A stretch of 64,000 nt of DNA, from assembly GCF_033547075.1 (NCBI RefSeq), contig NZ_CP137891.1, positions 930,001 through 994,000 on the forward strand, read 5' to 3'. This DNA comes from Flavobacterium ardleyense (GTDB lineage Bacteria > Bacteroidota > Bacteroidia > Flavobacteriales > Flavobacteriaceae). This document shows, piece after piece, positions 1 to 64,000 of the stretch. Under the pieces are notes generated by a model. That model was given only the letters and a program-made list of their open reading frames with translations, was not told the origin of the DNA and ran no database searches. How positions within the stretch are numbered: position 1 is the stretch's first letter; the number at the start of each line of letters is the position of its first letter. Made by a program: the position numbers and the translations under genes.

Positions 1-63
1 AATAGAGTAGTAGGTCGTGCGTTTATGAATTTCTATGAAGGAAAAGATGCTAGAGCATACTAG
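1..63 (+). CDS. 3' end of an upstream gene, product not identified
   Basis: The first frame is open from the window edge to a TAG at 61-63 and gives 20 residues ending in FYEGKDARAY. It is followed after about 140 bp by a good Rho-independent terminator in the same direction, which supports a real gene end. Twenty residues are too few for me to name a family. A purine-biosynthesis amidotransferase is a possible neighbour of sod in flavobacteria, but that is only a guess. Confidence 0.55.
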   Translation, partial: NRVVGRAFMNFYEGKDARAY

Positions 64-201
64 AGACCACTTTAATTGCCAAATGTCACTCTTAAACGAT
101 TATAATAGTAGTTTGTCTATTTTAATTGTTCTATCAATAGTGCTTTTCTATATTTGGTGAACCATAAAATTAGTAGGTTAAGTTTATGGTAGATTTGGGG
201 C

Positions 202-234
202 AAAAAGACGAAAGCAATTTCGTCTTTTTTTTTT
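202..234 (+). terminator. Rho-independent terminator of the upstream gene
   Basis: The arms AAAAAGACGAAA (202-213) and TTTCGTCTTTTT (218-229) pair around a 4-nt loop, and the T run continues to 234. Confidence 0.8.
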
Positions 235-244
235 GGCTTAAGCC

Positions 245-277
245 CAAAAAAAATACCGTAACAAGTAGCTACGGTAT
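245..277 (-). terminator. Rho-independent terminator of sod
   Basis: On the minus strand ATACCGTA (277-270) and TACGGTAT (260-253) form a stem with a 9-nt loop, followed by a run of eight T. It lies about 28 bp past the sod stop codon. Confidence 0.8.
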
Positions 278-304
278 TCTCTAGGGGTATTATATAACGC
301 TGGA

Positions 305-910
305 TTATTTTGCAGCAGCATATCTTTTAGAAACTTCGTCCCAATTTACTACATTAAAAAATGCTTGTATATAATCTGGCCTTCTGTTTTGATAGTGTAA
401 GTAGTAAGCATGCTCCCAAACATCCATTCCTAAGATTGGAGTTCCTTTGCAATCCATTCCTGGCATTAGAGGATTGTCTTGATTAGGAGTTCCGCAAACA
501 GAAAGTTTTCCTCCGTTAACGCATAGCCAAGCCCATCCGCTTCCAAATTGTGTCGCACCCGCTGCAGAAAATTTCTTTTTGAATTCTTCAAATGAGCCAA
601 ATTCTGAATCGATGGCTGATTTCAATTCTCCCGTTGGCTCTCCGCCACCATTTGGTGACATGATTTCCCAAAAAAGATTGTGATTATAAAAACCACCACC
701 ATTGTTGCGGACTGCTTTATTATTCATGTCTAAGTTGGAAAGGATATCCTCGATAGATTTTCCTTCTAGATCTGTACCTTCAATGGCCGCATTGAGGTTG
801 TTTGTATATGCTGCATGGTGCTTAGAGTGGTGGATTTCCATTGTTTTAGCATCAATATTCGGCTCTAGAGCATCGTATGCGTACGGTAATTGTGGTAATT
901 CAAATGCCAT
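305..910 (-). CDS. sodA: Superoxide dismutase (Fe/Mn family, Mn-type features)
   Basis: A 201-aa cytoplasmic enzyme that dismutates superoxide to oxygen and hydrogen peroxide. The four metal ligands are visible: H27 (in MEIHHSKHH), H77 (GGGFYNH), D163 and H167 (the DVWEHAYY signature). The second-shell glutamine appears to come from the C-terminal half (NQDNPLM, near Q144) while the region before H77 is glycine-rich; this is the MnSOD arrangement, so Mn or cambialistic use is inferred. Length is normal for the family. The gene stands alone between two terminators with a -7 element upstream. The family is certain, the metal is not. Confidence 0.95.
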
Positions 911-945
911 AATATGTTTTTTTAATAGTTATAAAATATTTTATT

Positions 946-953
946 CAAATTTA
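946..953 (-). promoter_or_regulatory. Probable -7 element of the sod promoter
   Basis: The minus strand reads TAAATTTG, an exact TAnnTTTG match, 36 bp upstream of the sod ATG. I see no clear TTG at the usual -33 spacing. Confidence 0.5.
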
Positions 954-1118
954 AACATTTAACTTTGGAAAGAGAAGCTATAATAGTTATTGTTTTACCA
1001 AAATTGATGTTTTATATGCATTATTCTTGCAAATAATAGCTATATCAAATTATTCTATAGTCACTTCAGTTTTGGTGTTTTACCTTCTATCAAATTATCT
1101 TAAACCCATTATTGCATT

Positions 1119-4100
1119 ATGCAAAGACCTTCATTTTCAATATATGATGCTTCGGCTGGCTCTGGAAAGACGTACACATTAGTTAAAGAATATCTCAAAA
1201 TTCTTTTCTCATCTAATAAGAATGACGCTTACAAAAATATCCTTGCAATTACATTTACAAACAAAGCTGTTCACGAGATGAAGAGCAGAATTGTTAGCAG
1301 TCTTTCTGATTTGGCTAAAGAGGAGGTCGGGCCAAAGACAAGGTCTATAATGAATGACTTGATGTGTGATGTAGGTATGACGGAACAAGAAGTTCGCGAA
1401 AAAGCAAGAGCCATTATCAAGCATATTATTCATAATTATGCTGCCTTTGATATTTCGACTATTGATAAATTTACTCATAAAGTAATTCGAACTTTTGCGT
1501 TGGATCTTGACCTGCCTGTAAATTTTGAAGTTTCGCTAGACACAAGCGGCTTGCTTACCGAAGCGGTAGATGCATTGATTGCCCAAGCAGGAGAAGATCC
1601 GGAACTTACGAGATTGTTGGTCGATTTTACCATGGAAAAAACTGACGATGATAAAAGTTGGGATGTTTCTCAAGAAATTTTTAATACTGGGAGGCTTTTG
1701 TTAAATGAAACTGATCGGAAGGAGATTTTGAATTTTGATCATGTATCGCTCTCTGATTTTTCTATAATTAAAAAAAATCTTCAGTTAGAGGTTAAGGAAA
1801 TCAATGAGTATTGCTCAAAATCTGCCTCGACATTATTAAAGTTAATAGATGACAAAGGGATTGATAGAGCATCTTTTTCAGGTCAATTTTTTATAAAACA
1901 TTGTGGATATATTGAAACGGATACGTTAAAATCAACTCATAAAAGATTTTACGAGCCGATTGATATTAAAGTACTAAAAAATTCTAAAGATACTGATGCG
2001 ATCGAAAGTATCAAATCTGATTTGCTCGCTGGACTGTTAGATATTTATAAAAAATATCAAGAACGAGATTTTCTTAAAGCTTATCTCAAGAATATTATTC
2101 CCCTCTCACTATTGTCTACAATTAAAGTTGAATTAGACAAAGTTCAAAAAGAGCAGAATGTACTCTCAATAGCGGAATTTAATAAGTTAATTAACGACGA
2201 AATTCAGAATCAACCTGCACCATTTATTTACGAGAGAATGGGGGAGCGCTACAAGCATTTTTTTATTGATGAGTTTCAGGATACTTCCGAAATGCAGTGG
2301 CTCAACTTAATTCCGTTAATTGACAATGCTACTTCAAGCGAAGATTTGTCAGGAGAAAGAGGTTCATTAATGATTGTAGGCGATCCAAAACAATCAATTT
2401 ATCGTTTTCGCGGCGGAAAAGCGGAACAATTTATAAAATTAGTAAAGAAAGAAAATCCTTTTAGCAATCCTGAAGTTGAGGTTATTGCATTAGGAAAAAA
2501 TTATCGAAGTCACGAACAGGTAATAAACTTCAATAATGAGTTTTTTGCGTTTATGGCGAATCAATTTGAAAATCTCGAATACAAGGATTTGTACGAAAAC
2601 CATTCGGCACAAGCTTGCAATGACAAAAATGGAGGTTTTGTAGAAATTTCGTTTATTCCAGAAATAGAGGAGGAAGAAACTGATGAAGATACCACAACAA
2701 AAACCGATTTGTACCTTGTATTAGTTTTAGAAAAAATTGATTCTTGTAAAAATCAGGGTTTTGAATATAAAGATATTGTAATTCTTACCCGAAGACGCAA
2801 AGAAGGAATTTGGCTCGCAAATTTTCTAACTGAAAAAAGTATTCCGATTCTGTCTTCAGAAACTCTAATGATTGCTAATTCTAGTGAAGTTCAGCTTTTA
2901 ATTTTGGTTTTGCGATACCTTCAAAATAAAGATGATCGAGATTCCAAAGCGCGCATGCTTTATCATATTAGCGAAAGCTTCGAAACGAATTTAAAAAAAC
3001 ATGACTTTATAGCTGCAGGACTTTCAAGAGAGGACGAAAGTGAATTGCAGAAATGGCTGCTTGATTTTGGGATAAATCTTTCATTTGCTGACTTGCGTCA
3101 ACAATCGTTGTATGATATCGTTGAGATTCTTGTTTCAAAATTAATCCAGGGAAATGAAAGCAATGCCTATATCCAATATTTTCAAGATTTAGTGTTGGAA
3201 AAAGATATTATCAGACAAACTGGAATTTCAGATTTTTTGATTTATTGGGATACCAACAGCCATACTTTGAGTATTCCTTCGCCAGAAGGCAACAATGCGG
3301 TGCGAATAATGACTATTCATAAAGCCAAAGGTTTAGAGTTTCCTGTAGTAATTTATCCATTTGCCGAAGAGGATTTTAATAAACGACCAAAAGGAAAATT
3401 TTGGATTGATGCGGATGAGGAGATTTTTGGCGCTTCAAAGGTATTATTGGACGAAAATAAAGCTCTGATGGATATGGGCGATGTTGCGGCAGAAGTGTAC
3501 AATACAAAAATTCAGGAGCAAACATTAGACATTGTAAATGTGCTATATGTTGCTTTGACCAGAGCAGCGGAGCAATTGTATGTTATTTCGAACATGAACA
3601 AAAAGAGAGACGGAGCGATTTCTGAGACAAATCTTTCTGCCTATTTTGTCAACTATTTAGATAATATAGCTTTATTTAATCCCGAAGTGTATTCATATAG
3701 CTTTGGTAAACAAGAAAAAATATCGGAGCCAAGTCCAGAAACGGAGAGGAATAAAAGTATAAAACTTGTTCAATTTCCTTTGCAATCGTCGGCCATTAAG
3801 ATTGCCCAACGAGAAGCGCTTATGTGGGGAAGTCTACAGCAAGACGCAATAGAGTATGGAAATACCATCCATGAAATTCTCGCATTGATCAAGATTAAAG
3901 ATGATATGCCGCTCGCAATAGAAAAAAGTCTAGAAAGTGGTTTGATCACCATCGCTCAAAAAGCAACGGTGCAGCAAACCATCGAAGAAATTCTAGAAAA
4001 TCAAGAACTATTGGAATTCTTTAATGCAGAACATAAAATTCTTAATGAGCATGCGATTATTCAGAAAGAGGGGACCACGGTTAAGCCAGATAGAGTTGTT

Positions 4101-4271
4101 TTGAAAAGGGGAAAAGAAGCAATGATATTGGATTATAAAACTGGCGTTTTTCAAGAGAGTCACCGCAGACAAGTAGAACAATATGAACAAGCTTTAGAAA
4201 AGATGGGATACACCGTTTCTAAAAAAACCTTGCTATACATTGGAAAAGATCTAAAAGTCTTAGATTTGTAA
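1119..4271 (+). CDS. AddA/RecB-like UvrD-family helicase with C-terminal nuclease domain
   Basis: A 1050-aa double-strand-break end-processing helicase-nuclease, probably the AddA-type subunit acting with the AddB-like protein at 7076. Walker A is ASAGSGKT (residues 11-18) and motif II is DEFQD (384-388). GDPKQSIYRFRGG follows, then TIHKAKGLEFP and VLYVALTRA for the late helicase motifs. The C terminus has a RecB-type PD-(D/E)XK nuclease core: PDR with D991, then D1005-Y-K1007, and a downstream Gln-containing RRQVEQY. It is 38 bp upstream of kbl. Whether Chi-like regulation exists cannot be seen from the sequence. Confidence 0.88.
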   Translation: MQRPSFSIYDASAGSGKTYTLVKEYLKILFSSNKNDAYKNILAITFTNKAVHEMKSRIVSSLSDLAKEEVGPKTRSIMNDLMCDVGMTEQEVREKARAIIKHIIHNYAAFDISTIDKFTHKVIRTFALDLDLPVNFEVSLDTSGLLTEAVDALIAQAGEDPELTRLLVDFTMEKTDDDKSWDVSQEIFNTGRLLLNETDRKEILNFDHVSLSDFSIIKKNLQLEVKEINEYCSKSASTLLKLIDDKGIDRASFSGQFFIKHCGYIETDTLKSTHKRFYEPIDIKVLKNSKDTDAIESIKSDLLAGLLDIYKKYQERDFLKAYLKNIIPLSLLSTIKVELDKVQKEQNVLSIAEFNKLINDEIQNQPAPFIYERMGERYKHFFIDEFQDTSEMQWLNLIPLIDNATSSEDLSGERGSLMIVGDPKQSIYRFRGGKAEQFIKLVKKENPFSNPEVEVIALGKNYRSHEQVINFNNEFFAFMANQFENLEYKDLYENHSAQACNDKNGGFVEISFIPEIEEEETDEDTTTKTDLYLVLVLEKIDSCKNQGFEYKDIVILTRRRKEGIWLANFLTEKSIPILSSETLMIANSSEVQLLILVLRYLQNKDDRDSKARMLYHISESFETNLKKHDFIAAGLSREDESELQKWLLDFGINLSFADLRQQSLYDIVEILVSKLIQGNESNAYIQYFQDLVLEKDIIRQTGISDFLIYWDTNSHTLSIPSPEGNNAVRIMTIHKAKGLEFPVVIYPFAEEDFNKRPKGKFWIDADEEIFGASKVLLDENKALMDMGDVAAEVYNTKIQEQTLDIVNVLYVALTRAAEQLYVISNMNKKRDGAISETNLSAYFVNYLDNIALFNPEVYSYSFGKQEKISEPSPETERNKSIKLVQFPLQSSAIKIAQREALMWGSLQQDAIEYGNTIHEILALIKIKDDMPLAIEKSLESGLITIAQKATVQQTIEEILENQELLEFFNAEHKILNEHAIIQKEGTTVKPDRVVLKRGKEAMILDYKTGVFQESHRRQVEQYEQALEKMGYTVSKKTLLYIGKDLKVLDL

Positions 4272-4309
4272 GAGTTTTAAAAAGCATTAATTAATTTAAA
4301 ATAAATACT

Positions 4310-5515
4310 ATGTACGGAGATATTAAAAATCACCTCGAAAAAGAGTTGCAGACAATAAAGGATAATGGGATTTTTAAAAAGGAACGTGTTATTGTTTCGC
4401 CACAAGGACCAGAAATCACAATTTCGACCGGTGAGAAAGTGTTAAATTTTTGTGCTAACAATTACTTAGGGTTATCATCTCATCCAGAAGTGGTGCAAGC
4501 GGCAAAGGACACTTTGGATTCTCACGGATTTGGTATGTCTTCTGTTCGTTTCATTTGTGGAACTCAAGATATTCATAAAGATTTAGAGAAAGCAATAGCA
4601 GAATTTTATGGAACCGAAGATACTATTCTTTATGCGGCAGCATTTGATGCAAATGGAGGTGTTTTTGAACCTTTGTTTACAGAAGAAGATGCTATTATTT
4701 CAGATTCTTTAAACCATGCATCTATTATTGATGGTGTGCGATTGTGTAAAGCAAAAAGATTCCGTTACGCAAATAGCGACATGGAAGATTTAGAAAAGCA
4801 ATTAATTGCCGCTAATGAAGCTGGTGCACGTTTTAAAATAATCGTTACAGACGGAGTGTTTTCAATGGATGGACTAGTTGCGCCACTTGATAAAATCTGT
4901 GATTTAGCAGATAAGTATGATGCTTTGGTCATGGTTGACGAATGCCATGCGACTGGATTTATCGGTGCTACTGGAAAAGGTACTATGGAGGCGAAAGGAG
5001 TTATGGGCAGAGTAGACATAATAACAGGAACTTTAGGTAAAGCTCTTGGGGGTGCAATGGGAGGATATACTACTGCAAATAAGGAAGTAATTGAAATTCT
5101 TCGTCAAAAGTCGAGACCTTATTTGTTTTCAAATTCATTAGCTCCAGCCATCGTTGGCGCTTCTCTTAAAGTTTTTGAACTTCTAAAAAAAGATACAAAA
5201 CTTAGAGATCAGCTCGAATGGAACACAAATTACTTTAAAAAAGGAATGTTAGATGCAGGATTTGATATCATTGATGGCGATTCGGCAATCGTACCTGTGA
5301 TGCTTTATGATGCTCAATTGTCACAGACAATGGCGGATGCGCTACTTGAGAAAGGAATTTATGTAATTGGGTTCTTTTTTCCAGTTGTACCAAAAGACAT
5401 GGCTAGAATTCGAGTACAGTTGTCTGCCGCTCATACCAAAGAACATTTGGACAAGGCAATTCAGGCATTTATTGAGGTTGGACAGGATTTAAACATCATA
5501 AAAACAGCAAAGTAA
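4310..5515 (+). CDS. kbl: Glycine C-acetyltransferase (2-amino-3-ketobutyrate CoA ligase)
   Basis: A 401-aa PLP enzyme of the alpha-oxoamine synthase family that converts 2-amino-3-ketobutyrate plus CoA to glycine and acetyl-CoA in threonine breakdown. The sequence follows E. coli Kbl closely along its whole length, for example [10 protein letters not shown] (47-56), [14 protein letters not shown] (74-87) and [20 protein letters not shown]. The PLP lysine is K244 in [10 protein letters not shown]. No threonine dehydrogenase gene is adjacent. It sits between the AddA-like gene and the OmpA gene, so co-transcription with the former is likely by spacing only. Confidence 0.95.
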
Positions 5516-5547
5516 TCTAAAATTTATGTTATTTTTTAACATATGAC

Positions 5548-5578
5548 TTTGTTGTTATTATTTAAGACATTACTTTTG
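5548..5578 (+). promoter_or_regulatory. Promoter of the OmpA/TSP3 gene
   Basis: TTTG (5548-5551), a 19-bp spacer and TACTTTTG (5571-5578) match the Bacteroidetes -33/-7 pattern. A second perfect -7 element, TAACTTTG, lies at 5584-5591 without a well-placed -33, so there may be tandem start sites. The ATG is at 5614. Confidence 0.7.
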
Positions 5579-5613
5579 TCGCATAACTTTGTAACTAAAA
5601 AATAAAACCAAGT

Positions 5614-7011
5614 ATGAAACACTTAAACAAATTTGTTGCTGCTGCATTCATTTTTGCTGGTTTGAGCTCACAAGCTCAAGACGACAATAATAAATGGGCA
5701 ATAACATTCGGAGCGAATGCTGTCGACACTAGATTTAGTGCAGCATCAAGTATTGAAGATCAGTTTTCTCAGTATTTTAATGCAAAAGACAACTGGAATA
5801 TTCTTCCATCTGTAACTTACCTTAACGTATCTAGATACATTGGTAGTGGTTTCTCTTTTGGAGTAACTGGATCTGTAAATAAAATTGACAAGTTCGTTAA
5901 CGAACGTGTATCTCCTTCTTTGGACTACGAAGTAACAAATCCTGGTGATTTGAATTACTACGCAGTTGATGGAGTTATTAAATATAGCTTTATGGAGCTT
6001 ATTGGTTCAAAATGGTTTGATCCATCTATCCATGTTGGTGGTGGTCATACTTGGTTTGGCGATGCAGCACAAGGTACTGTAAATGGAGGTTTAGGTCTTG
6101 CTTTCTGGTTCACAGAAAATGTAGGAGTTTCTTTCCAATCTACATATAAACACGGATTTGAAGATGATAGAGCTAATTTCCCTAATCATATGCAGCACTT
6201 TGCTGGTCTTACTTTCAAATTTGGTGGTAAAGATACAGACGGAGACGGAATTTATGACAAAGATGATGCTTGTCCAGATGTTCCAGGTTTAAAAGAATTT
6301 AATGGTTGTCCTGACACTGATGGAGATGGAATCCAAGATTCAGAAGATGATTGTCCACTAGAAGCAGGTACTGTAGAAATGGGTGGATGTCCTGATACTG
6401 ACGGAGATGGTGTTCGTGATATTGACGATGCTTGTCCTGATGTTGCTGGATTGAAATCACTTCAAGGTTGTCCTGATGCTGATGGAGATGGAATTGCTGA
6501 CAAAGATGACAAATGTCCAACTGTTGCAGGTCCTAAAGAAAACGGTGGATGTCCATGGCCAGATACTGACGGAGATGGTGTACTTGACAAAGATGACAAA
6601 TGTCCAGAAGTTAAAGGTACTGTTGCAAACAACGGTTGTCCAGAAATGACTGAAGAAGCTGTAATGAAATTGAACGCTTACGCTAAAACTATCTTGTTTA
6701 ACAGTGGTAAAGCAACTTTCAAAGAAGCTACTATTCCAGTAATGAAAAATATTACTGCAATCCTTAAAGAATACCCAGAATCTAGATTTATGATTAATGG
6801 TCATACTGATAGCGATGGATCTAATGCGCTTAACCAAACGCTTTCTGAAAACAGAGCAGCAGCAGTTAAAAATTACTTAATTGAAAATGGAATCGATGCT
6901 AGCAGATTAAATTCTACTGGTTACGGTGAAACTAAACCAATTGATTCTAATAAAACTGCAAAAGGTAAAGCTAACAACAGACGTGTTGAGGTATTGCTAA
7001 TCAAAGAATAA
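5614..7011 (+). CDS. OmpA-family outer-membrane protein with thrombospondin type 3 repeats
   Basis: A 465-aa protein: a cleavable signal peptide (about 1-21, ending SSQAQ), an N-terminal region of about 185 residues probably forming a beta-barrel, calcium-binding TSP3 repeats (DTDGDGI.D..D.CP, about 207-345) and a C-terminal OmpA peptidoglycan-binding domain (about 350-465, with HTDSDGS and NRRVEV). The architecture is typical of abundant Bacteroidetes outer-membrane proteins linking membrane and cell wall. It has its own promoter and a strong terminator, and codon use looks biased as in highly expressed genes. Confidence 0.92.
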
Positions 7012-7033
7012 TTCTCTTTGTAAATAATTATAG

Positions 7034-7064
7034 AAACGCCCCATTTATGGGGCGTTTTTTTTTT
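7034..7064 (+). terminator. Rho-independent terminator of the OmpA/TSP3 gene
   Basis: AACGCCCC and GGGGCGTT pair around a 6-nt loop (7035-7056) and are followed by a long T run. The next gene starts only 12 bp further on. Confidence 0.9.
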
Positions 7065-7075
7065 ATATTTATAAT

Positions 7076-9850
7076 ATGATATCCACTCCTTTTCTTGAGC
7101 AACTTGCTGCAAAATTATTAGTAGACAATTCTCAATATTTTGATAATCTTACAATAGTTCTTCCTAATAAAAGAGCTAGAGTTTTCTTAATTGAAGCTTT
7201 TAAAAAGCAGATAGACACAAATATTTTTGCTCCTAATATTATTAGTATTGAGGATTTTATTCAAGACATTGCTGGGATTAGATCTATTGATACTATCGAA
7301 ATTCTCTTTGAATTTTTTGAAGTTTATTCGAAAATCGTACCCATTGATAAAAAGGAAAGCTTTGAACAATTTGCAAATTGGGCAAAAATTATTCTTCAAG
7401 ATTTTAATGAAATCGATAGGTATTTGCTCGATCCAAATCATGTACTGTCATATCTTAAAGACATAGAAGATATCAAACATTGGTCAGTAGATGCCGATAA
7501 GCGCACGAAACTTATTGAGAGATACCTAAAGTTTTACAATCTTTTAATCGAATATTATCGAGGTTTATATTCGCATCTCAAGGAAAAAAAAGTAGGGTAC
7601 CAAGGACTTATTTATAGAGAAGCTGTCGCTAATATTCCTCAGTTTTTAGAATTATCTGATAAAGATGTGAATTACGTCTTCGCAGGCTTTAATGCACTAA
7701 ATGCTGCCGAAGAAGTTATAATTCAAAATTTGATCGCTGCAAATAGAGCAACGATCTTTTGGGATATTGATAAAGCTTTTGTTAACGACCGACAACACGA
7801 TGCTGGACTTTTTGTCCGCCGGTTCAAAGATTCGTGGACACACTATAAATCAAATCCTTTTGAATGGATTTTTGATGATTTTTCTCAAGAGAAGAATATC
7901 AAAGTTATAGGTACTTCCAAATCTATTGGTCAAGCCAAAATCGTCGGAAGTATTTTAGAAGATATAACAGCGCAAGATATAACCACGCTTAATAGAGTTG
8001 CCGTTGTTTTAGGTGACGAAAATCTTTTGCTACCAGTTTTACATGCATTACCTGCAAAAGTAGATAGGCTCAATATCACAATGGGATACTCTGGAAAGAA
8101 TAATCCAGTTCAGATATTGATATCAAAATTATTCAAAATGCACAGCAATGCGCTTTCGCGAAATGCCAAATCATACGTGTTCTACTACAAAGATGTCATT
8201 GACGTATTAACGCATCCACTAATTTCGGCTAATGCAGAAGCTGAAAGTCTGGTAAAAGATATTCGCCGTAACAACTTTACTTTTATAGCTCATCAGACAA
8301 TAATCTCTATTCACGGAGAGGGAAATGACCTTTTTAAAGTGCTGTTTTCAAAATGGGATAAGGGTGCTTTAGATGTTTTGGACAATCTTTCATCGCTATT
8401 GCTTTCGCTAAAAGAGACACTGGTCGCTGATACCAATCAAGAAAAGTTGACCAAAGCTTTTATCTATTCTATTTACAAAGTTCTAAATAAAATTAGCAAC
8501 TACTTTAGTGGTTACAGCAGTAGCAATACTATCGAAACTCTGACGTCTATTTATAAACAAGTTATTGATCTTGCCGAAGTTTCATTTGAAGGTGAACCAT
8601 TAGAAGGATTGCAGTTGATGGGTGTGCTTGAAACGCGCGTGTTGGATTTTGATACAGTTATTATAACTTCGATGAATGAAGGTAAATTTCCAGCGGGAAA
8701 AAGTCAAAATTCTTTTATACCGTACGATGTCAAGAGAGAATTAGGTCTGCCAACATTTAAAGAGAAAGATGCCATTTATACCTACCACTTCTATCATCTA
8801 TTGCAACGAGCAAAGAATGTTTATCTTATCTACAATACTGAAAGTGAAGGAATGGACGGCGGCGAAAAAAGTCGTTTTATCACGCAATTGCAGGTAGAAA
8901 AAAAGCCGTTGCATACGCTTAGTACTGAAATTTATAGTCCATATGTTCCAGAAGTAGCGGCCAAAGATTTTGTTATAGAAAAGACTGAAAGTGTAATGGA
9001 ACGTTTGGCAGAAATTGCAAGTAAGGGATTTTCTCCATCGGCTTTGACAAGTTATATTCGAAACCCTATGCAATTTTACTTTCAGAAAATTCTATCTATT
9101 CGAGATTTGGAAGATGTCGAAGAAAATATTGCATTAAACACTCTAGGGACAATCATTCATGAAACTCTAGCAAATCTCTACAATCCTTTAATTGGGAAAG
9201 TCCAAACTGAAGAAGATATTCAAATATGTATTTCTAAAATTGATGATGAAGTGGCAGCACAATTTCAAGAGATTTATAAAAAAGGGGAGATTAAAAAAGG
9301 TCGTAATCTTTTAGCTTTTGAGGTGGCAAAAAGGCATATTCTAAATTTTCTAAAGTTAGAGTTAAAAGCAGTAAATGACGGCGACTCAATTAAGATCTTA
9401 TTTTTGGAAAAACGATTTGAACGTGTATTAGAATCAGATTTATTGCCATGTCCAATAGTTATTGGAGGATCTGTGGACCGAATAGAACTGAGAAATGGAG
9501 TGGTTCGAATCATTGATTATAAAACCGGGAAAGTTCTCGGCACCAATTTAAGTCTCAAGAATTGGGATAATTTGGTTTTAGAAATTAAGAACGACAAAAT
9601 TATCCAAGTTTTAGCTTACGCTTTTACTTTTGAACCATTTCTGCAAGGTCGGACGATGGAAGCCGGCGTTATTTCTTTCAAAAACATGAAAAGCGGATTT
9701 TTGCCCTTTAAAATAAAGGAAGATAAGATAGAGACTCAGATTGTGACTTCAACAATTTTAGAAAAATACAAAGAACAACTTGTACATTTATTGCTAGAAA
9801 TTTTAAATAAAGATATTCCCTTTACCGAAAAAGAAGTTAAATCTTTTTAA
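7076..9850 (+). CDS. AddB-like PD-(D/E)XK nuclease-family protein
   Basis: A 924-aa protein, probably the partner of the AddA-like helicase at 1119. The N-terminal two thirds resemble a helicase fold without a recognisable Walker A; VLPNKRARVFLIEAF stands where a P-loop would be. The nuclease core is at the C terminus: D801 (GGSVDRIEL) and D814-Y-K816 (IIDYKTG). The cysteines that hold the Fe-S cluster of classical AddB are not seen around the nuclease domain. The ATG at 7076 follows the preceding terminator directly. The 3' end overlaps the convergent hydrolase gene by 14 bp. Confidence 0.85.
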   Translation: MISTPFLEQLAAKLLVDNSQYFDNLTIVLPNKRARVFLIEAFKKQIDTNIFAPNIISIEDFIQDIAGIRSIDTIEILFEFFEVYSKIVPIDKKESFEQFANWAKIILQDFNEIDRYLLDPNHVLSYLKDIEDIKHWSVDADKRTKLIERYLKFYNLLIEYYRGLYSHLKEKKVGYQGLIYREAVANIPQFLELSDKDVNYVFAGFNALNAAEEVIIQNLIAANRATIFWDIDKAFVNDRQHDAGLFVRRFKDSWTHYKSNPFEWIFDDFSQEKNIKVIGTSKSIGQAKIVGSILEDITAQDITTLNRVAVVLGDENLLLPVLHALPAKVDRLNITMGYSGKNNPVQILISKLFKMHSNALSRNAKSYVFYYKDVIDVLTHPLISANAEAESLVKDIRRNNFTFIAHQTIISIHGEGNDLFKVLFSKWDKGALDVLDNLSSLLLSLKETLVADTNQEKLTKAFIYSIYKVLNKISNYFSGYSSSNTIETLTSIYKQVIDLAEVSFEGEPLEGLQLMGVLETRVLDFDTVIITSMNEGKFPAGKSQNSFIPYDVKRELGLPTFKEKDAIYTYHFYHLLQRAKNVYLIYNTESEGMDGGEKSRFITQLQVEKKPLHTLSTEIYSPYVPEVAAKDFVIEKTESVMERLAEIASKGFSPSALTSYIRNPMQFYFQKILSIRDLEDVEENIALNTLGTIIHETLANLYNPLIGKVQTEEDIQICISKIDDEVAAQFQEIYKKGEIKKGRNLLAFEVAKRHILNFLKLELKAVNDGDSIKILFLEKRFERVLESDLLPCPIVIGGSVDRIELRNGVVRIIDYKTGKVLGTNLSLKNWDNLVLEIKNDKIIQVLAYAFTFEPFLQGRTMEAGVISFKNMKSGFLPFKIKEDKIETQIVTSTILEKYKEQLVHLLLEILNKDIPFTEKEVKSF

Positions 9851-10670
9851 AGTACTGGAGAAGTAGCTCGCATAATTCGTCGCGATTTTCTATTGGACTC
9901 ATATGTCCGTCAGGAAAGCTAAAGAGCGTGGCGCTTGTTCCTTCAACCTGAGCAGCAGTATCATTAAATTTGAGTACGGTGTCTTGAATACCTAAGATTA
10001 ATGAGATTGGATAAGGCGCGAAGTGCAAAAGAACCTCGCGGTCTTTCCTGATTTTCATACCTTCGAGAGTTGCAACAATTCCTTGCACAGATGTTTTTAG
10101 AGCTTGTTCTTTAACGTGTTCTATTTCTTTTTTAAGCTTCTGCCGATTATCTTCACTAAAAAGATTTGCAACCGCCATTCTAATAAAGCCTTCGTGGTTG
10201 TATTTCACTGCTTGTATCGCACGGTCGCGATTTAATTTTCGCTCATCTGTATCTGCCGAAGCCGTTGAGTTGACTAAAATCAGGGAGCGAACATTGTCTG
10301 GAAACAATTCGGCGAAAGCCAAACAAACGTAACCACCCATAGAATGTCCCAGCAATATAGATTTTCTAATTCGTAGATGTGACAAAACAGCCTGCACTAC
10401 TTTTGCATTTTCTTCCATAGAATGCACATAACCTAAACTCTCTGATTCGCCGTGACCCAGCAAATCAATCGTAACTATTCTGTATTTCTTTTCGTATTGA
10501 TTGACAAAATAATTCCACATTTTCTTATTTTCAAGAAATCCATGCAGGAAAACTACCGCAGTACCTTTGCCGGAATCTGTGTAGCTAATTCGGGTGTTTT
10601 TATATAAAATTGTTTCCAAAGAGATATTTTTACTATTAAAAAAGGTTTGAAAAGCGTCTAGATTATACAC
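9837..10670 (-). CDS. Alpha/beta-hydrolase, probable esterase or related
   Basis: A cytoplasmic alpha/beta-hydrolase fold enzyme of up to 277 aa with an intact triad: S110 in LLGHSMGG, D230 and H256 (DGHMSP). The oxyanion-hole strand is FLHGFLENKKMW (41-52). The substrate cannot be told. The longest reading starts with GTG at 10670, but that codon lies in the loop of the pepP terminator hairpin (10641-10683). A TTG at 10619 (residue 18), just before ETILYKNTRISY, is a more likely start by family alignment. The 3' end overlaps the AddB-like gene by 14 bp. Confidence 0.85.
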   Translation of the reverse strand: MYNLDAFQTFFNSKNISLETILYKNTRISYTDSGKGTAVVFLHGFLENKKMWNYFVNQYEKKYRIVTIDLLGHGESESLGYVHSMEENAKVVQAVLSHLRIRKSILLGHSMGGYVCLAFAELFPDNVRSLILVNSTASADTDERKLNRDRAIQAVKYNHEGFIRMAVANLFSEDNRQKLKKEIEHVKEQALKTSVQGIVATLEGMKIRKDREVLLHFAPYPISLILGIQDTVLKFNDTAAQVEGTSATLFSFPDGHMSPIENRDELCELLLQYFKKI

Positions 10671-10683
10671 TCTTCAAACCTTT
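10635..10683 (-). terminator. Terminator of pepP, overlapping the hydrolase start
   Basis: AAAGGTTTGAA (10683-10673 on the minus strand) pairs with TTCAAACCTTT (10651-10641) across a 21-nt loop, followed by further T residues. It is 20 bp past the pepP stop and covers the GTG at 10670. Confidence 0.7.
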
Positions 10684-10702
10684 AATTATATTTATAGAAA
10701 AT

Positions 10703-11995
10703 TTAGCTGTTCATCAAGTCTTCGATTTCTTCAAGCAATATCGGGATATTAGCCATAAGATTTAATGGAGCGCCACTTTCTTGAATGACTAGATTATCTT
10801 CGAGTCTAATACCAAAACCTTCGGCAGGAATATAGATTCCTGGTTCAACAGTGAAGACCATGTTTGCCTGCATTGGTTCCGTCAGAATTCCATAATCATG
10901 AGTGTCTAGGCCCATATGGTGCGAAGTTCCATGCATAAAGTACTTCTTGTAAGCTGGCCAAGCTGGATCTTCATTTTGTACATCTGCTTTGTCAAGCAAT
11001 CCTAATCCTAATAATTCTGAAGTCATAATTTTCCCAACTTCTTCATGATACTGTTTCCAATCTGTACCAGGAATAAGCATTTTTTGAGCTTCTTCTTTTA
11101 CACGGTTTACGGCATTGTACACATTTTTCTGACGCTCGGTATATCGTCCAGATACTGGAATGGTGCGAGACATATCGCTAGAATAATTTGCATATTCTGC
11201 AGCAACATCAAATAAGATTAAATCGCCAGCTTTACATTCTTGATTGTTCTCAATATAATGCAAAACGTTTGCATTATTTCCAGATGCTATAATAGGAGTG
11301 TACGCAAAACCTTTTGAGCGATTTCTCAAAAACTCGTGCATGAATTCAGCCTCGATTTCATACTCTGTAACTCCTGGCTTTACAAAGGGTAAAATTCTTC
11401 TGAATCCTTTTTCAGTAATATTACAAGCATGTTGAATAAGGTCTAATTCCACTTGTTCTTTTACAGAACGAAGTCGTTGCAATATTGGATTGCTTTTGGC
11501 AACTTGATGAGCTGGATATTGCTCTTTCCACCATTTTACAAATCTAGCTTCGCGTGTTTCAGTTTCGATAGTAGCTCGGTAGTGTTCATTTGTATTAATG
11601 TAAATGGTGTCGGCAAATGACATTAGTTCTTTAAGTGTTTTTGGAAAATCCTGAAGCCAAATAACAGTTTTGATTCCCGATGTTTCAAACGCTTTTTCTT
11701 TGGTTAATTTCTCACCTTCCCATATTGCAATTAATTCACTTGTCTCCTTCAAGAAAAGAATTTCGCGCTGATGTTCATAAGGTGCATCTGGAAATAATAA
11801 AAGAATACTTTCCTCCTGATCTACTCCCGAAAGGTAAAAAATGTCTCTATGTTGCGCAAATGGTAATGTACTATCGGCCGAAATTGGATAAATATCATTA
11901 GAATTAAATACCGCAATGCTATTTTTTTTCATCTCAGCGACGAACTTTTTGCGGTTTTTGATAAATAAATTTCGGTCTATTGGAGTGTATTTCAT
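10703..11995 (-). CDS. pepP: Xaa-Pro aminopeptidase (M24B)
   Basis: A 430-aa cytoplasmic metallopeptidase that removes N-terminal residues preceding proline. The N-terminal creatinase-like domain spans about 1-165. The pita-bread catalytic domain shows the dinuclear metal site: the Asp pair in LILFDVAAEYANYSSDMSRT, His in HGTSHHMGLDTHD, Glu in FTVEPGIYI and Glu in GIRLEDNL. Length fits the E. coli PepP group. It is followed by its own hairpin terminator. Confidence 0.93.
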   Translation of the reverse strand: MKYTPIDRNLFIKNRKKFVAEMKKNSIAVFNSNDIYPISADSTLPFAQHRDIFYLSGVDQEESILLLFPDAPYEHQREILFLKETSELIAIWEGEKLTKEKAFETSGIKTVIWLQDFPKTLKELMSFADTIYINTNEHYRATIETETREARFVKWWKEQYPAHQVAKSNPILQRLRSVKEQVELDLIQHACNITEKGFRRILPFVKPGVTEYEIEAEFMHEFLRNRSKGFAYTPIIASGNNANVLHYIENNQECKAGDLILFDVAAEYANYSSDMSRTIPVSGRYTERQKNVYNAVNRVKEEAQKMLIPGTDWKQYHEEVGKIMTSELLGLGLLDKADVQNEDPAWPAYKKYFMHGTSHHMGLDTHDYGILTEPMQANMVFTVEPGIYIPAEGFGIRLEDNLVIQESGAPLNLMANIPILLEEIEDLMNS

Positions 11996-12121
11996 AATAA
12001 TAGAATTTGTTTATGTCTATGGTAAATTTAAAGACTTTAGAGCAGACTGCCACAAGGATTAAGGTAAAATTGCATTTTGCATTAAATTACTTTTTAAATT
12101 CATTATAAATTACTGCTTTTG

Positions 12122-12153
12122 TTGTCCTGAACGGAGTTTATACCTTATTTTTG
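12122..12153 (+). promoter_or_regulatory. Promoter of the sdhCAB operon
   Basis: TTG (12122-12124), 21 bp and TATTTTTG (12146-12153, exact TAnnTTTG) lie 26 bp before the sdhC ATG. Confidence 0.65.
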
Positions 12154-12179
12154 TATGATTTTTAAAAACTTTTTAACTT

Positions 12180-13004
12180 ATGGCGAAATCCGCAATATTG
12201 AAGTCTTCCATTACAAAGAAGTATTGGATGGCTTTTACAGGTTTATTTCTTTGTATCTTTCTTCTAGGACACTTAGCAGGAAATTTGCAATTAATTTTTG
12301 GTGATGCATTACAATTCAATCAGTATGCACTATTTATGACTACAAATCCTGCAGTCAAAATTCTTTCTTATCTAACTTATGCTTCGCTTTTATTTCACGC
12401 GATTGATGGTATCTTATTAACAATCCAAAACAAAAAAGCTAGGCCTATAGATTATGCTCACAATAAACCGGAAGCAAATTCTCGTTGGGCGTCACGTAAT
12501 ATGGCAATCCTGGGAAGTTTAATCCTTATTTTTATTGTATTGCACATGAAAACATTTTGGGCAGTAATGCACTTTGATGAAAAGATTCCATTGCAAACAA
12601 CAATGATTGATGTTCAGCCGGGGATGCCTGCGCAAGAATTTTACATGACCACAACAGGAAGTTATTTGCCAGTTGGTAATGTTGAAGTGCGTAATGTAAC
12701 TGAATTTTATGATCCTGCTGCAAAAGTAAAAATTGCTGAGGGTTACAAAGATTTGTACAAGATTACTGTAGACTTCTTTAAGGATCCTGAGTACGGATTG
12801 CTATACACAATTCTTTATGTTTTGGCTATGGCTGTCTTAGCTTTTCACTTATTGCACGGTTTTGCAAGTGCATTCCAATCAATAGGAATCAATAGTGCAA
12901 AATACAAACCTACCATTAGAGTTGTAGGTAAACTCTTCGCGGTGATTGTGCCGTTATTATTCGCAATCATTCCTCTTTACATTCATTTCTTTCTAAAAGC
13001 ATAA
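12180..13004 (+). CDS. sdhC: Succinate dehydrogenase cytochrome b subunit
   Basis: A 274-aa integral membrane subunit of complex II that passes electrons from the iron-sulfur subunit to menaquinone. About five hydrophobic helices are seen (near 17-38, 59-81, 108-126, 206-229 and 246-270), with His residues in helices suited to di-heme ligation (HLAGN, FHAIDG, LHMKTF, FHLLHG). The single-polypeptide cytochrome b layout is the Bacteroidetes/Wolinella type rather than split SdhC/SdhD. The sdhA ATG follows 6 bp after the stop. Confidence 0.93.
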   Translation: MAKSAILKSSITKKYWMAFTGLFLCIFLLGHLAGNLQLIFGDALQFNQYALFMTTNPAVKILSYLTYASLLFHAIDGILLTIQNKKARPIDYAHNKPEANSRWASRNMAILGSLILIFIVLHMKTFWAVMHFDEKIPLQTTMIDVQPGMPAQEFYMTTTGSYLPVGNVEVRNVTEFYDPAAKVKIAEGYKDLYKITVDFFKDPEYGLLYTILYVLAMAVLAFHLLHGFASAFQSIGINSAKYKPTIRVVGKLFAVIVPLLFAIIPLYIHFFLKA

Positions 13005-13010
13005 ATATAT

Positions 13011-15020
13011 ATGGCATTAGATTCTAAAGTACCAAATACAAACGGTCCATTATCTGAGATGTGGACTAACTATAAAGATCATATCAACTTAGTGAATCCT
13101 GCAAACAAACGTAATATAGACGTGATTGTAGTAGGAACAGGATTGGCTGGAGGTTCTGCCGCAGCTACTCTTGCTGAACTAGGTTACAACGTAAAAGCAT
13201 TTTGTTTCCAAGATTCGCCACGTCGTGCACACTCAATCGCTGCACAAGGTGGTATTAATGCTGCCAAAAATTATCAAGGTGATGGTGACTCAACTTACAG
13301 ATTGTTTTACGATACTGTAAAAGGTGGTGATTACCGCTCAAGAGAGGCAAACGTTTACCGTCTAGCAGAAGTTTCTACTAATATTATTGACCAATGTGTG
13401 GCTCAAGGAGTTCCATTGGCTAGAGAGTATGGTGGACTTTTGGATAACCGTTCTTTTGGAGGTGCTCTTGTTTCAAGAACATTCTACGCAAAAGGTCAAA
13501 CTGGACAGCAATTACTCCTAGGTGCCTATTCTGCGATGAACAGACAGATAGGTCGTGGAAAAATAAAAATGTACAACCGTCACGAGATGCTAGACTTAGT
13601 AATCGTTGATGGAAAAGCTCGCGGAATTATCGCCCGTAACCTAGTTACTGGTGAAATTGAGAGACATTCTGCTCATGCAGTTGTTGTAGGATCTGGTGGA
13701 TACGGAAACGTATTTTTCCTTTCTACCAACGCAATGGGAAGTAATGCTACTGCCGCTTGGAAAATTCATAAAAAAGGTGCTTTCTTCGCAAACCCTTGTT
13801 ACACACAAATTCACCCAACTTGTATTCCTGTTTCGGGAGACCATCAGTCAAAATTAACTTTGATGTCTGAATCTCTTCGTAATGATGGAAGAATTTGGGT
13901 ACCTAAAAACATTGAAGATGCTATTGCTATTAGAGAAGGTCGCAAAACGGCTATCGATCTTAGCGAAGATGAAAGAGATTACTACCTAGAAAGAAGGTAT
14001 CCTGCTTTTGGTAACCTTGTACCTCGTGATGTTGCATCTCGTGCAGCAAAAGAGCGTTGCGACGCTGGCTACGGAGTAAACAAAACAGGTCAAGCAGTTT
14101 TTCTTGATTTTGCAGCAGCAATTCAGAGATACGGAAAAGAGAAAGCATACGTAAAGGGAATCGAACATACTGCTACTCCAGAGCAAATTATTGAAATGGG
14201 TACTGCAGTGGTTGCTGACAAGTATGGTAACCTTTTCCAAATGTATGAGAAAATCGTTGATGAGAATCCATACAAAATGCCAATGAAAATTTTCCCAGCA
14301 GTGCACTATACAATGGGTGGAACATGGGTAGATTATAATTTGATGACTACAATTCCTGGTTGCTTCTCTATTGGAGAATCAAACTTTTCAGATCACGGAG
14401 CTAACAGATTAGGTGCTTCTGCATTAATGCAAGGTCTTGCTGATGGATATTTTGTACTTCCTTACACTATTGGAGCTTACTTAGCGCCAGATATTAAAAC
14501 AGGGCCAATTCCAACAAATACTCCGGAGTTTGAAGCTGCCGAAAATAATGTAAGAACTCAATTAGAGCGTTTTGTTAATAATAAAGGATCGCACTCTGTA
14601 GATTACTTCCATAAGATTTTAGGTAAAATCATGTGGGACAAAGTAGGAATGGCGAGAAATGCGCAGGGACTAACCGAAGCAATTCAAGAAATTTCAGAAC
14701 TTCGCGAACGTTTCTATAAGGAAGTTCTTGTTCCTGGTACCATGGATAGCTTTAACCAAGAGTTAGAAAAAGCAATGAGAGTTGCCGATTTCTTGGAGTT
14801 GGGTGAGCTTTTCGCAAAAGATGCTTTACACAGAAAAGAATCTTGCGGTGGACACTTTAGAGAAGAATATCAAACTCCAGAAGGTGAAGCACAGCGTGAC
14901 GACGAAAATTTTGCTTATGTAGCAGCTTGGGAATATACAGGGAAACCTAGCGAGGCGATTTTACATAAGGAAGAATTGAAGTTTGAAAATATTAAACTAG
15001 TGCAACGTAGCTACAAGTAA
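13011..15020 (+). CDS. sdhA: Succinate dehydrogenase/fumarate reductase flavoprotein subunit
   Basis: A 669-aa catalytic subunit that oxidises succinate to fumarate in the TCA cycle. It has a dinucleotide-binding VGTGLAGG (41-48) and the FAD-attachment His H74 in [12 protein letters not shown]. Later come HPTC in the substrate region and the capping-domain sequence VPRDVASRA with its catalytic Arg. The C-terminal [12 protein letters not shown] is typical of the menaquinone-linked type B enzymes. It lies between sdhC (6 bp) and sdhB (79 bp), so the three form one operon. Confidence 0.96.
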
Positions 15021-15099
15021 GCAGCAATTTTTAAAAAGTCAACCCAAACAAATTGTCAGATTATGACAGATTGTTTTTAAGGTTATAAAAAATAGTACC

Positions 15100-15840
15100 A
15101 TGAAACTCACATTAAAAATATGGCGTCAAAAAAACGCCCAAGACAAAGGAGGTTTAGTTGATTATAAACTAGACGGTATTTCTGAGGACATGTCCTTTCT
15201 AGAAATGCTTGACGTTCTTAATGACGGACTTACAAATAAAGGAGAAGATCCTGTAGCTTTTGACCACGATTGTCGCGAAGGAATTTGCGGTATGTGTTCA
15301 TTGTTTATCAACGGTGAAGCTCACGGACCAGATAGAGGTGTTACAACTTGTCAGCTGCACATGCGTATGTTCAAAGATGGCGATACTATCTATATTGAGC
15401 CTTTCCGTGCAAAAGCTTTCCCAGTAATCAAAGATTTAGTTGTAGACAGAGGATCTTTTGATAGAGTGCAGCATGCAGGTGGTTTTATATCTGTTAATAC
15501 ATCTGGAAACACTGTAGATGCCAACACTATTCCTATCAACAAGCACGATGCTGATACAGCATTTGACAATGCAACTTGTATTGGTTGTGGAGCTTGTGTA
15601 GCGAGCTGTAAAAATGCCTCAGCGATGCTTTTCGTTGCTGCAAAAGTATCTCAGTTTGCATTGTTGCCGCAAGGTAAAGTAGAAGCAGCTGACCGTGTGA
15701 AAAATATGGTGGCTCAAATGGATGCTGAAGGTTTTGGTAACTGTACCAATACTGGAGCGTGTGAAGTAGAGTGTCCAAAAGGAATTACACTTGAAGCTAT
15801 TGCTAGAATGAACAGAGAATACTTTGTTGCGAATTTCTAA
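15100..15840 (+). CDS. sdhB: Succinate dehydrogenase iron-sulfur subunit
   Basis: A 246-aa electron-transfer subunit. The [2Fe-2S] ligands are C58, C63, C66 and a distal Cys (C84). The [4Fe-4S] and [3Fe-4S] ligands lie in [11 protein letters not shown] (C160, C163, C166, C170) and in [14 protein letters not shown] (C215, C221, C225). It is the last gene of sdhCAB and is followed by a strong terminator 18 bp downstream. Confidence 0.96.
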
Positions 15841-15858
15841 TACAAAGTTATCTATTAT

Positions 15859-15896
15859 AAGAAAAGGCGTTCATTTATGAGCGCCTTTTCTTATTT
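15859..15896 (+). terminator. Terminator of the sdhCAB operon
   Basis: GAAAAGGCG (15861-15869) and CGCCTTTTC form a long stem. An inner TCAT/ATGA pairing extends it, and T-rich sequence follows. Confidence 0.85.
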
Positions 15897-15938
15897 TAGT
15901 AGGTACGGTAGACGCAATTTTTCAAGGTTTCATGTTTT

Positions 15939-16100
15939 TCATTTGGGCGAGTCCTTCGCCACAACGATTTGTGCAGGCAAGACACTTTTATCTCCTTAAG
16001 TTTCAGAAGATATTTAATTTGACTCAGGTCGGGCTTTCCACTCCCAATCTTTGTTATAGCTTTTTCTTCGCAACGCCACAACAAAGGATTTCCGCTACAA
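15939..16100 (+). repeat. Dispersed flavobacterial intergenic element, copy A
   Basis: This copy shares with copies at 35589 and 47731 the start ATTTGGGC, the block GGTCGGGCTTTCC(A/G)C near the middle, and the end AAAGGAT.(T/G)CCGCT.CAA. The central hairpin is degraded here: only TTTGTT/AACAAA and parts of the inner stem still pair. A long interval (about 75 bp) replaces the short first hairpin seen in copy C. Small open frames across it are not conserved between copies and are not called. The rest of the 375-bp gap after sdhB holds the operon terminator and no other feature I can support. Confidence 0.75.
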
Positions 16101-16214
16101 ACGTAGTTTACTGAACTTCTATGAAAATAAAAATAATGTGAAGTAATCCCTCTCGCAAACCACCTCTGTTAAGAACTTTTTGCAAACTCACAAAACCTTT
16201 CCTACATTTACTCT

Positions 16215-17006
16215 ATGCAAAATGTCAAGTCTTTACAAAGCCTTTCTATACATCTTATTCAAGTTGATCTCGCTTGGGAAAACAAAGAAGAAAATCTCAA
16301 AAATATTCAACTAGAAATTGAGAAACTTCCAGATTCTGCTGATGTGGTAATTCTACCCGAAATGTTCAGCACAGGATTTACCATGCAACCTGAATTAGTG
16401 GCGGAGGCAATGACCGGCAAAACAGTTAAATGGATGAAGGAGATAGCTTCTAAATTCGAAATCGCTCTCGTTGGAAGTATTGTCATTGAAGAAAAAGACA
16501 AGTTTTACAATAGATTGCTTTTCATAACCAAAGATGGAATTTTAGAAACCTATGACAAGCGACATTTATTTTCCTACGCCGGCGAGGACAAAGTCTATAC
16601 ACCAGGAATAGATCGAAAAATCATAAATTACAAAGGTTGGAATATCTGTTTGCAAATTTGCTATGATCTGCGTTTCCCAGTTTTTATTAGAAATCACGGG
16701 GAATATGATTTATTGCTATTCGTAGCCAATTGGCCAGAAAGTCGAGTGTTAGCTTGGGATACTTTGCTAAAAGCGCGTGCAATCGAAAACATCTGTTATG
16801 TAGCAGGTGTTAATAGAGTAGGAAATGACAAGCACGATTATCACCATAATGGACATTCTCAGCTAATTGATTTTCTTGGAGAATTTCTGATCGAACCTCA
16901 ACAAGTAGTTGGTGCTTTTCAATTTACCATCAAGAAGCAACCTTTATTAGACATTAGAAAAAAGCTGGGATTTCTAAATGATGCTGATGCGTTTACTTTA
17001 GAATAA
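16215..17006 (+). CDS. Nitrilase-superfamily amidohydrolase, omega-amidase-like
   Basis: A 263-aa C-N hydrolase with the complete Glu-Lys-Cys triad: E49 (ILPEMF), K115 (YDKRHLF) and C149 (LQICYDLRFP). The overall sequence resembles the NIT2/YafV group, which hydrolyses 2-oxoglutaramate or 2-oxosuccinamate, so omega-amidase activity in metabolite repair is likely but inferred. Upstream is TTG-N20-TACATTTA, a near-promoter whose -7 lies almost on the ATG. The last 14 bp overlap the convergent lipoprotein gene. Confidence 0.87.
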   Translation: MQNVKSLQSLSIHLIQVDLAWENKEENLKNIQLEIEKLPDSADVVILPEMFSTGFTMQPELVAEAMTGKTVKWMKEIASKFEIALVGSIVIEEKDKFYNRLLFITKDGILETYDKRHLFSYAGEDKVYTPGIDRKIINYKGWNICLQICYDLRFPVFIRNHGEYDLLLFVANWPESRVLAWDTLLKARAIENICYVAGVNRVGNDKHDYHHNGHSQLIDFLGEFLIEPQQVVGAFQFTIKKQPLLDIRKKLGFLNDADAFTLE

Positions 17007-18582
17007 ACGGCTGATCAACATCCCAATTTGCCCGAACATCAATTGAAGTGGGGAAGTAAATCACTTCTTCTGCCTGTCTATTTTCAAGAAAATTCCCTTC
17101 GTCCCAACGGCCGTTTTTATTAGTATCGTAAATTATTCGAAGATTATAAAGCATTGGGTCAATCAAATTAAAGTCGACAATGTTACCTTCTTCTAAATAG
17201 CTCGTTGCTATGGTTGCGCCCTTAACATCGCTTAATTCGACGATTACCGGATAGGTTTTAATATTCGAAATGGCGATTCTAAGATTTCCATAATCGGAAG
17301 TGTTTTTCGTGGAAACAGAATAAACTAATGTGTCATTTTTCCTGTTGTAGAAATCCTTTACGGCGCCCGGTAGAAACTGAATTTTATATTTCTCGAGCGG
17401 TTCTTTCTTAAATTTAACCTTCAATTCCATCAGGAATTCATCGTATTTTACAGAGAATTTCTGGGCAGTTGAGTCTTGCGATCTTACCGTGATTTTTGTG
17501 CTGTCAATAAAAGTTAAGGGCGTGGCACTTTTTAACGCAAATTCTTCACGTAGTGGCAAACTACTGCTATATCGAGGATTTAAAACTAAGGAATCACTCT
17601 TCTGTTCTTTAAGACGTATGCTAAAATCTTTGGTATAACTTCCTTTTGAAACAGTAACTCGAATCGAATCTTTGACTGACGGTGGAAACCAAACCAAAAC
17701 CGAATCCTTGTCCACAACTTTTGTTACCACATTTGGAACTTCTGAATTGCCATCAAACGTTTTAATTTTTGCCATTTCAAAGTTACCTTCATAACCCAAA
17801 GTGAGTTTTGATCCATTTGTTTGCGCAGGTTTATTTGCCTTTAGCGGACGCGATTCCTTAAATAATTTTAATGTAAAAAGACTATCAGTTGGCATTGTTA
17901 TAGTTTGAGAAAGAAATCCAATTTTGTCCGCTTTCGGATCGTACTTATTATTTGAATTCTTATCTTTTAAAGCAATCAACTTATATTTTCCCGGCTTTAT
18001 ATTTTCGATTTCAAAAATTTTGATACTATCCAAAGTGTTGGTAATATATCTCGGACGCTGCTTATAAATCAACGAATCGGTATAGTTTTCATCGAATTCA
18101 TAAAGCATCACTGAGACAAATGGCTCAACATCTTTATTGTAAGCATCAAAAACTCGACCTCTCAACTTCAGAGAATCTATTATACTCCCAGTCGAGAAAA
18201 CGTATTTAAATTGCTGATATGGATTGCCTTCGTTGTTGTCTTCGATACTTTTTCCGAAATTAAAACTGTAAGTTGTGTTCGCCTTTAGTGTATCGAGAAT
18301 TTTAATAGTAATTGTCTTGCTCGCCGTAGTGGGTGTAATAATCGGTTGACGCTGCATTGGTGGCGAAACGATTAATTGTTTACTCAAGTTTTTGAGCTTT
18401 ATGTATTCGTCAAAAACTATTTTTATCTCGTTTCCTTCAAAGTTGGTAGTGTAATTTGGAGGATAACTTTGCTTCATTACCGGCGCAATTGTATCCTTAA
18501 GTCCGCCCGAAATTGACGCTCTTTTGGCGCAGCTAGAAAGGACAACTAGTGTAAGCAGGATAGTGAATATGTGTCTGAACAT
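16993..18582 (-). CDS. Lipoprotein with N-terminal bacterial Ig-like (SbsA-type) domain
   Basis: A 529-aa exported lipoprotein: the signal peptide ends in LSSC with lipidated C18. Residues about 30-120 (IAPVMKQSYPPNYTTNFEGNEIKIVFDEYI...) match the Ig-like domain found in a conserved Bacteroidetes family of unknown role. A middle segment (PGKYKLIALKDKNSNNKYDPKADKIGF) looks like a carboxypeptidase-regulatory-like or calcium-binding fold, and a related DTNKNGRWD motif recurs near the C terminus. It is convergent with the amidohydrolase gene. No enzymatic motif is seen. Confidence 0.75.
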   Translation of the reverse strand: MFRHIFTILLTLVVLSSCAKRASISGGLKDTIAPVMKQSYPPNYTTNFEGNEIKIVFDEYIKLKNLSKQLIVSPPMQRQPIITPTTASKTITIKILDTLKANTTYSFNFGKSIEDNNEGNPYQQFKYVFSTGSIIDSLKLRGRVFDAYNKDVEPFVSVMLYEFDENYTDSLIYKQRPRYITNTLDSIKIFEIENIKPGKYKLIALKDKNSNNKYDPKADKIGFLSQTITMPTDSLFTLKLFKESRPLKANKPAQTNGSKLTLGYEGNFEMAKIKTFDGNSEVPNVVTKVVDKDSVLVWFPPSVKDSIRVTVSKGSYTKDFSIRLKEQKSDSLVLNPRYSSSLPLREEFALKSATPLTFIDSTKITVRSQDSTAQKFSVKYDEFLMELKVKFKKEPLEKYKIQFLPGAVKDFYNRKNDTLVYSVSTKNTSDYGNLRIAISNIKTYPVIVELSDVKGATIATSYLEEGNIVDFNLIDPMLYNLRIIYDTNKNGRWDEGNFLENRQAEEVIYFPTSIDVRANWDVDQPFILK

Positions 18583-18695
18583 TGACGTATTGATTTAAAA
18601 TACAAAATAACGATTAATATTAATGTTATTGCTAAATTAATCTTTAATAATTTTGGACAAATAATTCCGTTTTGTGTCCACCTTAGTTTTATAAA

Positions 18696-19709
18696 ATGTC
18701 AAAAATCTTGCAGCGATTCTCCTTTTTACTATTAGTCGTTTTAATGTTTAGCGCTTGCGCAAAAAAGCCGCTGCCAGAGGTTTCATTTTATTATTGGCGA
18801 ACGGTTTTCTCCTTGACCGATGCGGAGCGTGATATCTTAAAAACAACTAATTCAGCTAAAATCTACCTGCGTTATTTTGATTTAATTTTGCCGAAAGGCA
18901 GCACCGAAGCAATTCCCGAAAGTCCGATTACCTTCAAGGATTCAACTTTAAATCTGAAGATCATTCCAGTGATTTATATCAAAAATGAAGTAATGCTCAA
19001 CGACAAAGAAAACCTCGAAATGCTTGCTGATAAGATGCTAGATTATATTTCTCAGATCAATAAGAAGAACAAAATTAGTACCTCGGAAGTTCAAATAGAC
19101 TGCGATTGGACCTTGGCTAGCAAGAATAATTTCATGAAGTTTATGGAAATTCTGAAGTCAAAAAATTTAGACACTTTATCGGCAACAATTCGGCTACATC
19201 AAATAAAGTACGCTGCAACCACGGGAATACCCAATGTAGATTATGGTGTTTTAATGTACTACAATATGGGAAAAATCGCTGCCGACGATTCGAATTCCAT
19301 TTATGATCGAAAGATAGCCGCACAATATCTAGCCAAACTTTCAGAATATCCGCTTCCGCTAAAAGTGGCGCTTCCAATTTTCTCGTGGGCGGTACAAATT
19401 CGGACAAATAAAGTTGTGGGGCTTAGCGCCAAAATCACTCAAGAAGATGTAATTTCGAATGATTTTGAAAAAGTTTCAGAGAATGTTTTTAAAGTCAAAA
19501 GAAGTCATTACCTCAAGGGAAGTTTTCTGAATAAGAATGATTTATTAAAAATCGAAAAGGTAAGCTCGAAAGAATTATCAGATATGGCATCAGATTTAAA
19601 GAAGAATTTAAAAGAAACTCCTTCTGAAATTATCTTTTTTGATTTGAATGAAAATAATATAAAACAGTATGACAAATCCATTTATAAAGAGATTACTACT
19701 TCTTTTTAG
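18696..19709 (+). CDS. Lipoprotein of unknown function
   Basis: A 337-aa protein with a lipoprotein signal (LLLVVLMFSACAKK, Cys at about 22). I do not recognise the family. The pattern of strands and helices with VQIDCDWT near the middle (about 132-139) is faintly like a TIM-barrel glycoside-hydrolase-type fold, but no catalytic pair can be assigned. Its last 41 bp overlap the start of the next gene in another frame, so the two are probably translationally coupled and act together. It is divergent from the Ig-like lipoprotein gene. Confidence 0.65.
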   Translation: MSKILQRFSFLLLVVLMFSACAKKPLPEVSFYYWRTVFSLTDAERDILKTTNSAKIYLRYFDLILPKGSTEAIPESPITFKDSTLNLKIIPVIYIKNEVMLNDKENLEMLADKMLDYISQINKKNKISTSEVQIDCDWTLASKNNFMKFMEILKSKNLDTLSATIRLHQIKYAATTGIPNVDYGVLMYYNMGKIAADDSNSIYDRKIAAQYLAKLSEYPLPLKVALPIFSWAVQIRTNKVVGLSAKITQEDVISNDFEKVSENVFKVKRSHYLKGSFLNKNDLLKIEKVSSKELSDMASDLKKNLKETPSEIIFFDLNENNIKQYDKSIYKEITTSF

Positions 19710-21921
19710 TAGCGCAACATTATTGGTCTACGGAACAATTTACGCTTGTGGTGGTGGCGATTGGGATTGGTTTTTCGATTCTAATTTTGCGCCCGAAGCA
19801 TTCGTAGACAAATCCTACACACCACTTTTTCTGTCTGGAGATATATTTTATGACGGAACCGAAACCGACTTTATTTCGAGATATAACGATGATATTGTAG
19901 TGGATTGGAAAGGTTTTCTGGGCAACAAAATGTCTGATCAACAATTGAAATATTTTCTTTTGGACAGCAGTTATGTGGAAGTGATGAATCTACAATCTTA
20001 TTACAAATCAGGAAAGATTACTTCAGAAATCAAACGTTTGAAAAACAAACTTGATATTAAAAATCCAAAAGTAAAATCATTTATTGAGTTTTTGGCTGTT
20101 GCCAAAGAAATTGAAGCGGTATCAGTAACAAGTAATCCTTGGTCTTACGAGCCAATACAATATGCCGTTTTGAATGATGCTAAATTATTGGCAAACCTGA
20201 AAAAAATGTATCAAAATGAAAATGATAGTTTTCTGAAAAATAGGTATTGGTTTCAGTATATGAAGGGTTTATTTTACAGCAGAAATCTCTCAGAAATTGC
20301 GACCTTCTTTGATCAAACTTCGTCTACAGTTCCAAAAAATGATTTGTACTACCGCGCGATGGGCTATGTCGCTGGAATTCATTATAAAAATCAAGAATAT
20401 TCAAAATCGAATTATTTGTTCAGTATCATATTTGATGAAAACATCAAAATGCGCAAGACTGCCCTATTTAATTTTCATCCACAACAAGAGGTGGAATGGA
20501 ATAATACTTTGCAACTTGCAAAATCCGCCAAAGAAAAATCGGCACTTTGGGCTTTGTACGGTTATTACAATGATGAAATTTTGGCAATCCAAAAAATCGC
20601 TGAACTTGATCCAAAAAATCCAAATTTGGACTTTCTATTAACTAGGGTTATTAATAAAGTTGAATCTCAGATTGATAATTCATTGGAAAAGAAAAGCATC
20701 GTAGAATATAGAAAATCGGTTCAGAGAATTGTTGATCCAAAAACGATTCAGCTGATAAATTCAATTGCTAGTTCAAGTAAAGTTGCTTCGCCTTACTTAT
20801 GGTTTTCGGCCGAAGGTTATATTATGTCGCTTACCGCAGACTTCAAAGCTGCAGATATCGCTTTCGCGAAAGCGGAAAAATACTTGCCAAATAATGATTT
20901 AGCAAAAGCACAATTGGAATTGTTGAAAGTGACAAATCGAATTAGCGCAACATCTTCAATTAAATCTGCGAACATCGATAAATTGACCGCAGATATTGAT
21001 TGGCTGACCTTAAAATTGCCTGCATTAAATATCGAAAATCTTCGTTATGACAAAGCCGTAATCTGGTCAAAACAATACTTATCACGACTTTATAAAGACA
21101 ATGGAAATATTGTAATGGCAGAGTTGTTTGTGCCTTCAAAAGATTTTTACACCAATCAGAACGATATCGAACTGATGAAATCTCTTTTAACGAAAGCGGA
21201 AAAATCTAAAATCCAACAAATTGCAGTCAATCAATACTACCTCAAATTAGATGATATTTTTAAATTTCAAGCCGTTACCGCACTTTACAACGACAAAGTC
21301 GCTGAAGCCATTGGTTATATCAGCCAAAGTGGAGATCTACAGCAAATAGAATTTCTCGCAAATCCTTTTAACGGATTTATCAAAGATTGCCACGATTGCG
21401 AACATCGAGCGCCTCAGAAAAAGAAGTTTACTCAATTAGATTTTTTGATTACAATGCAAACACTGCAAATTGATTTGGCAAATTCTACGAATAGCTTTAG
21501 CAATGCTTTGTTGCTTGGAAATGCCTTTTATAATATTACTTTTTACGGAAATGGCCGAACCTTTTATGAAGGAAGTGTGATGGGAGATGCTTCGTACGTT
21601 GGTGGATATGATAAGTGGGCTTTTGAGCAAATTGTAAATATGGGGATGGCTAAAAAATATTATTATTTAGCCTTAAAGAGTGCTGAAAATGATGAACAGC
21701 GAGCAAAAGCCCATTATATGCTGGCCAAATGTGAGCGAAATGAATATTACCAAACCAAGTTTAAACAAGACGATTATTACTATTCTTGGAACAATGATAA
21801 GGTGAATTTCTTAGCTTGGAATGGTTTTAAAGCTTTGAAAAACGATTATAGAAATACGAAATATTACCAAGAGGTTTTGCAGGAATGTGGGTATTTTAAA
21901 ACGTATGTAAATCAGCGGTAA
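19669..21921 (+). CDS. Large exported protein of unknown function, helical-repeat-like
   Basis: A 750-aa protein with an N-terminal signal (KRLLLLFSSATLLVYGTIYAC) ending at a Cys followed by GGGDWDW; this could be a lipobox variant or a signal anchor. The rest is rich in alternating helical segments resembling TPR-like repeats (for example KAAD.AFAKAEKYLPNND), with a CHDCEH motif near residue 570. I know no function. The start overlaps the upstream lipoprotein gene by 41 bp. In an ancestral layout this gene may have been convergent with comF, since a comF remnant begins 2 bp after its stop. Confidence 0.65.
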   Translation: MTNPFIKRLLLLFSSATLLVYGTIYACGGGDWDWFFDSNFAPEAFVDKSYTPLFLSGDIFYDGTETDFISRYNDDIVVDWKGFLGNKMSDQQLKYFLLDSSYVEVMNLQSYYKSGKITSEIKRLKNKLDIKNPKVKSFIEFLAVAKEIEAVSVTSNPWSYEPIQYAVLNDAKLLANLKKMYQNENDSFLKNRYWFQYMKGLFYSRNLSEIATFFDQTSSTVPKNDLYYRAMGYVAGIHYKNQEYSKSNYLFSIIFDENIKMRKTALFNFHPQQEVEWNNTLQLAKSAKEKSALWALYGYYNDEILAIQKIAELDPKNPNLDFLLTRVINKVESQIDNSLEKKSIVEYRKSVQRIVDPKTIQLINSIASSSKVASPYLWFSAEGYIMSLTADFKAADIAFAKAEKYLPNNDLAKAQLELLKVTNRISATSSIKSANIDKLTADIDWLTLKLPALNIENLRYDKAVIWSKQYLSRLYKDNGNIVMAELFVPSKDFYTNQNDIELMKSLLTKAEKSKIQQIAVNQYYLKLDDIFKFQAVTALYNDKVAEAIGYISQSGDLQQIEFLANPFNGFIKDCHDCEHRAPQKKKFTQLDFLITMQTLQIDLANSTNSFSNALLLGNAFYNITFYGNGRTFYEGSVMGDASYVGGYDKWAFEQIVNMGMAKKYYYLALKSAENDEQRAKAHYMLAKCERNEYYQTKFKQDDYYYSWNNDKVNFLAWNGFKALKNDYRNTKYYQEVLQECGYFKTYVNQR

Positions 21922-21922
21922 T

Positions 21923-22045
21923 CTAGTGCGACATCGCCATACAAACAATACTTAGTCTTGCATTTTCTATTTGCATCAATGCCCGACCGCAAGCTTCAAG
22001 TGTTGCTCTAGTGATAATTAAATCGTTAATTAATAGAAAATATTT
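21923..22045 (-). pseudogene. comF: Remnant of a second comF 3' end
   Basis: Read on the minus strand this encodes about 39 residues matching the ComF C terminus, ending ATLEACGRALMQIEN then A(R)LSIVCMAMSH and a TAG stop at 21925-21923. It aligns without large gaps to 23758-23878, the 3' end of the intact comF. The phosphoribosyl-binding motif is broken: intact DDVITTGAT reads NDLIITRAT here. No upstream part of comF is present, so it is a non-functional fragment. With the intact gene it brackets the T9SS/Fic insert as 120-bp direct repeats. Confidence 0.88.
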
Positions 22046-22059
22046 GAAGCGTTAACATC

Positions 22060-22797
22060 CTAATTCACTACAAATTTTTTGTAAACTTTTTGGCCATTAA
22101 ATTCTATAGCTATAATATAGATACCGGTGGAAAACGCCGAAACATCAATTGTTTTACCATTTACAACGCCAATTTCTTTCATGTCAAAACTATAGGCTTT
22201 AATTGATTGTACTTGGATATTATCTTGCATAGAGATAAATAGTTTTTCATTTGCAGGATTGGGATAAACTATAATCTCACTTTCTAGTGCAAACTTTTCA
22301 TTCGAAAGATATTCCTCCGTTGGAATATTGTTGTAATAAGCTTTATTGCCCGATACATTGGTAATGACAAGTTCGCTATCTTCCCCTAAATTGTTGATCT
22401 GAAATTGAAACGAATCTTGAAGATTATTTTGATAAAATGCAACTTGTTTGTTCATTAAATTCAGTTCAACATCAGTTAACCAATCACACATATTTAATGT
22501 TACAGCAAATTGACTATCGATGAAAGTAAAAGAATTATTTTCTACAATAATGGGACCATTAAACGCAAAACAATATTCTCCAGATAGATTATCAGCGGAC
22601 GGAATTCCTCCAATCTCTGTGGGTGAAATTTGAAATAACCACTGTGCAAATCCATTATACGGCGGAATATTATGGGTGATATTATTTTCTTCAATGCTGG
22701 TTAGATACCACGGAGTTCCAAGTAGTGGTGTAGAACTATTTTGAGAATGTACACCTATGGACACTAAAATTGCTAGATATAAAAATGTGTATTTCAT
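22060..22797 (-). CDS. Secreted protein with T9SS C-terminal sorting domain
   Basis: A 245-aa protein: a signal peptide (1-18, ending VHSQ), a middle region of about 140 residues beginning LLGTPWYLTSIEENN that is reminiscent of META/HslJ-like lipocalin-type domains, and a type A sorting domain (about 175-245) with YPNPANEKLFI and a terminal KKFVVN. It should therefore be exported by Sec and then T9SS to the cell surface or medium. It lies inside the segment flanked by comF duplications. The role is unknown. Confidence 0.8.
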   Translation of the reverse strand: MKYTFLYLAILVSIGVHSQNSSTPLLGTPWYLTSIEENNITHNIPPYNGFAQWLFQISPTEIGGIPSADNLSGEYCFAFNGPIIVENNSFTFIDSQFAVTLNMCDWLTDVELNLMNKQVAFYQNNLQDSFQFQINNLGEDSELVITNVSGNKAYYNNIPTEEYLSNEKFALESEIIVYPNPANEKLFISMQDNIQVQSIKAYSFDMKEIGVVNGKTIDVSAFSTGIYIIAIEFNGQKVYKKFVVN

Positions 22798-23006
22798 AAT
22801 TAACTTTATAAAAATTTCAGATCGATTCGAGACGTTATTTTTTGTTAGTGCAATACGTCTTGGCGCTTGGCGAGGTTTGTGAATACAGATGCGAGATTTT
22901 TAGATTAAACACAAATTTTCCAAATTAAAAACTATCTTCAAAATAGGCCTAAAACCCCAATATCGCCAAACTGCTTTTTCTAGCTAGTGCTTTATCCAAA
23001 TTATTA

Positions 23007-23564
23007 TTAATCATCATCTTCTTTCTGATAGCCTTCATAATAGTAAGATTGTTCAATTCCTTTAAAAATAACTTCTCTATTATTTATGTCTTCGGTTAAG
23101 TTACTATTTAATAAAGTTCTTAATTCCAAGTCGTTAATTGGACTTCTTTCCATTGCTTGTAAATAAAGAGATTTATCCACATATTGCCAATTGACTACTT
23201 TTTTAAGTTTAGTTTTCAGAATCATATCTAACCAAATTCTCATTGTTCTGCCGTTACCTTCCATAAAAGGATGAGCAATATTCATTTCTACATATTTGGC
23301 AACTATTTCTTCAAAAGTATTTTCGGGCATTTGCTCAATTTTGACTAAAATTTCATTTAAGTATAAAGAATTTGCAAATCTAAATCCACCTTTTGAGATG
23401 TTCTTAGTACGTACTTCACCCGCAAAATCATATAATCCTTTAAATAAATAAAAATGTATTTGATTTAAGCCTTTAGTAGTTCCAATTTCAATTTTGTTAA
23501 TATCATCTGATTCAAATAAGCGATAAGCATTTTCTAAACTCTTTTTGTCAATGTTTTTCATCAT
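23007..23564 (-). CDS. Fic-family protein adenylyltransferase, class III (self-inhibited)
   Basis: A 185-aa single-domain Fic enzyme expected to transfer AMP from ATP to target proteins. The catalytic motif HPFMEGNGR is complete at 98-106 (H98 general base). The C-terminal inhibitory helix of the NmFic type is present as SYYYEG (173-178) with inhibitory E177, so no separate antitoxin is needed. The size fits class III. It sits in the comF-bracketed insert upstream of the T9SS gene and has a plausible -7 element. Targets are unknown. Confidence 0.9.
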
Positions 23565-23597
23565 AATTCAGATTTATTCAACTATTAATTTCTTTGT

Positions 23598-23605
23598 CAA
23601 AAATA
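23598..23605 (-). promoter_or_regulatory. Probable -7 element of the fic gene
   Basis: The minus strand reads TATTTTTG, an exact match, 33 bp upstream of the start codon. No -33 TTG at the normal distance is seen. Confidence 0.4.
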
Positions 23606-23755
23606 CTTTAAATGTTTGTGAATCACTTTAAAACTGATTAGTTTTTAGAGGTTTTCTTGTGTTTTTATGCAGTTTTATATTCCGTTGCGGTTCGATTGAT
23701 AGTAACTAATAAGCACAATTATAATTTTCTGGAAATTTACTTATATTTTTCAACC

Positions 23756-24436
23756 TTAATGCGACATCGCCATACAAACGATACTTAATTTTGCATTCTC
23801 TATTTGCATCAAAGCCCGACCGCAAGCTTCAAGTGTTGCTCCAGTTGTAATTACATCGTCAATCAACAGGAAATGTTTATTATGATGCTTTTGAGGATTT
23901 TGCACATAAAACATCGGTTTGGTGGACATCGATCTTTCCAGAAGATTTTTGAAAGTTTGAGAAGAACTATATTGGCTTCGGAAAAGGAGAGAATCATTAT
24001 AGGGAATTTCTAATTTTTGCGAAAGCGATTTCCCAAAAGTCGTCACCTGATTATAACCTCTTTCTCTCAATCTCCTTTTATGTAAAGGCGTGGGAATAAT
24101 TTCGTCAAGATCTTGTAATGCCATATGATTGACAAGTAAAGATCCGTACCAATTACCAATTGCTTCGCCAATATCTTGATTTCCTCGATATTTTAGATTG
24201 TGAATAAGTTGCTGAACAATTCCCTTTTTATGAAAATAAAACTGAGCTCCCACAAACTGAATGTCCAATCTACCGTAGAATTTTTGCCACAACTCATTTT
24301 TATCTAATTCGTGATGATTGGTCATAGGGAGATGGTGCCGGCAAGAAGTACAAATTACTCGTTCGCCAGTTGCCAAAGCCTCATTACATCCTGCACAAAA
24401 CTCCGGAAAGAACAAATTGGCTGCGTTTTTCCACAT
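23756..24436 (-). CDS. comF: ComF-family phosphoribosyltransferase-like protein
   Basis: A 226-aa cytoplasmic protein of the ComF family, linked in naturally transformable bacteria to DNA uptake or single-strand processing. The N-terminal zinc finger has C14, C17, C29 and C32, and the type I PRTase signature is LLIDDVITTGAT (190-201). It is divergent from glyS, whose start is 81 bp away. Its 3' end is duplicated at 21923. The family is clear; a competence role here is inferred. Confidence 0.9.
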   Translation of the reverse strand: MWKNAANLFFPEFCAGCNEALATGERVICTSCRHHLPMTNHHELDKNELWQKFYGRLDIQFVGAQFYFHKKGIVQQLIHNLKYRGNQDIGEAIGNWYGSLLVNHMALQDLDEIIPTPLHKRRLRERGYNQVTTFGKSLSQKLEIPYNDSLLFRSQYSSSQTFKNLLERSMSTKPMFYVQNPQKHHNKHFLLIDDVITTGATLEACGRALMQIENAKLSIVCMAMSH

Positions 24437-24516
24437 AATGTCAAAATTTCTACAATAAATATAGACATTGTTTTGATAGGGGCGTTTTATTGCTGTATAT
24501 TTTATATTTTTGCGCT

Positions 24517-26064
24517 ATGGCAAAACAAGAGGACATTTTTAAGGGTGTGATTTCGCACGCAAAGGAGTACGGATATATTTTTCCGTCAAGCGAAATCTAT
24601 GATGGTTTAAGCGCAGTGTATGATTATGCACAAAATGGCGTTGAACTAAAGAAAAATATTAGAGAATTTTGGTGGAAGTCAATGGTTCAGATGCACGACA
24701 ATATTGTAGGGCTTGACTCTTCAATTTTGATGCATCCAACTACTTGGAAAGCTTCGGGCCATGTGGATGCATTTAACGATCCGCTTATCGATAATAAAGA
24801 TTCGAAAAGAAGATACCGCGCTGATGTCTTGATTGAAGATTATGCTGAAAAATTGCATCAGAAAGCTGAAAAAGAAATTGAAAAAGCACGTATTCGTTTT
24901 GGCGAATTCTTTAATGAAGAAGAATTTGTGACTACAAATCCACGTGTTATGGAATATAAATCAAAGCAAAAGCAAATTATAGAACGCATGGCTCATTCGC
25001 TTGAGACAGAAAATCTAGCCGATGTAAAAGCTTTGATTGAAGAATTGGAAATTGCTTGTCCAGAATCTGGTTCAAAAAATTGGACTGACGTAAGACAATT
25101 CAATCTGATGTTTGGTACTAAGCTCGGAGCATCTGCAGAAGGCGCAATGGATTTATACCTAAGACCAGAAACGGCACAAGGGATTTTCGTAAACTTTCTA
25201 AACGTTCAGAAATCAGGTCGTATGAAGATTCCTTTCGGAATTGCTCAAACTGGAAAAGCTTTTAGAAATGAAATTGTTGCAAGACAATTCATTTTTAGAA
25301 TGCGTGAGTTTGAACAAATGGAAATGCAATTTTTTGTACGTCCAGGCGAAGAAATGGAACACTATAACTATTGGAAAGAAGCTAGACTTAACTGGCACTT
25401 AACTTTAGGACTAGGAAAAGAAAATTACCGTTTCCACGATCACGAGAAATTGGCGCATTACGCAAATGCAGCCACAGATATCGAATTTAATTTCCCATTT
25501 GGATTTAAAGAATTGGAAGGAATTCACTCAAGAACTGACTTTGACCTAAAAGCGCACGAAAAATTCTCTGGTAAAAAATTACAATATTTTGATACAGAGC
25601 AAAATCAAAGTTATACTCCTTATGTAGTAGAAACTTCGGTAGGATTGGATAGATTATTCTTGGCAGTTTTTTCTAAATCATTAAAAGAAGAAACTTTAGA
25701 GGATGGCTCAACTAGAACAGTTTTGGCATTGCCAACTGTACTTGCTCCAATAAAAGTAGCGGTATTGCCTCTAATTAAAAGAGATGGACTTCCAGAAATC
25801 GCTCATAAAATTATTGCTGACTTGAAACTTGATTTCAATGTAGTGTATGATGAAAAGGATGCTGTAGGAAGACGTTACAGAAGGCAAGATGCTTTGGGAA
25901 CTCCTTTCTGCGTTACTGTAGATCATCAGACAATAGAAGATAATACAGTTACAATTCGACATAGAGATTCTATGAAGCAAGATAGAGTTGCAATTTCTGA
26001 TCTTTACAAAATTGTAAACGAGGAAGTTTCGATGACAAATTGGTTGAAGAAATTGATTAAATAG
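24517..26064 (+). CDS. glyS: Glycine-tRNA ligase (class II, dimeric type)
   Basis: A 515-aa enzyme that charges tRNA-Gly. It is the single-chain eukaryote/archaeal-like form, not the alpha2-beta2 form. The N-terminal WWKSMVQMHDNIVGLDSS, class II core RPETAQGIFVNF and FRNEIVARQFIFRMREFEQMEMQFF are all present, with an anticodon-binding domain at about 400-515. The frame is open further upstream, but the ATG at 24517 (MAKQEDIFK) is the family start. A TATTTTTG at 24505-24512 would place transcription initiation nearly at the ATG, so a very short leader is possible. Confidence 0.95.
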   Translation: MAKQEDIFKGVISHAKEYGYIFPSSEIYDGLSAVYDYAQNGVELKKNIREFWWKSMVQMHDNIVGLDSSILMHPTTWKASGHVDAFNDPLIDNKDSKRRYRADVLIEDYAEKLHQKAEKEIEKARIRFGEFFNEEEFVTTNPRVMEYKSKQKQIIERMAHSLETENLADVKALIEELEIACPESGSKNWTDVRQFNLMFGTKLGASAEGAMDLYLRPETAQGIFVNFLNVQKSGRMKIPFGIAQTGKAFRNEIVARQFIFRMREFEQMEMQFFVRPGEEMEHYNYWKEARLNWHLTLGLGKENYRFHDHEKLAHYANAATDIEFNFPFGFKELEGIHSRTDFDLKAHEKFSGKKLQYFDTEQNQSYTPYVVETSVGLDRLFLAVFSKSLKEETLEDGSTRTVLALPTVLAPIKVAVLPLIKRDGLPEIAHKIIADLKLDFNVVYDEKDAVGRRYRRQDALGTPFCVTVDHQTIEDNTVTIRHRDSMKQDRVAISDLYKIVNEEVSMTNWLKKLIK

Positions 26065-26084
26065 AATGTATATTCTGTAGTTTT

Positions 26085-26118
26085 AAAAGCCGAACTTTCT
26101 ATAGTTTCGGCTTTTTTT
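26085..26118 (+). terminator. Rho-independent terminator of glyS
   Basis: AAAAGCCGAA and TTCGGCTTTT pair (26085-26114) and are followed by T residues, 20 bp after the stop codon. Confidence 0.85.
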
Positions 26119-26386
26119 ACTTTAATGCAGTATTATCTAGATTTTATAATCCTAACTTTTAGATAAATCGGCAAACGCTGATGTTCTATAAATCCATCAG
26201 TCAAGGATTATTAGAATAGCTATTAGAATTAAACAGTATTTTGACTTTTGTTGACAATTCAAAAACACTATCTTGCTACACATTGCAGGATATTTTCGAC
26301 ATATACTAATTCAGTAATAACCGAATAGTTTCATATTCTGTGCGAGCAGTTTTTTATAAATAATAGTAAAATTAAGTAGTCTAGTA

Positions 26387-27055
26387 ATGCAAGAAATGAA
26401 CATTCTGATTGTCGACGATCATCCATTTATTATCGAAGGATATAAAAATGCTATTAATTCATATCCGGCTGAGGGAATTAATTTTAAAATTACTGCGGCT
26501 AAGGATTGTAAGTCGGGATATGATGCAATTATGAATGCCGTTGATACTCCGTTTTCTGTAGCGTTATTGGATTTTAGTATGCCTGCTTATATTGAAAAAA
26601 ACATTGCAACTGGCGAAGATTTAGCTTTGTTAATCCGAAAGGAAATGCCCAATTGCAAAATTGCACTTCTCACCATGCATACAGAGTTGCTTAAAATCAG
26701 TGCAATTGTAGAGGATTTGAAACCTAACGCACTTATAATAAAAAATGACTTAACATTTGACGAACTATTAATTGCATTTGCGGCAGTAATGAATGATGAG
26801 TTTTATTACAGCACTACGGTTAAAGCAACCGTAAAGGCTGTAAAAGAAGATTATTCACTGGAAATAGATTCCTTTGATAAGCAGATTTTATTTCACTTAA
26901 GCAAAGGAACATCAGAATTGGAAATTCCGCGGTATGTTCCTTTGTTATTAGAAGCAATTCAACAAAGAATATGCAATTTAAGTGAGCTATTAGGAAGCAC
27001 TCCAAATGACCATCAGTCACTAGTTTTAGCAGCAAGGAGTAGGAAATTGGTTTAA
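26387..27055 (+). CDS. Orphan response regulator (NarL-like, degenerate C-terminal HTH)
   Basis: A 222-aa protein with a receiver domain (about 1-130): acidic pair D10/D11, phospho-acceptor D62 (ALLDFSMP), T96 and K119. The C-terminal part (about 155-222, LSKGTSELEIPRYVPLLLEAIQQRICNL) has the position of a LuxR-type helix-turn-helix but departs from its consensus, so DNA binding is uncertain. No histidine kinase gene lies nearby. The 268 bp between the glyS terminator and this gene show no recognisable RNA or exact promoter match. It is convergent with thiL. Confidence 0.85.
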   Translation: MQEMNILIVDDHPFIIEGYKNAINSYPAEGINFKITAAKDCKSGYDAIMNAVDTPFSVALLDFSMPAYIEKNIATGEDLALLIRKEMPNCKIALLTMHTELLKISAIVEDLKPNALIIKNDLTFDELLIAFAAVMNDEFYYSTTVKATVKAVKEDYSLEIDSFDKQILFHLSKGTSELEIPRYVPLLLEAIQQRICNLSELLGSTPNDHQSLVLAARSRKLV

Positions 27056-27059
27056 CGAT

Positions 27060-28109
27060 TTAGTCTTCTGCAATTGCATCCCAGCCTCGAGATTTGAGTT
27101 GAATCTTCGTGTTTGCTCGAGTTACAAGATGAATTCCTTCACTTTCCTGAGTCATATGACCAATGATTGTAAAATTTGGATTTCCTTTTATTTTTTCGAA
27201 ATCATTAATCGAAATTGTAAAAAGTAATTCGTAATCTTCACCGCCATTTATTGCAACAGTTGTAGAGTCAAGATCAAATTCCTCACATACATTTATAAAC
27301 TGAGGATCTAAGGGCAATTTGTCTTCATAAAGATTACAACCCACTTGTGATTGCTTGCACAAATGCATTATTTCTGAAGATAAACCGTCAGAAATATCAA
27401 TCATCGAAGTAGGTTTTACTTCAAGGGCGTGTAATAATAAACGAACATCTTTGCGAGCTTCAGGTTTTAGCTGACGCTCAATTAGATAAGAATACGCGTC
27501 AAGATCAGGTTGTGAATTTGGATTTACCAGAAAAACTTGTTTCTCTCTTTCCAAAACTTGAAGTCCCATATAAGCTGCTCCAATATCACCTGTAACAACC
27601 AACAAATCTGTGTCTTGAGCGGTGCTTCGATAAACGACTTCATCTAAATCAACCTCACCAATTGCGGTAATGCTAATGATTAATCCTTTTTGAGATGAGG
27701 TGGTGTCACCACCAATAACATCAACATTGTATTCCTTGGCGGCATGATTAATTCCTGCAAACAAATCGTCCAACGCTTCTAATGGAAATCTATTTGAAAC
27801 CGCAATCGAAACCGTTATTTGAGTTGGTTTGGCGTTCATAGCACAAATATCAGAAAGATTGACTACAACTGCTTTATAGCCCAAATGCTTCAGTGGCATA
27901 TAAGCCAAATCAAAATGAACTCCCTCTATCAAAAGATCGGTTGAGATCACTATTTTTTTATCTTTAAAATCTAAAATTGCAGCATCATCACCAATTCCCT
28001 TTATCGTGGATTCATGGTTAATCGAAAAGTTTTTTGTCAGGTGATCTATAAGTGCAAATTCTCCCAATTGTGAAATACTTGTCTTCTGCGGATTTTTATC
28101 TTCAATCAT
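27060..28109 (-). CDS. thiL: Thiamine-monophosphate kinase
   Basis: A 349-aa enzyme that phosphorylates thiamine monophosphate to the active cofactor thiamine diphosphate. The AIR-synthase-like fold is evident from IGDDAAILDF near the N terminus, STDLLIEGVHFD, GGDTTSS and SMIDISDGLSSE. The open frame extends to 28145, but the ATG at 28109 (MIEDKNPQKTSISQLGEF) is the family start and the -7 element at 28135-28142 lies inside the longer frame, which supports the shorter one. No TPP riboswitch is apparent. Confidence 0.93.
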   Translation of the reverse strand: MIEDKNPQKTSISQLGEFALIDHLTKNFSINHESTIKGIGDDAAILDFKDKKIVISTDLLIEGVHFDLAYMPLKHLGYKAVVVNLSDICAMNAKPTQITVSIAVSNRFPLEALDDLFAGINHAAKEYNVDVIGGDTTSSQKGLIISITAIGEVDLDEVVYRSTAQDTDLLVVTGDIGAAYMGLQVLEREKQVFLVNPNSQPDLDAYSYLIERQLKPEARKDVRLLLHALEVKPTSMIDISDGLSSEIMHLCKQSQVGCNLYEDKLPLDPQFINVCEEFDLDSTTVAINGGEDYELLFTISINDFEKIKGNPNFTIIGHMTQESEGIHLVTRANTKIQLKSRGWDAIAED

Positions 28110-28134
28110 ATTTTGAATGTCATTTAGTAAAAAA

Positions 28135-28142
28135 CAAAGGTA
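28135..28142 (-). promoter_or_regulatory. Probable -7 element of thiL
   Basis: The minus strand reads TACCTTTG, an exact match, 25 bp upstream of the ATG at 28109. The -33 element is weak. Confidence 0.45.
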
Positions 28143-28273
28143 CAAAGTATTGTTGCTACGACACTCATGGATTAGTAAAGGATCATTTCCAAATTAATTG
28201 TTAATTTATTTGTAACAAACTTTGTACCTTGTGTACCTATATCAAAACGATTCTCTTTAAACACTTTAATTAT

Positions 28274-29149
28274 ATGAAGTTAAGCATACAAAACCTCACC
28301 AAAATCTACAAGAACGGCACTAAAGCCCTTGATAATTTAAATCTCGAAATCGGATCTGGAATGTTTGGACTCTTAGGGCCAAATGGAGCTGGAAAATCTT
28401 CACTAATGCGTACAATTGCAACTTTGCAAAAACCTGATAGCGGAACCATTACTTTTGAAGGCATCGATGTTCTTAATAACAGTACTGCATTGCGAAAAGT
28501 TTTGGGCTATTTACCACAAGAATTTGGAGTATATCCAAATATGTCTGCCGAAGATCTTTTGCAGTATTTTGCTCGATTAAAAGGAATTTCGTCTTCATCA
28601 GAACGAAAAGATTTAATCAAAAAAGTTTTAGAAGTAACCAATCTTTACGATCAACGCGGAAAAGCAGTAAGCGGCTATTCGGGCGGGATGAAACAACGTT
28701 TCGGAATTGCACAGCTGTTGCTAAATGACCCAAAATTAATTATTGTTGATGAACCAACTGCCGGACTTGATCCTGCCGAGAGACATCGTTTCTTAAACGT
28801 TCTTAGAGAAATTGGTACAAACCACACCGTAATATTTTCGACACACATTGTAGATGATGTGAAAGATCTTTGCAACGAAATGGCAATTTTAAACGGTGGA
28901 AAAATTCTACTTCAAGGAACTCCCGAGCAAGCAGAATCACAATTAAATGGTCAGATTTGGACAAAAATGATTCCTCGTGATCACCTGGAAAAGTATGAGC
29001 ACGATTTTAATGTAATCTCATCAAAATACAATCAGGATAACACGCTTAATATCAAAGTGCATAGTGTAACCGCACCAGATGAAACTTTTATTAATGCCGA
29101 TCCGCAACTCGAAGATGTTTATTTTGTGGCACTAAAATCCGATTCATAG
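28274..29149 (+). CDS. ABC transporter ATP-binding protein
   Basis: A 291-aa ATPase that powers the permease encoded immediately downstream. Walker A is GPNGAGKSS, the signature is SGYSGGMKQR and Walker B is LIIVDEPTAGLDP, with the switch His in IFSTHIVDD. The C-terminal extension of about 70 residues is typical of ABC-2-type exporters. The frame opens at 28229, but the ATG at 28274 (MKLSIQNLTK) fits the family. The stop codon is directly followed by the ATG of the permease gene at 29150, so the two are one operon. Confidence 0.92.
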   Translation: MKLSIQNLTKIYKNGTKALDNLNLEIGSGMFGLLGPNGAGKSSLMRTIATLQKPDSGTITFEGIDVLNNSTALRKVLGYLPQEFGVYPNMSAEDLLQYFARLKGISSSSERKDLIKKVLEVTNLYDQRGKAVSGYSGGMKQRFGIAQLLLNDPKLIIVDEPTAGLDPAERHRFLNVLREIGTNHTVIFSTHIVDDVKDLCNEMAILNGGKILLQGTPEQAESQLNGQIWTKMIPRDHLEKYEHDFNVISSKYNQDNTLNIKVHSVTAPDETFINADPQLEDVYFVALKSDS

Positions 29150-32100
29150 ATGTTTAAAACCATATTTTCTTTCGAACTAAAAAGATGGTTTAAAAATCCG
29201 TCTCTCTATATTTATTTTGCATTGTTTTTTGCAATTTCATTCCTATTTGCCGCAGTTATTTTTGGTTTTTTCGATAGTATAACTGCTTCTGGAAGTTCAA
29301 ATGCCTACGCAAATTCGCCAGTTGCACTAAATAGCTTTATCAATGGACTCAATTATTTAATCTATTTTCTACTGCCAATAGTAATCGGATCTTCGATTTA
29401 CCGAGATTTCCGCTACAATATGCATACAATTTTGTTTTCGTATCCATTTAGTAAAATGGACTACATCGCAGGAAAATTTTTAAGTTCATTGCTCGTTGTA
29501 ATTATTATTACTCTTTCTATAGTCCTCGGAATTATTGTGGCCTCGGTCTTGCCACTTGCCAATCAAGCCGTTGTGGCTCCCTTTGATATAATGGCCTATG
29601 TCCAAATTTATGCGATATACGTCATTCCAAATCTATTCTTCTTTGGAGTGATAGTTTTTGCGTTAGTCACGCTTACGCGAAATATATCCGTGGGGTTTAT
29701 TGGGGTAATCGTTTTAATACTACTTAAGGTCGTTGTGTCAAGTTTTACAAGCAATATTGATAATAGATATCAAGTAGCACTTTGGGAACCTTTTGGCGAG
29801 GAAGCTGCAGAATATTACACTAAATATTGGACTATTGCGGAGCAAAATGTAAATATGTTGCCATTTGAAGGTGTCATTATCTATAATAGACTGCTGTGGC
29901 TAGGGATATCAATCGCGGTTTTTATGCTGGTTTACACTTTGTTTTCGTTCAGTCAAACTGGTATTATCATTAGCCGAACTAAGAAAAAAGAACGTCTAAT
30001 CAAGAATAATTTCGGTGGAATTGTTCGCATAGTTTTGCCAAAAGTAAACTATGATTATTCTACCTGGCAAAATATTAAAACGACCTTTAGCCTCTCGAGG
30101 TACGACTTTAGTTATATTGTACGCAATTGGACATTTATAACTATTTCATTCGTCGGACTTTTGGTACTGATCTTAATGTCGGCCACCGCAGGAGAAATAT
30201 TTGGCACAAGTACATACCCAGTCACGTGGCAAATGTTAACTTTACCGGGTACTTTCTTTAGTTTCTTCATCAATATTCTAACTTTCTTATTTGCAGGAAT
30301 GTTGATTCATCGCGCAGATTTGGCTCGAATGAAACATTTGGTAGATGTAACGCCAATCCCAAATTGGGTGCTGCTTCTATCAAAGTTTATCGCGCTACTA
30401 AAAATGCAGCTATGTCTGCTATTGCTAATTGTAATTGCAGGTGTGGCAATTCAAGCCCACCACGAATATTATAATTTTGAACTTGGCCTGTACTTTTATG
30501 AGTTGTATGCATTAAAATTTATCAACTTCGTAATATGGGCTTTATTGGCACTGTTTGTACATACATTGTTCAAAAATTATTTGCTAGGATTCTTTGTGTT
30601 GCTGTTGCTTTCAATCGCGATTCAGTTTTTACCAATGATAGGAGTAGAGCAGAAAATCTTTATTTTTAATTCGGATACACGATACAGTTATTCAGATATG
30701 AACGGATTTGGCTCGTCACTTCCACTGTATTTTTTGTACAAATTTTATTGGTTACTTTTTGGATTATTTTTGTACGGCCTATCGCTTTTATTATGGAAAC
30801 GCGGAGTCGGCGGAAATTCAGCAGACAATTGGTCAAACTTTAAAAGCAGGTTTAAGCCGTCTGTATATATTCCGATGGCAATCGTTTTAATAGCTTTCGT
30901 AGGATTAGGATTTACCTTTTATTATCAGGACAATGTTGTCAACACTTTCTTTAGCAGTAAAGATGTAGAAAAACAGCGTGCCGAATATGAAAAAAAGTAT
31001 AAACAATACGAAAATTATGCGCAACCCCGAATTGTGAATATCAAAATTGATATGGACATTTTTCCCAAAGAGAGAAACCTTGCAGTCAATGGAACATTTG
31101 TCTTAAAGAATAAAACTGCAGAAGCAATCGATTCGCTATTTGTAAGCTATCAAGATTACGAAACAGCGATTACATTTGATAAAGCTGCCAAATTAGTTTC
31201 AAACGATACTCTATTTAGATTTAGTATTTACAAATTCGACACACCATTAGCCGCTGGAGATTCGCTAATTATGAATTTCAAGTTAAAAAATAAAAAGAAT
31301 ACTATTTTCACTGATAATTCGCCAGTGCTTGCCAACGGAACATTTATTAATAATGCACATTTTCCTTCGATTGGATATTCAGATCAGCAAGAGCTAACTG
31401 ACAATGATGTTCGTAAAAAGTACGGACTTGGGGACAAAGAACGAATGGCAGCAACTGATGATCTAAAGGCGCGTCAAAATAATTATATCTCTGGCGACGC
31501 CGATTGGCTAGATTTTGAAACTACGGTCAGCACAGAAAAAGGTCAAATTGCCATCGCACCTGGAAATCTTGTGAAGCGATGGGAAAAAGACGGTCGAGAT
31601 TATTTTCATTATAAAATGAAAGGTCAAATGCTAAATTTCTATGCTTATCAATCGGCCGACTATCAAGTAAAGACTGATACTTACAAAGGTGTTGCGATCG
31701 AAATCTATTACGATCAAAAGCATTTGTATAATGTGGATCGAATGATTAGCTCACTAAAGAAATCATTGGATTATTACACGACAAATTTTAGTCCGTACCA
31801 GCATGATCAAATTAGAATTATCGAGTTTCCTCGTACTGCCGGAAGTTTTGCGCAGGCATTTGCCAATACAATTCCATTTTCTGAAGGGATAGGATTTATT
31901 GCCAATGTAGACGAAGAGAACGACGATGCTGTAGATTACCCATTTGCGGTCACCGCACATGAGATGGCGCATCAATGGTGGGCACATCAAGTAATTGGTG
32001 CTAACGTACAGGGAGCGACCTTGCTGTCTGAGAGTTTGTCCGAATATAGTTCGCTGATGGTTTTGCAAAAGGAGTATGGAAAAGGACAGATGCGAAAATT

Positions 32101-32800
32101 CCTTAAGGATGCTTTGGATTCCTACTTAATGGGCAGAAGTGTTGAGGGCAAAAAAGAGAAGCCGTTAATGTACAACGAAAACCAGCAGTATATTCATTAT
32201 AACAAAGGTTCTCTAGTTCTTTATGCGCTTAGCGATTATATTGGCGAGAAGAATATGAATGCCGCTTTGAGCAAGTATATTGCCGACGTCGCTTATCAGC
32301 AACCACCTTATACCAATTCTATTGAGTTTGTAAAGTATCTGAATGCTGCCACTCCAGATTCGTTAAAGTATCTAATTCCAGATATGTTTGAAACTATAAC
32401 ACTCTACGAAAACCGTATTAAAGATGCGAAAGTTGAAGAATTGCCTAATGGTAAATTCAAAGTGACTATTGACACCGAGAGCAGTAAATACCGCTCGGAC
32501 GAGAAAGGAAAGCGTATTTACGATAATGGAAATGGAAAAACCATTTATACAAAAACGCGCAGTGGTAATGAAGATGTCAGATCTATTCCGCTGGCAGATT
32601 ACATCGAAATCGGAGTTTTCTCTGAATCAAATGCAGGTTCAAGTACCAACGAAGAGCAGCTCTATTTAGAAAAGCGTAAGGTTACAAAAATCGATAATCG
32701 ATACATTATTATCGTGGACAAGAAACCAACCGAAGTTGGAATTGATCCTTATAATAAGTTGATTGATGCCAATTCTGGAGATAATAGACGTAGATTGTAG
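29150..32800 (+). CDS. ABC-2-type permease fused to an M1-family peptidase domain
   Basis: A 1216-aa protein. The N-terminal half (about 1-590) has roughly a dozen hydrophobic helices of an ABC-2 permease. The C-terminal half (about 600-1216) is an M1-like metallopeptidase, probably periplasmic. Zinc ligands are H937 and H941 in AHEMAHQWW, with E961 (LLSESLSEY) as the likely third; the HEXXH-to-Glu spacing is 19 rather than 18 residues. The exopeptidase GXMEN motif is replaced by PFSEGIGF. The fusion is a known Bacteroidetes architecture, substrate unknown. It pairs with the adjacent ATPase. Confidence 0.88.
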   Translation: MFKTIFSFELKRWFKNPSLYIYFALFFAISFLFAAVIFGFFDSITASGSSNAYANSPVALNSFINGLNYLIYFLLPIVIGSSIYRDFRYNMHTILFSYPFSKMDYIAGKFLSSLLVVIIITLSIVLGIIVASVLPLANQAVVAPFDIMAYVQIYAIYVIPNLFFFGVIVFALVTLTRNISVGFIGVIVLILLKVVVSSFTSNIDNRYQVALWEPFGEEAAEYYTKYWTIAEQNVNMLPFEGVIIYNRLLWLGISIAVFMLVYTLFSFSQTGIIISRTKKKERLIKNNFGGIVRIVLPKVNYDYSTWQNIKTTFSLSRYDFSYIVRNWTFITISFVGLLVLILMSATAGEIFGTSTYPVTWQMLTLPGTFFSFFINILTFLFAGMLIHRADLARMKHLVDVTPIPNWVLLLSKFIALLKMQLCLLLLIVIAGVAIQAHHEYYNFELGLYFYELYALKFINFVIWALLALFVHTLFKNYLLGFFVLLLLSIAIQFLPMIGVEQKIFIFNSDTRYSYSDMNGFGSSLPLYFLYKFYWLLFGLFLYGLSLLLWKRGVGGNSADNWSNFKSRFKPSVYIPMAIVLIAFVGLGFTFYYQDNVVNTFFSSKDVEKQRAEYEKKYKQYENYAQPRIVNIKIDMDIFPKERNLAVNGTFVLKNKTAEAIDSLFVSYQDYETAITFDKAAKLVSNDTLFRFSIYKFDTPLAAGDSLIMNFKLKNKKNTIFTDNSPVLANGTFINNAHFPSIGYSDQQELTDNDVRKKYGLGDKERMAATDDLKARQNNYISGDADWLDFETTVSTEKGQIAIAPGNLVKRWEKDGRDYFHYKMKGQMLNFYAYQSADYQVKTDTYKGVAIEIYYDQKHLYNVDRMISSLKKSLDYYTTNFSPYQHDQIRIIEFPRTAGSFAQAFANTIPFSEGIGFIANVDEENDDAVDYPFAVTAHEMAHQWWAHQVIGANVQGATLLSESLSEYSSLMVLQKEYGKGQMRKFLKDALDSYLMGRSVEGKKEKPLMYNENQQYIHYNKGSLVLYALSDYIGEKNMNAALSKYIADVAYQQPPYTNSIEFVKYLNAATPDSLKYLIPDMFETITLYENRIKDAKVEELPNGKFKVTIDTESSKYRSDEKGKRIYDNGNGKTIYTKTRSGNEDVRSIPLADYIEIGVFSESNAGSSTNEEQLYLEKRKVTKIDNRYIIIVDKKPTEVGIDPYNKLIDANSGDNRRRL

Positions 32801-32828
32801 AACCGTAAATCCTATTAAAAACAATAAG

Positions 32829-32857
32829 CCTCGAAATTAAAATTTCGAGGTTTTTTT
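32829..32857 (+). terminator. Terminator of the ABC/M1 operon
   Basis: CCTCGAAATT and AATTTCGAGG (32829-32850) form a perfect 10-bp stem with a 2-nt minimal loop, followed by seven T. Confidence 0.88.
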
Positions 32858-32916
32858 ATAATTTAAGTAATTACAGTTTATATACTGATGATTGAGACTT
32901 AAGTAAAATTCAAAAC

Positions 32917-33336
32917 ATGAAAAAATATTTATTATTAGTATATCTAGTTGCGATCTCATGCCAACAAACTATTACAACCAACAACTCAGAAAATGATGTA
33001 AAAATTGCGAAAGAAATTACAAGTGTTCTTTATAAAGATCTGATCAAATTAGATACTCTGAACATCTATAAATATTTAGATACCTCAATATCCAAGAAAG
33101 AACTATCTGAATCATTTAATGAAAAATTCAAAGATTTTGAAAATATTGAATCATTTGAAATATTAAGTACCGAAACTAAAAGTACCGTAATCGATGATTA
33201 TAGCCAAACAAATTACAGAGTGACAGCTCTAGTTTTCTATGAGAAAAGCCATTTTATAGAAAAAATAAGTTTTAAGAAAATTGACAATAATATTTCGAAA
33301 TTAGATGGATATTCGTACGAGCAAGTATTAAAGTAA
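32917..33336 (+). CDS. Small lipoprotein of unknown function
   Basis: A 139-aa protein with a lipoprotein signal (LLLVYLVAISC, Cys at 15) followed by a lysine-rich alpha/beta region with KEITSVLYKDL and YRVTALVFYEKSHFIEKISFKK. This resembles small NTF2-like or DUF4019-type domains, but I cannot assign it. It is monocistronic between the ABC operon terminator and a palindrome-rich spacer. Confidence 0.65.
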   Translation: MKKYLLLVYLVAISCQQTITTNNSENDVKIAKEITSVLYKDLIKLDTLNIYKYLDTSISKKELSESFNEKFKDFENIESFEILSTETKSTVIDDYSQTNYRVTALVFYEKSHFIEKISFKKIDNNISKLDGYSYEQVLK

Positions 33337-33399
33337 ATACTTACGATTATAAATTATTATTGTCGATGTCGCAGAATTCCTTCGACATTTCACAAAAAC

Positions 33400-33442
33400 C
33401 GCTATCGCAGATGTCAAGCCGTACTTTAAAACGTCGATAGCG
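33400..33442. repeat. Inverted repeat in the spacer before lepA
   Basis: CGCTATCG (33400-33407) and CGATAGCG (33435-33442) are inverted copies around a 27-nt interval. A second shorter pair, TGTCGA/TCGACA, is at 33361-33387. The segment is followed by GCGCGAATTTGTATTCCGTG, a string that I recall as common in flavobacterial intergenic repeats. No gene can be supported in 33337-33712. Confidence 0.5.
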
Positions 33443-33523
33443 CGAATTTGTATTCCGTGCCCACAATCAAAATAATAATTTCTGAAATGTCTTAATTTAC
33501 GTTGCTCATTAATAATTCCTTTC

Positions 33524-33590
33524 TGATCCCGTAGGGATCACATGTTTATAGAAATCAATGCGCGTTTCTTCTTCGACCCCATCGGGGTCG
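33524..33590. repeat. Pair of GC-rich palindromes (REP-like)
   Basis: TGATCCC-gta-GGGATCA (33524-33540) and CGACCCC-atc-GGGGTCG (33574-33590) are perfect 7-bp hairpins 33 bp apart in otherwise AT-rich sequence. The arrangement resembles repeated palindromic elements of Bacteroidetes genomes. Only one copy is seen in this window. Confidence 0.6.
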
Positions 33591-33712
33591 CACATTTCCC
33601 ATAAGCTTCTCATAACATATTATCGCGAACTTACTCCGTCATTTAATCATATCCTCGGGCGTAACCTTTGTAATTTTTGACAATCCCTCAAATGCAACTT
33701 TTAATTAATACA

Positions 33713-33747
33713 CAAAAAAAGCCCCAAAAAATTAATTTTGGGGCTTT
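33713..33747 (-). terminator. Rho-independent terminator of lepA
   Basis: On the minus strand AAAGCCCCAAAA (33747-33736) pairs with TTTTGGGGCTTT (33729-33718), followed by more T, 24 bp past the lepA stop. Confidence 0.88.
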
Positions 33748-33770
33748 CCTATATTTATAAAACGATATTT

Positions 33771-35567
33771 CTAGTCATTCAACTTCAAAACCGCCATAAA
33801 TGCTTCTTGCGGAATCTCTACGTTTCCTACCTGACGCATTCTCTTTTTACCTTTTTTCTGCTTTTCAAGCAACTTACGCTTACGCGAAATATCACCACCG
33901 TAACATTTTGCCGTAACGTCCTTACGAAGTGCTTTGATCGTCTCTCTAGCAATTACTTTCACACCAATTGCTGCCTGAATCGGAATATCAAACTGCTGAC
34001 GCGGAATCAATTCTTTCAATTTCTCGCACATCTTTTTACCAATTTGATGCGCATTATCAACGTGAATCAAAGACGAAAGTGCATCTACAATTGTAGCATT
34101 CAACAAAATATCAACTTTTACCAGATTCGAAGTACGCATTCCGATTGGAGTATAATCAAAAGATGCATACCCTTTAGAAACCGTTTTCAATCTATCGTAA
34201 AAGTCAAATACAATTTCTGCAAGAGGCATATCAAAAGTCAATTCAACACGCTCAGTTGTTAAGTAAGTCTGATTTGTAATTACTCCACGTTTTTCGATAC
34301 ATAAAGACATTACGTTTCCTACAAAATCTGCTTTTGTAATGATCGTCGCTTTAATGTAAGGCTCTTCAACATGATCAAGTCTTGAAGGCTCAGGCAAGTC
34401 AGAAGGATTATTTACTACCATTCCCACTTCTGGATCTTTCTTAGTATAAGCTAAGTACGAAACGTTGGGAACCGTAGTAATTACAGTCATATTAAATTCA
34501 CGCTCAAGACGCTCCTGAATAATCTCCATGTGCAGCATTCCCAAGAATCCACAACGGAAACCAAATCCCAGAGCTGCCGAACTTTCTGGCAAAAATACCA
34601 GCGAAGCATCATTCAGCTGAAGTTTCTCCATAGAATTTCGAAGCTCCTCGTAATCCTCCGTATCTACGGGATAAATTCCCGCAAATACCATCGGTTTTAC
34701 GTCCTCAAAACCAGTAATCATATTGGTAGTTGGCGTTTTCGCATCGGTAAGCGTATCACCTACTTTTACTTCACGAGCCTCCTTAATTCCAGATATTAAA
34801 TAGCCAACATCACCAGCAGAAATCACACTTTTCGGAACTTGATTTAACTTTAAAGTTCCAATTTCGTCAGCGAAATATTCATTTCCAGTGGCCATAAATT
34901 TAATTTTCTGACCTTTCTTAATTTCCCCATTTTTCACTCGGAAAATAACTTCAATTCCTCGAAAAGGATTGTATACAGAGTCAAAAATTAAAGCTTGTAA
35001 CGGCTCATCTTTATTTCCTTTTGGCGGGGGAATTCTTTCAATAATTGCCGCTAAAATTTCTTCTACTCCAAGTCCTGTTTTCCCCGAAGCGTGAATGATT
35101 TCATTGATATTACAACCCAAAAGGTCCACAATATCGTCGCTTACTTCTTCAGGATTCGCACTTGGCAAATCTACCTTATTCAAAATCGGAATAATCTCAA
35201 GATCATTTTCCAATGCCAAATAAAGGTTCGAAATCGTTTGCGCCTGAATACTTTGTGCAGCATCAACAATCAAAAGTGCACCTTCACAAGCGGCAATTGA
35301 TCGCGAAACCTCGTAAGAAAAATCTACGTGTCCAGGAGTGTCAATCAAATTCAGGATATATTCCTGTCCTTGATAGGTATATTCCATCTGTATCGCGTGA
35401 CTTTTTATGGTAATTCCTCTTTCACGCTCAAGGTCCATACTATCTAGCAATTGCGCCTTTTCTTGTCGCGCCGTCACCGTTTGAGTTGCCCCAAGCAATC
35501 GGTCAGCAAGCGTGCTTTTTCCGTGGTCAATATGCGCAATAATGCAAAAATTTCTTATATGTTTCAT
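33771..35567 (-). CDS. lepA: Elongation factor 4 (back-translocating GTPase)
   Basis: A 598-aa translational GTPase that acts on ribosomes. The G1 motif is AHIDHGKST (10-18), followed by [15 protein letters not shown] and NKVDLPSA. The EF4-specific C-terminal domain ends with [22 protein letters not shown]. Length matches the family. The likely promoter is at 35779-35786, which would place dispersed element copy B in the leader of this mRNA. Confidence 0.97.
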
Positions 35568-35588
35568 CTACTTTTGATATCAATTTTT

Positions 35589-35735
35589 TTTATTTGGGCG
35601 TGCCCTGTTGCACAACGACCTTCCTTAAATTTGAACATTAGTGTAGCAACAGGTCAGGCTTTCCACTCCCAATCTTTCTTGTAGCTTGTGCTCCGCAAAG
35701 CTACAAGAAAGGATTTCCGCTGCAATCCTTCACGC
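35589..35735 (+). repeat. Dispersed flavobacterial intergenic element, copy B
   Basis: It starts with TATTTGGGCGTGCCC, in which GGGC-GT-GCCC is a small hairpin. A TGTTGC/GCAACA-bounded interval follows, then GGTCAGGCTTTCCAC. The central hairpin is perfect: TTTCTTGTAGCTT (35675-35687) with AAGCTACAAGAAA (35698-35710). It ends with GGATTTCCGCTGCAATCC. Orientation is the same as in copies A and C. It lies 22 bp upstream of lepA, antisense to it. Confidence 0.85.
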
Positions 35736-35778
35736 AAACGCAAAGTAACATTCAATTAAAGGTAATTTAAATAATCCG

Positions 35779-35786
35779 CAAAGATA
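35779..35786 (-). promoter_or_regulatory. Possible -7 element of lepA
   Basis: The minus strand reads TATCTTTG, an exact match, 212 bp upstream of the lepA start and beyond element copy B. No -33 TTG is found at normal spacing, so this is tentative. Confidence 0.35.
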
Positions 35787-36078
35787 GTTTTTTCGCCGTT
35801 AACTTTAAACGCTGAATTTCAATTATGGGAAGTTTGTTTTAATATAAATTTAGTTTAAGAATTTAAAGCGATGAACACTGTATATAAACTTGCTTTAACC
35901 TACTTGCTGCGTCGAGATTGCTTTAACGTCCAATGAGCAGATGGGATGAAATATCGATACCAATTTTGATATAGATGATTGAAGATTTTTCGACGAAAAT
36001 TGGTGAATTATTCACTTAGAGACATACAATTATTAGAGTGAAGCTTTTTGATTGAGTGCGGGTAAATTAGATTTACTA
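35787..36078. other. AT-rich spacer, nothing recognised
   Basis: Both strands are broken by stops and I see no RNA fold, repeat or match to neighbouring genes. The far end (about 36060-36078) may be the decayed continuation of the tRNA-derived array. Confidence 0.4.
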
Positions 36079-36084
36079 ATCTGA

Positions 36085-36363
36085 TTAACTATATTTTTCC
36101 TTTAATTTTAAAATCAACTCGGGGGTATTTTAAAAGATTGTGTATGTAAAATTTACTTTTCATATTCTTAATGTGCCTTTCAATTTTTAAACCTTGCTCT
36201 TTACTTACGCAATAATTAGAAAAATATTCCAGTCATTAGCTTTAGCGGTGAATTTATCGGAAGCTGATTTTTTATGATATTCTAAGCGGGAATACAAATC
36301 AGAAGAATAGCCAACATAGAACCTATCTAAATGAAGTGAATGAAGTATGTAAACACAATCCAT
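36085..36363 (-). pseudogene. Frameshifted GIY-YIG nuclease copy
   Basis: From an ATG at 36363 the frame reads MDCVYILHSLHLDRFYVGYSS and stays nearly identical to the ORF at 36550-36831. A 4-bp deletion near 36209-36211 (the other copy has CAATCAATAATT where this one has CAATAATT) then throws it into an early stop after LIIA. The downstream half, including the family Glu region, is still recognisable out of frame and ends in AAATATAGTTAATC, so the original stop codon was again inside the tRNA-derived motif. It keeps the Tyr of the YIG motif. Confidence 0.85.
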
Positions 36364-36549
36364 ATCGCAAGTATTAATAATGGAAAGATAGGGAGGTTTT
36401 TTTAATATTTCTCAACAGAAATTTTTGTTAATTTTTAAAAACAAAAAAGTCCGATATTTCTATCGGACTTCTTCTGTGCTCCCCCTTTCCGATAGTCATC
36501 GGAACAGGCAATTAGTTCGAATCAATCCCGATCACTATCGGGGCTCTGA

Positions 36550-36831
36550 TTAACCATATTTTTCCTTTAATTTTAAAATCATCTCGGGGTATTTTAAAAG
36601 ATTCTGTATGTATATTTTGCTTTTCATATTCTTAATGTGTCTTTCAATTTGTAAACCTTGCTCTTTACTTACGCAATCAATAATTAGAAAAACAATCCAG
36701 TCATTTGCTTTAGCGGTGAATTTATCGGAAGCTGATTTTTTGTGATATTCTAATCGAGAATTCAAATCAGAAGAATAGCCAACATTGAACCTATCTAAAT
36801 GAAGTGAATGAAGTATGTAAACACAATCCAT
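36550..36831 (-). CDS. GIY-YIG nuclease-family protein inside the tRNA-Asn array
   Basis: A 93-aa single-domain protein of the GIY-YIG superfamily. The first motif is VYIL (4-7). Conserved R26, H30 and E63 (QIERHIK) are present. The second motif reads FNVGY, with N16 where the family and the sister copy have Tyr, so activity is doubtful. The stop TAA (36552-36550) lies within the tRNA-derived GTTAATCAGAG: the last codon is GGT and the stop is TAA. The gene fills the spacer of a long array unit. Confidence 0.8.
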   Translation of the reverse strand: MDCVYILHSLHLDRFNVGYSSDLNSRLEYHKKSASDKFTAKANDWIVFLIIDCVSKEQGLQIERHIKNMKSKIYIQNLLKYPEMILKLKEKYG

Positions 36832-38278
36832 ATTGCAAGAATTAATAGTGGAAAGATAGAGTGGTTTTTTTAAAATTTCTCAAGAAAAATTTTTACTAAT
36901 ACTTAGAAACAAAAAAGTCCGATATTTCTATCGGACTTCTTTTGTGCTCCCCCTTTCCGATAGTCATCGGAACAGGCAATTAGTTCGAACCAATCCCGAT
37001 CACTATCGGGGCTCTGATTAACTATAATATATTTGGAATTTCGAATTCTTCTTACGAAAAATCCCACTAATTCTTAAAAACAAAAAAGTCCGATATTTCT
37101 ATCGGACTTCTTCTGTGCTCCCCCTTTCCGATAGTGATCGGAACAAGCAATGGGCTCGAATCAATCCCGATCACTATCGGGGCTCTGATTAACTATATTA
37201 TATTTATATTTTCGAATTCTTCTTACGAAAAATCCCACTAATTCTTAAAAACAAAAAAGTCCGATATTTCTATCGAACTTTTTCTGTGCTCCCCCTTTCC
37301 GATAATGATCGGAACAGGCAATGGGTTCGAATCAATCCCGATCACTATCGGGGCTCTGATTAACTATAAAATATTTGGAATTTCAAATTCTTCTTACGAA
37401 AAATCCCACTAATTTTTAAAAACAAAAAAGTCCGATATTTCTATCGGACTTCTTCTGTGCTCCCCCTTTCCAATAGTGATCGGAACAGGCAATGCGTTCG
37501 AACCAATCCCGATCACTATCGGGGCTCTGATTAACTATTTTATATTAGACTTATAAATATTTCTTACGAAAAATCCCACTAATTCTTAAAAACAAAAAAG
37601 TCCGATATTTCTATCGGACTCCTTTTGTGCTCCCCCTTTCCGATAGTGATCGGAACAAGCAATGGGCTCGAATCAATCCCGATCACTATCGGGGCTCTGA
37701 TTAACTATATTATATTTGGAATTTCGAATTCTTCTTACGAAAAATCCCACTAATTCTTAAAAACAAAAAAGTCCGATATTTCTATCGGACTTTTTCTGTG
37801 CTCCCCCTTTCCGATAGTGATCGGAACAGGCAATGGGTTCGAACCAATCCCGATCACTATCGGGGCTCTGATTAACTAAATTATATTTATATTTTCGAAT
37901 TCTTCTTACGAAAAATCCCACTAATTCTTAAAAACAAAAAAGTCCGATATTTCTATCGGACTTTTTCTGTGCTCCCCCTTTCCGATAGTGATCGGAACAG
38001 GCAATGGGTTCGAACCAATCCCGATCACTATCGGGGCTCTGATTAACTAAATTATATTTATATTTTCGAATTCTTCTTACGAAAAATCCCACTAATTCTT
38101 AAAAACAAAAAAGTCCGATATTTCTATCGGACTTCTTCTGTGCTCCCCCTTTCCGATAGTCATCGGAACAGGCAATGGGTTCGAACCAATCCCGATCACT
38201 ATCGGGGCTCTGATTAACTATAAAATATTTGGAATTTCAAATTCTTCTTGCGAAAAATCCCACTAATTTTTAAAAACA

Positions 38279-38308
38279 AAAAAGTCCGATATTTCTATCG
38301 GACTTTTT
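38279..38308 (-). terminator. Terminator of tRNA-Asn (also the array-unit terminator)
   Basis: AGTCCGATA and TATCGGACT form a perfect 9-bp stem around a GAAA loop (minus strand), followed by TTTTTTG. The same hairpin follows every unit, near 36448, 36914, 37087, 37258, 37429, 37600, 37770, 37941 and 38112. The copy near 37258 has one mismatch. Confidence 0.88.
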
Positions 38309-38313
38309 CTGTG

Positions 38314-38387
38314 CTCCCCCTCTTGGGCTCGAACCAAGGACCCTCTGATTAACAGTCAGATGCTCTAACCAACTGAGCTAAGGAGGA
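38314..38387 (-). tRNA. tRNA-Asn (anticodon GUU)
   Basis: A complete cloverleaf on the minus strand: acceptor TCCTCCT/AGGGGGA with discriminator G, D-arm GCTCAGTTGGTTAGAGC, anticodon arm TCTGA-CTGTTAA-TCAGA with GTT at the centre, and T-arm CTTGG-TTCGAGC-CCAAG. CCA is not encoded. It has its own promoter and terminator, and it is the only copy in the window with a 5' half. Confidence 0.97.
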
Positions 38388-38412
38388 AGGCTGATTGCCT
38401 TTGAAAGCGGTG

Positions 38413-38443
38413 CAAAGATAGGATACTTTTTAGTTTCTCCAAA
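38413..38443 (-). promoter_or_regulatory. Promoter of tRNA-Asn
   Basis: On the minus strand TTTG (38443-38440), 19 bp and TATCTTTG (38420-38413) give a full consensus promoter with a leader of about 20 nt before the tRNA. Confidence 0.75.
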
Positions 38444-38471
38444 TAAAAAATGAAGAAATTTTAAAAAAATT

Positions 38472-39818
38472 TTAGTTGCCTATAATTGCCTTGTAAACGT
38501 CATTACCATTGGCCAACAAAACCAAAGTTATAAGTAACAGAAACCCTGCTAATTGCGCATATTCCATGAATTTATCACTCGGTTTTCTGCGGGTAATTAT
38601 TTCGTATAATAAAAACATTACATGACCTCCATCAAGTGCTGGAATTGGCAATAAGTTCATAACTCCAAGCATTATTGATAGCAAAGCGGTGATGGTCCAA
38701 AAGATTTCCCAGTTCCAAACGGGAGGGAAAATGTCGTAAATCGCTTTAAATCCTCCAACACCTTTATAAGCTCCGGTCTCTGGATTAGCAATCATTTTGA
38801 GTTGTTTTCCATATCCGAAGAGTTGATTCTTTCCTTTTTCTATTCCGAAAGGAATAGATTCTAAGATTCCGAATTCAGCACGGTTTACTTTGTATAATCC
38901 TTGTTTTTCTAAATCGGCATATTTCATTCTCGGTATATAGATTGCGCCAAGCAAGCCTTCCTGATTGATTGTCAAATTGATTTCAGTCGACTTGTTATCT
39001 CGTTTTACAACTGCCGGAACGGTTTGCCCTTTAACTGTTTTGATTTGAGTCATAACTTGGTCTACATAGGGTGTTGCAACTCCATTTATAGATAATATTT
39101 GGTCGCCAAGTTTTAATGCATTTGAATTTGGAGAATTTTCTAAAAGTCCATTGATGATAAATGGAACTCGAAGCTCTACAACCGAAACTTTTTTGCCTTG
39201 CATTAACTGATCGATAAAGTTAATAGGCATTACAATGGTTTTTTGCTCGCCTTGACGGTCAACGACGATTTCTCTTCCCATTATAATCTTTTCATTCAAT
39301 TGGTGAAATTGATTGACTTCTGTCCCATCAACAGATATGATTTTATCTCCGGTATGCAAGCCCATTTTCTCGACCACCGGATTTGTAATCCATACTCCGT
39401 CATTTAAATCTTTGTTTGCGATATATAAATCACCGTATACAAACGCCATCGCAATGTAAATGATAAATGCCAATACGAAGTTTACGGTAACACCACCCAG
39501 CATAATGATAAGTCGTTGCCAAGCTGGTTTTGATCTAAATTCCCATGGTTGTGGAGGTAAAGCCATCTGCTCTTTGTCCATACTTTCGTCAATCATTCCG
39601 GCGATTTTGACGTAACCTCCGAGTGGTAACCACCCAATACCATATTCTGTATCTCCGATTTTCTTCTTGATTAAAGAAAATTTCACATCAAAAAATAAGT
39701 AGAACTTTTCGACTCTAGTCTTGAATAATTTAGCAGGAATAAAATGGCCAAGTTCGTGAAGTACAATCAGTAACGATAAACTCAGCAGAAACTGAGCTAA
39801 TTTAATAAGTATTTCCAT
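38472..39818 (-). CDS. rseP: Site-2-type membrane metalloprotease (RseP family)
   Basis: A 448-aa intramembrane zinc protease (M50). HELGH at 21-25 lies in the first transmembrane helix and the second active-site motif NLLPIPALDGGH lies near residue 390. Between them is a periplasmic region with two PDZ-like segments (for example GLHTGDKIISVDGTEV and ALKLGDQILSINGV). In other bacteria RseP cleaves anti-sigma factors and leftover signal peptides; the target here is unknown. A -7 element (TACTTTTG, minus strand) lies at 39852-39845. Confidence 0.93.
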   Translation of the reverse strand: MEILIKLAQFLLSLSLLIVLHELGHFIPAKLFKTRVEKFYLFFDVKFSLIKKKIGDTEYGIGWLPLGGYVKIAGMIDESMDKEQMALPPQPWEFRSKPAWQRLIIMLGGVTVNFVLAFIIYIAMAFVYGDLYIANKDLNDGVWITNPVVEKMGLHTGDKIISVDGTEVNQFHQLNEKIIMGREIVVDRQGEQKTIVMPINFIDQLMQGKKVSVVELRVPFIINGLLENSPNSNALKLGDQILSINGVATPYVDQVMTQIKTVKGQTVPAVVKRDNKSTEINLTINQEGLLGAIYIPRMKYADLEKQGLYKVNRAEFGILESIPFGIEKGKNQLFGYGKQLKMIANPETGAYKGVGGFKAIYDIFPPVWNWEIFWTITALLSIMLGVMNLLPIPALDGGHVMFLLYEIITRRKPSDKFMEYAQLAGFLLLITLVLLANGNDVYKAIIGN

Positions 39819-39844
39819 AAAGATTTTTTCGAAGTTTTAACGCA

Positions 39845-39852
39845 CAAAAGTA
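39845..39852 (-). promoter_or_regulatory. Probable -7 element of rseP
   Basis: The minus strand reads TACTTTTG, an exact match, 26 bp upstream of the start codon. No -33 match at normal spacing. Confidence 0.45.
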
Positions 39853-39942
39853 AGGTTTTATGTTTGAATTTTGTGATTTAAGAAAGTCTGCGTGTATAAA
39901 AGCTTGTTAATGTTTTAAATGATTTGTCCTTAAAATAATAGT

Positions 39943-39983
39943 AAAAAAAAACTGCGCCGAAATAATTTCTCAGACGCAGTTTT
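39943..39983 (-). terminator. Terminator of the secreted M1 peptidase gene
   Basis: On the minus strand AAACTGCG (39982-39975) pairs with CGCAGTTT (39956-39949), followed by a long T run. Confidence 0.8.
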
Positions 39984-40009
39984 ATAAATACTATTTTTTT
40001 AAGCTGCTA

Positions 40010-41929
40010 TTATTGTTTTACAAATTTTAAAGTTGCAGTACCTTGAGTAGTTTCAATTGTAATAAAATGAACTCCCGAAGCAAGTGCAGAAATATTCCAA
40101 CTATTCTCATTCGTGCTTCGCATTACAACTTGTCCGAGCGCATTTCTAAAAGTTGCTTTTTGAATTTCCGCATTATTTTCAAGGGACGAATACAAAATAT
40201 TTGCTGCAGGATTTGGGTATAATTTTACTCCTGTAATTTCATTAAACTTTTGGACATCCAAAGTTGCCGAATTGTCAGCAGAAATAATATCGCGATTTGG
40301 GTCGAATTCAATATTTGTAAGTGTAAAAGGGCAATCAACAATAAAATATTCTCCATTAAAAGTGTTGTCTAAAACAACATCTAATTGTTGCCCATTATTT
40401 CCTTTTAGACGTACTGGTACAGGCATTTCGAAAAAGTTGACGGATGGATGCGATTGGGTTTGGTTGATTCTAACCTTTACTTTTCCCAGGACATCGTTAT
40501 AGGCCGAAACGGTATAGCTTGGATATCCTTGATTGTAAACCCAGTCATTAAAAAATTCGCTAAGGTCCATTCCGCTTGCAGTTTCTAGATGTGCTTGTAG
40601 CTGAGCAGTTACTGCAGTCTTATATGCGATTGCTGGATCATTAAGATAATTATTTACACCAAGAAGAAAAGCTTCCTGTCCTAGCTTTAATCGCAACATA
40701 TTTACTACCATCCCACCTTTGGCATAAGTTAAGCGACTGCTAAATATTCTATCAGAATTTTGCGCTTCTTCAGGTGTTAAATATAATGCGCCACCTGGGT
40801 AATAAGTGATATAATCAATTTCGTTTTGCTTGTAGTATCTGTAGGCTGAATCTCCATCCTGATCTTCAATAACAAGTCCAGAAAGATACACTGCAAAACC
40901 TTCGTTAAGCCAGATATCTTGCCAAGTACCACATGTTACTTTATCGCCAAACCACTGATGTGCCAATTCATGTGCAATAAGTCCGCGGCTGAAGCCGCCC
41001 ATGAAAGAAACGGTTGTGTGTTCCATCCCTCCTCCAAATTCAAACTCTGCGTGACCATATTTCTCTGTAGAGAATGGATATGTTTGAAATAGTGATTCGA
41101 ATAAATTCATTATCGGAAGTGTTACTTCCAATTGGTCTTCTACAAAATCTACAGATTCAGGATATATATAATTTATAATTGGAAAATTATTTGGAGAGGT
41201 GCCGGCTTCTTGCTCTATAATTACATAATCAGTAACTGCGATTGCAACTAGATATGCGGGTATTGGATAGTTATGTTTAAAGTGCGTTGTTTTGCTGTTG
41301 CCATTGATAGTTTGGCTAATTTCTAATCCGTTTGATACACTCACAAATTGTGTTGGAGCAGTAATATAAACATCGATTGAATCAATTTTATCGGTTAGAT
41401 CTTCTTTACATGGCCACCAATCGCTCGAACCAAATGGCTCTGAAAGTGTGTAAATTATTGGCGATCCATTATGTGTATCTCTAGTAAAAGCTTCCTGACC
41501 TTGGGGAGCATTTCCTGCATAGATAATTTCGACAGTGGCACTTGTTCCTGCAGCAACTGCAGTACCGAGGTTTATCACCAGCTCATTTGAGGTGTTTTGA
41601 GTGTATGTAAGTGGTTGGTTATTTCTTTTTACGCTGCTTACATTTAAAGCTTTCGCCAAATCAAAAGTAACGGTATTCATATTTGATAAAGCAGTAAAAG
41701 TTGATGTTACTTTTCCGCTGATATAAGGTGCGTAGACTAATGGGTTGACCGTAAATTCTAATTTTTGATAGGTCATATCGTAATTGGCGGTATTGGCATT
41801 GCTGACAATATTCATGATTTTGCTTTTTGATTTCATTTCCGATTCGGCAATTGAAGCTTCTCTGTACGGAACTTGTGCAAGGCATGATAACATCGGTAGT
41901 AAGCAGGCAAGAAGTAACTTTATTTTCAT
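40010..41929 (-). CDS. Secreted M1-family aminopeptidase with T9SS sorting domain
   Basis: A 639-aa exported zinc aminopeptidase: a signal peptide (about 1-18), an M1 N-terminal beta domain, the exopeptidase motif GGGMEH and the canonical zinc site H320-E321-x-x-H324 with E343 (WLNEGFAVY). The C-terminal 75 residues are a type A sorting domain (YPNPAANILY ... ATLKFVKQ), so it should reach the surface or medium through T9SS. It likely feeds on peptides outside the cell. Unlike the M1 domain at 29150, all family motifs are intact. Confidence 0.92.
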   Translation of the reverse strand: MKIKLLLACLLPMLSCLAQVPYREASIAESEMKSKSKIMNIVSNANTANYDMTYQKLEFTVNPLVYAPYISGKVTSTFTALSNMNTVTFDLAKALNVSSVKRNNQPLTYTQNTSNELVINLGTAVAAGTSATVEIIYAGNAPQGQEAFTRDTHNGSPIIYTLSEPFGSSDWWPCKEDLTDKIDSIDVYITAPTQFVSVSNGLEISQTINGNSKTTHFKHNYPIPAYLVAIAVTDYVIIEQEAGTSPNNFPIINYIYPESVDFVEDQLEVTLPIMNLFESLFQTYPFSTEKYGHAEFEFGGGMEHTTVSFMGGFSRGLIAHELAHQWFGDKVTCGTWQDIWLNEGFAVYLSGLVIEDQDGDSAYRYYKQNEIDYITYYPGGALYLTPEEAQNSDRIFSSRLTYAKGGMVVNMLRLKLGQEAFLLGVNNYLNDPAIAYKTAVTAQLQAHLETASGMDLSEFFNDWVYNQGYPSYTVSAYNDVLGKVKVRINQTQSHPSVNFFEMPVPVRLKGNNGQQLDVVLDNTFNGEYFIVDCPFTLTNIEFDPNRDIISADNSATLDVQKFNEITGVKLYPNPAANILYSSLENNAEIQKATFRNALGQVVMRSTNENSWNISALASGVHFITIETTQGTATLKFVKQ

Positions 41930-41949
41930 TTTATTTATTATTTGGATTA

Positions 41950-41957
41950 CAAATATA
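41950..41957 (-). promoter_or_regulatory. Probable -7 element of the M1 peptidase gene
   Basis: The minus strand reads TATATTTG, an exact match, 20 bp upstream of the start codon. Confidence 0.45.
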
Positions 41958-42077
41958 TATAAATGACAATTATACTTAGTTAATATCGAATAAATCTTAA
42001 ATTTTAATGAAATAATTGTTCGAAAATTATTCTGTATAACATTCGCCTTAAGGCAAATTTTATTATAAACATTTGAC

Positions 42078-42085
42078 TAAATTTG
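42078..42085 (+). promoter_or_regulatory. Probable -7 element of serS
   Basis: TAAATTTG is an exact match located 25 bp before the serS ATG. The -33 element is unclear. Confidence 0.45.
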
Positions 42086-42110
42086 CAATCTTACTTAAAT
42101 TTTAGAACTT

Positions 42111-43382
42111 ATGTTACAGACCGCGTTTATCAGAGAAAACAAAGAGCAGGTAATTAAGGCTTTGGCCAAAAGACATATCGATGCTACTGCCACAGTGACA
42201 AGGATTATTGAGCTTGATGAAAAACGTAGAAGTACGCAAGTGGAGCTTGATACTGTACTAGCCGAATCTAATTTGCTTTCCAAAGATATTGGCGCAATGA
42301 TGAAATCTGGCGAAAAAGCTAAAGCCGAAATATTAAAGGCCAAAACAGTTCAACTGCGTGATAGAAGTAAAGAGCTGTCGCTAATAAGCGAGGAAGTAGC
42401 AGCTGAATTACAACAAGAATTATATACTCTTCCAAATTTACCCGCAGATATTGTACCTGAAGGAAATTCGGCCGAAGAAAATCTTTCTGTTTTTGAAGCA
42501 GGAGAAATTCCAAAGCTTCATGAAGGCGCAATGCCTCACTGGGAATTAGTAAAGAAATACGATATCATTGATTTTGAACTAGGGACAAAAATTGCTGGAG
42601 CAGGATTTCCTGTCTATAAGGGGAAAGGTGCGAAATTACAACGCGCACTTATCAACTACTTTTTAGACAAAAATACCGAAGCCGGTTACAAAGAAATGCA
42701 AGTGCCTCACGTGGTAAACGAAGCTTCTGGTTACGGGACTGGACAATTGCCAGATAAAGAAGGACAGATGTACCACATTGGTATTGATGATTTATATTTA
42801 ATTCCTACTGCCGAAGTTCCGGTGACAAATATCTTTCGCGATACGATCATTGCCGAAGCTGAACTTCCTGTTTTATGTACTGCATACACGCCTTGTTTCC
42901 GAAGGGAAGCGGGATCTTATGGAGCGCACGTCCGTGGGTTGAATAGGCTTCACCAATTTGATAAAGTAGAAATAGTTCGTGTCGAACATCCGGACAATTC
43001 TTACAAAGCACTTGACGGAATGGTGGAACATGTAAAAGGAATTTTGGACGAACTGAAATTGCCATACCGAATTTTACGTCTCTGTGGTGGTGATATGGGT
43101 TTCACAGCAGCTCTTACTTATGATTTTGAGGTGTTCTCGACTGCGCAAGATCGTTGGTTGGAAATTAGCTCAGTGTCTAACTTTGAAACTTTTCAGGCAA
43201 ATCGTTTGAAATTAAGATTTAGAGATAAAGACGGGAAAAATCAGTTAGCACATACACTCAACGGAAGTTCATTAGCTTTGCCGCGAGTATTGGCTGGAAT
43301 TCTTGAGAATTATCAGACTGCCGATGGGATTGTAATTCCAGAAGTATTAAGGCCTTACACTGGTTTTGATATTATAAATTAG
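42111..43382 (+). CDS. serS: Serine-tRNA ligase
   Basis: A 423-aa class II synthetase charging tRNA-Ser. The N-terminal coiled-coil arm that grips the long variable arm spans about 25-105. Motif 2 is FRREAGSYGAHVRGLNRLHQF and motif 3 is NGSSLALPRVLAGILENYQ. Length is normal. The TPR gene starts 80 bp downstream on the same strand. Confidence 0.96.
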   Translation: MLQTAFIRENKEQVIKALAKRHIDATATVTRIIELDEKRRSTQVELDTVLAESNLLSKDIGAMMKSGEKAKAEILKAKTVQLRDRSKELSLISEEVAAELQQELYTLPNLPADIVPEGNSAEENLSVFEAGEIPKLHEGAMPHWELVKKYDIIDFELGTKIAGAGFPVYKGKGAKLQRALINYFLDKNTEAGYKEMQVPHVVNEASGYGTGQLPDKEGQMYHIGIDDLYLIPTAEVPVTNIFRDTIIAEAELPVLCTAYTPCFRREAGSYGAHVRGLNRLHQFDKVEIVRVEHPDNSYKALDGMVEHVKGILDELKLPYRILRLCGGDMGFTAALTYDFEVFSTAQDRWLEISSVSNFETFQANRLKLRFRDKDGKNQLAHTLNGSSLALPRVLAGILENYQTADGIVIPEVLRPYTGFDIIN

Positions 43383-43462
43383 CAAAGAATTAGCAGCAGC
43401 CGAGATGCTGTTGCAGAGTGAATTGGGTATATTTAGATCCTAAAATAAATCGAAATTTTATA

Positions 43463-45241
43463 ATGAAAGCCATCTTATTCTTTTTGAGTTTGCTGTATTC
43501 TGTTGGCGTGCTTGCCCAAAGTGAGCAGCTAGCACAGCATTACTATGACAAAGGGGATTTTGAAAAGGCGAAACTTAGCTATGAGGAGCTATCCAAGCAA
43601 CAGCCCTCAAACACTTTCTATTTTTTGCGACTCATAGAAACTCAGCAGCAGCTAGAACAGTACGACCTTGCAGAAGTACAGTTGTTAAATCGTTACAAAA
43701 CGTACAAGCAGCCGTCTTTACTTGTAGAAATTGGTTATAATTATCAACTGAAAAAGGAAGATTCAAAAGCCAAGAAATATTATGATGAGGCAGTAGGGAG
43801 TTTGGACAAGAATCCGAATGAGGTATATAGCATTGCTGGTACTTTTGAGAAAAAGGTTCTTGTAGAATATGCCCTACGCACCTACGAACGAGCAATTGCC
43901 ATTGAGCCAAAATACAATTTTAATTATAAAATGGCTTTATTGTATGGACAAAGTGGGAACGTGGACAAAATGATTTCTACTTTCCTTGATGAAGCGGCGG
44001 TGAATCAGTCGTCAATTATAGTCATACAAAACCAACTTTCGAGATTCCTGGCAGAGGATCAGCAGGATGCCTTTAGCGACAGCTTGCGAAAAGCCTTGCT
44101 AATAAGGGTGCAAAAGGAGCAAGATGTTTTTTGGAATGGTTTTTTGAGTTGGTACTATGTTCAGAAAAAGGAATTTGCAAGAGCATTCGTTCAGGAAAAA
44201 GCAATCTTCAAAAGAAATCCACAAAGTCTGTCCAATATTTTAAATCTTGCACAACTTTCAATCGAGGAAAAGGATGTGGAAACCTCTCGAAACATTTTGA
44301 ATTTTATTTTGGAAAGTACTTCAGATTCAGAAATATTGATTCAAGCAAACTTGCATCTTTTAGAAATGGAAATTTCCGATGCCACTGCCGGCGATCAGAA
44401 GAAAATTGAACCGAAAATTCAAGCCGTGCTGAATCAATTTGGCGTAAGCCGAAATACTTTAAAAATTCAGTTGCTTCAAGCGCACTTCCTAGCTTTCGAA
44501 TTGAATGAAATTCCACGAGCCAAAGAAATTATCGACAATGCTTTAAAGCTTCCGCTAAATACGTTTGAACAAGCAGATGTTAAGATGGAAATGGCCGATA
44601 TTTTTTTGCTTCAACAGAAGTTTAATCAAGCTCTTTTATTTTATACACAAATAGAAAATGACTTAAAAAATGATCCCATGGGTCACGAAGCAAGTCTTAA
44701 AGCTGCGAAAACAAGTTACTTTAAGGGCGATTTTGATTGGGCCCAAAAACAGTTTGGAACTCTAAAAACTGCGGTATCTCAATTAATTGCCAATGATGCA
44801 TTGGAATATTTTCTATTGATAAATGACAGCAATGTTGCTGATTCAACGCAAGTCGCACTAAAGCAGTATGCAAAAGGAGATTATTTGAAATATCAGAATA
44901 AAAATCAAGAAGCACTACAAGTGTTTCAACAGCTATTGTTGGATTATAAGGGTGATCAGATGGAAGCGGTAACCCATTTGCAAATCGGGGAAATTTATCG
45001 TGAATTGGGACAATACGACAAGGCATTGCTGGCTTTTCAAGAAATAATTAGCAAGCATGAAGAAAGCATTTATGTTGATGAAGCATTGTACTATTCAGCT
45101 GAAATACTCAGTAAAAGTTTAAATAAGCCTGATGAAGCAAAGGCTTTTTACGAAAAAATACTTTTTAATCATCAGGATAGTATTTACTTTACTGATTCTA
45201 GAGAAAAATACCGAATCCTTCGCGGTGATGTTACCTTATAA
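43463..45241 (+). CDS. Exported tetratricopeptide-repeat protein
   Basis: A 592-aa protein starting at MKAILFFLSLLYSVGVLAQ, a clear signal peptide; the frame is open from 43418, but that extension has no signal. The mature part is a succession of TPR units from QLAQHYYDKGDFEKAKLSYEEL onward, with another clear block at 475-560 (AVTHLQIGEIYRELGQYDKALLAFQEI). Probably a periplasmic or membrane-associated scaffold. The DUF4286 gene follows after 18 bp, so an operon TPR-DUF4286-rsmA-mgtE is likely. Confidence 0.85.
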   Translation: MKAILFFLSLLYSVGVLAQSEQLAQHYYDKGDFEKAKLSYEELSKQQPSNTFYFLRLIETQQQLEQYDLAEVQLLNRYKTYKQPSLLVEIGYNYQLKKEDSKAKKYYDEAVGSLDKNPNEVYSIAGTFEKKVLVEYALRTYERAIAIEPKYNFNYKMALLYGQSGNVDKMISTFLDEAAVNQSSIIVIQNQLSRFLAEDQQDAFSDSLRKALLIRVQKEQDVFWNGFLSWYYVQKKEFARAFVQEKAIFKRNPQSLSNILNLAQLSIEEKDVETSRNILNFILESTSDSEILIQANLHLLEMEISDATAGDQKKIEPKIQAVLNQFGVSRNTLKIQLLQAHFLAFELNEIPRAKEIIDNALKLPLNTFEQADVKMEMADIFLLQQKFNQALLFYTQIENDLKNDPMGHEASLKAAKTSYFKGDFDWAQKQFGTLKTAVSQLIANDALEYFLLINDSNVADSTQVALKQYAKGDYLKYQNKNQEALQVFQQLLLDYKGDQMEAVTHLQIGEIYRELGQYDKALLAFQEIISKHEESIYVDEALYYSAEILSKSLNKPDEAKAFYEKILFNHQDSIYFTDSREKYRILRGDVTL

Positions 45242-45259
45242 CTTTTAAAAAATTAAGCT

Positions 45260-45580
45260 ATGATAATTTACAATATTACTTCAAATGTTGACGAGAGTGT
45301 ACATTTAGAATGGTTAGAATGGATGCAGAATGTTCACATCAGTGATTCGATTTCTACAGGAAAATTTCTTAAAGCACGTTTGCTTAAAGTATTGGTCGAT
45401 GAAGAAATGGGCGGTGTGACATATGCTGTTATGTATTATGTAAGTTGCCGTGATACTTTGGATAAATATTACGAAAAGCATGCGGATAGATTAAGAAAGC
45501 AAACCGAAGCTAAATTTGGAGACAAAGTAGTTTCTTTTAGAAGTGAATTGCAGATGATCTCCGACCACTTCGCAGTATAA
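45260..45580 (+). CDS. DUF4286-family protein
   Basis: A 106-aa cytoplasmic protein matching the conserved Bacteroidetes DUF4286 pattern: MIIYNITSNVDESVHLEWLEWM at the start and the GVTYAVMYYVSCRDTLDKYYEKHADRL block. Probably a ferredoxin-like dimer; function unknown. The constant neighbourhood with rsmA suggests a translation-related or simple co-regulated role, which is inference only. Confidence 0.85.
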   Translation: MIIYNITSNVDESVHLEWLEWMQNVHISDSISTGKFLKARLLKVLVDEEMGGVTYAVMYYVSCRDTLDKYYEKHADRLRKQTEAKFGDKVVSFRSELQMISDHFAV

Positions 45581-45604
45581 ACTGCCTCACCCACAAAAAA
45601 TTAT

Positions 45605-46384
45605 ATGGAAAAAGTTAAAGCCAAAAAACATTTAGGACAACACTTCCTAAAAGATGAGGAAGTTGCCGAAAAGATTGCAAATACCCTTGTAGGTAGCGGT
45701 TACAACGACGTTTTGGAAATTGGTCCTGGAATGGGTGTGCTTACAAAGTATCTGCTCAAGAAAGAAAAAAACGTTGAAGTTATCGAGATTGACACAGAAT
45801 CGGTGGAATATCTTGGCGCTAATTATCCTCAATTAGAGAACAAGATTATCACTGGAGATTTTCTAAAATACAATGTCAATCTGCTTTTTGACGGTCGGCC
45901 CTTTGCGATAATTGGAAACTTTCCATACAATATTTCAAGTCAGATTGTTTTTCGAGCAATCGAATTTAGACATGTCATTCCAGAGTTTTCAGGGATGTTT
46001 CAGAAAGAGGTTGCCCAACGAATCTGTGAGAAAAAAGGCTCAAAAGCCTACGGAATTCTGTCGGTATTAGTACAAGCATTTTATGATGCACAGTATCTTT
46101 TTACCGTAGATGAACACGTTTTTATTCCCCCGCCTAAAGTAAAATCCGGAGTTTTAAGACTCACACGCAAGGCAGATTATACATTGCCGTGTCCTGAAAA
46201 GTTATTTTTTACTGTAGTGAAAACTGCTTTTCAGCAACGACGCAAAACCATGCGAAACAGCTTAAAAACCTTAAACCTTTCGGATACTCTCCGTGAAGAC
46301 CCTATCTTTGCGCTGCGTCCAGAGCAGTTATCTGTAGAGGAATTTATTATACTAACACAAAAAATACAAGCCGATGGAGTTTAA
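45605..46384 (+). CDS. rsmA: 16S rRNA (adenine1518-N6/adenine1519-N6) dimethyltransferase
   Basis: A 259-aa SAM-dependent enzyme that dimethylates two adenosines in the 3'-terminal helix of 16S rRNA late in 30S assembly. [13 protein letters not shown] opens the fold, [10 protein letters not shown] binds SAM and NFPYNIS is the catalytic NxPY-type motif. The last 11 bp overlap mgtE, a sign of translational coupling. Confidence 0.95.
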
Positions 46385-47726
46385 AATCAGTAAGGAGCTC
46401 ATTGATCAATTAGAAGAACTAATAAAAGGGAAACAGGACCGTCAACTGATCACTTTGCTCGATGATATGCACCCTACTGATATCGCCGAAATTCTCGACG
46501 AGCTCGATTTTAATGAAGCAACGTATATTTTTAAAGTTCTCGATAGCGAGACAACAGCAGGAATTCTTCTTGAGCTTGAAGATGATTTAAGAGAAAATAT
46601 TCTAAGTAGGCTTTCGCCAAAAGAGATTGCCGAAGAACTTGATGAAATGGAAACCAACGACGCCGCCGATATTATGGCGGAGTTGTCTCAAAGCAAAAAG
46701 GAAGAAGTAATCCTTGAGCTTGTGGATGTGGAGCACGCCAAAGATATTGTAGATCTTTTACGATATGACGAAGATTCTGCAGGTGGTTTGATGCACAAAG
46801 AACTTGTAAAAGTTAATGAAAACTGGACCGTTTTGACTTGCGTCAAAGAAATGCGTATTCAAGCAGAAAACATTTCGAGAGTACATTCTATTTATGTTGT
46901 AGACGATGAAGGCCGACTCAAAGGCCGTCTCTCTCTCAAGGATTTACTTACAACGTCTACTAGAAAGCCAATTATAGATTTATACATTCGCAAGCTTAAT
47001 TACGTCAAAGTTGATACCGAAGATGTTGAGGTTGCGCGAATTATGCAACGGTACGATCTTGAGGCAATTCCGGTTGTCGATGAGATGGGAATCCTTGTAG
47101 GCCGCATTACCATTGATGATATCGTAGATGTTATTAAGGACGAAGCGGATGAAGATTACCAACTTGCTGCCGGTATTTCGCAAGAAGTAGATGCCGATGA
47201 CAGCATTATCACCCTGACCCGCGCTCGTCTGCCTTGGCTGGTGCTAGCGCTCCTCGGAGGATTTGTCAGCGTAAAAGTTTTAGGCCTTTTTGAAGGTGCA
47301 ATGATGGAGCACGGGCATCTCTTTTTCTTTACGCCACTTATCGCCGCAATGGCCGGAAACGTAGGGGTTCAGTCATCAGCAATTATTGTTCAAGGTCTTG
47401 CCAATAATACCTTGAGTGGGTCGCTTTTTCATAGACTTATTAAGGAAGTATCGCTCAGTTTACTCAACGGTGTCATCCTTGGACTTATCCTTTTCGCTGG
47501 AAGTTATTACCTGCTCGATGTTGAAATGATAGTTGGGATAATCGTAACTATAGCGCTGATTTCGGTAATTATTATAGCATCCTTGATCGGAACTTTTGTA
47601 CCTTTATTACTAGAAAAATGGGGAATTGACCCCGCATTAGCCACCGGTCCATTTATTACAACAAGTAACGATATCTGCGGAATTTTAATATATTTCTCGA
47701 TAGCACAGTATATTTTACACTTTTAA
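46374..47726 (+). CDS. mgtE: Magnesium transporter MgtE
   Basis: A 450-aa Mg2+ channel. An acidic N domain of MgtE repeats covers about 1-125 ([30 protein letters not shown]), followed by a CBS pair (about 130-255) and five transmembrane helices (about 280-450) including the pore region [17 protein letters not shown]. The start overlaps rsmA by 11 bp. Closure by bound Mg2+ on the cytoplasmic domains is known for the family. Element copy C begins just past the stop and no ordinary terminator is seen. Confidence 0.95.
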
Positions 47727-47730
47727 GAGC

Positions 47731-47829
47731 TTTTTTATTTGGGCATTCCCCTTTGGGTCGGGCTTTCCGCTGTATCTTTTATTGTTTAAAAAAACAATAA
47801 AAGGATGCCGCTGCAATCCCTAATGCGCT
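47731..47829 (+). repeat. Dispersed flavobacterial intergenic element, copy C (compact form)
   Basis: It opens with TTATTTGGGC, contains the block GGGTCGGGCTTTCCGC, has a perfect central hairpin TTTTATTGTTT (47777-47787) with AAACAATAAAA (47792-47802), and ends in GGATGCCGCTGCAATCCC. It is about 50 bp shorter than copy B because the interval after the first hairpin is only a few bases. It lies between mgtE and a dehydrogenase gene and might serve as a terminator there. Confidence 0.85.
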
Positions 47830-47879
47830 CTCCGTTTTTGTTCAGCTAAAGATTTAATAATCCTATAATAGTACAAATC

Positions 47880-48851
47880 ATGACCGCCAAAGACATCAAA
47901 ATACTTCATATTGATAGCAACCATCCCATAATGTTGCAAGAATTAAACGATTTGGGATTCACAAACGAAATTGATTTTACTTCCAGCAAAGAAGAAGTCG
48001 AGCAGATAATTCATAACTACCAAGGAATCGTTATTCGAAGTCGATTTAAAATCGACAAAACATTTCTCGACAAAGCAGTCAATCTTCAATTTATTGCTCG
48101 AGTAGGAGCAGGATTAGAAAGTATCGATTGCGATTATGCCAACAGTAAAGACATCAGTTTGATTGCAGCTCCAGAAGGTAATTCTAATGCCGTGGGCGAA
48201 CATAGTTTGGCAATGTTACTATCACTCTTCAATAATCTTAATCGGGCGGACAGCGAAGTAAAAGCGGGTCATTGGAATCGCGAAAGCAATCGCGGACACG
48301 AACTCGATGGCAAAACTGTTGGATTGATAGGCTACGGAAATATGGGAAAATCTTTTGCTAAGAAACTCAGAGGTTTTGATGTGAAAGTGATTTGTTATGA
48401 TATTAAGGAAGATGTTGGAGACGAAAATGCCACTCAAGTTTCGTTGGCTGATTTCCAAAAAGAAGCAGATGTTGTGAGTCTTCATGTTCCCGCTACTGAA
48501 TTAACCGAAAAGATGGTGAATGCCGATTTTATCAATGCCTTTGCCAAACCATTTTGGCTGATCAACACCGCTCGCGGCACTTCGGTAGTTACCGCAGATA
48601 TAGCCGAAGCCTTGCAAATTGGCAAAATCCTCGGTGCTGGGCTTGATGTTTTGGAATACGAACAACTATCATTCGAAAATCTATTTGCAGATAATGCATC
48701 TACACCCGCACTTCAATATCTACTTAAATCAGAAAAGGTGTTACTGACTCCTCATATCGCTGGCTGGACGGTAGAAAGCAAGGAAAGATTGTCAAAAGTT
48801 ATTGTAGAAAAAATCTCCGCCAAATATGCAATGCTGCTGATGCAACAATAG
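47880..48851 (+). CDS. D-2-hydroxyacid dehydrogenase family protein
   Basis: A 323-aa NAD-dependent enzyme of the SerA/2-hydroxyacid dehydrogenase family. The Rossmann motif is GLIGYGNMG (about 148-156). Catalytic residues are in INTARGTSV (Arg), GLDVLEYE (Glu) and LTPHIAGWT (His). There is no ACT domain, so it is the short form; the substrate (3-phosphoglycerate or another hydroxyacid) cannot be decided. NAVGEHSLAMLL is typical of the SerA-like branch. Confidence 0.87.
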   Translation: MTAKDIKILHIDSNHPIMLQELNDLGFTNEIDFTSSKEEVEQIIHNYQGIVIRSRFKIDKTFLDKAVNLQFIARVGAGLESIDCDYANSKDISLIAAPEGNSNAVGEHSLAMLLSLFNNLNRADSEVKAGHWNRESNRGHELDGKTVGLIGYGNMGKSFAKKLRGFDVKVICYDIKEDVGDENATQVSLADFQKEADVVSLHVPATELTEKMVNADFINAFAKPFWLINTARGTSVVTADIAEALQIGKILGAGLDVLEYEQLSFENLFADNASTPALQYLLKSEKVLLTPHIAGWTVESKERLSKVIVEKISAKYAMLLMQQ

Positions 48852-49038
48852 ATTTAATTAAAACTCACTGTCATGGCTAACAGCTAAATAGATTTTAAAT
48901 AGGAATATTTATCAAAAAATTCGAGGGGTGTTGCACTTTCAAGTTAATGCAGAGAAAATTTATTTTAAAATGAAGATAGTTTTAGGCTTTCCATTAAAAT
49001 TTGCTATTTTTAATCAAAATTATTTAAACCCTCACAAA

Positions 49039-49320
49039 ATGGAAAATACTAGAAACGAGACTTGGAATACTCCTCAACAGCCAATGCGTCCCGAAAGTAA
49101 GAGAATTGTTGCTGGCATATTGGCAATACTCATCGGGTCTTTGGGGGTTCACAAATTTATACTCGGCTACACCAGAGAGGGACTTTTACAAATATTGCTA
49201 ACGGTTATTACCTGTGGAATTGGCTCTATAGTTTCATTTATAGAAGGAATTGTCTACTTAACCAAGTCGGACGAAGAGTTTTATCAAACTTATCAGGTGA
49301 ATAAAAGACCTTGGTTTTAA
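49039..49320 (+). CDS. TM2-domain membrane protein
   Basis: A 93-aa protein with a polar N terminus and a TM2 domain: two hydrophobic helices (about 24-42 and 50-75) around GVHKFILGYTREGLLQIL, the family's signature loop. The longer frame from 48928 has no support; MENTRNETWN is the sensible start. Function unknown; the family is widespread in small membrane proteins. Confidence 0.85.
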   Translation: MENTRNETWNTPQQPMRPESKRIVAGILAILIGSLGVHKFILGYTREGLLQILLTVITCGIGSIVSFIEGIVYLTKSDEEFYQTYQVNKRPWF

Positions 49321-49339
49321 GATTTTACCAAGTAAAATC

Positions 49340-49383
49340 CAAAATATAAAAAGCAGCTTCTCTGTAATACGTCAGAAGCTGCT
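49340..49383 (-). terminator. Terminator between the TM2 gene and the acyltransferase gene
   Basis: AGCAGCTTCT (49352-49361) and AGAAGCTGCT (49374-49383) form a 10-bp stem. The minus-strand side is followed by TTTTTATATTTT, so it mainly serves the gene at 49442, although both directions are T-rich. Confidence 0.75.
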
Positions 49384-49441
49384 ATCCTTTATTCTTCTCT
49401 TATTTAGATTATTTCAATCATTTCGCTTTTTAGATTTCCTC

Positions 49442-51250
49442 TTAATGCGCTTCCTCATTTTCCTTCAGTTTTCTTTCTAACTCTGCCTGAAATTCTTCCA
49501 TTACAGGTTTCATCGTGCTTTCTGGGATGTCTGAGATTTTGATATACATCAAGCCATCAACGGCATTGTTGAACAAAGGATCCACATTAAAAGCCACTAC
49601 TTTTGCATTCTGTTTGATGTATTTCTTAATCAGTACCGGAAGTCGCAAGTTGCCAGGTTCAAGTTCGTCAATAATTTTGTCAAACTTCATTAAATCAGAT
49701 TCAGCTTCATTGAAAACAAAATCCTTGTCCGCATCTTTGAGCTGCACTTTGTATTCCTTTTTCGGATAGATATATTGTGCAATATATGGATCATAATAGT
49801 GTGACTTCATAAATTCAATCATCAGCGACTTTGAAAAATCCGAAAACTGATTGCTAATGCTTACACCACCAATTAAGTATTTGTGTTCTGGATATCGGAG
49901 AGTTGTGTGCACGATTCCTTTCCATAGCAAGAATAAGGGCATCGGTTTTAATTGGTATGCTTTGGCAATAAATGCACGACCCATCTCAATTGACTGTGAC
50001 ATCATTTCGAATAATTCAGGTTCAAATCGAAAAAGCTCCTGAAGATAAAATCCTTGAATTCCATACTTTGGAAAAATTTCGGCGCCAAGGCCCATTCTAT
50101 AAGCTCCAGCTAATTGTTCGCGTTCATTATCCCATAAAAATAAGTGATGATAGTATTTATCGTACTTATCAATATCAATAGATTTATTTGTGCCCTCACC
50201 AACCTCACGAAAGGTAATTTCGCGCAAGCGCCCTATCTCATGGAGAATATTCGGAATTTTATTAGCCTCGGTGAAGAAAACTTCATAATTTTTACTTTGC
50301 AGTAATCTTGAATCGTTTTCGCGCAGTGCGGCAATTTCTCTTAATATTTTTTCCTTCTTTGCAGGCGTAACAATTTCTTTAGGTGATCGCGACAATTTTA
50401 AATTTGGTGCATGAAGAAAAGAAGCCTCTTTTGCGTAAGTGTTGGAAAGCATATAGGTTTTCCTGCGCAGAAATTCGGTGAAATCCTCAATTGTTTCGTG
50501 CTCATTTTGTTCTGCAACTGAAATAGGTTTTCCAATGCGGACTCGAATTATTCTGTCCTTTTGCGAAAACACTTCAGACGGCAATTTAGCGGTCCTAAAC
50601 ATAGCGTTCATTTTGGAAAGAGTGTAGAATAATCTACTATTCTTAGCATGAAAATATATAGGAACAACTGGAACTTTTGCTTTTCTGATTACTTTGATCG
50701 CACCTTTTTCCCATTTTTTGTCAACTATAAGTTTGCCATCTACATATGTTGACACTTCGCCCGCTGGAAACATTCCTAAAGGCTTTCCATCTGCTAGATG
50801 TCTCAAAGTTTCTTTAATCCCAATTACGCTCGACTTTGCATCCTTATGATTTTCAAAAGGATTAACTGGCATTATATATGGTTTTAGAGGCTCAATTCTG
50901 TGAAGTAAAAAGTTGGCAATTATTTTAAAATTTGGCTCTTTTTCCAGCATTAGCTTTAGCAAAAGAATGCCGTCAATTCCACCAAGTGGATGATTTGATA
51001 TAGTAATATAAGCGCCGTCTTTTGGTAGTCTTTTATAATCTTCTTCAGGAATTTCGAACTTAATTTCAAGTTCATCCACGATTGAATTTAGAAAAGGCAA
51101 ATCATTCAAATGTTTATTGCGATCATAGATTGCATTAAGATTTGAAATTTTCAAAACTTTCATCAATAACCAGCCTGAAAAAGTACCCAGAAAGCCATAT
51201 TTATCCGTATTTATTGCTCTTGCAACTTCTTTGGCGGTTACTAAACCCAT
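49442..51250 (-). CDS. Two-domain acyltransferase, OlsF-like (ornithine or amino-acid lipid synthesis)
   Basis: A protein of about 602 aa from the ATG at 51250 (MGLVTAKEVARAI). The N-terminal half is a PlsC/LPLAT acyltransferase with SNHPLGGIDG as the HX4D motif and FPAGEVS downstream. The C-terminal half resembles GNAT-type N-acyltransferases (hemolysin-like; EIGRLREITFREVGEG, LFLLWKGI). Known F. johnsoniae OlsF has this pairing and makes ornithine lipid, so an aminolipid role in the membrane is likely. The frame is open to 51385, but a -7 element at 51277-51284 supports the shorter start. Confidence 0.83.
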   Translation of the reverse strand: MGLVTAKEVARAINTDKYGFLGTFSGWLLMKVLKISNLNAIYDRNKHLNDLPFLNSIVDELEIKFEIPEEDYKRLPKDGAYITISNHPLGGIDGILLLKLMLEKEPNFKIIANFLLHRIEPLKPYIMPVNPFENHKDAKSSVIGIKETLRHLADGKPLGMFPAGEVSTYVDGKLIVDKKWEKGAIKVIRKAKVPVVPIYFHAKNSRLFYTLSKMNAMFRTAKLPSEVFSQKDRIIRVRIGKPISVAEQNEHETIEDFTEFLRRKTYMLSNTYAKEASFLHAPNLKLSRSPKEIVTPAKKEKILREIAALRENDSRLLQSKNYEVFFTEANKIPNILHEIGRLREITFREVGEGTNKSIDIDKYDKYYHHLFLWDNEREQLAGAYRMGLGAEIFPKYGIQGFYLQELFRFEPELFEMMSQSIEMGRAFIAKAYQLKPMPLFLLWKGIVHTTLRYPEHKYLIGGVSISNQFSDFSKSLMIEFMKSHYYDPYIAQYIYPKKEYKVQLKDADKDFVFNEAESDLMKFDKIIDELEPGNLRLPVLIKKYIKQNAKVVAFNVDPLFNNAVDGLMYIKISDIPESTMKPVMEEFQAELERKLKENEEAH

Positions 51251-51276
51251 TTTATAAAATTTTTTTGACAAGAAAA

Positions 51277-51284
51277 CAAAGATA
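51277..51284 (-). promoter_or_regulatory. Probable -7 element of the OlsF-like gene
   Basis: The minus strand reads TATCTTTG, an exact match, 26 bp upstream of the ATG at 51250. Confidence 0.45.
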
Positions 51285-51360
51285 GCATAAATCTCAGTCA
51301 TCTGGCATTGATCTGCAGAATTTGATTTGATTTTGAACAAGAACTCTATTCGATTTTCAC

Positions 51361-51368
51361 TACTTTTG
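51361..51368 (+). promoter_or_regulatory. Probable -7 element of xth
   Basis: TACTTTTG is an exact match 21 bp before the ATG at 51390. A TTG at 51333-51335 is 25 bp upstream, slightly longer than usual. Confidence 0.5.
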
Positions 51369-51389
51369 GGCCACTTAATTAGCAATTTA

Positions 51390-52151
51390 ATGAAAATTAT
51401 TTCTTACAATGTTAACGGAATTCGTGCTGCCATTACCAAAGGTTTTTTTGAGTGGCTTGCACAAGCAGATCCGGATGTAGTGTGCCTACAAGAAATTAAG
51501 GCAAATTCGGAACAGCTTGCCCTAGAAGATTTCGAAAATGCTGGATATCCTTATCACTATTGGTACTCAGCGAACAAAAAAGGCTACAGTGGGGTTGCGA
51601 TTTTTTCTAAGACGAAACCAGATAAAGTGGTTTATGGAACGGGAATCGATTATATGGATTTTGAAGGTCGAAATATTCGTGCCGACTTTGGCGACATCTC
51701 GGTGATGAGTTTATACCTTCCTTCTGGAACAAATATCGAAAGGTTAGAGCATAAATTTACCTACATGGACGACTTTATGCAATACATTACAGAATTGCGT
51801 AAAGAAGTTCCAAATTTGATTATTTGCGGAGATTACAATATTTGCCATGAGGCGATCGATATTCATGATCCGATACGAAACGCAAAAGTTTCAGGTTTCT
51901 TGCCGTCAGAAAGAGCGTGGCTTTCGGAATTTTTAGAAAGTGGCTTTGTAGATAGCTTTAGAATGTTTAATAAAGAACCACATAATTATACTTGGTGGAG
52001 CTATAGAGCTGGCGCTCGAGGCAATAACAAAGGTTGGCGATTGGATTATGCTTTGGTATCAAAACCATTGGTCGCTAGAGTGCAACGTTCAGAAATATTA
52101 TGCAATGTTGTACATTCAGATCATTGTCCTATTTTGATAGAAGTTGTTTAA
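51390..52151 (+). CDS. xth: Exodeoxyribonuclease III / AP endonuclease
   Basis: A 253-aa DNA repair nuclease of the EEP superfamily that incises abasic sites. YNVNGIRAA (Asn), CLQEIKA (metal-binding Glu), CGDYNI (Asp/Asn), RLDYAL and the catalytic SDHCPI His are all in place. The open frame begins at 51327, but the ATG at 51390 (MKIISYNVNG) is the family start and lies just after the -7 element. Divergent from the OlsF-like gene. Confidence 0.95.
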   Translation: MKIISYNVNGIRAAITKGFFEWLAQADPDVVCLQEIKANSEQLALEDFENAGYPYHYWYSANKKGYSGVAIFSKTKPDKVVYGTGIDYMDFEGRNIRADFGDISVMSLYLPSGTNIERLEHKFTYMDDFMQYITELRKEVPNLIICGDYNICHEAIDIHDPIRNAKVSGFLPSERAWLSEFLESGFVDSFRMFNKEPHNYTWWSYRAGARGNNKGWRLDYALVSKPLVARVQRSEILCNVVHSDHCPILIEVV

Positions 52152-52188
52152 ATTTAGAAAATATTTTAAAATTCAAAAAACACATAAT

Positions 52189-53154
52189 ATGAAAAATAAA
52201 TTCCTTTGCGGAATACTTCTAATGTCTGTTCTTACATCTTGTGTGTCAAAGAAGGTATACACTGAATTGGAAGATAAGCACACTGCACTTAAAAAGGAAG
52301 CTAGACAACTATCTGATACTAATGATGAGCTTACCGCAGCAAACAATCTGTATGAACTCGATAATGCGACGTTGCAAAAATCTCTTGCAGATTGCACCGC
52401 GGAGCGCGACAAGCTAAAATCTCAGTTAAAATCTTCCGAAAATAATTTAAGCACTCTTCAATCTTCATATGCTGCTTTAGAAAAAAATAGCGATGATGTT
52501 TTGCAGAGTAATATGTCTAAAAACCGTGAACTATTAGCTGAGCTTGAAGCAAAAGGCAAAAAGTTGACAGCAGAGCAAGATAGGCTGAATAAATTGAAAA
52601 GTGATTTACTCGCAAGTTCTAACCGCCTTGCGGAGCTCGAAAGTATTATGGCAGCCAAAGATGCTGCGATGAACAAATTAAGAGAAACTTTGTCTAAAGC
52701 TTTAAATAATTTTGAAGGCAAGGGATTGAGTGTACATCAGAAAGATGGTAAAGTATATGTCTCTATGGAAAACAAGCTACTTTTCCAGACCGGAAGTTGG
52801 GCTGTGGGAACAGAAGGAAGGAAAGCGGTAGAGGAAGTGGCAAAAGTGCTTGCGCAGAATCCTGATATTTCTGTTCTAATCGAAGGGCATACCGATAATG
52901 ATAAGATTATGGGAACTCTGGGTAGTGGAATTGAAAGTAATTGGGATTTATCAACCAAAAGAGCAACGGCAATCGTAAATATTATTACGGAAAATAAACA
53001 GATCAATAAACAAAATCTAACTGCAGCTGGCCGAAGTGAGTTTGAACCAATAGCTTCAAATGCAAATGCTGATGGGAAAGCAAAAAATAGAAGAATTGAG
53101 ATAATCTTAACTCCCAAGTTGGACGCTATTTCAAAGCTTCTGAATGACTTTTAG
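52189..53154 (+). CDS. OmpA-family lipoprotein with coiled coil
   Basis: A 321-aa protein with a lipoprotein signal (GILLMSVLTSC, Cys at 18), a long coiled coil of about 150 residues (KKEARQLSDTNDELTAANN ... AELESIMAAKDAAMNKLRE) and a C-terminal OmpA peptidoglycan-binding domain (about 205-315, IEGHTDND ... AKNRRIEIIL). Probably tethers the outer membrane to the cell wall. The start at 52189 (MKNKFLCG) is chosen because the longer frame from 52144 would bury the signal. Confidence 0.9.
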   Translation: MKNKFLCGILLMSVLTSCVSKKVYTELEDKHTALKKEARQLSDTNDELTAANNLYELDNATLQKSLADCTAERDKLKSQLKSSENNLSTLQSSYAALEKNSDDVLQSNMSKNRELLAELEAKGKKLTAEQDRLNKLKSDLLASSNRLAELESIMAAKDAAMNKLRETLSKALNNFEGKGLSVHQKDGKVYVSMENKLLFQTGSWAVGTEGRKAVEEVAKVLAQNPDISVLIEGHTDNDKIMGTLGSGIESNWDLSTKRATAIVNIITENKQINKQNLTAAGRSEFEPIASNANADGKAKNRRIEIILTPKLDAISKLLNDF

Positions 53155-53173
53155 ATTGTAAAGATTAATAAAT

Positions 53174-53216
53174 AAAAAAAGAGAATTTCGGCACTTGCTA
53201 AAATTCTCTTTTTTAT
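53174..53216. terminator. Bidirectional terminator
   Basis: AAAAAGAGAATTT and AAATTCTCTTTTT form a long AT-rich stem with a 12-nt loop and T runs on both sides. It separates the convergent OmpA-lipoprotein and flavin-fold genes. Confidence 0.78.
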
Positions 53217-53231
53217 TATAAATAAATCAGA

Positions 53232-53738
53232 TTATACTCTAATCTCTCCTTCAATTCCTCCATCGTCAAGATCGGCTCCCATAGCTTTTGCGGTCCATTT
53301 TAAAAATGATACAGCTTTTCCGTCTTTGGTATCCCAATAATACGCGTAAGAAGGTGAAACCTTAATTACACTGATATTTGGATCGTCTTTTCCTTCATCA
53401 AACCAAGCTTTGGCAATTGGATCCCAAGCTTCGTCAATACTAGCTTTGTCGTAGTAAATAGAGGCCGTTCCATAAACCGAAAGGTACTGTGAGTCTGAGA
53501 TTTTGGAATAAAATAGCTGTACTTTACTGTCGTGCTTTATATCGTCATTCTTATTACTTTGAGAATTGCTCAAAAACCAGATATTTCCTTGATCATCTAC
53601 TTTATTAGAACTCATTGGTCTGGCGTCAATTGGTTGTTTATCTAAATTTGTACAGAACATACAGATATCAATGTTTTCTGCAAGTTCCTTTAATTTTTTA
53701 ATAGTTTCATCTCTGTGGGTGTCGTCTTGATTGCTCAT
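53232..53738 (-). CDS. Pyridoxamine 5'-phosphate oxidase-fold general stress protein
   Basis: A 168-aa protein with a split-barrel flavin-binding fold: DICMFCTNLDKQPIDARPMS, GNIWFLSNSQSNK and VQLFYSKISDSQYLSVYGTAS are the typical strands of the general stress protein 26 family. Flavin binding is expected; true PNPOx activity is not. It lies 19 bp downstream of the STAS-like gene on the same strand, suggesting a small stress operon. Confidence 0.85.
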   Translation of the reverse strand: MSNQDDTHRDETIKKLKELAENIDICMFCTNLDKQPIDARPMSSNKVDDQGNIWFLSNSQSNKNDDIKHDSKVQLFYSKISDSQYLSVYGTASIYYDKASIDEAWDPIAKAWFDEGKDDPNISVIKVSPSYAYYWDTKDGKAVSFLKWTAKAMGADLDDGGIEGEIRV

Positions 53739-53757
53739 AGCTTTTTTTTATTTGTGG

Positions 53758-54129
53758 TTATTTATCAATTTTTTCTGAAGTCCAATCTATCGCGTGTTGT
53801 AAATCGTCCATTTCAAATCCTCTGAATTCTCCTGGCATAATATCACTAAATACATCGGTGAATTTTTTTACAATTTCTGAATCTGATACAATTGCCGCTC
53901 GATTCCATTTGGTTAAATTCTGAACTCCTAATAAGCCGTCCTTAACCCAGGCACCAATTGTGAAATTTGCTGGAGAAGTTTCTAGATAGAGTAGGTAATT
54001 AAGTTTGCCAGTTTTCTCTACAATTTCTTCTACTTTTTGCAAAACAATGTCAAAATCATCTTTGATTACTTCTCCGCTTGCGCGAAATCCGACCATATTT
54101 TCGGGTAAATCTGTTATTTGCTGAATCAT
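53758..54129 (-). CDS. STAS/SpoIIAA-like domain protein
   Basis: A 123-aa single-domain protein with the SpoIIAA-like fold (also called STAS/SEC14): ITDLPENMVGFRASGEVIKDDFD at the start and NYLLYLETSPANFTIGAWVKDGLLG in the middle. No phosphorylatable Ser of anti-anti-sigma factors can be assigned. First gene of a probable two-gene unit with the flavin-fold protein. The 234-bp gap upstream (54130-54363) is AT-rich and shows nothing I recognise. Confidence 0.78.
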   Translation of the reverse strand: MIQQITDLPENMVGFRASGEVIKDDFDIVLQKVEEIVEKTGKLNYLLYLETSPANFTIGAWVKDGLLGVQNLTKWNRAAIVSDSEIVKKFTDVFSDIMPGEFRGFEMDDLQHAIDWTSEKIDK

Positions 54130-54363
54130 CTAGTTTTGGTTAATTGGTTAACAGTTATAAACTTATGATTTAAAAGTGCAATATGCGGTTATTAAATTGC
54201 TAATAAAATGTGAAATTTAATTAGAATTTTATAATTTAATTATGTGAATTAAATTAGAGCTATAAAATTTGGAAGAAATTATATAAGTAATGTAGGCCAT
54301 TATTATCAAGTGACGAAAATAGCAATTGTAAACTAGAGGTAATTTGGCGAAAGCCTAGTAACT

Positions 54364-56331
54364 TTAGAAGTTAAACTCAGTAAGATCTTCTATTGAATCA
54401 TTGTCCACGGGAGCGGACAATTTCATTTTGAAATAGGCAGAAGCAGGACCATTAGCATAAATTTTATTTTGCTGATACAAAGTATCCTCTGTCTGCAACA
54501 ATCCCCGGCGAAACATAATATTTGTAATATATCGCTGCTTGGTATATCCTGAAGATCTTAGTTCACCTTCGGGGGTAAATTGGTACATAAATTTTTTTGG
54601 TCTTGGAACAATGGAAGCAAGGTAAATACTTTCGGCGACCGACAATTGTGATGGTTTTTTAGAAAAGTAAAAATTTGATGCTTCGCCAATGCCGTAAATA
54701 TTGGGTCCCCATTCTATTATATTAAGATACACTTCAAACATTCGACTTTTGGAGGCAATCCGGTTATTTTCTAAAATATAAACTAGTAAGATTTCTTCTA
54801 ATTTTCGCGAAAGTGTTTTTTCTCTAGTTAAAAAGACGTTTTTAACAAGCTGCATACTGATCGTACTCGCGCCTCGGGCAAATTTTTTAGCCTTAATGTT
54901 TTTGATTATTGATTGCTTGAACGCTTCGCCAATAAAACCGTTATGGGAGAAAAACGATGGATCTTCCATGGTGAGCACAGCATTGCGCAAATAGGGCGAA
55001 ATCTCGTGCAGTGGTGCAAAGTTAATATTTGTCTCACCTACTATTACCGCACGCTGTGGTATACCGTTGTCGATGGCTCGGTATACAAATGGTGCATTAA
55101 GTTTGGACAAGTTTGCCTGACCGTATTTAATAATATTAAGACTTTTCTTGTGAAATTGACTTTCAAAAATCAGATCGTTTGGCTTGTTTTTATTGAATTT
55201 GAAATCAAGTTTATAATCAAAACTACCTTCGGCTTGCATGCCATCAAAGTTTGAAAATAAACCTTTGGGCAAAGCATCGATAAAATCCTGGGCTTTGGTT
55301 TGCGGAATATCGATTTGCATTGCGTAAGTAGTATCGTTCTTGATGCTGTATTCAATAAACGGATGAAATTTTAATTTGTTAATTTGAACGGTTGAGGTGC
55401 TGTCAATGCGAATAAAATCTGGTCCGAATGTAAAGTCGTAATTAAACTGAGCATCTTCAATTTTTACATCCTCAGAGGCAATTCGTCTATGATTTACAGT
55501 TAGATTTTTGATAGATGCCAATCCGTTTACTAACATTTCACCACTTTTCATATTCAAATTTTTCAATACAATATGAGCGGTGTCAAATGAAGCAACAAAA
55601 TTATAGCGATCGTCTAAGTATGGAACTTTGATTGAAGTAGTATCGGCATTATAAAGGCGAACATCTGCGGTTTTTTTTCGAGGATTTGCATTCCCGTTAA
55701 TGCGCCATTCTTGCGAAAAAGTGTTGGTTTTCACTTTAATATTCGTTGCCAAAATCTCGTCTTCTAGTGACAGTGCGATGATCTTTACCGAAGCTTTACT
55801 GCCATTATCGTTTACAAATAATGAAAAATTCCTCAGTTTCATATCGGTCGGAACTAGATTTAATGCCTTTGAAAGTAGCTTGTAAAACTTTTGGGCGTAC
55901 TGTTTTTCTTCAATATTATTTTGGGTAGTAAGAGAGTCATTCTTTTTTATAAAAGATTCGAAATTCTTTTTGGAACCTTTTTTCACGAGAAGTACAAATC
56001 CATTCTCCATATTAAGTTTTCCAATTTGCAGCTCTCCAATAAGAAGTTCGCCCAGATTGACACTAGTGTTTAATTTCTGAACTCGCATAAGAGTATCGGC
56101 GTTATGCGGAACGATTGAAATGTCTTGCATAACAAGTCCTGAGAAACCTTCAAATTTTGCGCTCCCAATTTTGAATTCGCTCTTATACTCAGTCTTGAAT
56201 TTTTCCTGAATTTTGACGATACTCTTTTGTAAAATAACATTCCTAAAACCAAAATAAGAAATAAGCAGCAGCAATAAGATTCCTCCAATAATTTTTGCTG
56301 CAAGCACTAATCTTCTTTGTAAAACTGTCAT
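54364..56331 (-). CDS. AsmA-like domain fused to a GT51 peptidoglycan transglycosylase
   Basis: A 655-aa membrane protein. A transmembrane anchor at about 12-32 is followed by a long region of about 380 residues with AsmA-like features (KFEGFSGLVMQDISIVP, SVNLGELLIGELQIGKLNMENG). The GT51 transglycosylase is C-terminal: E456-D457 in TMEDPSFFSHNGF is the catalytic motif, then RGASTISMQLVKN and the EIWGPNIYG-like IEWGPNIYGIGEA. There is no transpeptidase domain. It should polymerise lipid II glycan strands on the periplasmic side. The gene starts 11 bp after radA. Confidence 0.87.
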   Translation of the reverse strand: MTVLQRRLVLAAKIIGGILLLLLISYFGFRNVILQKSIVKIQEKFKTEYKSEFKIGSAKFEGFSGLVMQDISIVPHNADTLMRVQKLNTSVNLGELLIGELQIGKLNMENGFVLLVKKGSKKNFESFIKKNDSLTTQNNIEEKQYAQKFYKLLSKALNLVPTDMKLRNFSLFVNDNGSKASVKIIALSLEDEILATNIKVKTNTFSQEWRINGNANPRKKTADVRLYNADTTSIKVPYLDDRYNFVASFDTAHIVLKNLNMKSGEMLVNGLASIKNLTVNHRRIASEDVKIEDAQFNYDFTFGPDFIRIDSTSTVQINKLKFHPFIEYSIKNDTTYAMQIDIPQTKAQDFIDALPKGLFSNFDGMQAEGSFDYKLDFKFNKNKPNDLIFESQFHKKSLNIIKYGQANLSKLNAPFVYRAIDNGIPQRAVIVGETNINFAPLHEISPYLRNAVLTMEDPSFFSHNGFIGEAFKQSIIKNIKAKKFARGASTISMQLVKNVFLTREKTLSRKLEEILLVYILENNRIASKSRMFEVYLNIIEWGPNIYGIGEASNFYFSKKPSQLSVAESIYLASIVPRPKKFMYQFTPEGELRSSGYTKQRYITNIMFRRGLLQTEDTLYQQNKIYANGPASAYFKMKLSAPVDNDSIEDLTEFNF

Positions 56332-56342
56332 AGTAGAGTTAT

Positions 56343-57704
56343 TTATTCAAATAGCTGAGATGCTAAATCTTCAATTGTGGCAATTAGAACTATTTTTATA
56401 AAAGTATTTTTGAGAGTAATCTTATTATATTTCGAAACAAAAATGGTGGAAAAACCGAGCTTTTCTGCTTCCTGAATTCTTTGATCAACTCTATTTACGG
56501 GTCTAATTTCGCCAGAAAGTCCAGTTTCTCCAGCAAAACAAAAATGTTTATCTATCGGAATGTCTTCATTTGAAGATAATATGGCTGCTACTACTGCAAG
56601 GTCAATCGCTGGATCGTCAACAGAAATTCCGCCAGTAATGTTCAAGAAAACATCCTTGGTACCTAATCTAAATCCAGCTCTCTTTTCTAAAACAGCTAGA
56701 ATCATGTTCAAACGTTTGGCATTGTATCCTGTTGTACTGCGTTGCGGGGTTCCGTAAACCGCCGTACTTACAAGTGCTTGTATTTCGATCATCAGAGGGC
56801 GCATTCCTTCCAAAGTCGAAGCAATTGCAGTTCCTGACAAGCTTTCTTTATTTTGCGAAAGCAATATTTCTGAGGGGTTCGCTACTTCTCGAAGTCCGCT
56901 TCCATGCATTTCATAAATCCCTAATTCGGCCGTAGAGCCAAATCTATTTTTTAGAGATCTTAGTATTCTATAAACATGATTCCGATCGCCTTCAAACTGA
57001 AGTACAGTATCGACCATGTGTTCCAAAATCTTTGGACCGGCGATAGTGCCATCTTTTGTAATATGACCGATTAGTAGCACAGGAACTCCTGACTCTTTTG
57101 AAAATTTAATTAATTCGGCGGTGCATTCTCTAATTTGCGAAATTGAGCCGGGAGATGCTTCGATGTGATCTGTATGCAAGGTTTGTATCGAATCGATAAT
57201 GACCACATCGGGTTCGATATCTTGAATTTGCTTGAAGATATTTTGAGTTTTTGTTTCGCAGAGAATGTAGCAGTTTTCGCCACTAGCGGTAATTCTCTCC
57301 GCCCTCATTTTAATTTGCTTCTGACTTTCTTCGCCAGATACGTAGAGGGTTTTATAAGGTAATTTTAGAGAAATTTGAAGCAACAAAGTACTTTTCCCAA
57401 TTCCAGGTTCTCCGCCGAGTAGGATCATTGAGCCAGGTACAATTCCGCCACCTAAAACACGATTTAATTCTTGATCGCCTGTATTCATTCGGATTTCGTC
57501 AACCGAATCAATTTGAGTAATTTTTAGAGGACGTGATGTTTTTGTTTGAGGAGCTTGAGAGACTTTCCAATCTACCTTTTCCTGTTTCTGAATTATTTCT
57601 TCGGCAATAGTATTCCATTCTTTGCACGAATTGCATTGACCCTGCCATCTTGCGTATTGTGCGCCGCAATTCTGACAGAAAAAAGTTGTCTTAACTTTTG
57701 CCAT
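56343..57704 (-). CDS. radA: DNA repair protein RadA
   Basis: A 453-aa RecA-related helicase that helps process recombination intermediates. The zinc finger has C10, C13, C24 and C27. Walker A is GEPGIGKS (98-105), the RadA motif KNRFG follows, and the C-terminal third is Lon-protease-like (FLNITGGISVDDPAIDLAVVAAILSS) without a catalytic dyad. Upstream lies the esterase-like gene and downstream the transglycosylase gene, both very close. Confidence 0.96.
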   Translation of the reverse strand: MAKVKTTFFCQNCGAQYARWQGQCNSCKEWNTIAEEIIQKQEKVDWKVSQAPQTKTSRPLKITQIDSVDEIRMNTGDQELNRVLGGGIVPGSMILLGGEPGIGKSTLLLQISLKLPYKTLYVSGEESQKQIKMRAERITASGENCYILCETKTQNIFKQIQDIEPDVVIIDSIQTLHTDHIEASPGSISQIRECTAELIKFSKESGVPVLLIGHITKDGTIAGPKILEHMVDTVLQFEGDRNHVYRILRSLKNRFGSTAELGIYEMHGSGLREVANPSEILLSQNKESLSGTAIASTLEGMRPLMIEIQALVSTAVYGTPQRSTTGYNAKRLNMILAVLEKRAGFRLGTKDVFLNITGGISVDDPAIDLAVVAAILSSNEDIPIDKHFCFAGETGLSGEIRPVNRVDQRIQEAEKLGFSTIFVSKYNKITLKNTFIKIVLIATIEDLASQLFE

Positions 57705-57708
57705 ATAC

Positions 57709-58845
57709 TTATTTCATATTTTTCATTGCTTCTACTTTGTCCATCATCATATTTTTGGTTAATGGACCTATTTCATCTTTTTGGTTTGCAGACATATATG
57801 CCGAGGCGGCTTTTTTGTAATTGCCCATTTTTTCGTACATCATTCCTCTTTGATAGTCAGCTAGCATTGTTTTTGGATAATTCTTCTTAGCAAGATCGGC
57901 TAGCTTATCCAGTTCTTCGTATGCTTTGTTTTTTAAAATGGCTGCTTCTATTGCGCGGAAATCGCTTTGTCGAATTGTAACTTCCATATTCAAAGCGCTC
58001 TGCATCACCTTATACTTCTCAATTAGATAATCAACATATCCAGAAGATAGTGGTGCTATTTTTTCATTATATTCTGTCGTAGTTATCGGGGCATAAGCTG
58101 CAAAAAACGAGTAAAGAGCATTGGGTATTGCCGACATTACCATTGAATAGTGTGATTTTCCTTTAAAGTTGTCAAAAAAGTAGTGAAGTCCTGGATCTGA
58201 AATTTTGGAGGCTGCTTCATCAAATAGCAAGATTCTATCTTTCATGTCCGGCAAATCGCCTTCGGCGGCAGCGTGGTAATAAAAAATTGGCTTTTTAAGG
58301 ACAGCTAGACGTTTTGGAATATTCTCTTCCATGTTTGCTGGCAACTCAGCACTCATAGAAATATAGCCATTGAAGAGTGGCTGGTCTTTATACAAATACA
58401 AGTTGGCAAAGCCTGCTGTAAGATCATGTCCAGCAATTATCTTAAATGATCCAACTCGATACGATTTCTGCACGGTTGCTACCACTTCACCTATGTATTC
58501 AAAAAAGTCGGAACCAACATTTTCGGGTAGTCCAGTGGCTGGAGATGTTTCGCAATCAGAATCTCGCTGATTTCTTTGATCGATTCCAACCAGAATAATT
58601 TCGGGTAAATCGTCCCAATAATTAGCGTAATTTAAAGTGCCCATAACTGGATCAAAAAGATAATTTCCGTCTAGGAGAACTAGTAGTGGATAGGTTCTTT
58701 TTGTATCTTGTTTGTATGACGGAGGTAGGCTAATATAGATTTCGCGCTCTATCCCAAGTTTTTTTGATCGAATAGTATCCGTGGATTTTTGCGAAAATCC
58801 CGCCATACAAAATGCCATCATCAGAAGTAAATACATTTTTTTCAT
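57709..58845 (-). CDS. Exported esterase-D-like protein with Asp at the nucleophile position
   Basis: A 378-aa protein with a signal peptide (about 1-18). The N-terminal domain (about 20-250) follows the EstD/IroE alpha/beta-hydrolase fold: REIYISLPPSYKQDTKRTYPLLVLLDGN and DLPEIILVGIDQRNQRDSDCE. The nucleophile elbow, expected GHSxGG, reads GHDLTAG with D141, so classical serine esterase chemistry is not possible. The C terminus (about 290-378) is TPR-like (KTMLADYQRGMMYEKMGNYKKAASAYMSA). It ends 4 bp before radA starts. Confidence 0.8.
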   Translation of the reverse strand: MKKMYLLLMMAFCMAGFSQKSTDTIRSKKLGIEREIYISLPPSYKQDTKRTYPLLVLLDGNYLFDPVMGTLNYANYWDDLPEIILVGIDQRNQRDSDCETSPATGLPENVGSDFFEYIGEVVATVQKSYRVGSFKIIAGHDLTAGFANLYLYKDQPLFNGYISMSAELPANMEENIPKRLAVLKKPIFYYHAAAEGDLPDMKDRILLFDEAASKISDPGLHYFFDNFKGKSHYSMVMSAIPNALYSFFAAYAPITTTEYNEKIAPLSSGYVDYLIEKYKVMQSALNMEVTIRQSDFRAIEAAILKNKAYEELDKLADLAKKNYPKTMLADYQRGMMYEKMGNYKKAASAYMSANQKDEIGPLTKNMMMDKVEAMKNMK

Positions 58846-58917
58846 AATTCAGAAATATATAGACGCTTTTGTGATTGACGGGGCGGTAATCTGCATCATT
58901 ATTGAACGAGCAAGATA

Positions 58918-59886
58918 CTAAATAATTTGTTTTTTGTTTAAAATGGGAAGCATTATTAAAGATACAGCTCCTAAGAAAACAGTAAGTAAAGTTTGCGAAA
59001 TCCAAATTAGCCAACCAAAGGCAGTGCCAACGGTTTCGGGTATACTATAAAGTAATAAAATTTGTGCGATAAGCAATGGGAATGCTCCGAATCCGCTGTT
59101 GGTAAAACCTATTGCTAAACTACCAAAAACAAATGCTGTAATAACTGCACCTATACCGATATTGCTTGTTTCTGGTAGAGCGAAAATAGAGACGTAAAAC
59201 ATCGCGACGTATGTAAACCAAATAAAAATGCTGTGAAATATAAAGGGCCAACGTTGTTTCATTTGAAAAACACTTAATATTCCTTCTTGCAGTCCTGCGA
59301 TCTTCTCTTTTAGCTTGGTAATGATTCGCATTTTTGAATAGAGCCAAATTAAAACGGCAATAATCATAAATAAAAACCCGCCAATTGCGAGCAATATAAG
59401 TTTCTCTAGCGGTAGTGTGCTTACGAGAAATTCTTTTATAATAGTAAATTGAAATATAAATGCCGCAGCTGCAAACATCATAAAGATGATAAAATCGACA
59501 ATTCTTTCGGCTACGATTGTTCCAAAAGCTTTATCAAATGGTACGGCTTCATATTTTTTGAGCACTAAGGCTCTGGAAAATTCTCCAGATCTTGGAATAG
59601 TTAGGTTGATAAAATAAGCAATACAAACCGCCATTAGATTGTTGGCAAATCTTGAATTGTATCCTAAGTGGTTTATCGCAAATTTCCATCTGTACGCTCT
59701 TGACAAAAAACCGAACGACGCTATAATTAAAGATAGCGTTATATAGAAATAATCGGCCGACTTAAAGTAGCCTTTCATTTCGAGTAATTGCGCAGAGGTA
59801 AATTGATAGTACTGGTAAATGATAAGTGATACTCCCAGTAATAGCGGCAGTATTATAGAAATCCATTTACTAAGTGGTGCTTTCAA
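58918..59886 (-). CDS. Flippase-like membrane protein (lysylphosphatidylglycerol synthase TM family)
   Basis: A 322-aa integral membrane protein with about eight helices and the family features SRAYRWKFAINHLGY, TIPRSGEFSRALVLKKYE and GTIVAERIVDF. It belongs to the UPF0104/AglD-like group that resembles the flippase half of MprF; the cargo is unknown. The start appears to be TTG at 59886, 2 bp after the panD stop, so translation is probably coupled to panD in a panC-panD-flippase unit. Confidence 0.83.
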   Translation of the reverse strand: MKAPLSKWISIILPLLLGVSLIIYQYYQFTSAQLLEMKGYFKSADYFYITLSLIIASFGFLSRAYRWKFAINHLGYNSRFANNLMAVCIAYFINLTIPRSGEFSRALVLKKYEAVPFDKAFGTIVAERIVDFIIFMMFAAAAFIFQFTIIKEFLVSTLPLEKLILLAIGGFLFMIIAVLIWLYSKMRIITKLKEKIAGLQEGILSVFQMKQRWPFIFHSIFIWFTYVAMFYVSIFALPETSNIGIGAVITAFVFGSLAIGFTNSGFGAFPLLIAQILLLYSIPETVGTAFGWLIWISQTLLTVFLGAVSLIMLPILNKKQII

Positions 59887-59888
59887 TT

Positions 59889-60239
59889 TTAGGTCAGCGT
59901 ATTATCCAACTCATTTGGAAAAACAATACTTGGAACAAAAGATTTTGCCTCTTCCATTTCAAAAATACCGTAGGCAATAATAATTATAATGTCACCTTTT
60001 TGCACTTTTCTTGCCGCTGGACCATTAAGAGTAATCTCGCCTTTATTTCTGATGCCTTTGATAGCATAGGTTTCTAAGCGTTCGCCATTATTGATATTCA
60101 CGATCGCAACTTTTTCGCCCTCCATAATGTTTGCAGCTTCCAACAGAGCCTCATCAATTGTGATACTGCCAATGTAGTTAAGATCTGCACCCGTTACGGT
60201 TACACGATGGATTTTTGATTTTACTAGTTCTATTTGCAT
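59889..60239 (-). CDS. panD: Aspartate 1-decarboxylase proenzyme
   Basis: A 116-aa pyruvoyl enzyme that makes beta-alanine for pantothenate. The self-cleavage site is G24-S25 in YIGSITID; Ser25 becomes the pyruvoyl group. Full family length. It follows panC by 13 bp. Confidence 0.95.
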
Positions 60240-60252
60240 GGGGCAAAGATAA

Positions 60253-61095
60253 TTAATTTAAAGAAATTGTATCGATCAATCGAACATTGTTAATAAAAAC
60301 TGCTATAAAGGCTTGATACTTTTCACCTTCAACAATTTCTGTGGCTGTAAGCAGAGTTTCGGCATTCGCGATTTCAAAATATTCAAGCGTAAAATGCGGA
60401 TTATTTGCAAAAACTTCAGATACTTCAGCTACTAATTCTTGCAAAGATTTGGTGCCAAAGTCTTGTCTAACTTTGTATAGAGTACGGCTGATAAGTGTAG
60501 CTTCCTCTTTATTTTCTTCGGTCAGTCGTTCATTTCGTGAGCTCATCGCAAGACCGTTATGTTCTCTGTGGATAGGGCAACCGATAATATTGACAGGAAT
60601 ATTGTATTTTGATACCAATTTTTTTACAATTGCCAATTGCTGAAAATCTTTCTCTCCAAAGTAGGCATTTGTGGGTTTAACAATTTCGAAGAATCGCTTT
60701 AAAACGGTTCCTACTCCATCAAAATGTCCTTTTCGGAATTTCCCTTCCATTTGATCTTCAATGCCGTCAAAGTCAAAATGCTCTGATAATGTATTGTCTC
60801 CATAGACATCATTCACCTCGGGAGCATAGATTACAATCTTGCTGCTTAGATGTTCAATTTTTTCGACATCTCTGTCTAAAGTTCGAGGATATTTTGCTAA
60901 ATCTTCTGCGTTATTAAACTGCGTTGGGTTTACGAAAATACTTACAACTGTGATGTCGTTTTCTGACATTGCCTTATTCATAAGTGTCAAATGACCTTGA
61001 TGCAACGCACCCATTGTTGGAACAAATCCGATCGAACTGCTTTTAAGCGACTGTAGATGATCAATTAGGTCGGCTTTCTTGTTGAAAATCAGCAT
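60253..61095 (-). CDS. panC: Pantothenate synthetase
   Basis: A 280-aa ATP-dependent ligase joining pantoate and beta-alanine. The nucleotide-binding sequence [11 protein letters not shown] contains the HIGH-like His pair (H32, H35). [22 protein letters not shown] and SSRNERLT are the further family motifs. First gene of the panC-panD-flippase run; its promoter overlaps that of the divergent GT5-like gene. Confidence 0.96.
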
Positions 61096-61116
61096 CTATA
61101 TTTTTTTAAAGGATTG

Positions 61117-61148
61117 CAAATCTAAGATTTTTGTTAATAACTGAGCAA
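61117..61148 (-). promoter_or_regulatory. Promoter of panC
   Basis: On the minus strand TTG (61148-61146), 21 bp and TAGATTTG (61124-61117) match both elements, 22 bp before the panC ATG. Confidence 0.65.
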
Positions 61149-61163
61149 TTTTTCGTAAATTTG
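61131..61163 (+). promoter_or_regulatory. Promoter of the GT5-like gene
   Basis: TTG (61131-61133), 22 bp and TAAATTTG (61156-61163) match both elements, 38 bp before the ATG. It overlaps the panC promoter in the opposite direction. Confidence 0.65.
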
Positions 61164-61200
61164 CATGTTTTTTAACGCCAAATAAATAAATACAAAGCAA

Positions 61201-62007
61201 ATGGAGGATAAGAGGATATTATACGTATCATCGGAAGTAGTGCCTTATCTGGCTGAGAATGAAGTATCTCTAATGTCTTATGACGTTCCGAAAATGATTA
61301 ATGATCAAGGAGGACAAATTAGAATCTTTATGCCACGATATGGAAATATTAATGAGAGAAGACACCAATTGCACGAAGTTATCAGGCTTTCGGGGATGAA
61401 TTTAGTAGTCAATGACTTAGATATGCCATTAATAATTAAGGTGGCTTCTATTCCTAAAGAAAGAATTCAGGTTTACTTTATTGATAATGATGAATACTTC
61501 AAACGCAAAGCTACCTTTACGGACGAAGAGGGGATTATGTACCCGGATAATGACGAACGCGCTATTTTCTTTGCAAAGGGAGTTGTCGAGACAGTAAAGA
61601 AATTAAATTGGGTTCCAGACATCATACATGTGCACGGTTGGATGGCAGGAGTTTTGCCGCTATACCTAAAACATTACTATAAAGATGATGCTCTTTTTGA
61701 AAACACTAAAATTGTAACATCTGTTTATGGACAGTCATTTGAGGGATCTTTAAATGAGAAGATGATTGACAAAATATTGTTTGATGGAATCGCGAAGGAT
61801 GAGGTTGAGTTGCTTGAAGATCCAAGTTATGAAAATATTATTAAAATATCTGTAAACAACTCAGATGCAGTGATTATAGCATCGGAAAGCGTGCCTGCAA
61901 ATTTAACTAAATATATAGAATCGTCCGGTAAACCTTTTTTACCTTTCGTGCCGAAAGACGGGTTCGCAGAAGCGTATACTGAATTTTACAAAAATACTGT
62001 TCTATAA
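61201..62007 (+). CDS. Short GT5-like protein (glycogen/starch synthase N-terminal domain only)
   Basis: A 268-aa protein annotated in Bacteroidetes as glycogen/starch synthase. It keeps the N-terminal GT5 fold (RILYVSSEVVPYL, GGQIRIFMPRYGNI, PDIIHVHGWMAGVLPLYLK). The ADP-glucose KxGG motif expected after VVPY is replaced by LAENEVS, and the whole C-terminal GT-B half, with its nucleotide-sugar Glu, is absent. Catalysis is therefore unlikely; a binding or regulatory role is possible. Divergent from panC, and 19 bp upstream of the DUF4270 gene. Confidence 0.8.
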   Translation: MEDKRILYVSSEVVPYLAENEVSLMSYDVPKMINDQGGQIRIFMPRYGNINERRHQLHEVIRLSGMNLVVNDLDMPLIIKVASIPKERIQVYFIDNDEYFKRKATFTDEEGIMYPDNDERAIFFAKGVVETVKKLNWVPDIIHVHGWMAGVLPLYLKHYYKDDALFENTKIVTSVYGQSFEGSLNEKMIDKILFDGIAKDEVELLEDPSYENIIKISVNNSDAVIIASESVPANLTKYIESSGKPFLPFVPKDGFAEAYTEFYKNTVL

Positions 62008-62026
62008 TTAACTATTCTATTGTTTT

Positions 62027-63637
62027 ATGAATTTCAACTCTTTGTTTAAAACTGTTGTTTTTGCTTGTGCTATTAGCTTGTTTGCGTCTTGTGATAAAGA
62101 TTATAATGAAATCGGTTCGGAAATTGTGGGCGACGATAATTTTGGTTTTGAGAAATACAGCGACGCTAGCGTGGTACTGTACAATCAGAAAATCGGTCCT
62201 GTAGCTACCAATAATCTTCCCTTAAATAAGTTGGGAATTTATAACAGTCCTGTTTTTGGGAAAACTACGGCCAATATAGTTACACAAATCGCCTTAGCTG
62301 CGCAAAATATTTCTATTGGAACAAATCCAGAAGTGACAAGCGTTGATCTTTCTATAGAATACTTTAGTACAAAAAGATCTACCGACGCTACAACTGGAAA
62401 CAGTATTTACGAGTTAGATTCGATTTATGGATCGGGGAAAATAAATTTAGAAGTCTTTGAGTCTACTTTCTATATGAAGGATTTAGATCCATCTAGTGGT
62501 TTTCAAGAAGGTCAGAAATATTACTCCAACCAAGCTGCTGATTTTGATGCAGCAAAAAATCCTGTAGCACTCAATGACGATGCTGCCGCTACTCAAAATG
62601 ATGAATTTGTTTTTAGTCCTGCTGAAATACTTACTTATAAAGATGTTGATGGTGTTCAGGTCGTAGATACGAGGTCGAATCCAGCATTACAATTGAAGCT
62701 TAACAAAGCGTTTTTTCAAAATAAATTATTTGGACCTCAGGCAGCAGGTAAATTAGTTAATAATAATATCTTCCAAGAATATTTTAGAGGTTTGTACTTT
62801 AAAGCAAGTCCAGCAGCAGGTGCCGCAGATGCGGGATCTATGGCTTTACTAAATATGTCAAAAGGTACTGTCAAAGTAACCTATAAGCAAGATGGTACTA
62901 CTAGTACCGACGGCGTAGTGGATAGAGTTGAAAAGACTTTAGAATTAAAATTAAATGGCAATATTGCCAATGTTTATACCTACGAGAATAATGCAACTTA
63001 CATAGCAAATACAACTCAAAACGTAAATACTACCGTTGGTGATGATAAGCTTTACCTTAATGGAGGTGAAGGCTCGATGGCAGTTATAAATCTTTTTGGA
63101 GCTGATGCAAATAATGATGGATTGGCGGACGAATTGGCAGATTTACGTACAAAAGGCTGGTTGATCAATGATGCAAGTATTACGTTTTTTATTGATAATG
63201 CGACGATGGCAAATACGCCAGAACCAAATCGCGTTTACTTGTATGACTTAAAAAATAAGCGACCTCTTCCTGACTATTATAATGCTGATACGAGTGTTGA
63301 TCCAAAGTTTAAGCGTAAGATCCACGGAGGCATCATTACAAAAGAATCTGGTACTGGTGGTCGTGGTGTTTACTACAAAGTAAGAATTACAAATCACATC
63401 AGAAATTTATTAAAATCAACATCCGATTCAACTAATGTTCCTTTAGGGCTTGTAGTTACAGAAGGAATTGATATTATTGTAAATTCAAAATTAAAGACGG
63501 CAATTTCGCCTCTTATAAAAGAAGTCCCAGCAGCAAGCGTTTTAAATCCTTTGGGGACTGTCCTTTTTGGTAACACAGCAAATGTTCCAGCGGACAAAAG
63601 AGTTAAGTTAGAAATTTATTATACCAAACCAAATTAG
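62027..63637 (+). CDS. DUF4270-family lipoprotein
   Basis: A 536-aa exported lipoprotein: signal ending SLFASC (Cys at 22), then DKDYNEIGSEIVGDDNF and LGIYNSPVFGKTTANIVTQI, the hallmark of DUF4270, a Bacteroidetes outer-membrane-associated family of unknown function. The rest is beta-rich. It is 19 bp from the GT5-like gene and 6 bp from glmS, suggesting a three-gene transcription unit. Confidence 0.85.
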   Translation: MNFNSLFKTVVFACAISLFASCDKDYNEIGSEIVGDDNFGFEKYSDASVVLYNQKIGPVATNNLPLNKLGIYNSPVFGKTTANIVTQIALAAQNISIGTNPEVTSVDLSIEYFSTKRSTDATTGNSIYELDSIYGSGKINLEVFESTFYMKDLDPSSGFQEGQKYYSNQAADFDAAKNPVALNDDAAATQNDEFVFSPAEILTYKDVDGVQVVDTRSNPALQLKLNKAFFQNKLFGPQAAGKLVNNNIFQEYFRGLYFKASPAAGAADAGSMALLNMSKGTVKVTYKQDGTTSTDGVVDRVEKTLELKLNGNIANVYTYENNATYIANTTQNVNTTVGDDKLYLNGGEGSMAVINLFGADANNDGLADELADLRTKGWLINDASITFFIDNATMANTPEPNRVYLYDLKNKRPLPDYYNADTSVDPKFKRKIHGGIITKESGTGGRGVYYKVRITNHIRNLLKSTSDSTNVPLGLVVTEGIDIIVNSKLKTAISPLIKEVPAASVLNPLGTVLFGNTANVPADKRVKLEIYYTKPN

Positions 63638-63643
63638 AAGCGT

Positions 63644-64000
63644 ATGTGTGGAATTGTAGGTTACATCGGGCACCGAGAAGCATATCCAATTATTATAAAA
63701 GGATTACAGAGATTAGAATACCGTGGATACGATAGTGCCGGTGTTATGGTCTATAATGAAGATGGAATGTTAGTTTGCAAAACCAAAGGAAAAGTTGCAG
63801 ATTTAGCATCAAAATGTGAAAGCGAATTAAATCTTGTAGGAAATCTAGGAATGGGTCACACTAGGTGGGCTACCCATGGAGTTCCTAACGATGTCAACTC
63901 TCATCCTCACGTTTCAAATTCTGGTAATCTTTCAATTATTCATAATGGAATCATTGAAAATTATGAGCCATTAAAAATTGAACTGATCAAAAGAGGATAT
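63644..64000 (+). CDS. glmS: Glutamine-fructose-6-phosphate aminotransferase, 5' part
   Basis: The first 119 codons are present and the gene runs off the window. It makes glucosamine-6-phosphate for cell-wall synthesis. The N-terminal glutaminase domain is clear: MCGIVGYIG with nucleophile Cys2, RLEYRGYDSAG, GHTRWATHG and SIIHNGIIENY. The start is 6 bp after the DUF4270 stop. No glmS riboswitch-like structure fits in that space. Confidence 0.96.
   Translation, partial: MCGIVGYIGHREAYPIIIKGLQRLEYRGYDSAGVMVYNEDGMLVCKTKGKVADLASKCESELNLVGNLGMGHTRWATHGVPNDVNSHPHVSNSGNLSIIHNGIIENYEPLKIELIKRGY

What the first reader, a model, noticed from the sequence alone, without database searches (positions are those of the whole stretch)
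36079..38387. Array of nine displaced tRNA-Asn 3' halves downstream of the functional tRNA
Each unit downstream of tRNA-Asn begins at the first anticodon base (GTTAATCAGAG, tRNA positions 34-44), keeps the acceptor strand AGGGGGAGC and repeats the tRNA's own terminator. Spacing is 170-171 bp for seven units, 465 and 468 bp for the two distal ones, and 135 bp between the last unit and the real tRNA. Elements that integrate in tRNA genes often cross over at the anticodon loop and bring a replacement 3' half. Repeated insertion would leave the working tRNA at the head and displaced 3' halves stacked downstream, which is the order seen. Tandem amplification of one displaced unit could explain the uniform short units. 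I know of no description of such arrays.
Basis: partly seen in the sequence, partly recalled or inferred. Interest (0 to 1): 0.87.

Follow-up and report, generated by a model that had tools for sequence, protein, structure and literature searches.

The report
tRNA-tethered GIY-YIG nuclease element array
The odd row of broken tRNA halves looks like the remains of a small selfish element, built around a tiny DNA-cutting enzyme gene, that sits on tRNA genes in many Bacteroidota; it rebuilds the tRNA, leaves a scarred partial copy beside it, and multiplies into rows.

Summary
The array is real: nine displaced tRNA-Asn 3' halves plus a 10-nt stub. The two long units carry a GIY-YIG endonuclease gene (one open, one decayed), and every displaced half carries palindromic hairpins that the working tRNA lacks. 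Relatives of the gene occur in 92 of 299 genomes of the genus. Of 130 distinct copies, 112 lie downstream of a same-strand tRNA (eight kinds), 86 within 100 bp. Nuclease phylogeny follows tRNA identity with the minimum number of changes (7 for 8 classes). In 91 of 104 units a hairpin follows the gene, typically replacing a class-specific segment of a displaced partial tRNA. That segment follows the nuclease clade even where two clades use the same tRNA. Mirror-image forms with displaced 5' parts exist. Best reading: a homing-endonuclease-like element that enters a tRNA gene, restores it with its own half, and leaves a half scarred at the presumed cut site; arrays grow by amplification within the locus. 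The window's open nuclease lacks a near-invariant Tyr, so this array looks like a relic. Cutting is inferred, not shown. Ten searches of an open-access PMC library listed no description of such chromosomal arrays.

The parts
38313..38387 (-). functional tRNA-Asn(GTT), head of the array; promoter-like TATCTTTG just upstream at 38420-38413
   Evidence: ARAGORN; Rfam tRNA 66.9 bits; promoter box scan
38219..38312 (-). terminator and spacer of the functional tRNA; same terminator and spacer type as the short units
38048..38218 (-). short unit 1 (171 bp): displaced 3' half with two hairpins, terminator, spacer
37877..38047 (-). short unit 2
37706..37876 (-). short unit 3
37536..37705 (-). short unit 4 (170 bp)
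37365..37535 (-). short unit 5
37194..37364 (-). short unit 6
37023..37193 (-). short unit 7
36555..37022 (-). long unit 8 (468 bp): displaced 3' half with hairpins, terminator, open GIY-YIG gene
36550..36831 (-). GIY-YIG nuclease ORF, 93 aa; its TAA stop lies inside the next unit's GTTAATCAGAG; residue 16 is Asn where 113 of 115 aligned rows have Tyr (one other row has a gap)
   Evidence: Pfam PF01541 E 1.4e-8; column counts; structure
36090..36554 (-). long unit 9 (465 bp): displaced 3' half with hairpins, terminator, decayed GIY-YIG gene (match 36091-36363 with 1 TGA and 3 TAA inside)
36080..36089 (-). terminal 10-nt stub GTTAATCAGA, far edge of the array
38191..38206 (-). hairpin 1 of unit 1 (core CCCGATAGTGATCGGG), in the place of tRNA positions 46-50; present in all nine units
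   Evidence: class position
38152..38167 (-). hairpin 2 of unit 1, between T-arm and acceptor strand; present, with point changes, in the other units

Best explanation
The array is a decayed, amplified tRNA-tethered GIY-YIG element. The active form is a unit of about 360-470 bp: a replacement 3' part of one particular tRNA, a terminator, and a gene for an 80-100 aa GIY-YIG nuclease. The nuclease is thought to cut its own tRNA gene at one clade-specific site. Repair from an element-bearing copy inserts the unit there: the element's own 3' part completes the working tRNA, and the old 3' part is pushed downstream behind the nuclease gene, usually with a short arm (about 10-24 nt) of tRNA upstream of the site. 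In the displaced part the presumed cut site is replaced by a palindromic hairpin, so it is no longer a target and precise excision between the two copies is less likely. Cutting or unequal repair inside the locus multiplies units; units that lost the gene multiply as short non-autonomous repeats. SHOWN: anatomy, nuclease homology and purifying selection, tRNA fidelity of nuclease clades, class- and clade-specific hairpin position, mirror-image forms, copy-number differences, loci without the element. INFERRED: DNA cutting, that the hairpin marks the cut site, homing, amplification by break repair. The window copy looks inactive (one nuclease gene decayed, the other lacking a near-invariant motif Tyr), so this array is probably a relic now changing by ordinary recombination.
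For: GIY-YIG gene in the long units. Relatives in 92 of 299 genomes of the genus. Of 130 distinct domains, 112 have a same-strand tRNA upstream, 86 within 100 bp; none has an opposite-strand tRNA within 100 bp. tRNA class on the nuclease tree: 101 labelled rows, 8 classes, 7 changes, the minimum; 194 labelled rows across Bacteroidota, 9 classes, 22 changes against a shuffled mean of 116.6 (lowest of 50 shuffles 110). Hairpin pattern within 150 nt after the gene in 91 of 104 units against 17 of 104 windows upstream of the tRNA; an exact piece of the tRNA 3' end (8-12 nt) in 79 of 104. Replaced segment: Asn 46-50 (18 of 26), Phe ending at 61 (19 of 20), Leu 72-74 (6 of 6), Val from 29 (14 of 22), Ala from 28 (13 of 15). 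Among the tRNA-Asn rows printed, 23 of 24 clade I rows have the first hairpin at 46-50 and 5 of 5 clade II rows at 54-56 (clades). Mirror forms: displaced tRNA 5' parts with hairpin and a 10-19 nt arm before the gene, complete tRNA after it. Purifying selection: median dN/dS 0.09 over 124 related pairs. Of 29 tRNA-Asn loci examined 28 lack the gene, and none of the 28 has an extra exact GTTAATCAGA outside a tRNA; 25 of the 28 have over 700 nt of downstream sequence. Copy number differs between relatives: 1, 1 and at least 2 units in L046, L047 and L048 (58-type listing, named as L239, L244, L246). Precedent: phage GIY-YIG enzyme SegB is reported to cut in tRNA genes and to be needed for tandem amplification of a tRNA segment (PMC13096335, sections 9, 10, 12 read).
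Against: No cutting is shown. The working tRNA keeps the presumed site intact, and the same tRNA-Asn sequence occurs in genomes with the element (G061, G096) and without a hit (G011), so how the host avoids being cut is unexplained. The protein is a minimal GIY-YIG domain with no other domain found in Pfam, NCBIfam or PHROGs, so the source of specificity is unclear. The palindromes are a dispersed genomic family (40 sites in this genome, 31 outside the array; present in 295 of 299 genomes), so hairpins could have another origin, and 17 of 104 control windows also hold one. Horizontal movement is only partly supported: nuclease and rseP distances do not correlate over all 23 Asn loci tested (r 0.11, p 0.18) but do within clade I (18 loci, r 0.51, p 0.001), which fits largely vertical descent there. 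An Asn-type protein found nothing in 50,697 phage records, so a vector is unknown. 18 of 130 domains have no upstream tRNA in the fetched stretch; 8 of these have about 2 kb or more of upstream sequence. 9 of 104 units show no displaced copy after the gene (read by eye).
Confidence: 0.62

Rival explanations
1. RNA-level system: the nuclease cleaves the tRNA itself at the marked site, and the displaced hairpin-bearing copies act as uncleavable RNA decoys (like an RNA antitoxin).
For: In the Val, Ala, Arg and Pro classes one hairpin replaces another (the anticodon arm), and in Val and Arg most of the rest of the tRNA remains. Some Asn copies keep a nearly whole tRNA (L045, L056, L064). Repeated units recall repeat-type RNA antitoxins (recalled, not from a call).
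Against: In most Asn, Phe and Leu copies the displaced part lacks the tRNA 5' half and cannot fold as a tRNA. The displaced copy usually starts about 10-24 nt from the hairpin whatever the tRNA structure (partly cut). No promoter-like TAnnTTTG box lies in the window array on the tRNA strand (two lie on the other strand, 37028 and 37711). Each of the nine window units carries its own terminator.
Confidence: 0.12
2. Passive tandem duplication: the repeats are ordinary unequal-crossover duplications beside a tRNA, and the nuclease gene is a passenger.
For: Short units of the window have no nuclease gene and the open copy looks inactive, so present change in this array need not involve it. E. coli tyrTV has 178-bp repeats with tRNA ends and no nuclease annotated.
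Against: None of 28 nuclease-free tRNA-Asn loci examined has an extra GTTAATCAGA outside a tRNA (three of them, L016, L031 and L035, have under 250 nt of downstream sequence; the loci were the best DNA matches, not a random draw). Nuclease clades are faithful to one tRNA and to one replaced segment. The nuclease is under purifying selection.
Confidence: 0.12
3. One reading: repeated insertion of separate elements, each bringing a replacement 3' half and pushing the older half downstream.
For: Order of parts fits; the most decayed nuclease copy and the stub are distal.
Against: Tandem copies are sister rows in 11 of 11 loci with two or more distinct rows, and the window's short units are 90-99% alike with patchy sharing of spacer variants, including with the tRNA's own spacer.
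Confidence: 0.07
4. Domesticated host function: the tRNA-anchored nucleases serve the host (for example against phages carrying tRNA genes) rather than themselves.
For: Purifying selection; wide distribution.
Against: Patchy presence (92 of 299 genomes), some decayed copies with internal stops, copy-number differences.
Confidence: 0.07

Closest known systems
Free-standing GIY-YIG homing endonuclease SegB of T-even phages
   Same: Small GIY-YIG enzyme beside tRNA genes; reported to cut inside tRNA genes, to be inherited with the tRNA region, and to be needed for tandem amplification of a tRNA segment (PMC13096335, abstract and sections 9, 10, 12 read; PMC2988022, passages only).
   Different: Phage gene; the parts read mention no replacement tRNA half, no hairpin-scarred displaced copy and no one-clade-one-tRNA rule (they report no preference for tRNA isotypes). 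An Asn-type protein of this family matched none of 50,697 phage records at E 1e-3.
E. coli tyrT/tyrV 178-bp repeats (rttR/tpr)
   Same: Tandem repeats of similar length downstream of a tRNA, each with about the last 19 nt of the tRNA.
   Different: Only the tRNA end is repeated; no nuclease annotated; rttR RNA and tpr ORF annotated there. None of the 21 Rfam matches of the window region at E up to 1 is of that kind.
Integrative elements that enter tRNA genes by tyrosine recombinase (recalled)
   Same: Restore the tRNA with their own 3' part and displace the old 3' end.
   Different: No integrase in the unit; units under 0.5 kb; a hairpin replaces a tRNA segment; mirror forms displace the 5' half.
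Group I introns of tRNA anticodon loops with homing endonucleases (recalled; review PMC3984707 seen only as a search listing with the start of its abstract)
   Same: Endonuclease gene associated with tRNA genes.
   Different: No intron: the working tRNA is uninterrupted and no group I intron is among the Rfam matches.
UPF0213 (YhbQ-type, name recalled) and Slx1 GIY-YIG proteins
   Same: Nearest solved relatives by sequence (1zg2 E 2.5e-10, 1ywl, Slx1) and among the best folds.
   Different: Those are known as single stand-alone or repair proteins (recalled); these are tRNA-tethered and often tandem.

Membership tests
GIY-YIG nuclease superfamily | GIY-YIG domain | tested here: met
   Pfam PF01541 35.3 bits, cut-off 22.6; model pLDDT 91.6; 1zg2, Slx1-type and I-TevI among the best folds, though no Foldseek E is below 0.001
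GIY-YIG nuclease superfamily | Conserved motif residues (both Tyr, Arg, Glu) in the window's own protein | tested here: not met
   Window ORF has Asn at 16; among 115 rows Y16 is Tyr in 113, R26 Arg in 114, E63 Glu in 115. So the window gene is a family member that looks inactive
Free-standing homing endonuclease element | Cuts the allele lacking the element at a defined site | not testable with these tools
   Site inferred from hairpin position only
Free-standing homing endonuclease element | Specific to one target locus | tested here: met
   7 changes for 8 tRNA classes among 101 rows; 22 for 9 among 194
Free-standing homing endonuclease element | Empty alleles at the same locus | tested here: met
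   rseP beside tRNA-Asn in many loci with and without the gene; 28 of 29 loci examined lack the gene, 25 of them with over 700 nt downstream
Free-standing homing endonuclease element | Horizontal spread (gene tree unlike host tree) | tested here: inconclusive
   r 0.11 over 23 loci, r 0.51 within clade I
Free-standing homing endonuclease element | Insertion destroys the target | tested here: inconclusive
   Presumed site disrupted in the displaced copy but intact in the working tRNA
Tyrosine-recombinase integrative element | Integrase gene in the element | tested here: not met
   Only ORF of 60 aa or more within the array is the 93-aa GIY-YIG ORF
Group I intron in tRNA | Intron inside the tRNA gene | tested here: not met
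   Contiguous tRNA; no intron family hit
tyrT/rtT-type repeats | Short tandem repeats downstream of a tRNA carrying its 3' end | tested here: met
   resemblance in layout only

The most novel reading that the evidence does not exclude
A Bacteroidota-wide class of chromosomal homing elements that use essential tRNA genes as targets. Each nuclease clade reads one tRNA gene at one site, supplies the missing half (3' or, in mirror form, 5') so the tRNA survives, and leaves the displaced half scarred by a hairpin exactly at the cut site. The scars would be a readable map of nuclease specificity, and nuclease-driven amplification would explain tRNA-end repeat arrays generally.
Probability: 0.45. Interest if true: 0.87.

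Novelty: new variant of a known kind. Interest (0 to 1): 0.8.

Why it matters
It would add a widespread family of very small selfish-looking elements on essential tRNA genes of bacterial chromosomes; tRNA-associated GIY-YIG homing enzymes have been described in phages (PMC13096335, PMC2988022). The hairpins predict cut sites in several tRNA genes (Asn at two places, Phe, Leu, Val, Ala, and with one locus each Pro and Arg), so the specificity of a minimal GIY-YIG domain becomes testable by a simple cleavage assay. It offers a possible cause for tandem arrays of tRNA ends, a layout long known from E. coli tyrTV (recalled; seen). It also warns annotators: hairpin-bearing displaced copies are sometimes called as tRNAs, and many of the gene copies lie at contig ends.

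Tried and rejected
Integrase or intron origin: rejected. Fixed crossover at 33/34: rejected, the start of the displaced part varies. Own promoters in the units: no TAnnTTTG box on the tRNA strand. Phage relatives of one Asn-type protein: none. Rfam identity of the units: apart from the tRNA and a Flavo-1 RNA outside the array, only matches below gathering scores. The first mapping of hairpin borders was faulty because short words also matched the D-arm; it was replaced, where rows without a unique flank count as None (and two Asn rows still map to position 15, the same fault). The first nuclease-versus-rseP test (29 loci, r 0.05, p 0.28) included short, doubtful rseP matches; one search keeps matches of 300 aa or more and at least 38% identity (23 of 29 loci) and is the one used. 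A phylum-wide genome search did not complete, so occurrence outside Flavobacteriales is known only from the named scan, which kept the best 80 of 91 relatives. Literature: ten searches were answered; none of the listed titles or abstract starts describes chromosomal tRNA-tethered GIY-YIG arrays. Only listings were seen except PMC13096335 (abstract, sections 9, 10, 12 and passages), and passages of PMC1564403, PMC2988022 and PMC10448857.

Rows dropped: one search uses only ORFs of 50 codons or more; one search left out domains under about 70 aa and identical proteins, and its 13 rows without a tRNA are not in the class count; one search left out rows with under 110 nt after the gene, repeats of the same stretch and rows with no upstream tRNA; one search printed only rows that passed a filter for Asn-like sequence and a hairpin; one search left 54 of 248 rows without label. 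The output was cut in the middle, so part of its rows was not seen.
Full report
Observation. On the minus strand the array runs from tRNA-Asn (38387-38313) to 36080. Ten copies of GTTAATCAGA follow the tRNA's own. Nine are displaced 3' halves with AGGGGGAGC and the terminator; the last is a 10-nt stub. New: every displaced half carries two palindromes absent from the tRNA, and the first 32 nt of the unit are identical in all nine. Among the seven short units, 7 of 78 tRNA-and-hairpin columns vary, 4 of 35 in the terminator and 18 of 58 in the spacer.

The gene. Unit 8 holds a 93-aa ORF (36831-36550), Pfam GIY-YIG, E 1.4e-8. Unit 9 holds a decayed copy. The ORF's stop codon lies within the next unit's tRNA-derived GTTAATC. 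A 22-row alignment gives a confident model (mean pLDDT 91.6); the nearest solved structures by sequence are UPF0213 proteins and Slx1, with I-TevI also among the best folds (no Foldseek E below 0.001). The window ORF has Asn at residue 16, where 113 of 115 aligned rows have Tyr and one has a gap. One search's paper section reports that the SegB double changes Y17A/G19A and Y17F/G19A have no activity; by the motif I equate Y16 here with Y17 there and take the window enzyme to be inactive (inference).

It is a family. The protein has relatives (E up to 1e-8) in 92 of 299 genomes of the window's genus; the genus is Flavobacterium, judging by contigs of the same lengths in the named scan (for example G061 and L219). 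I fetched the neighbourhoods of the hits listed. Of 130 distinct nuclease domains, 112 have a tRNA upstream on the same strand in the fetched stretch, 86 within 100 bp and 107 within 600 bp; none has an opposite-strand tRNA within 100 bp. Of the 18 without, 10 have under 1 kb of upstream sequence and 8 (six loci) about 2 kb or more. By tRNA: Asn 37, Val 27, Phe 22, Ala 16, Leu 6, Pro 2, Arg 1, Asp 1. Order-wide, 106 of 296 genomes (39 of 90 genera, Flavobacterium included) have hits, some in long tandem arrays: 6.9 copies of 381 bp, 98% alike, with a tRNA-Phe about 1.5 kb away, and 7.9 of 364 bp with no tRNA found in 12 kb. A named scan with an Asn-type alignment gave 80 loci (best of 91), 54 with an upstream same-strand tRNA within 2.5 kb (43 Asn, 5 Met, 4 Phe, 2 Leu), 7 at contig starts and 19 others, in Flavobacterium, Psychroflexus, Salinimicrobium, Aequorivita, Marinoscillum, Labilibaculum and others.

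Fidelity. On a tree of 114 domains the 101 labelled rows need 7 changes for 8 tRNA classes, the minimum (the tool warns of few columns and many unresolved forks). Across 194 labelled rows and 9 classes there are 22 changes against a shuffled mean of 116.6, so fidelity is strong but not perfect at that scale. In the tree the tandem copies of one locus are sister rows in 11 of 11 loci with two or more distinct rows (L048, L055, L058, L069, L070, L071, L072, L076, L078, L082, L083), so arrays grow within loci.

The displaced copy and its hairpin. After the nuclease gene there is typically a partial tRNA in which one segment is replaced by a palindrome of the type YCCGA...TCGGR. The pattern occurs within 150 nt in 91 of 104 units against 17 of 104 control windows upstream of the tRNA; an exact piece of the tRNA 3' end was found in 79 of 104. 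By my reading of the 110 nt printed for the 13 misses, 4 carry a degenerate hairpin (L082, L083, L084, L144) and 9 show no displaced copy; none shows an intact displaced site. Replaced segments: Asn 46-50 (left border 18 of 26, right border 18 of 26), Phe 57-61 (14 of 20, 19 of 20), Leu 72-74 (6 of 6, 6 of 6), Val 29-46 (14 of 22, 16 of 22), Ala 28-44 (13 of 15, 7 of 15), Pro and Arg one unit each in the anticodon arm; the remaining units have another border or none that could be mapped. Within tRNA-Asn, of the rows printed, 23 of 24 of nuclease clade I have the first hairpin at 46-50 (exception L061, in the T-arm) and 5 of 5 of clade II at 54-56 (clades; two further clade II loci, L091 and L093, show no hairpin). 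So the hairpin follows the nuclease, not only the tRNA. Upstream of the hairpin the displaced copy usually keeps only about 10-24 nt of tRNA; some loci keep more (L045, L055, L056, L064, L102). These counts are not independent, because the loci are related.

Mirror forms. In five named loci (L272, L283, L286, L290, L295) a tRNA 5' part, hairpin and a short arm precede the nuclease gene and the complete tRNA follows it; for Arg(CCT) in L286: tRNA 1-22, hairpin, 26-39. L195 and L203 have the same order without a palindrome of this pattern. A unit that can restore either half argues for insertion at a DNA site inside the tRNA.

Empty sites and change. rseP lies beside tRNA-Asn in many loci with and without the gene. 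Of 29 tRNA-Asn loci (chosen as best DNA matches), 28 have no nuclease and none of these has an extra exact GTTAATCAGA outside a tRNA; 25 of the 28 have over 700 nt of downstream sequence, and L037 shows a second T-arm-like word that I did not examine. Three related loci, L046, L047 and L048 (L239, L244, L246 in the named scan), have 1, 1 and at least 2 units. Their alignable flanks are about 85-90% identical, with parts of the upstream gene region that do not align well, and the stretch with the nuclease gene is about 95-96% identical. Overall nuclease distance does not follow rseP distance (r 0.11, p 0.18, 23 loci), but it does within clade I (r 0.51, p 0.001, 18 loci): mostly vertical there, with two clades occupying the same tRNA in related hosts. 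Ectopic units (L264, L247) have the tRNA 3' half, terminator and gene with no complete tRNA in the fetched stretch.

Mechanism. Homing-type insertion at the hairpin-marked site, restoration of the tRNA, scarring of the displaced half, then amplification within the locus. Precedent for nuclease-dependent tandem amplification of a tRNA segment is phage T6 SegB (PMC13096335). Unsolved: why the intact working tRNA is not cut, how a minimal domain recognises a tRNA gene, and what makes the palindromes, which are dispersed in the genome (40 sites, 31 outside the array).

Known comparisons. E. coli tyrTV shows a similar layout without an annotated nuclease. The nuclease is a GIY-YIG protein; membership in the homing endonucleases is plausible but its defining activity is untested. 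I therefore say it works like a homing element and do not file it as a proven one. Purifying selection on the gene (median dN/dS 0.09 over 124 related pairs) shows that intact relatives do something useful to themselves or their hosts.

Noticed in passing
window 35648-35740 (-): Flavo-1 RNA (RF01705), 54 bits, above its gathering score, between the array and lepA.
   Followed up: no
genome-wide, G000 (40 sites): Dispersed palindromes CCCGATAGCTATCGGG and variants, 31 outside the array in this genome and present in 295 of 299 genus genomes; origin unknown.
   Followed up: partly
G000:C1:2241684-2241914 and 2273280-2273510 (L080, L081): Two further, distant GIY-YIG genes in the same genome with identical scores and no tRNA in the fetched stretches.
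   Followed up: partly
L045, L064: ARAGORN calls hairpin-bearing displaced copies as tRNA-Asn of 99 and 88 nt; automatic annotation may count such copies as genes.
   Followed up: partly
L213 (G335:C34): Array of 7.9 GIY-YIG units of 364 bp with no tRNA found in 12 kb: an orphan array.
   Followed up: partly
G172:C1:2412830-2413279: Four tRNA-Asn matches in tandem, 123-128 bp apart, in a genome without a listed nuclease hit.
   Followed up: no
contig ends in G246, G134, G064, G151, G213, G102, G121: Nuclease hits lie within a few hundred bases of contig ends, as expected if arrays break short-read assemblies.
   Followed up: no
L267, L293, L294: Hits in bins labelled Rickettsiales, Actinomyces and Calditrichia; possibly misbinned Bacteroidota contigs.
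   Followed up: no
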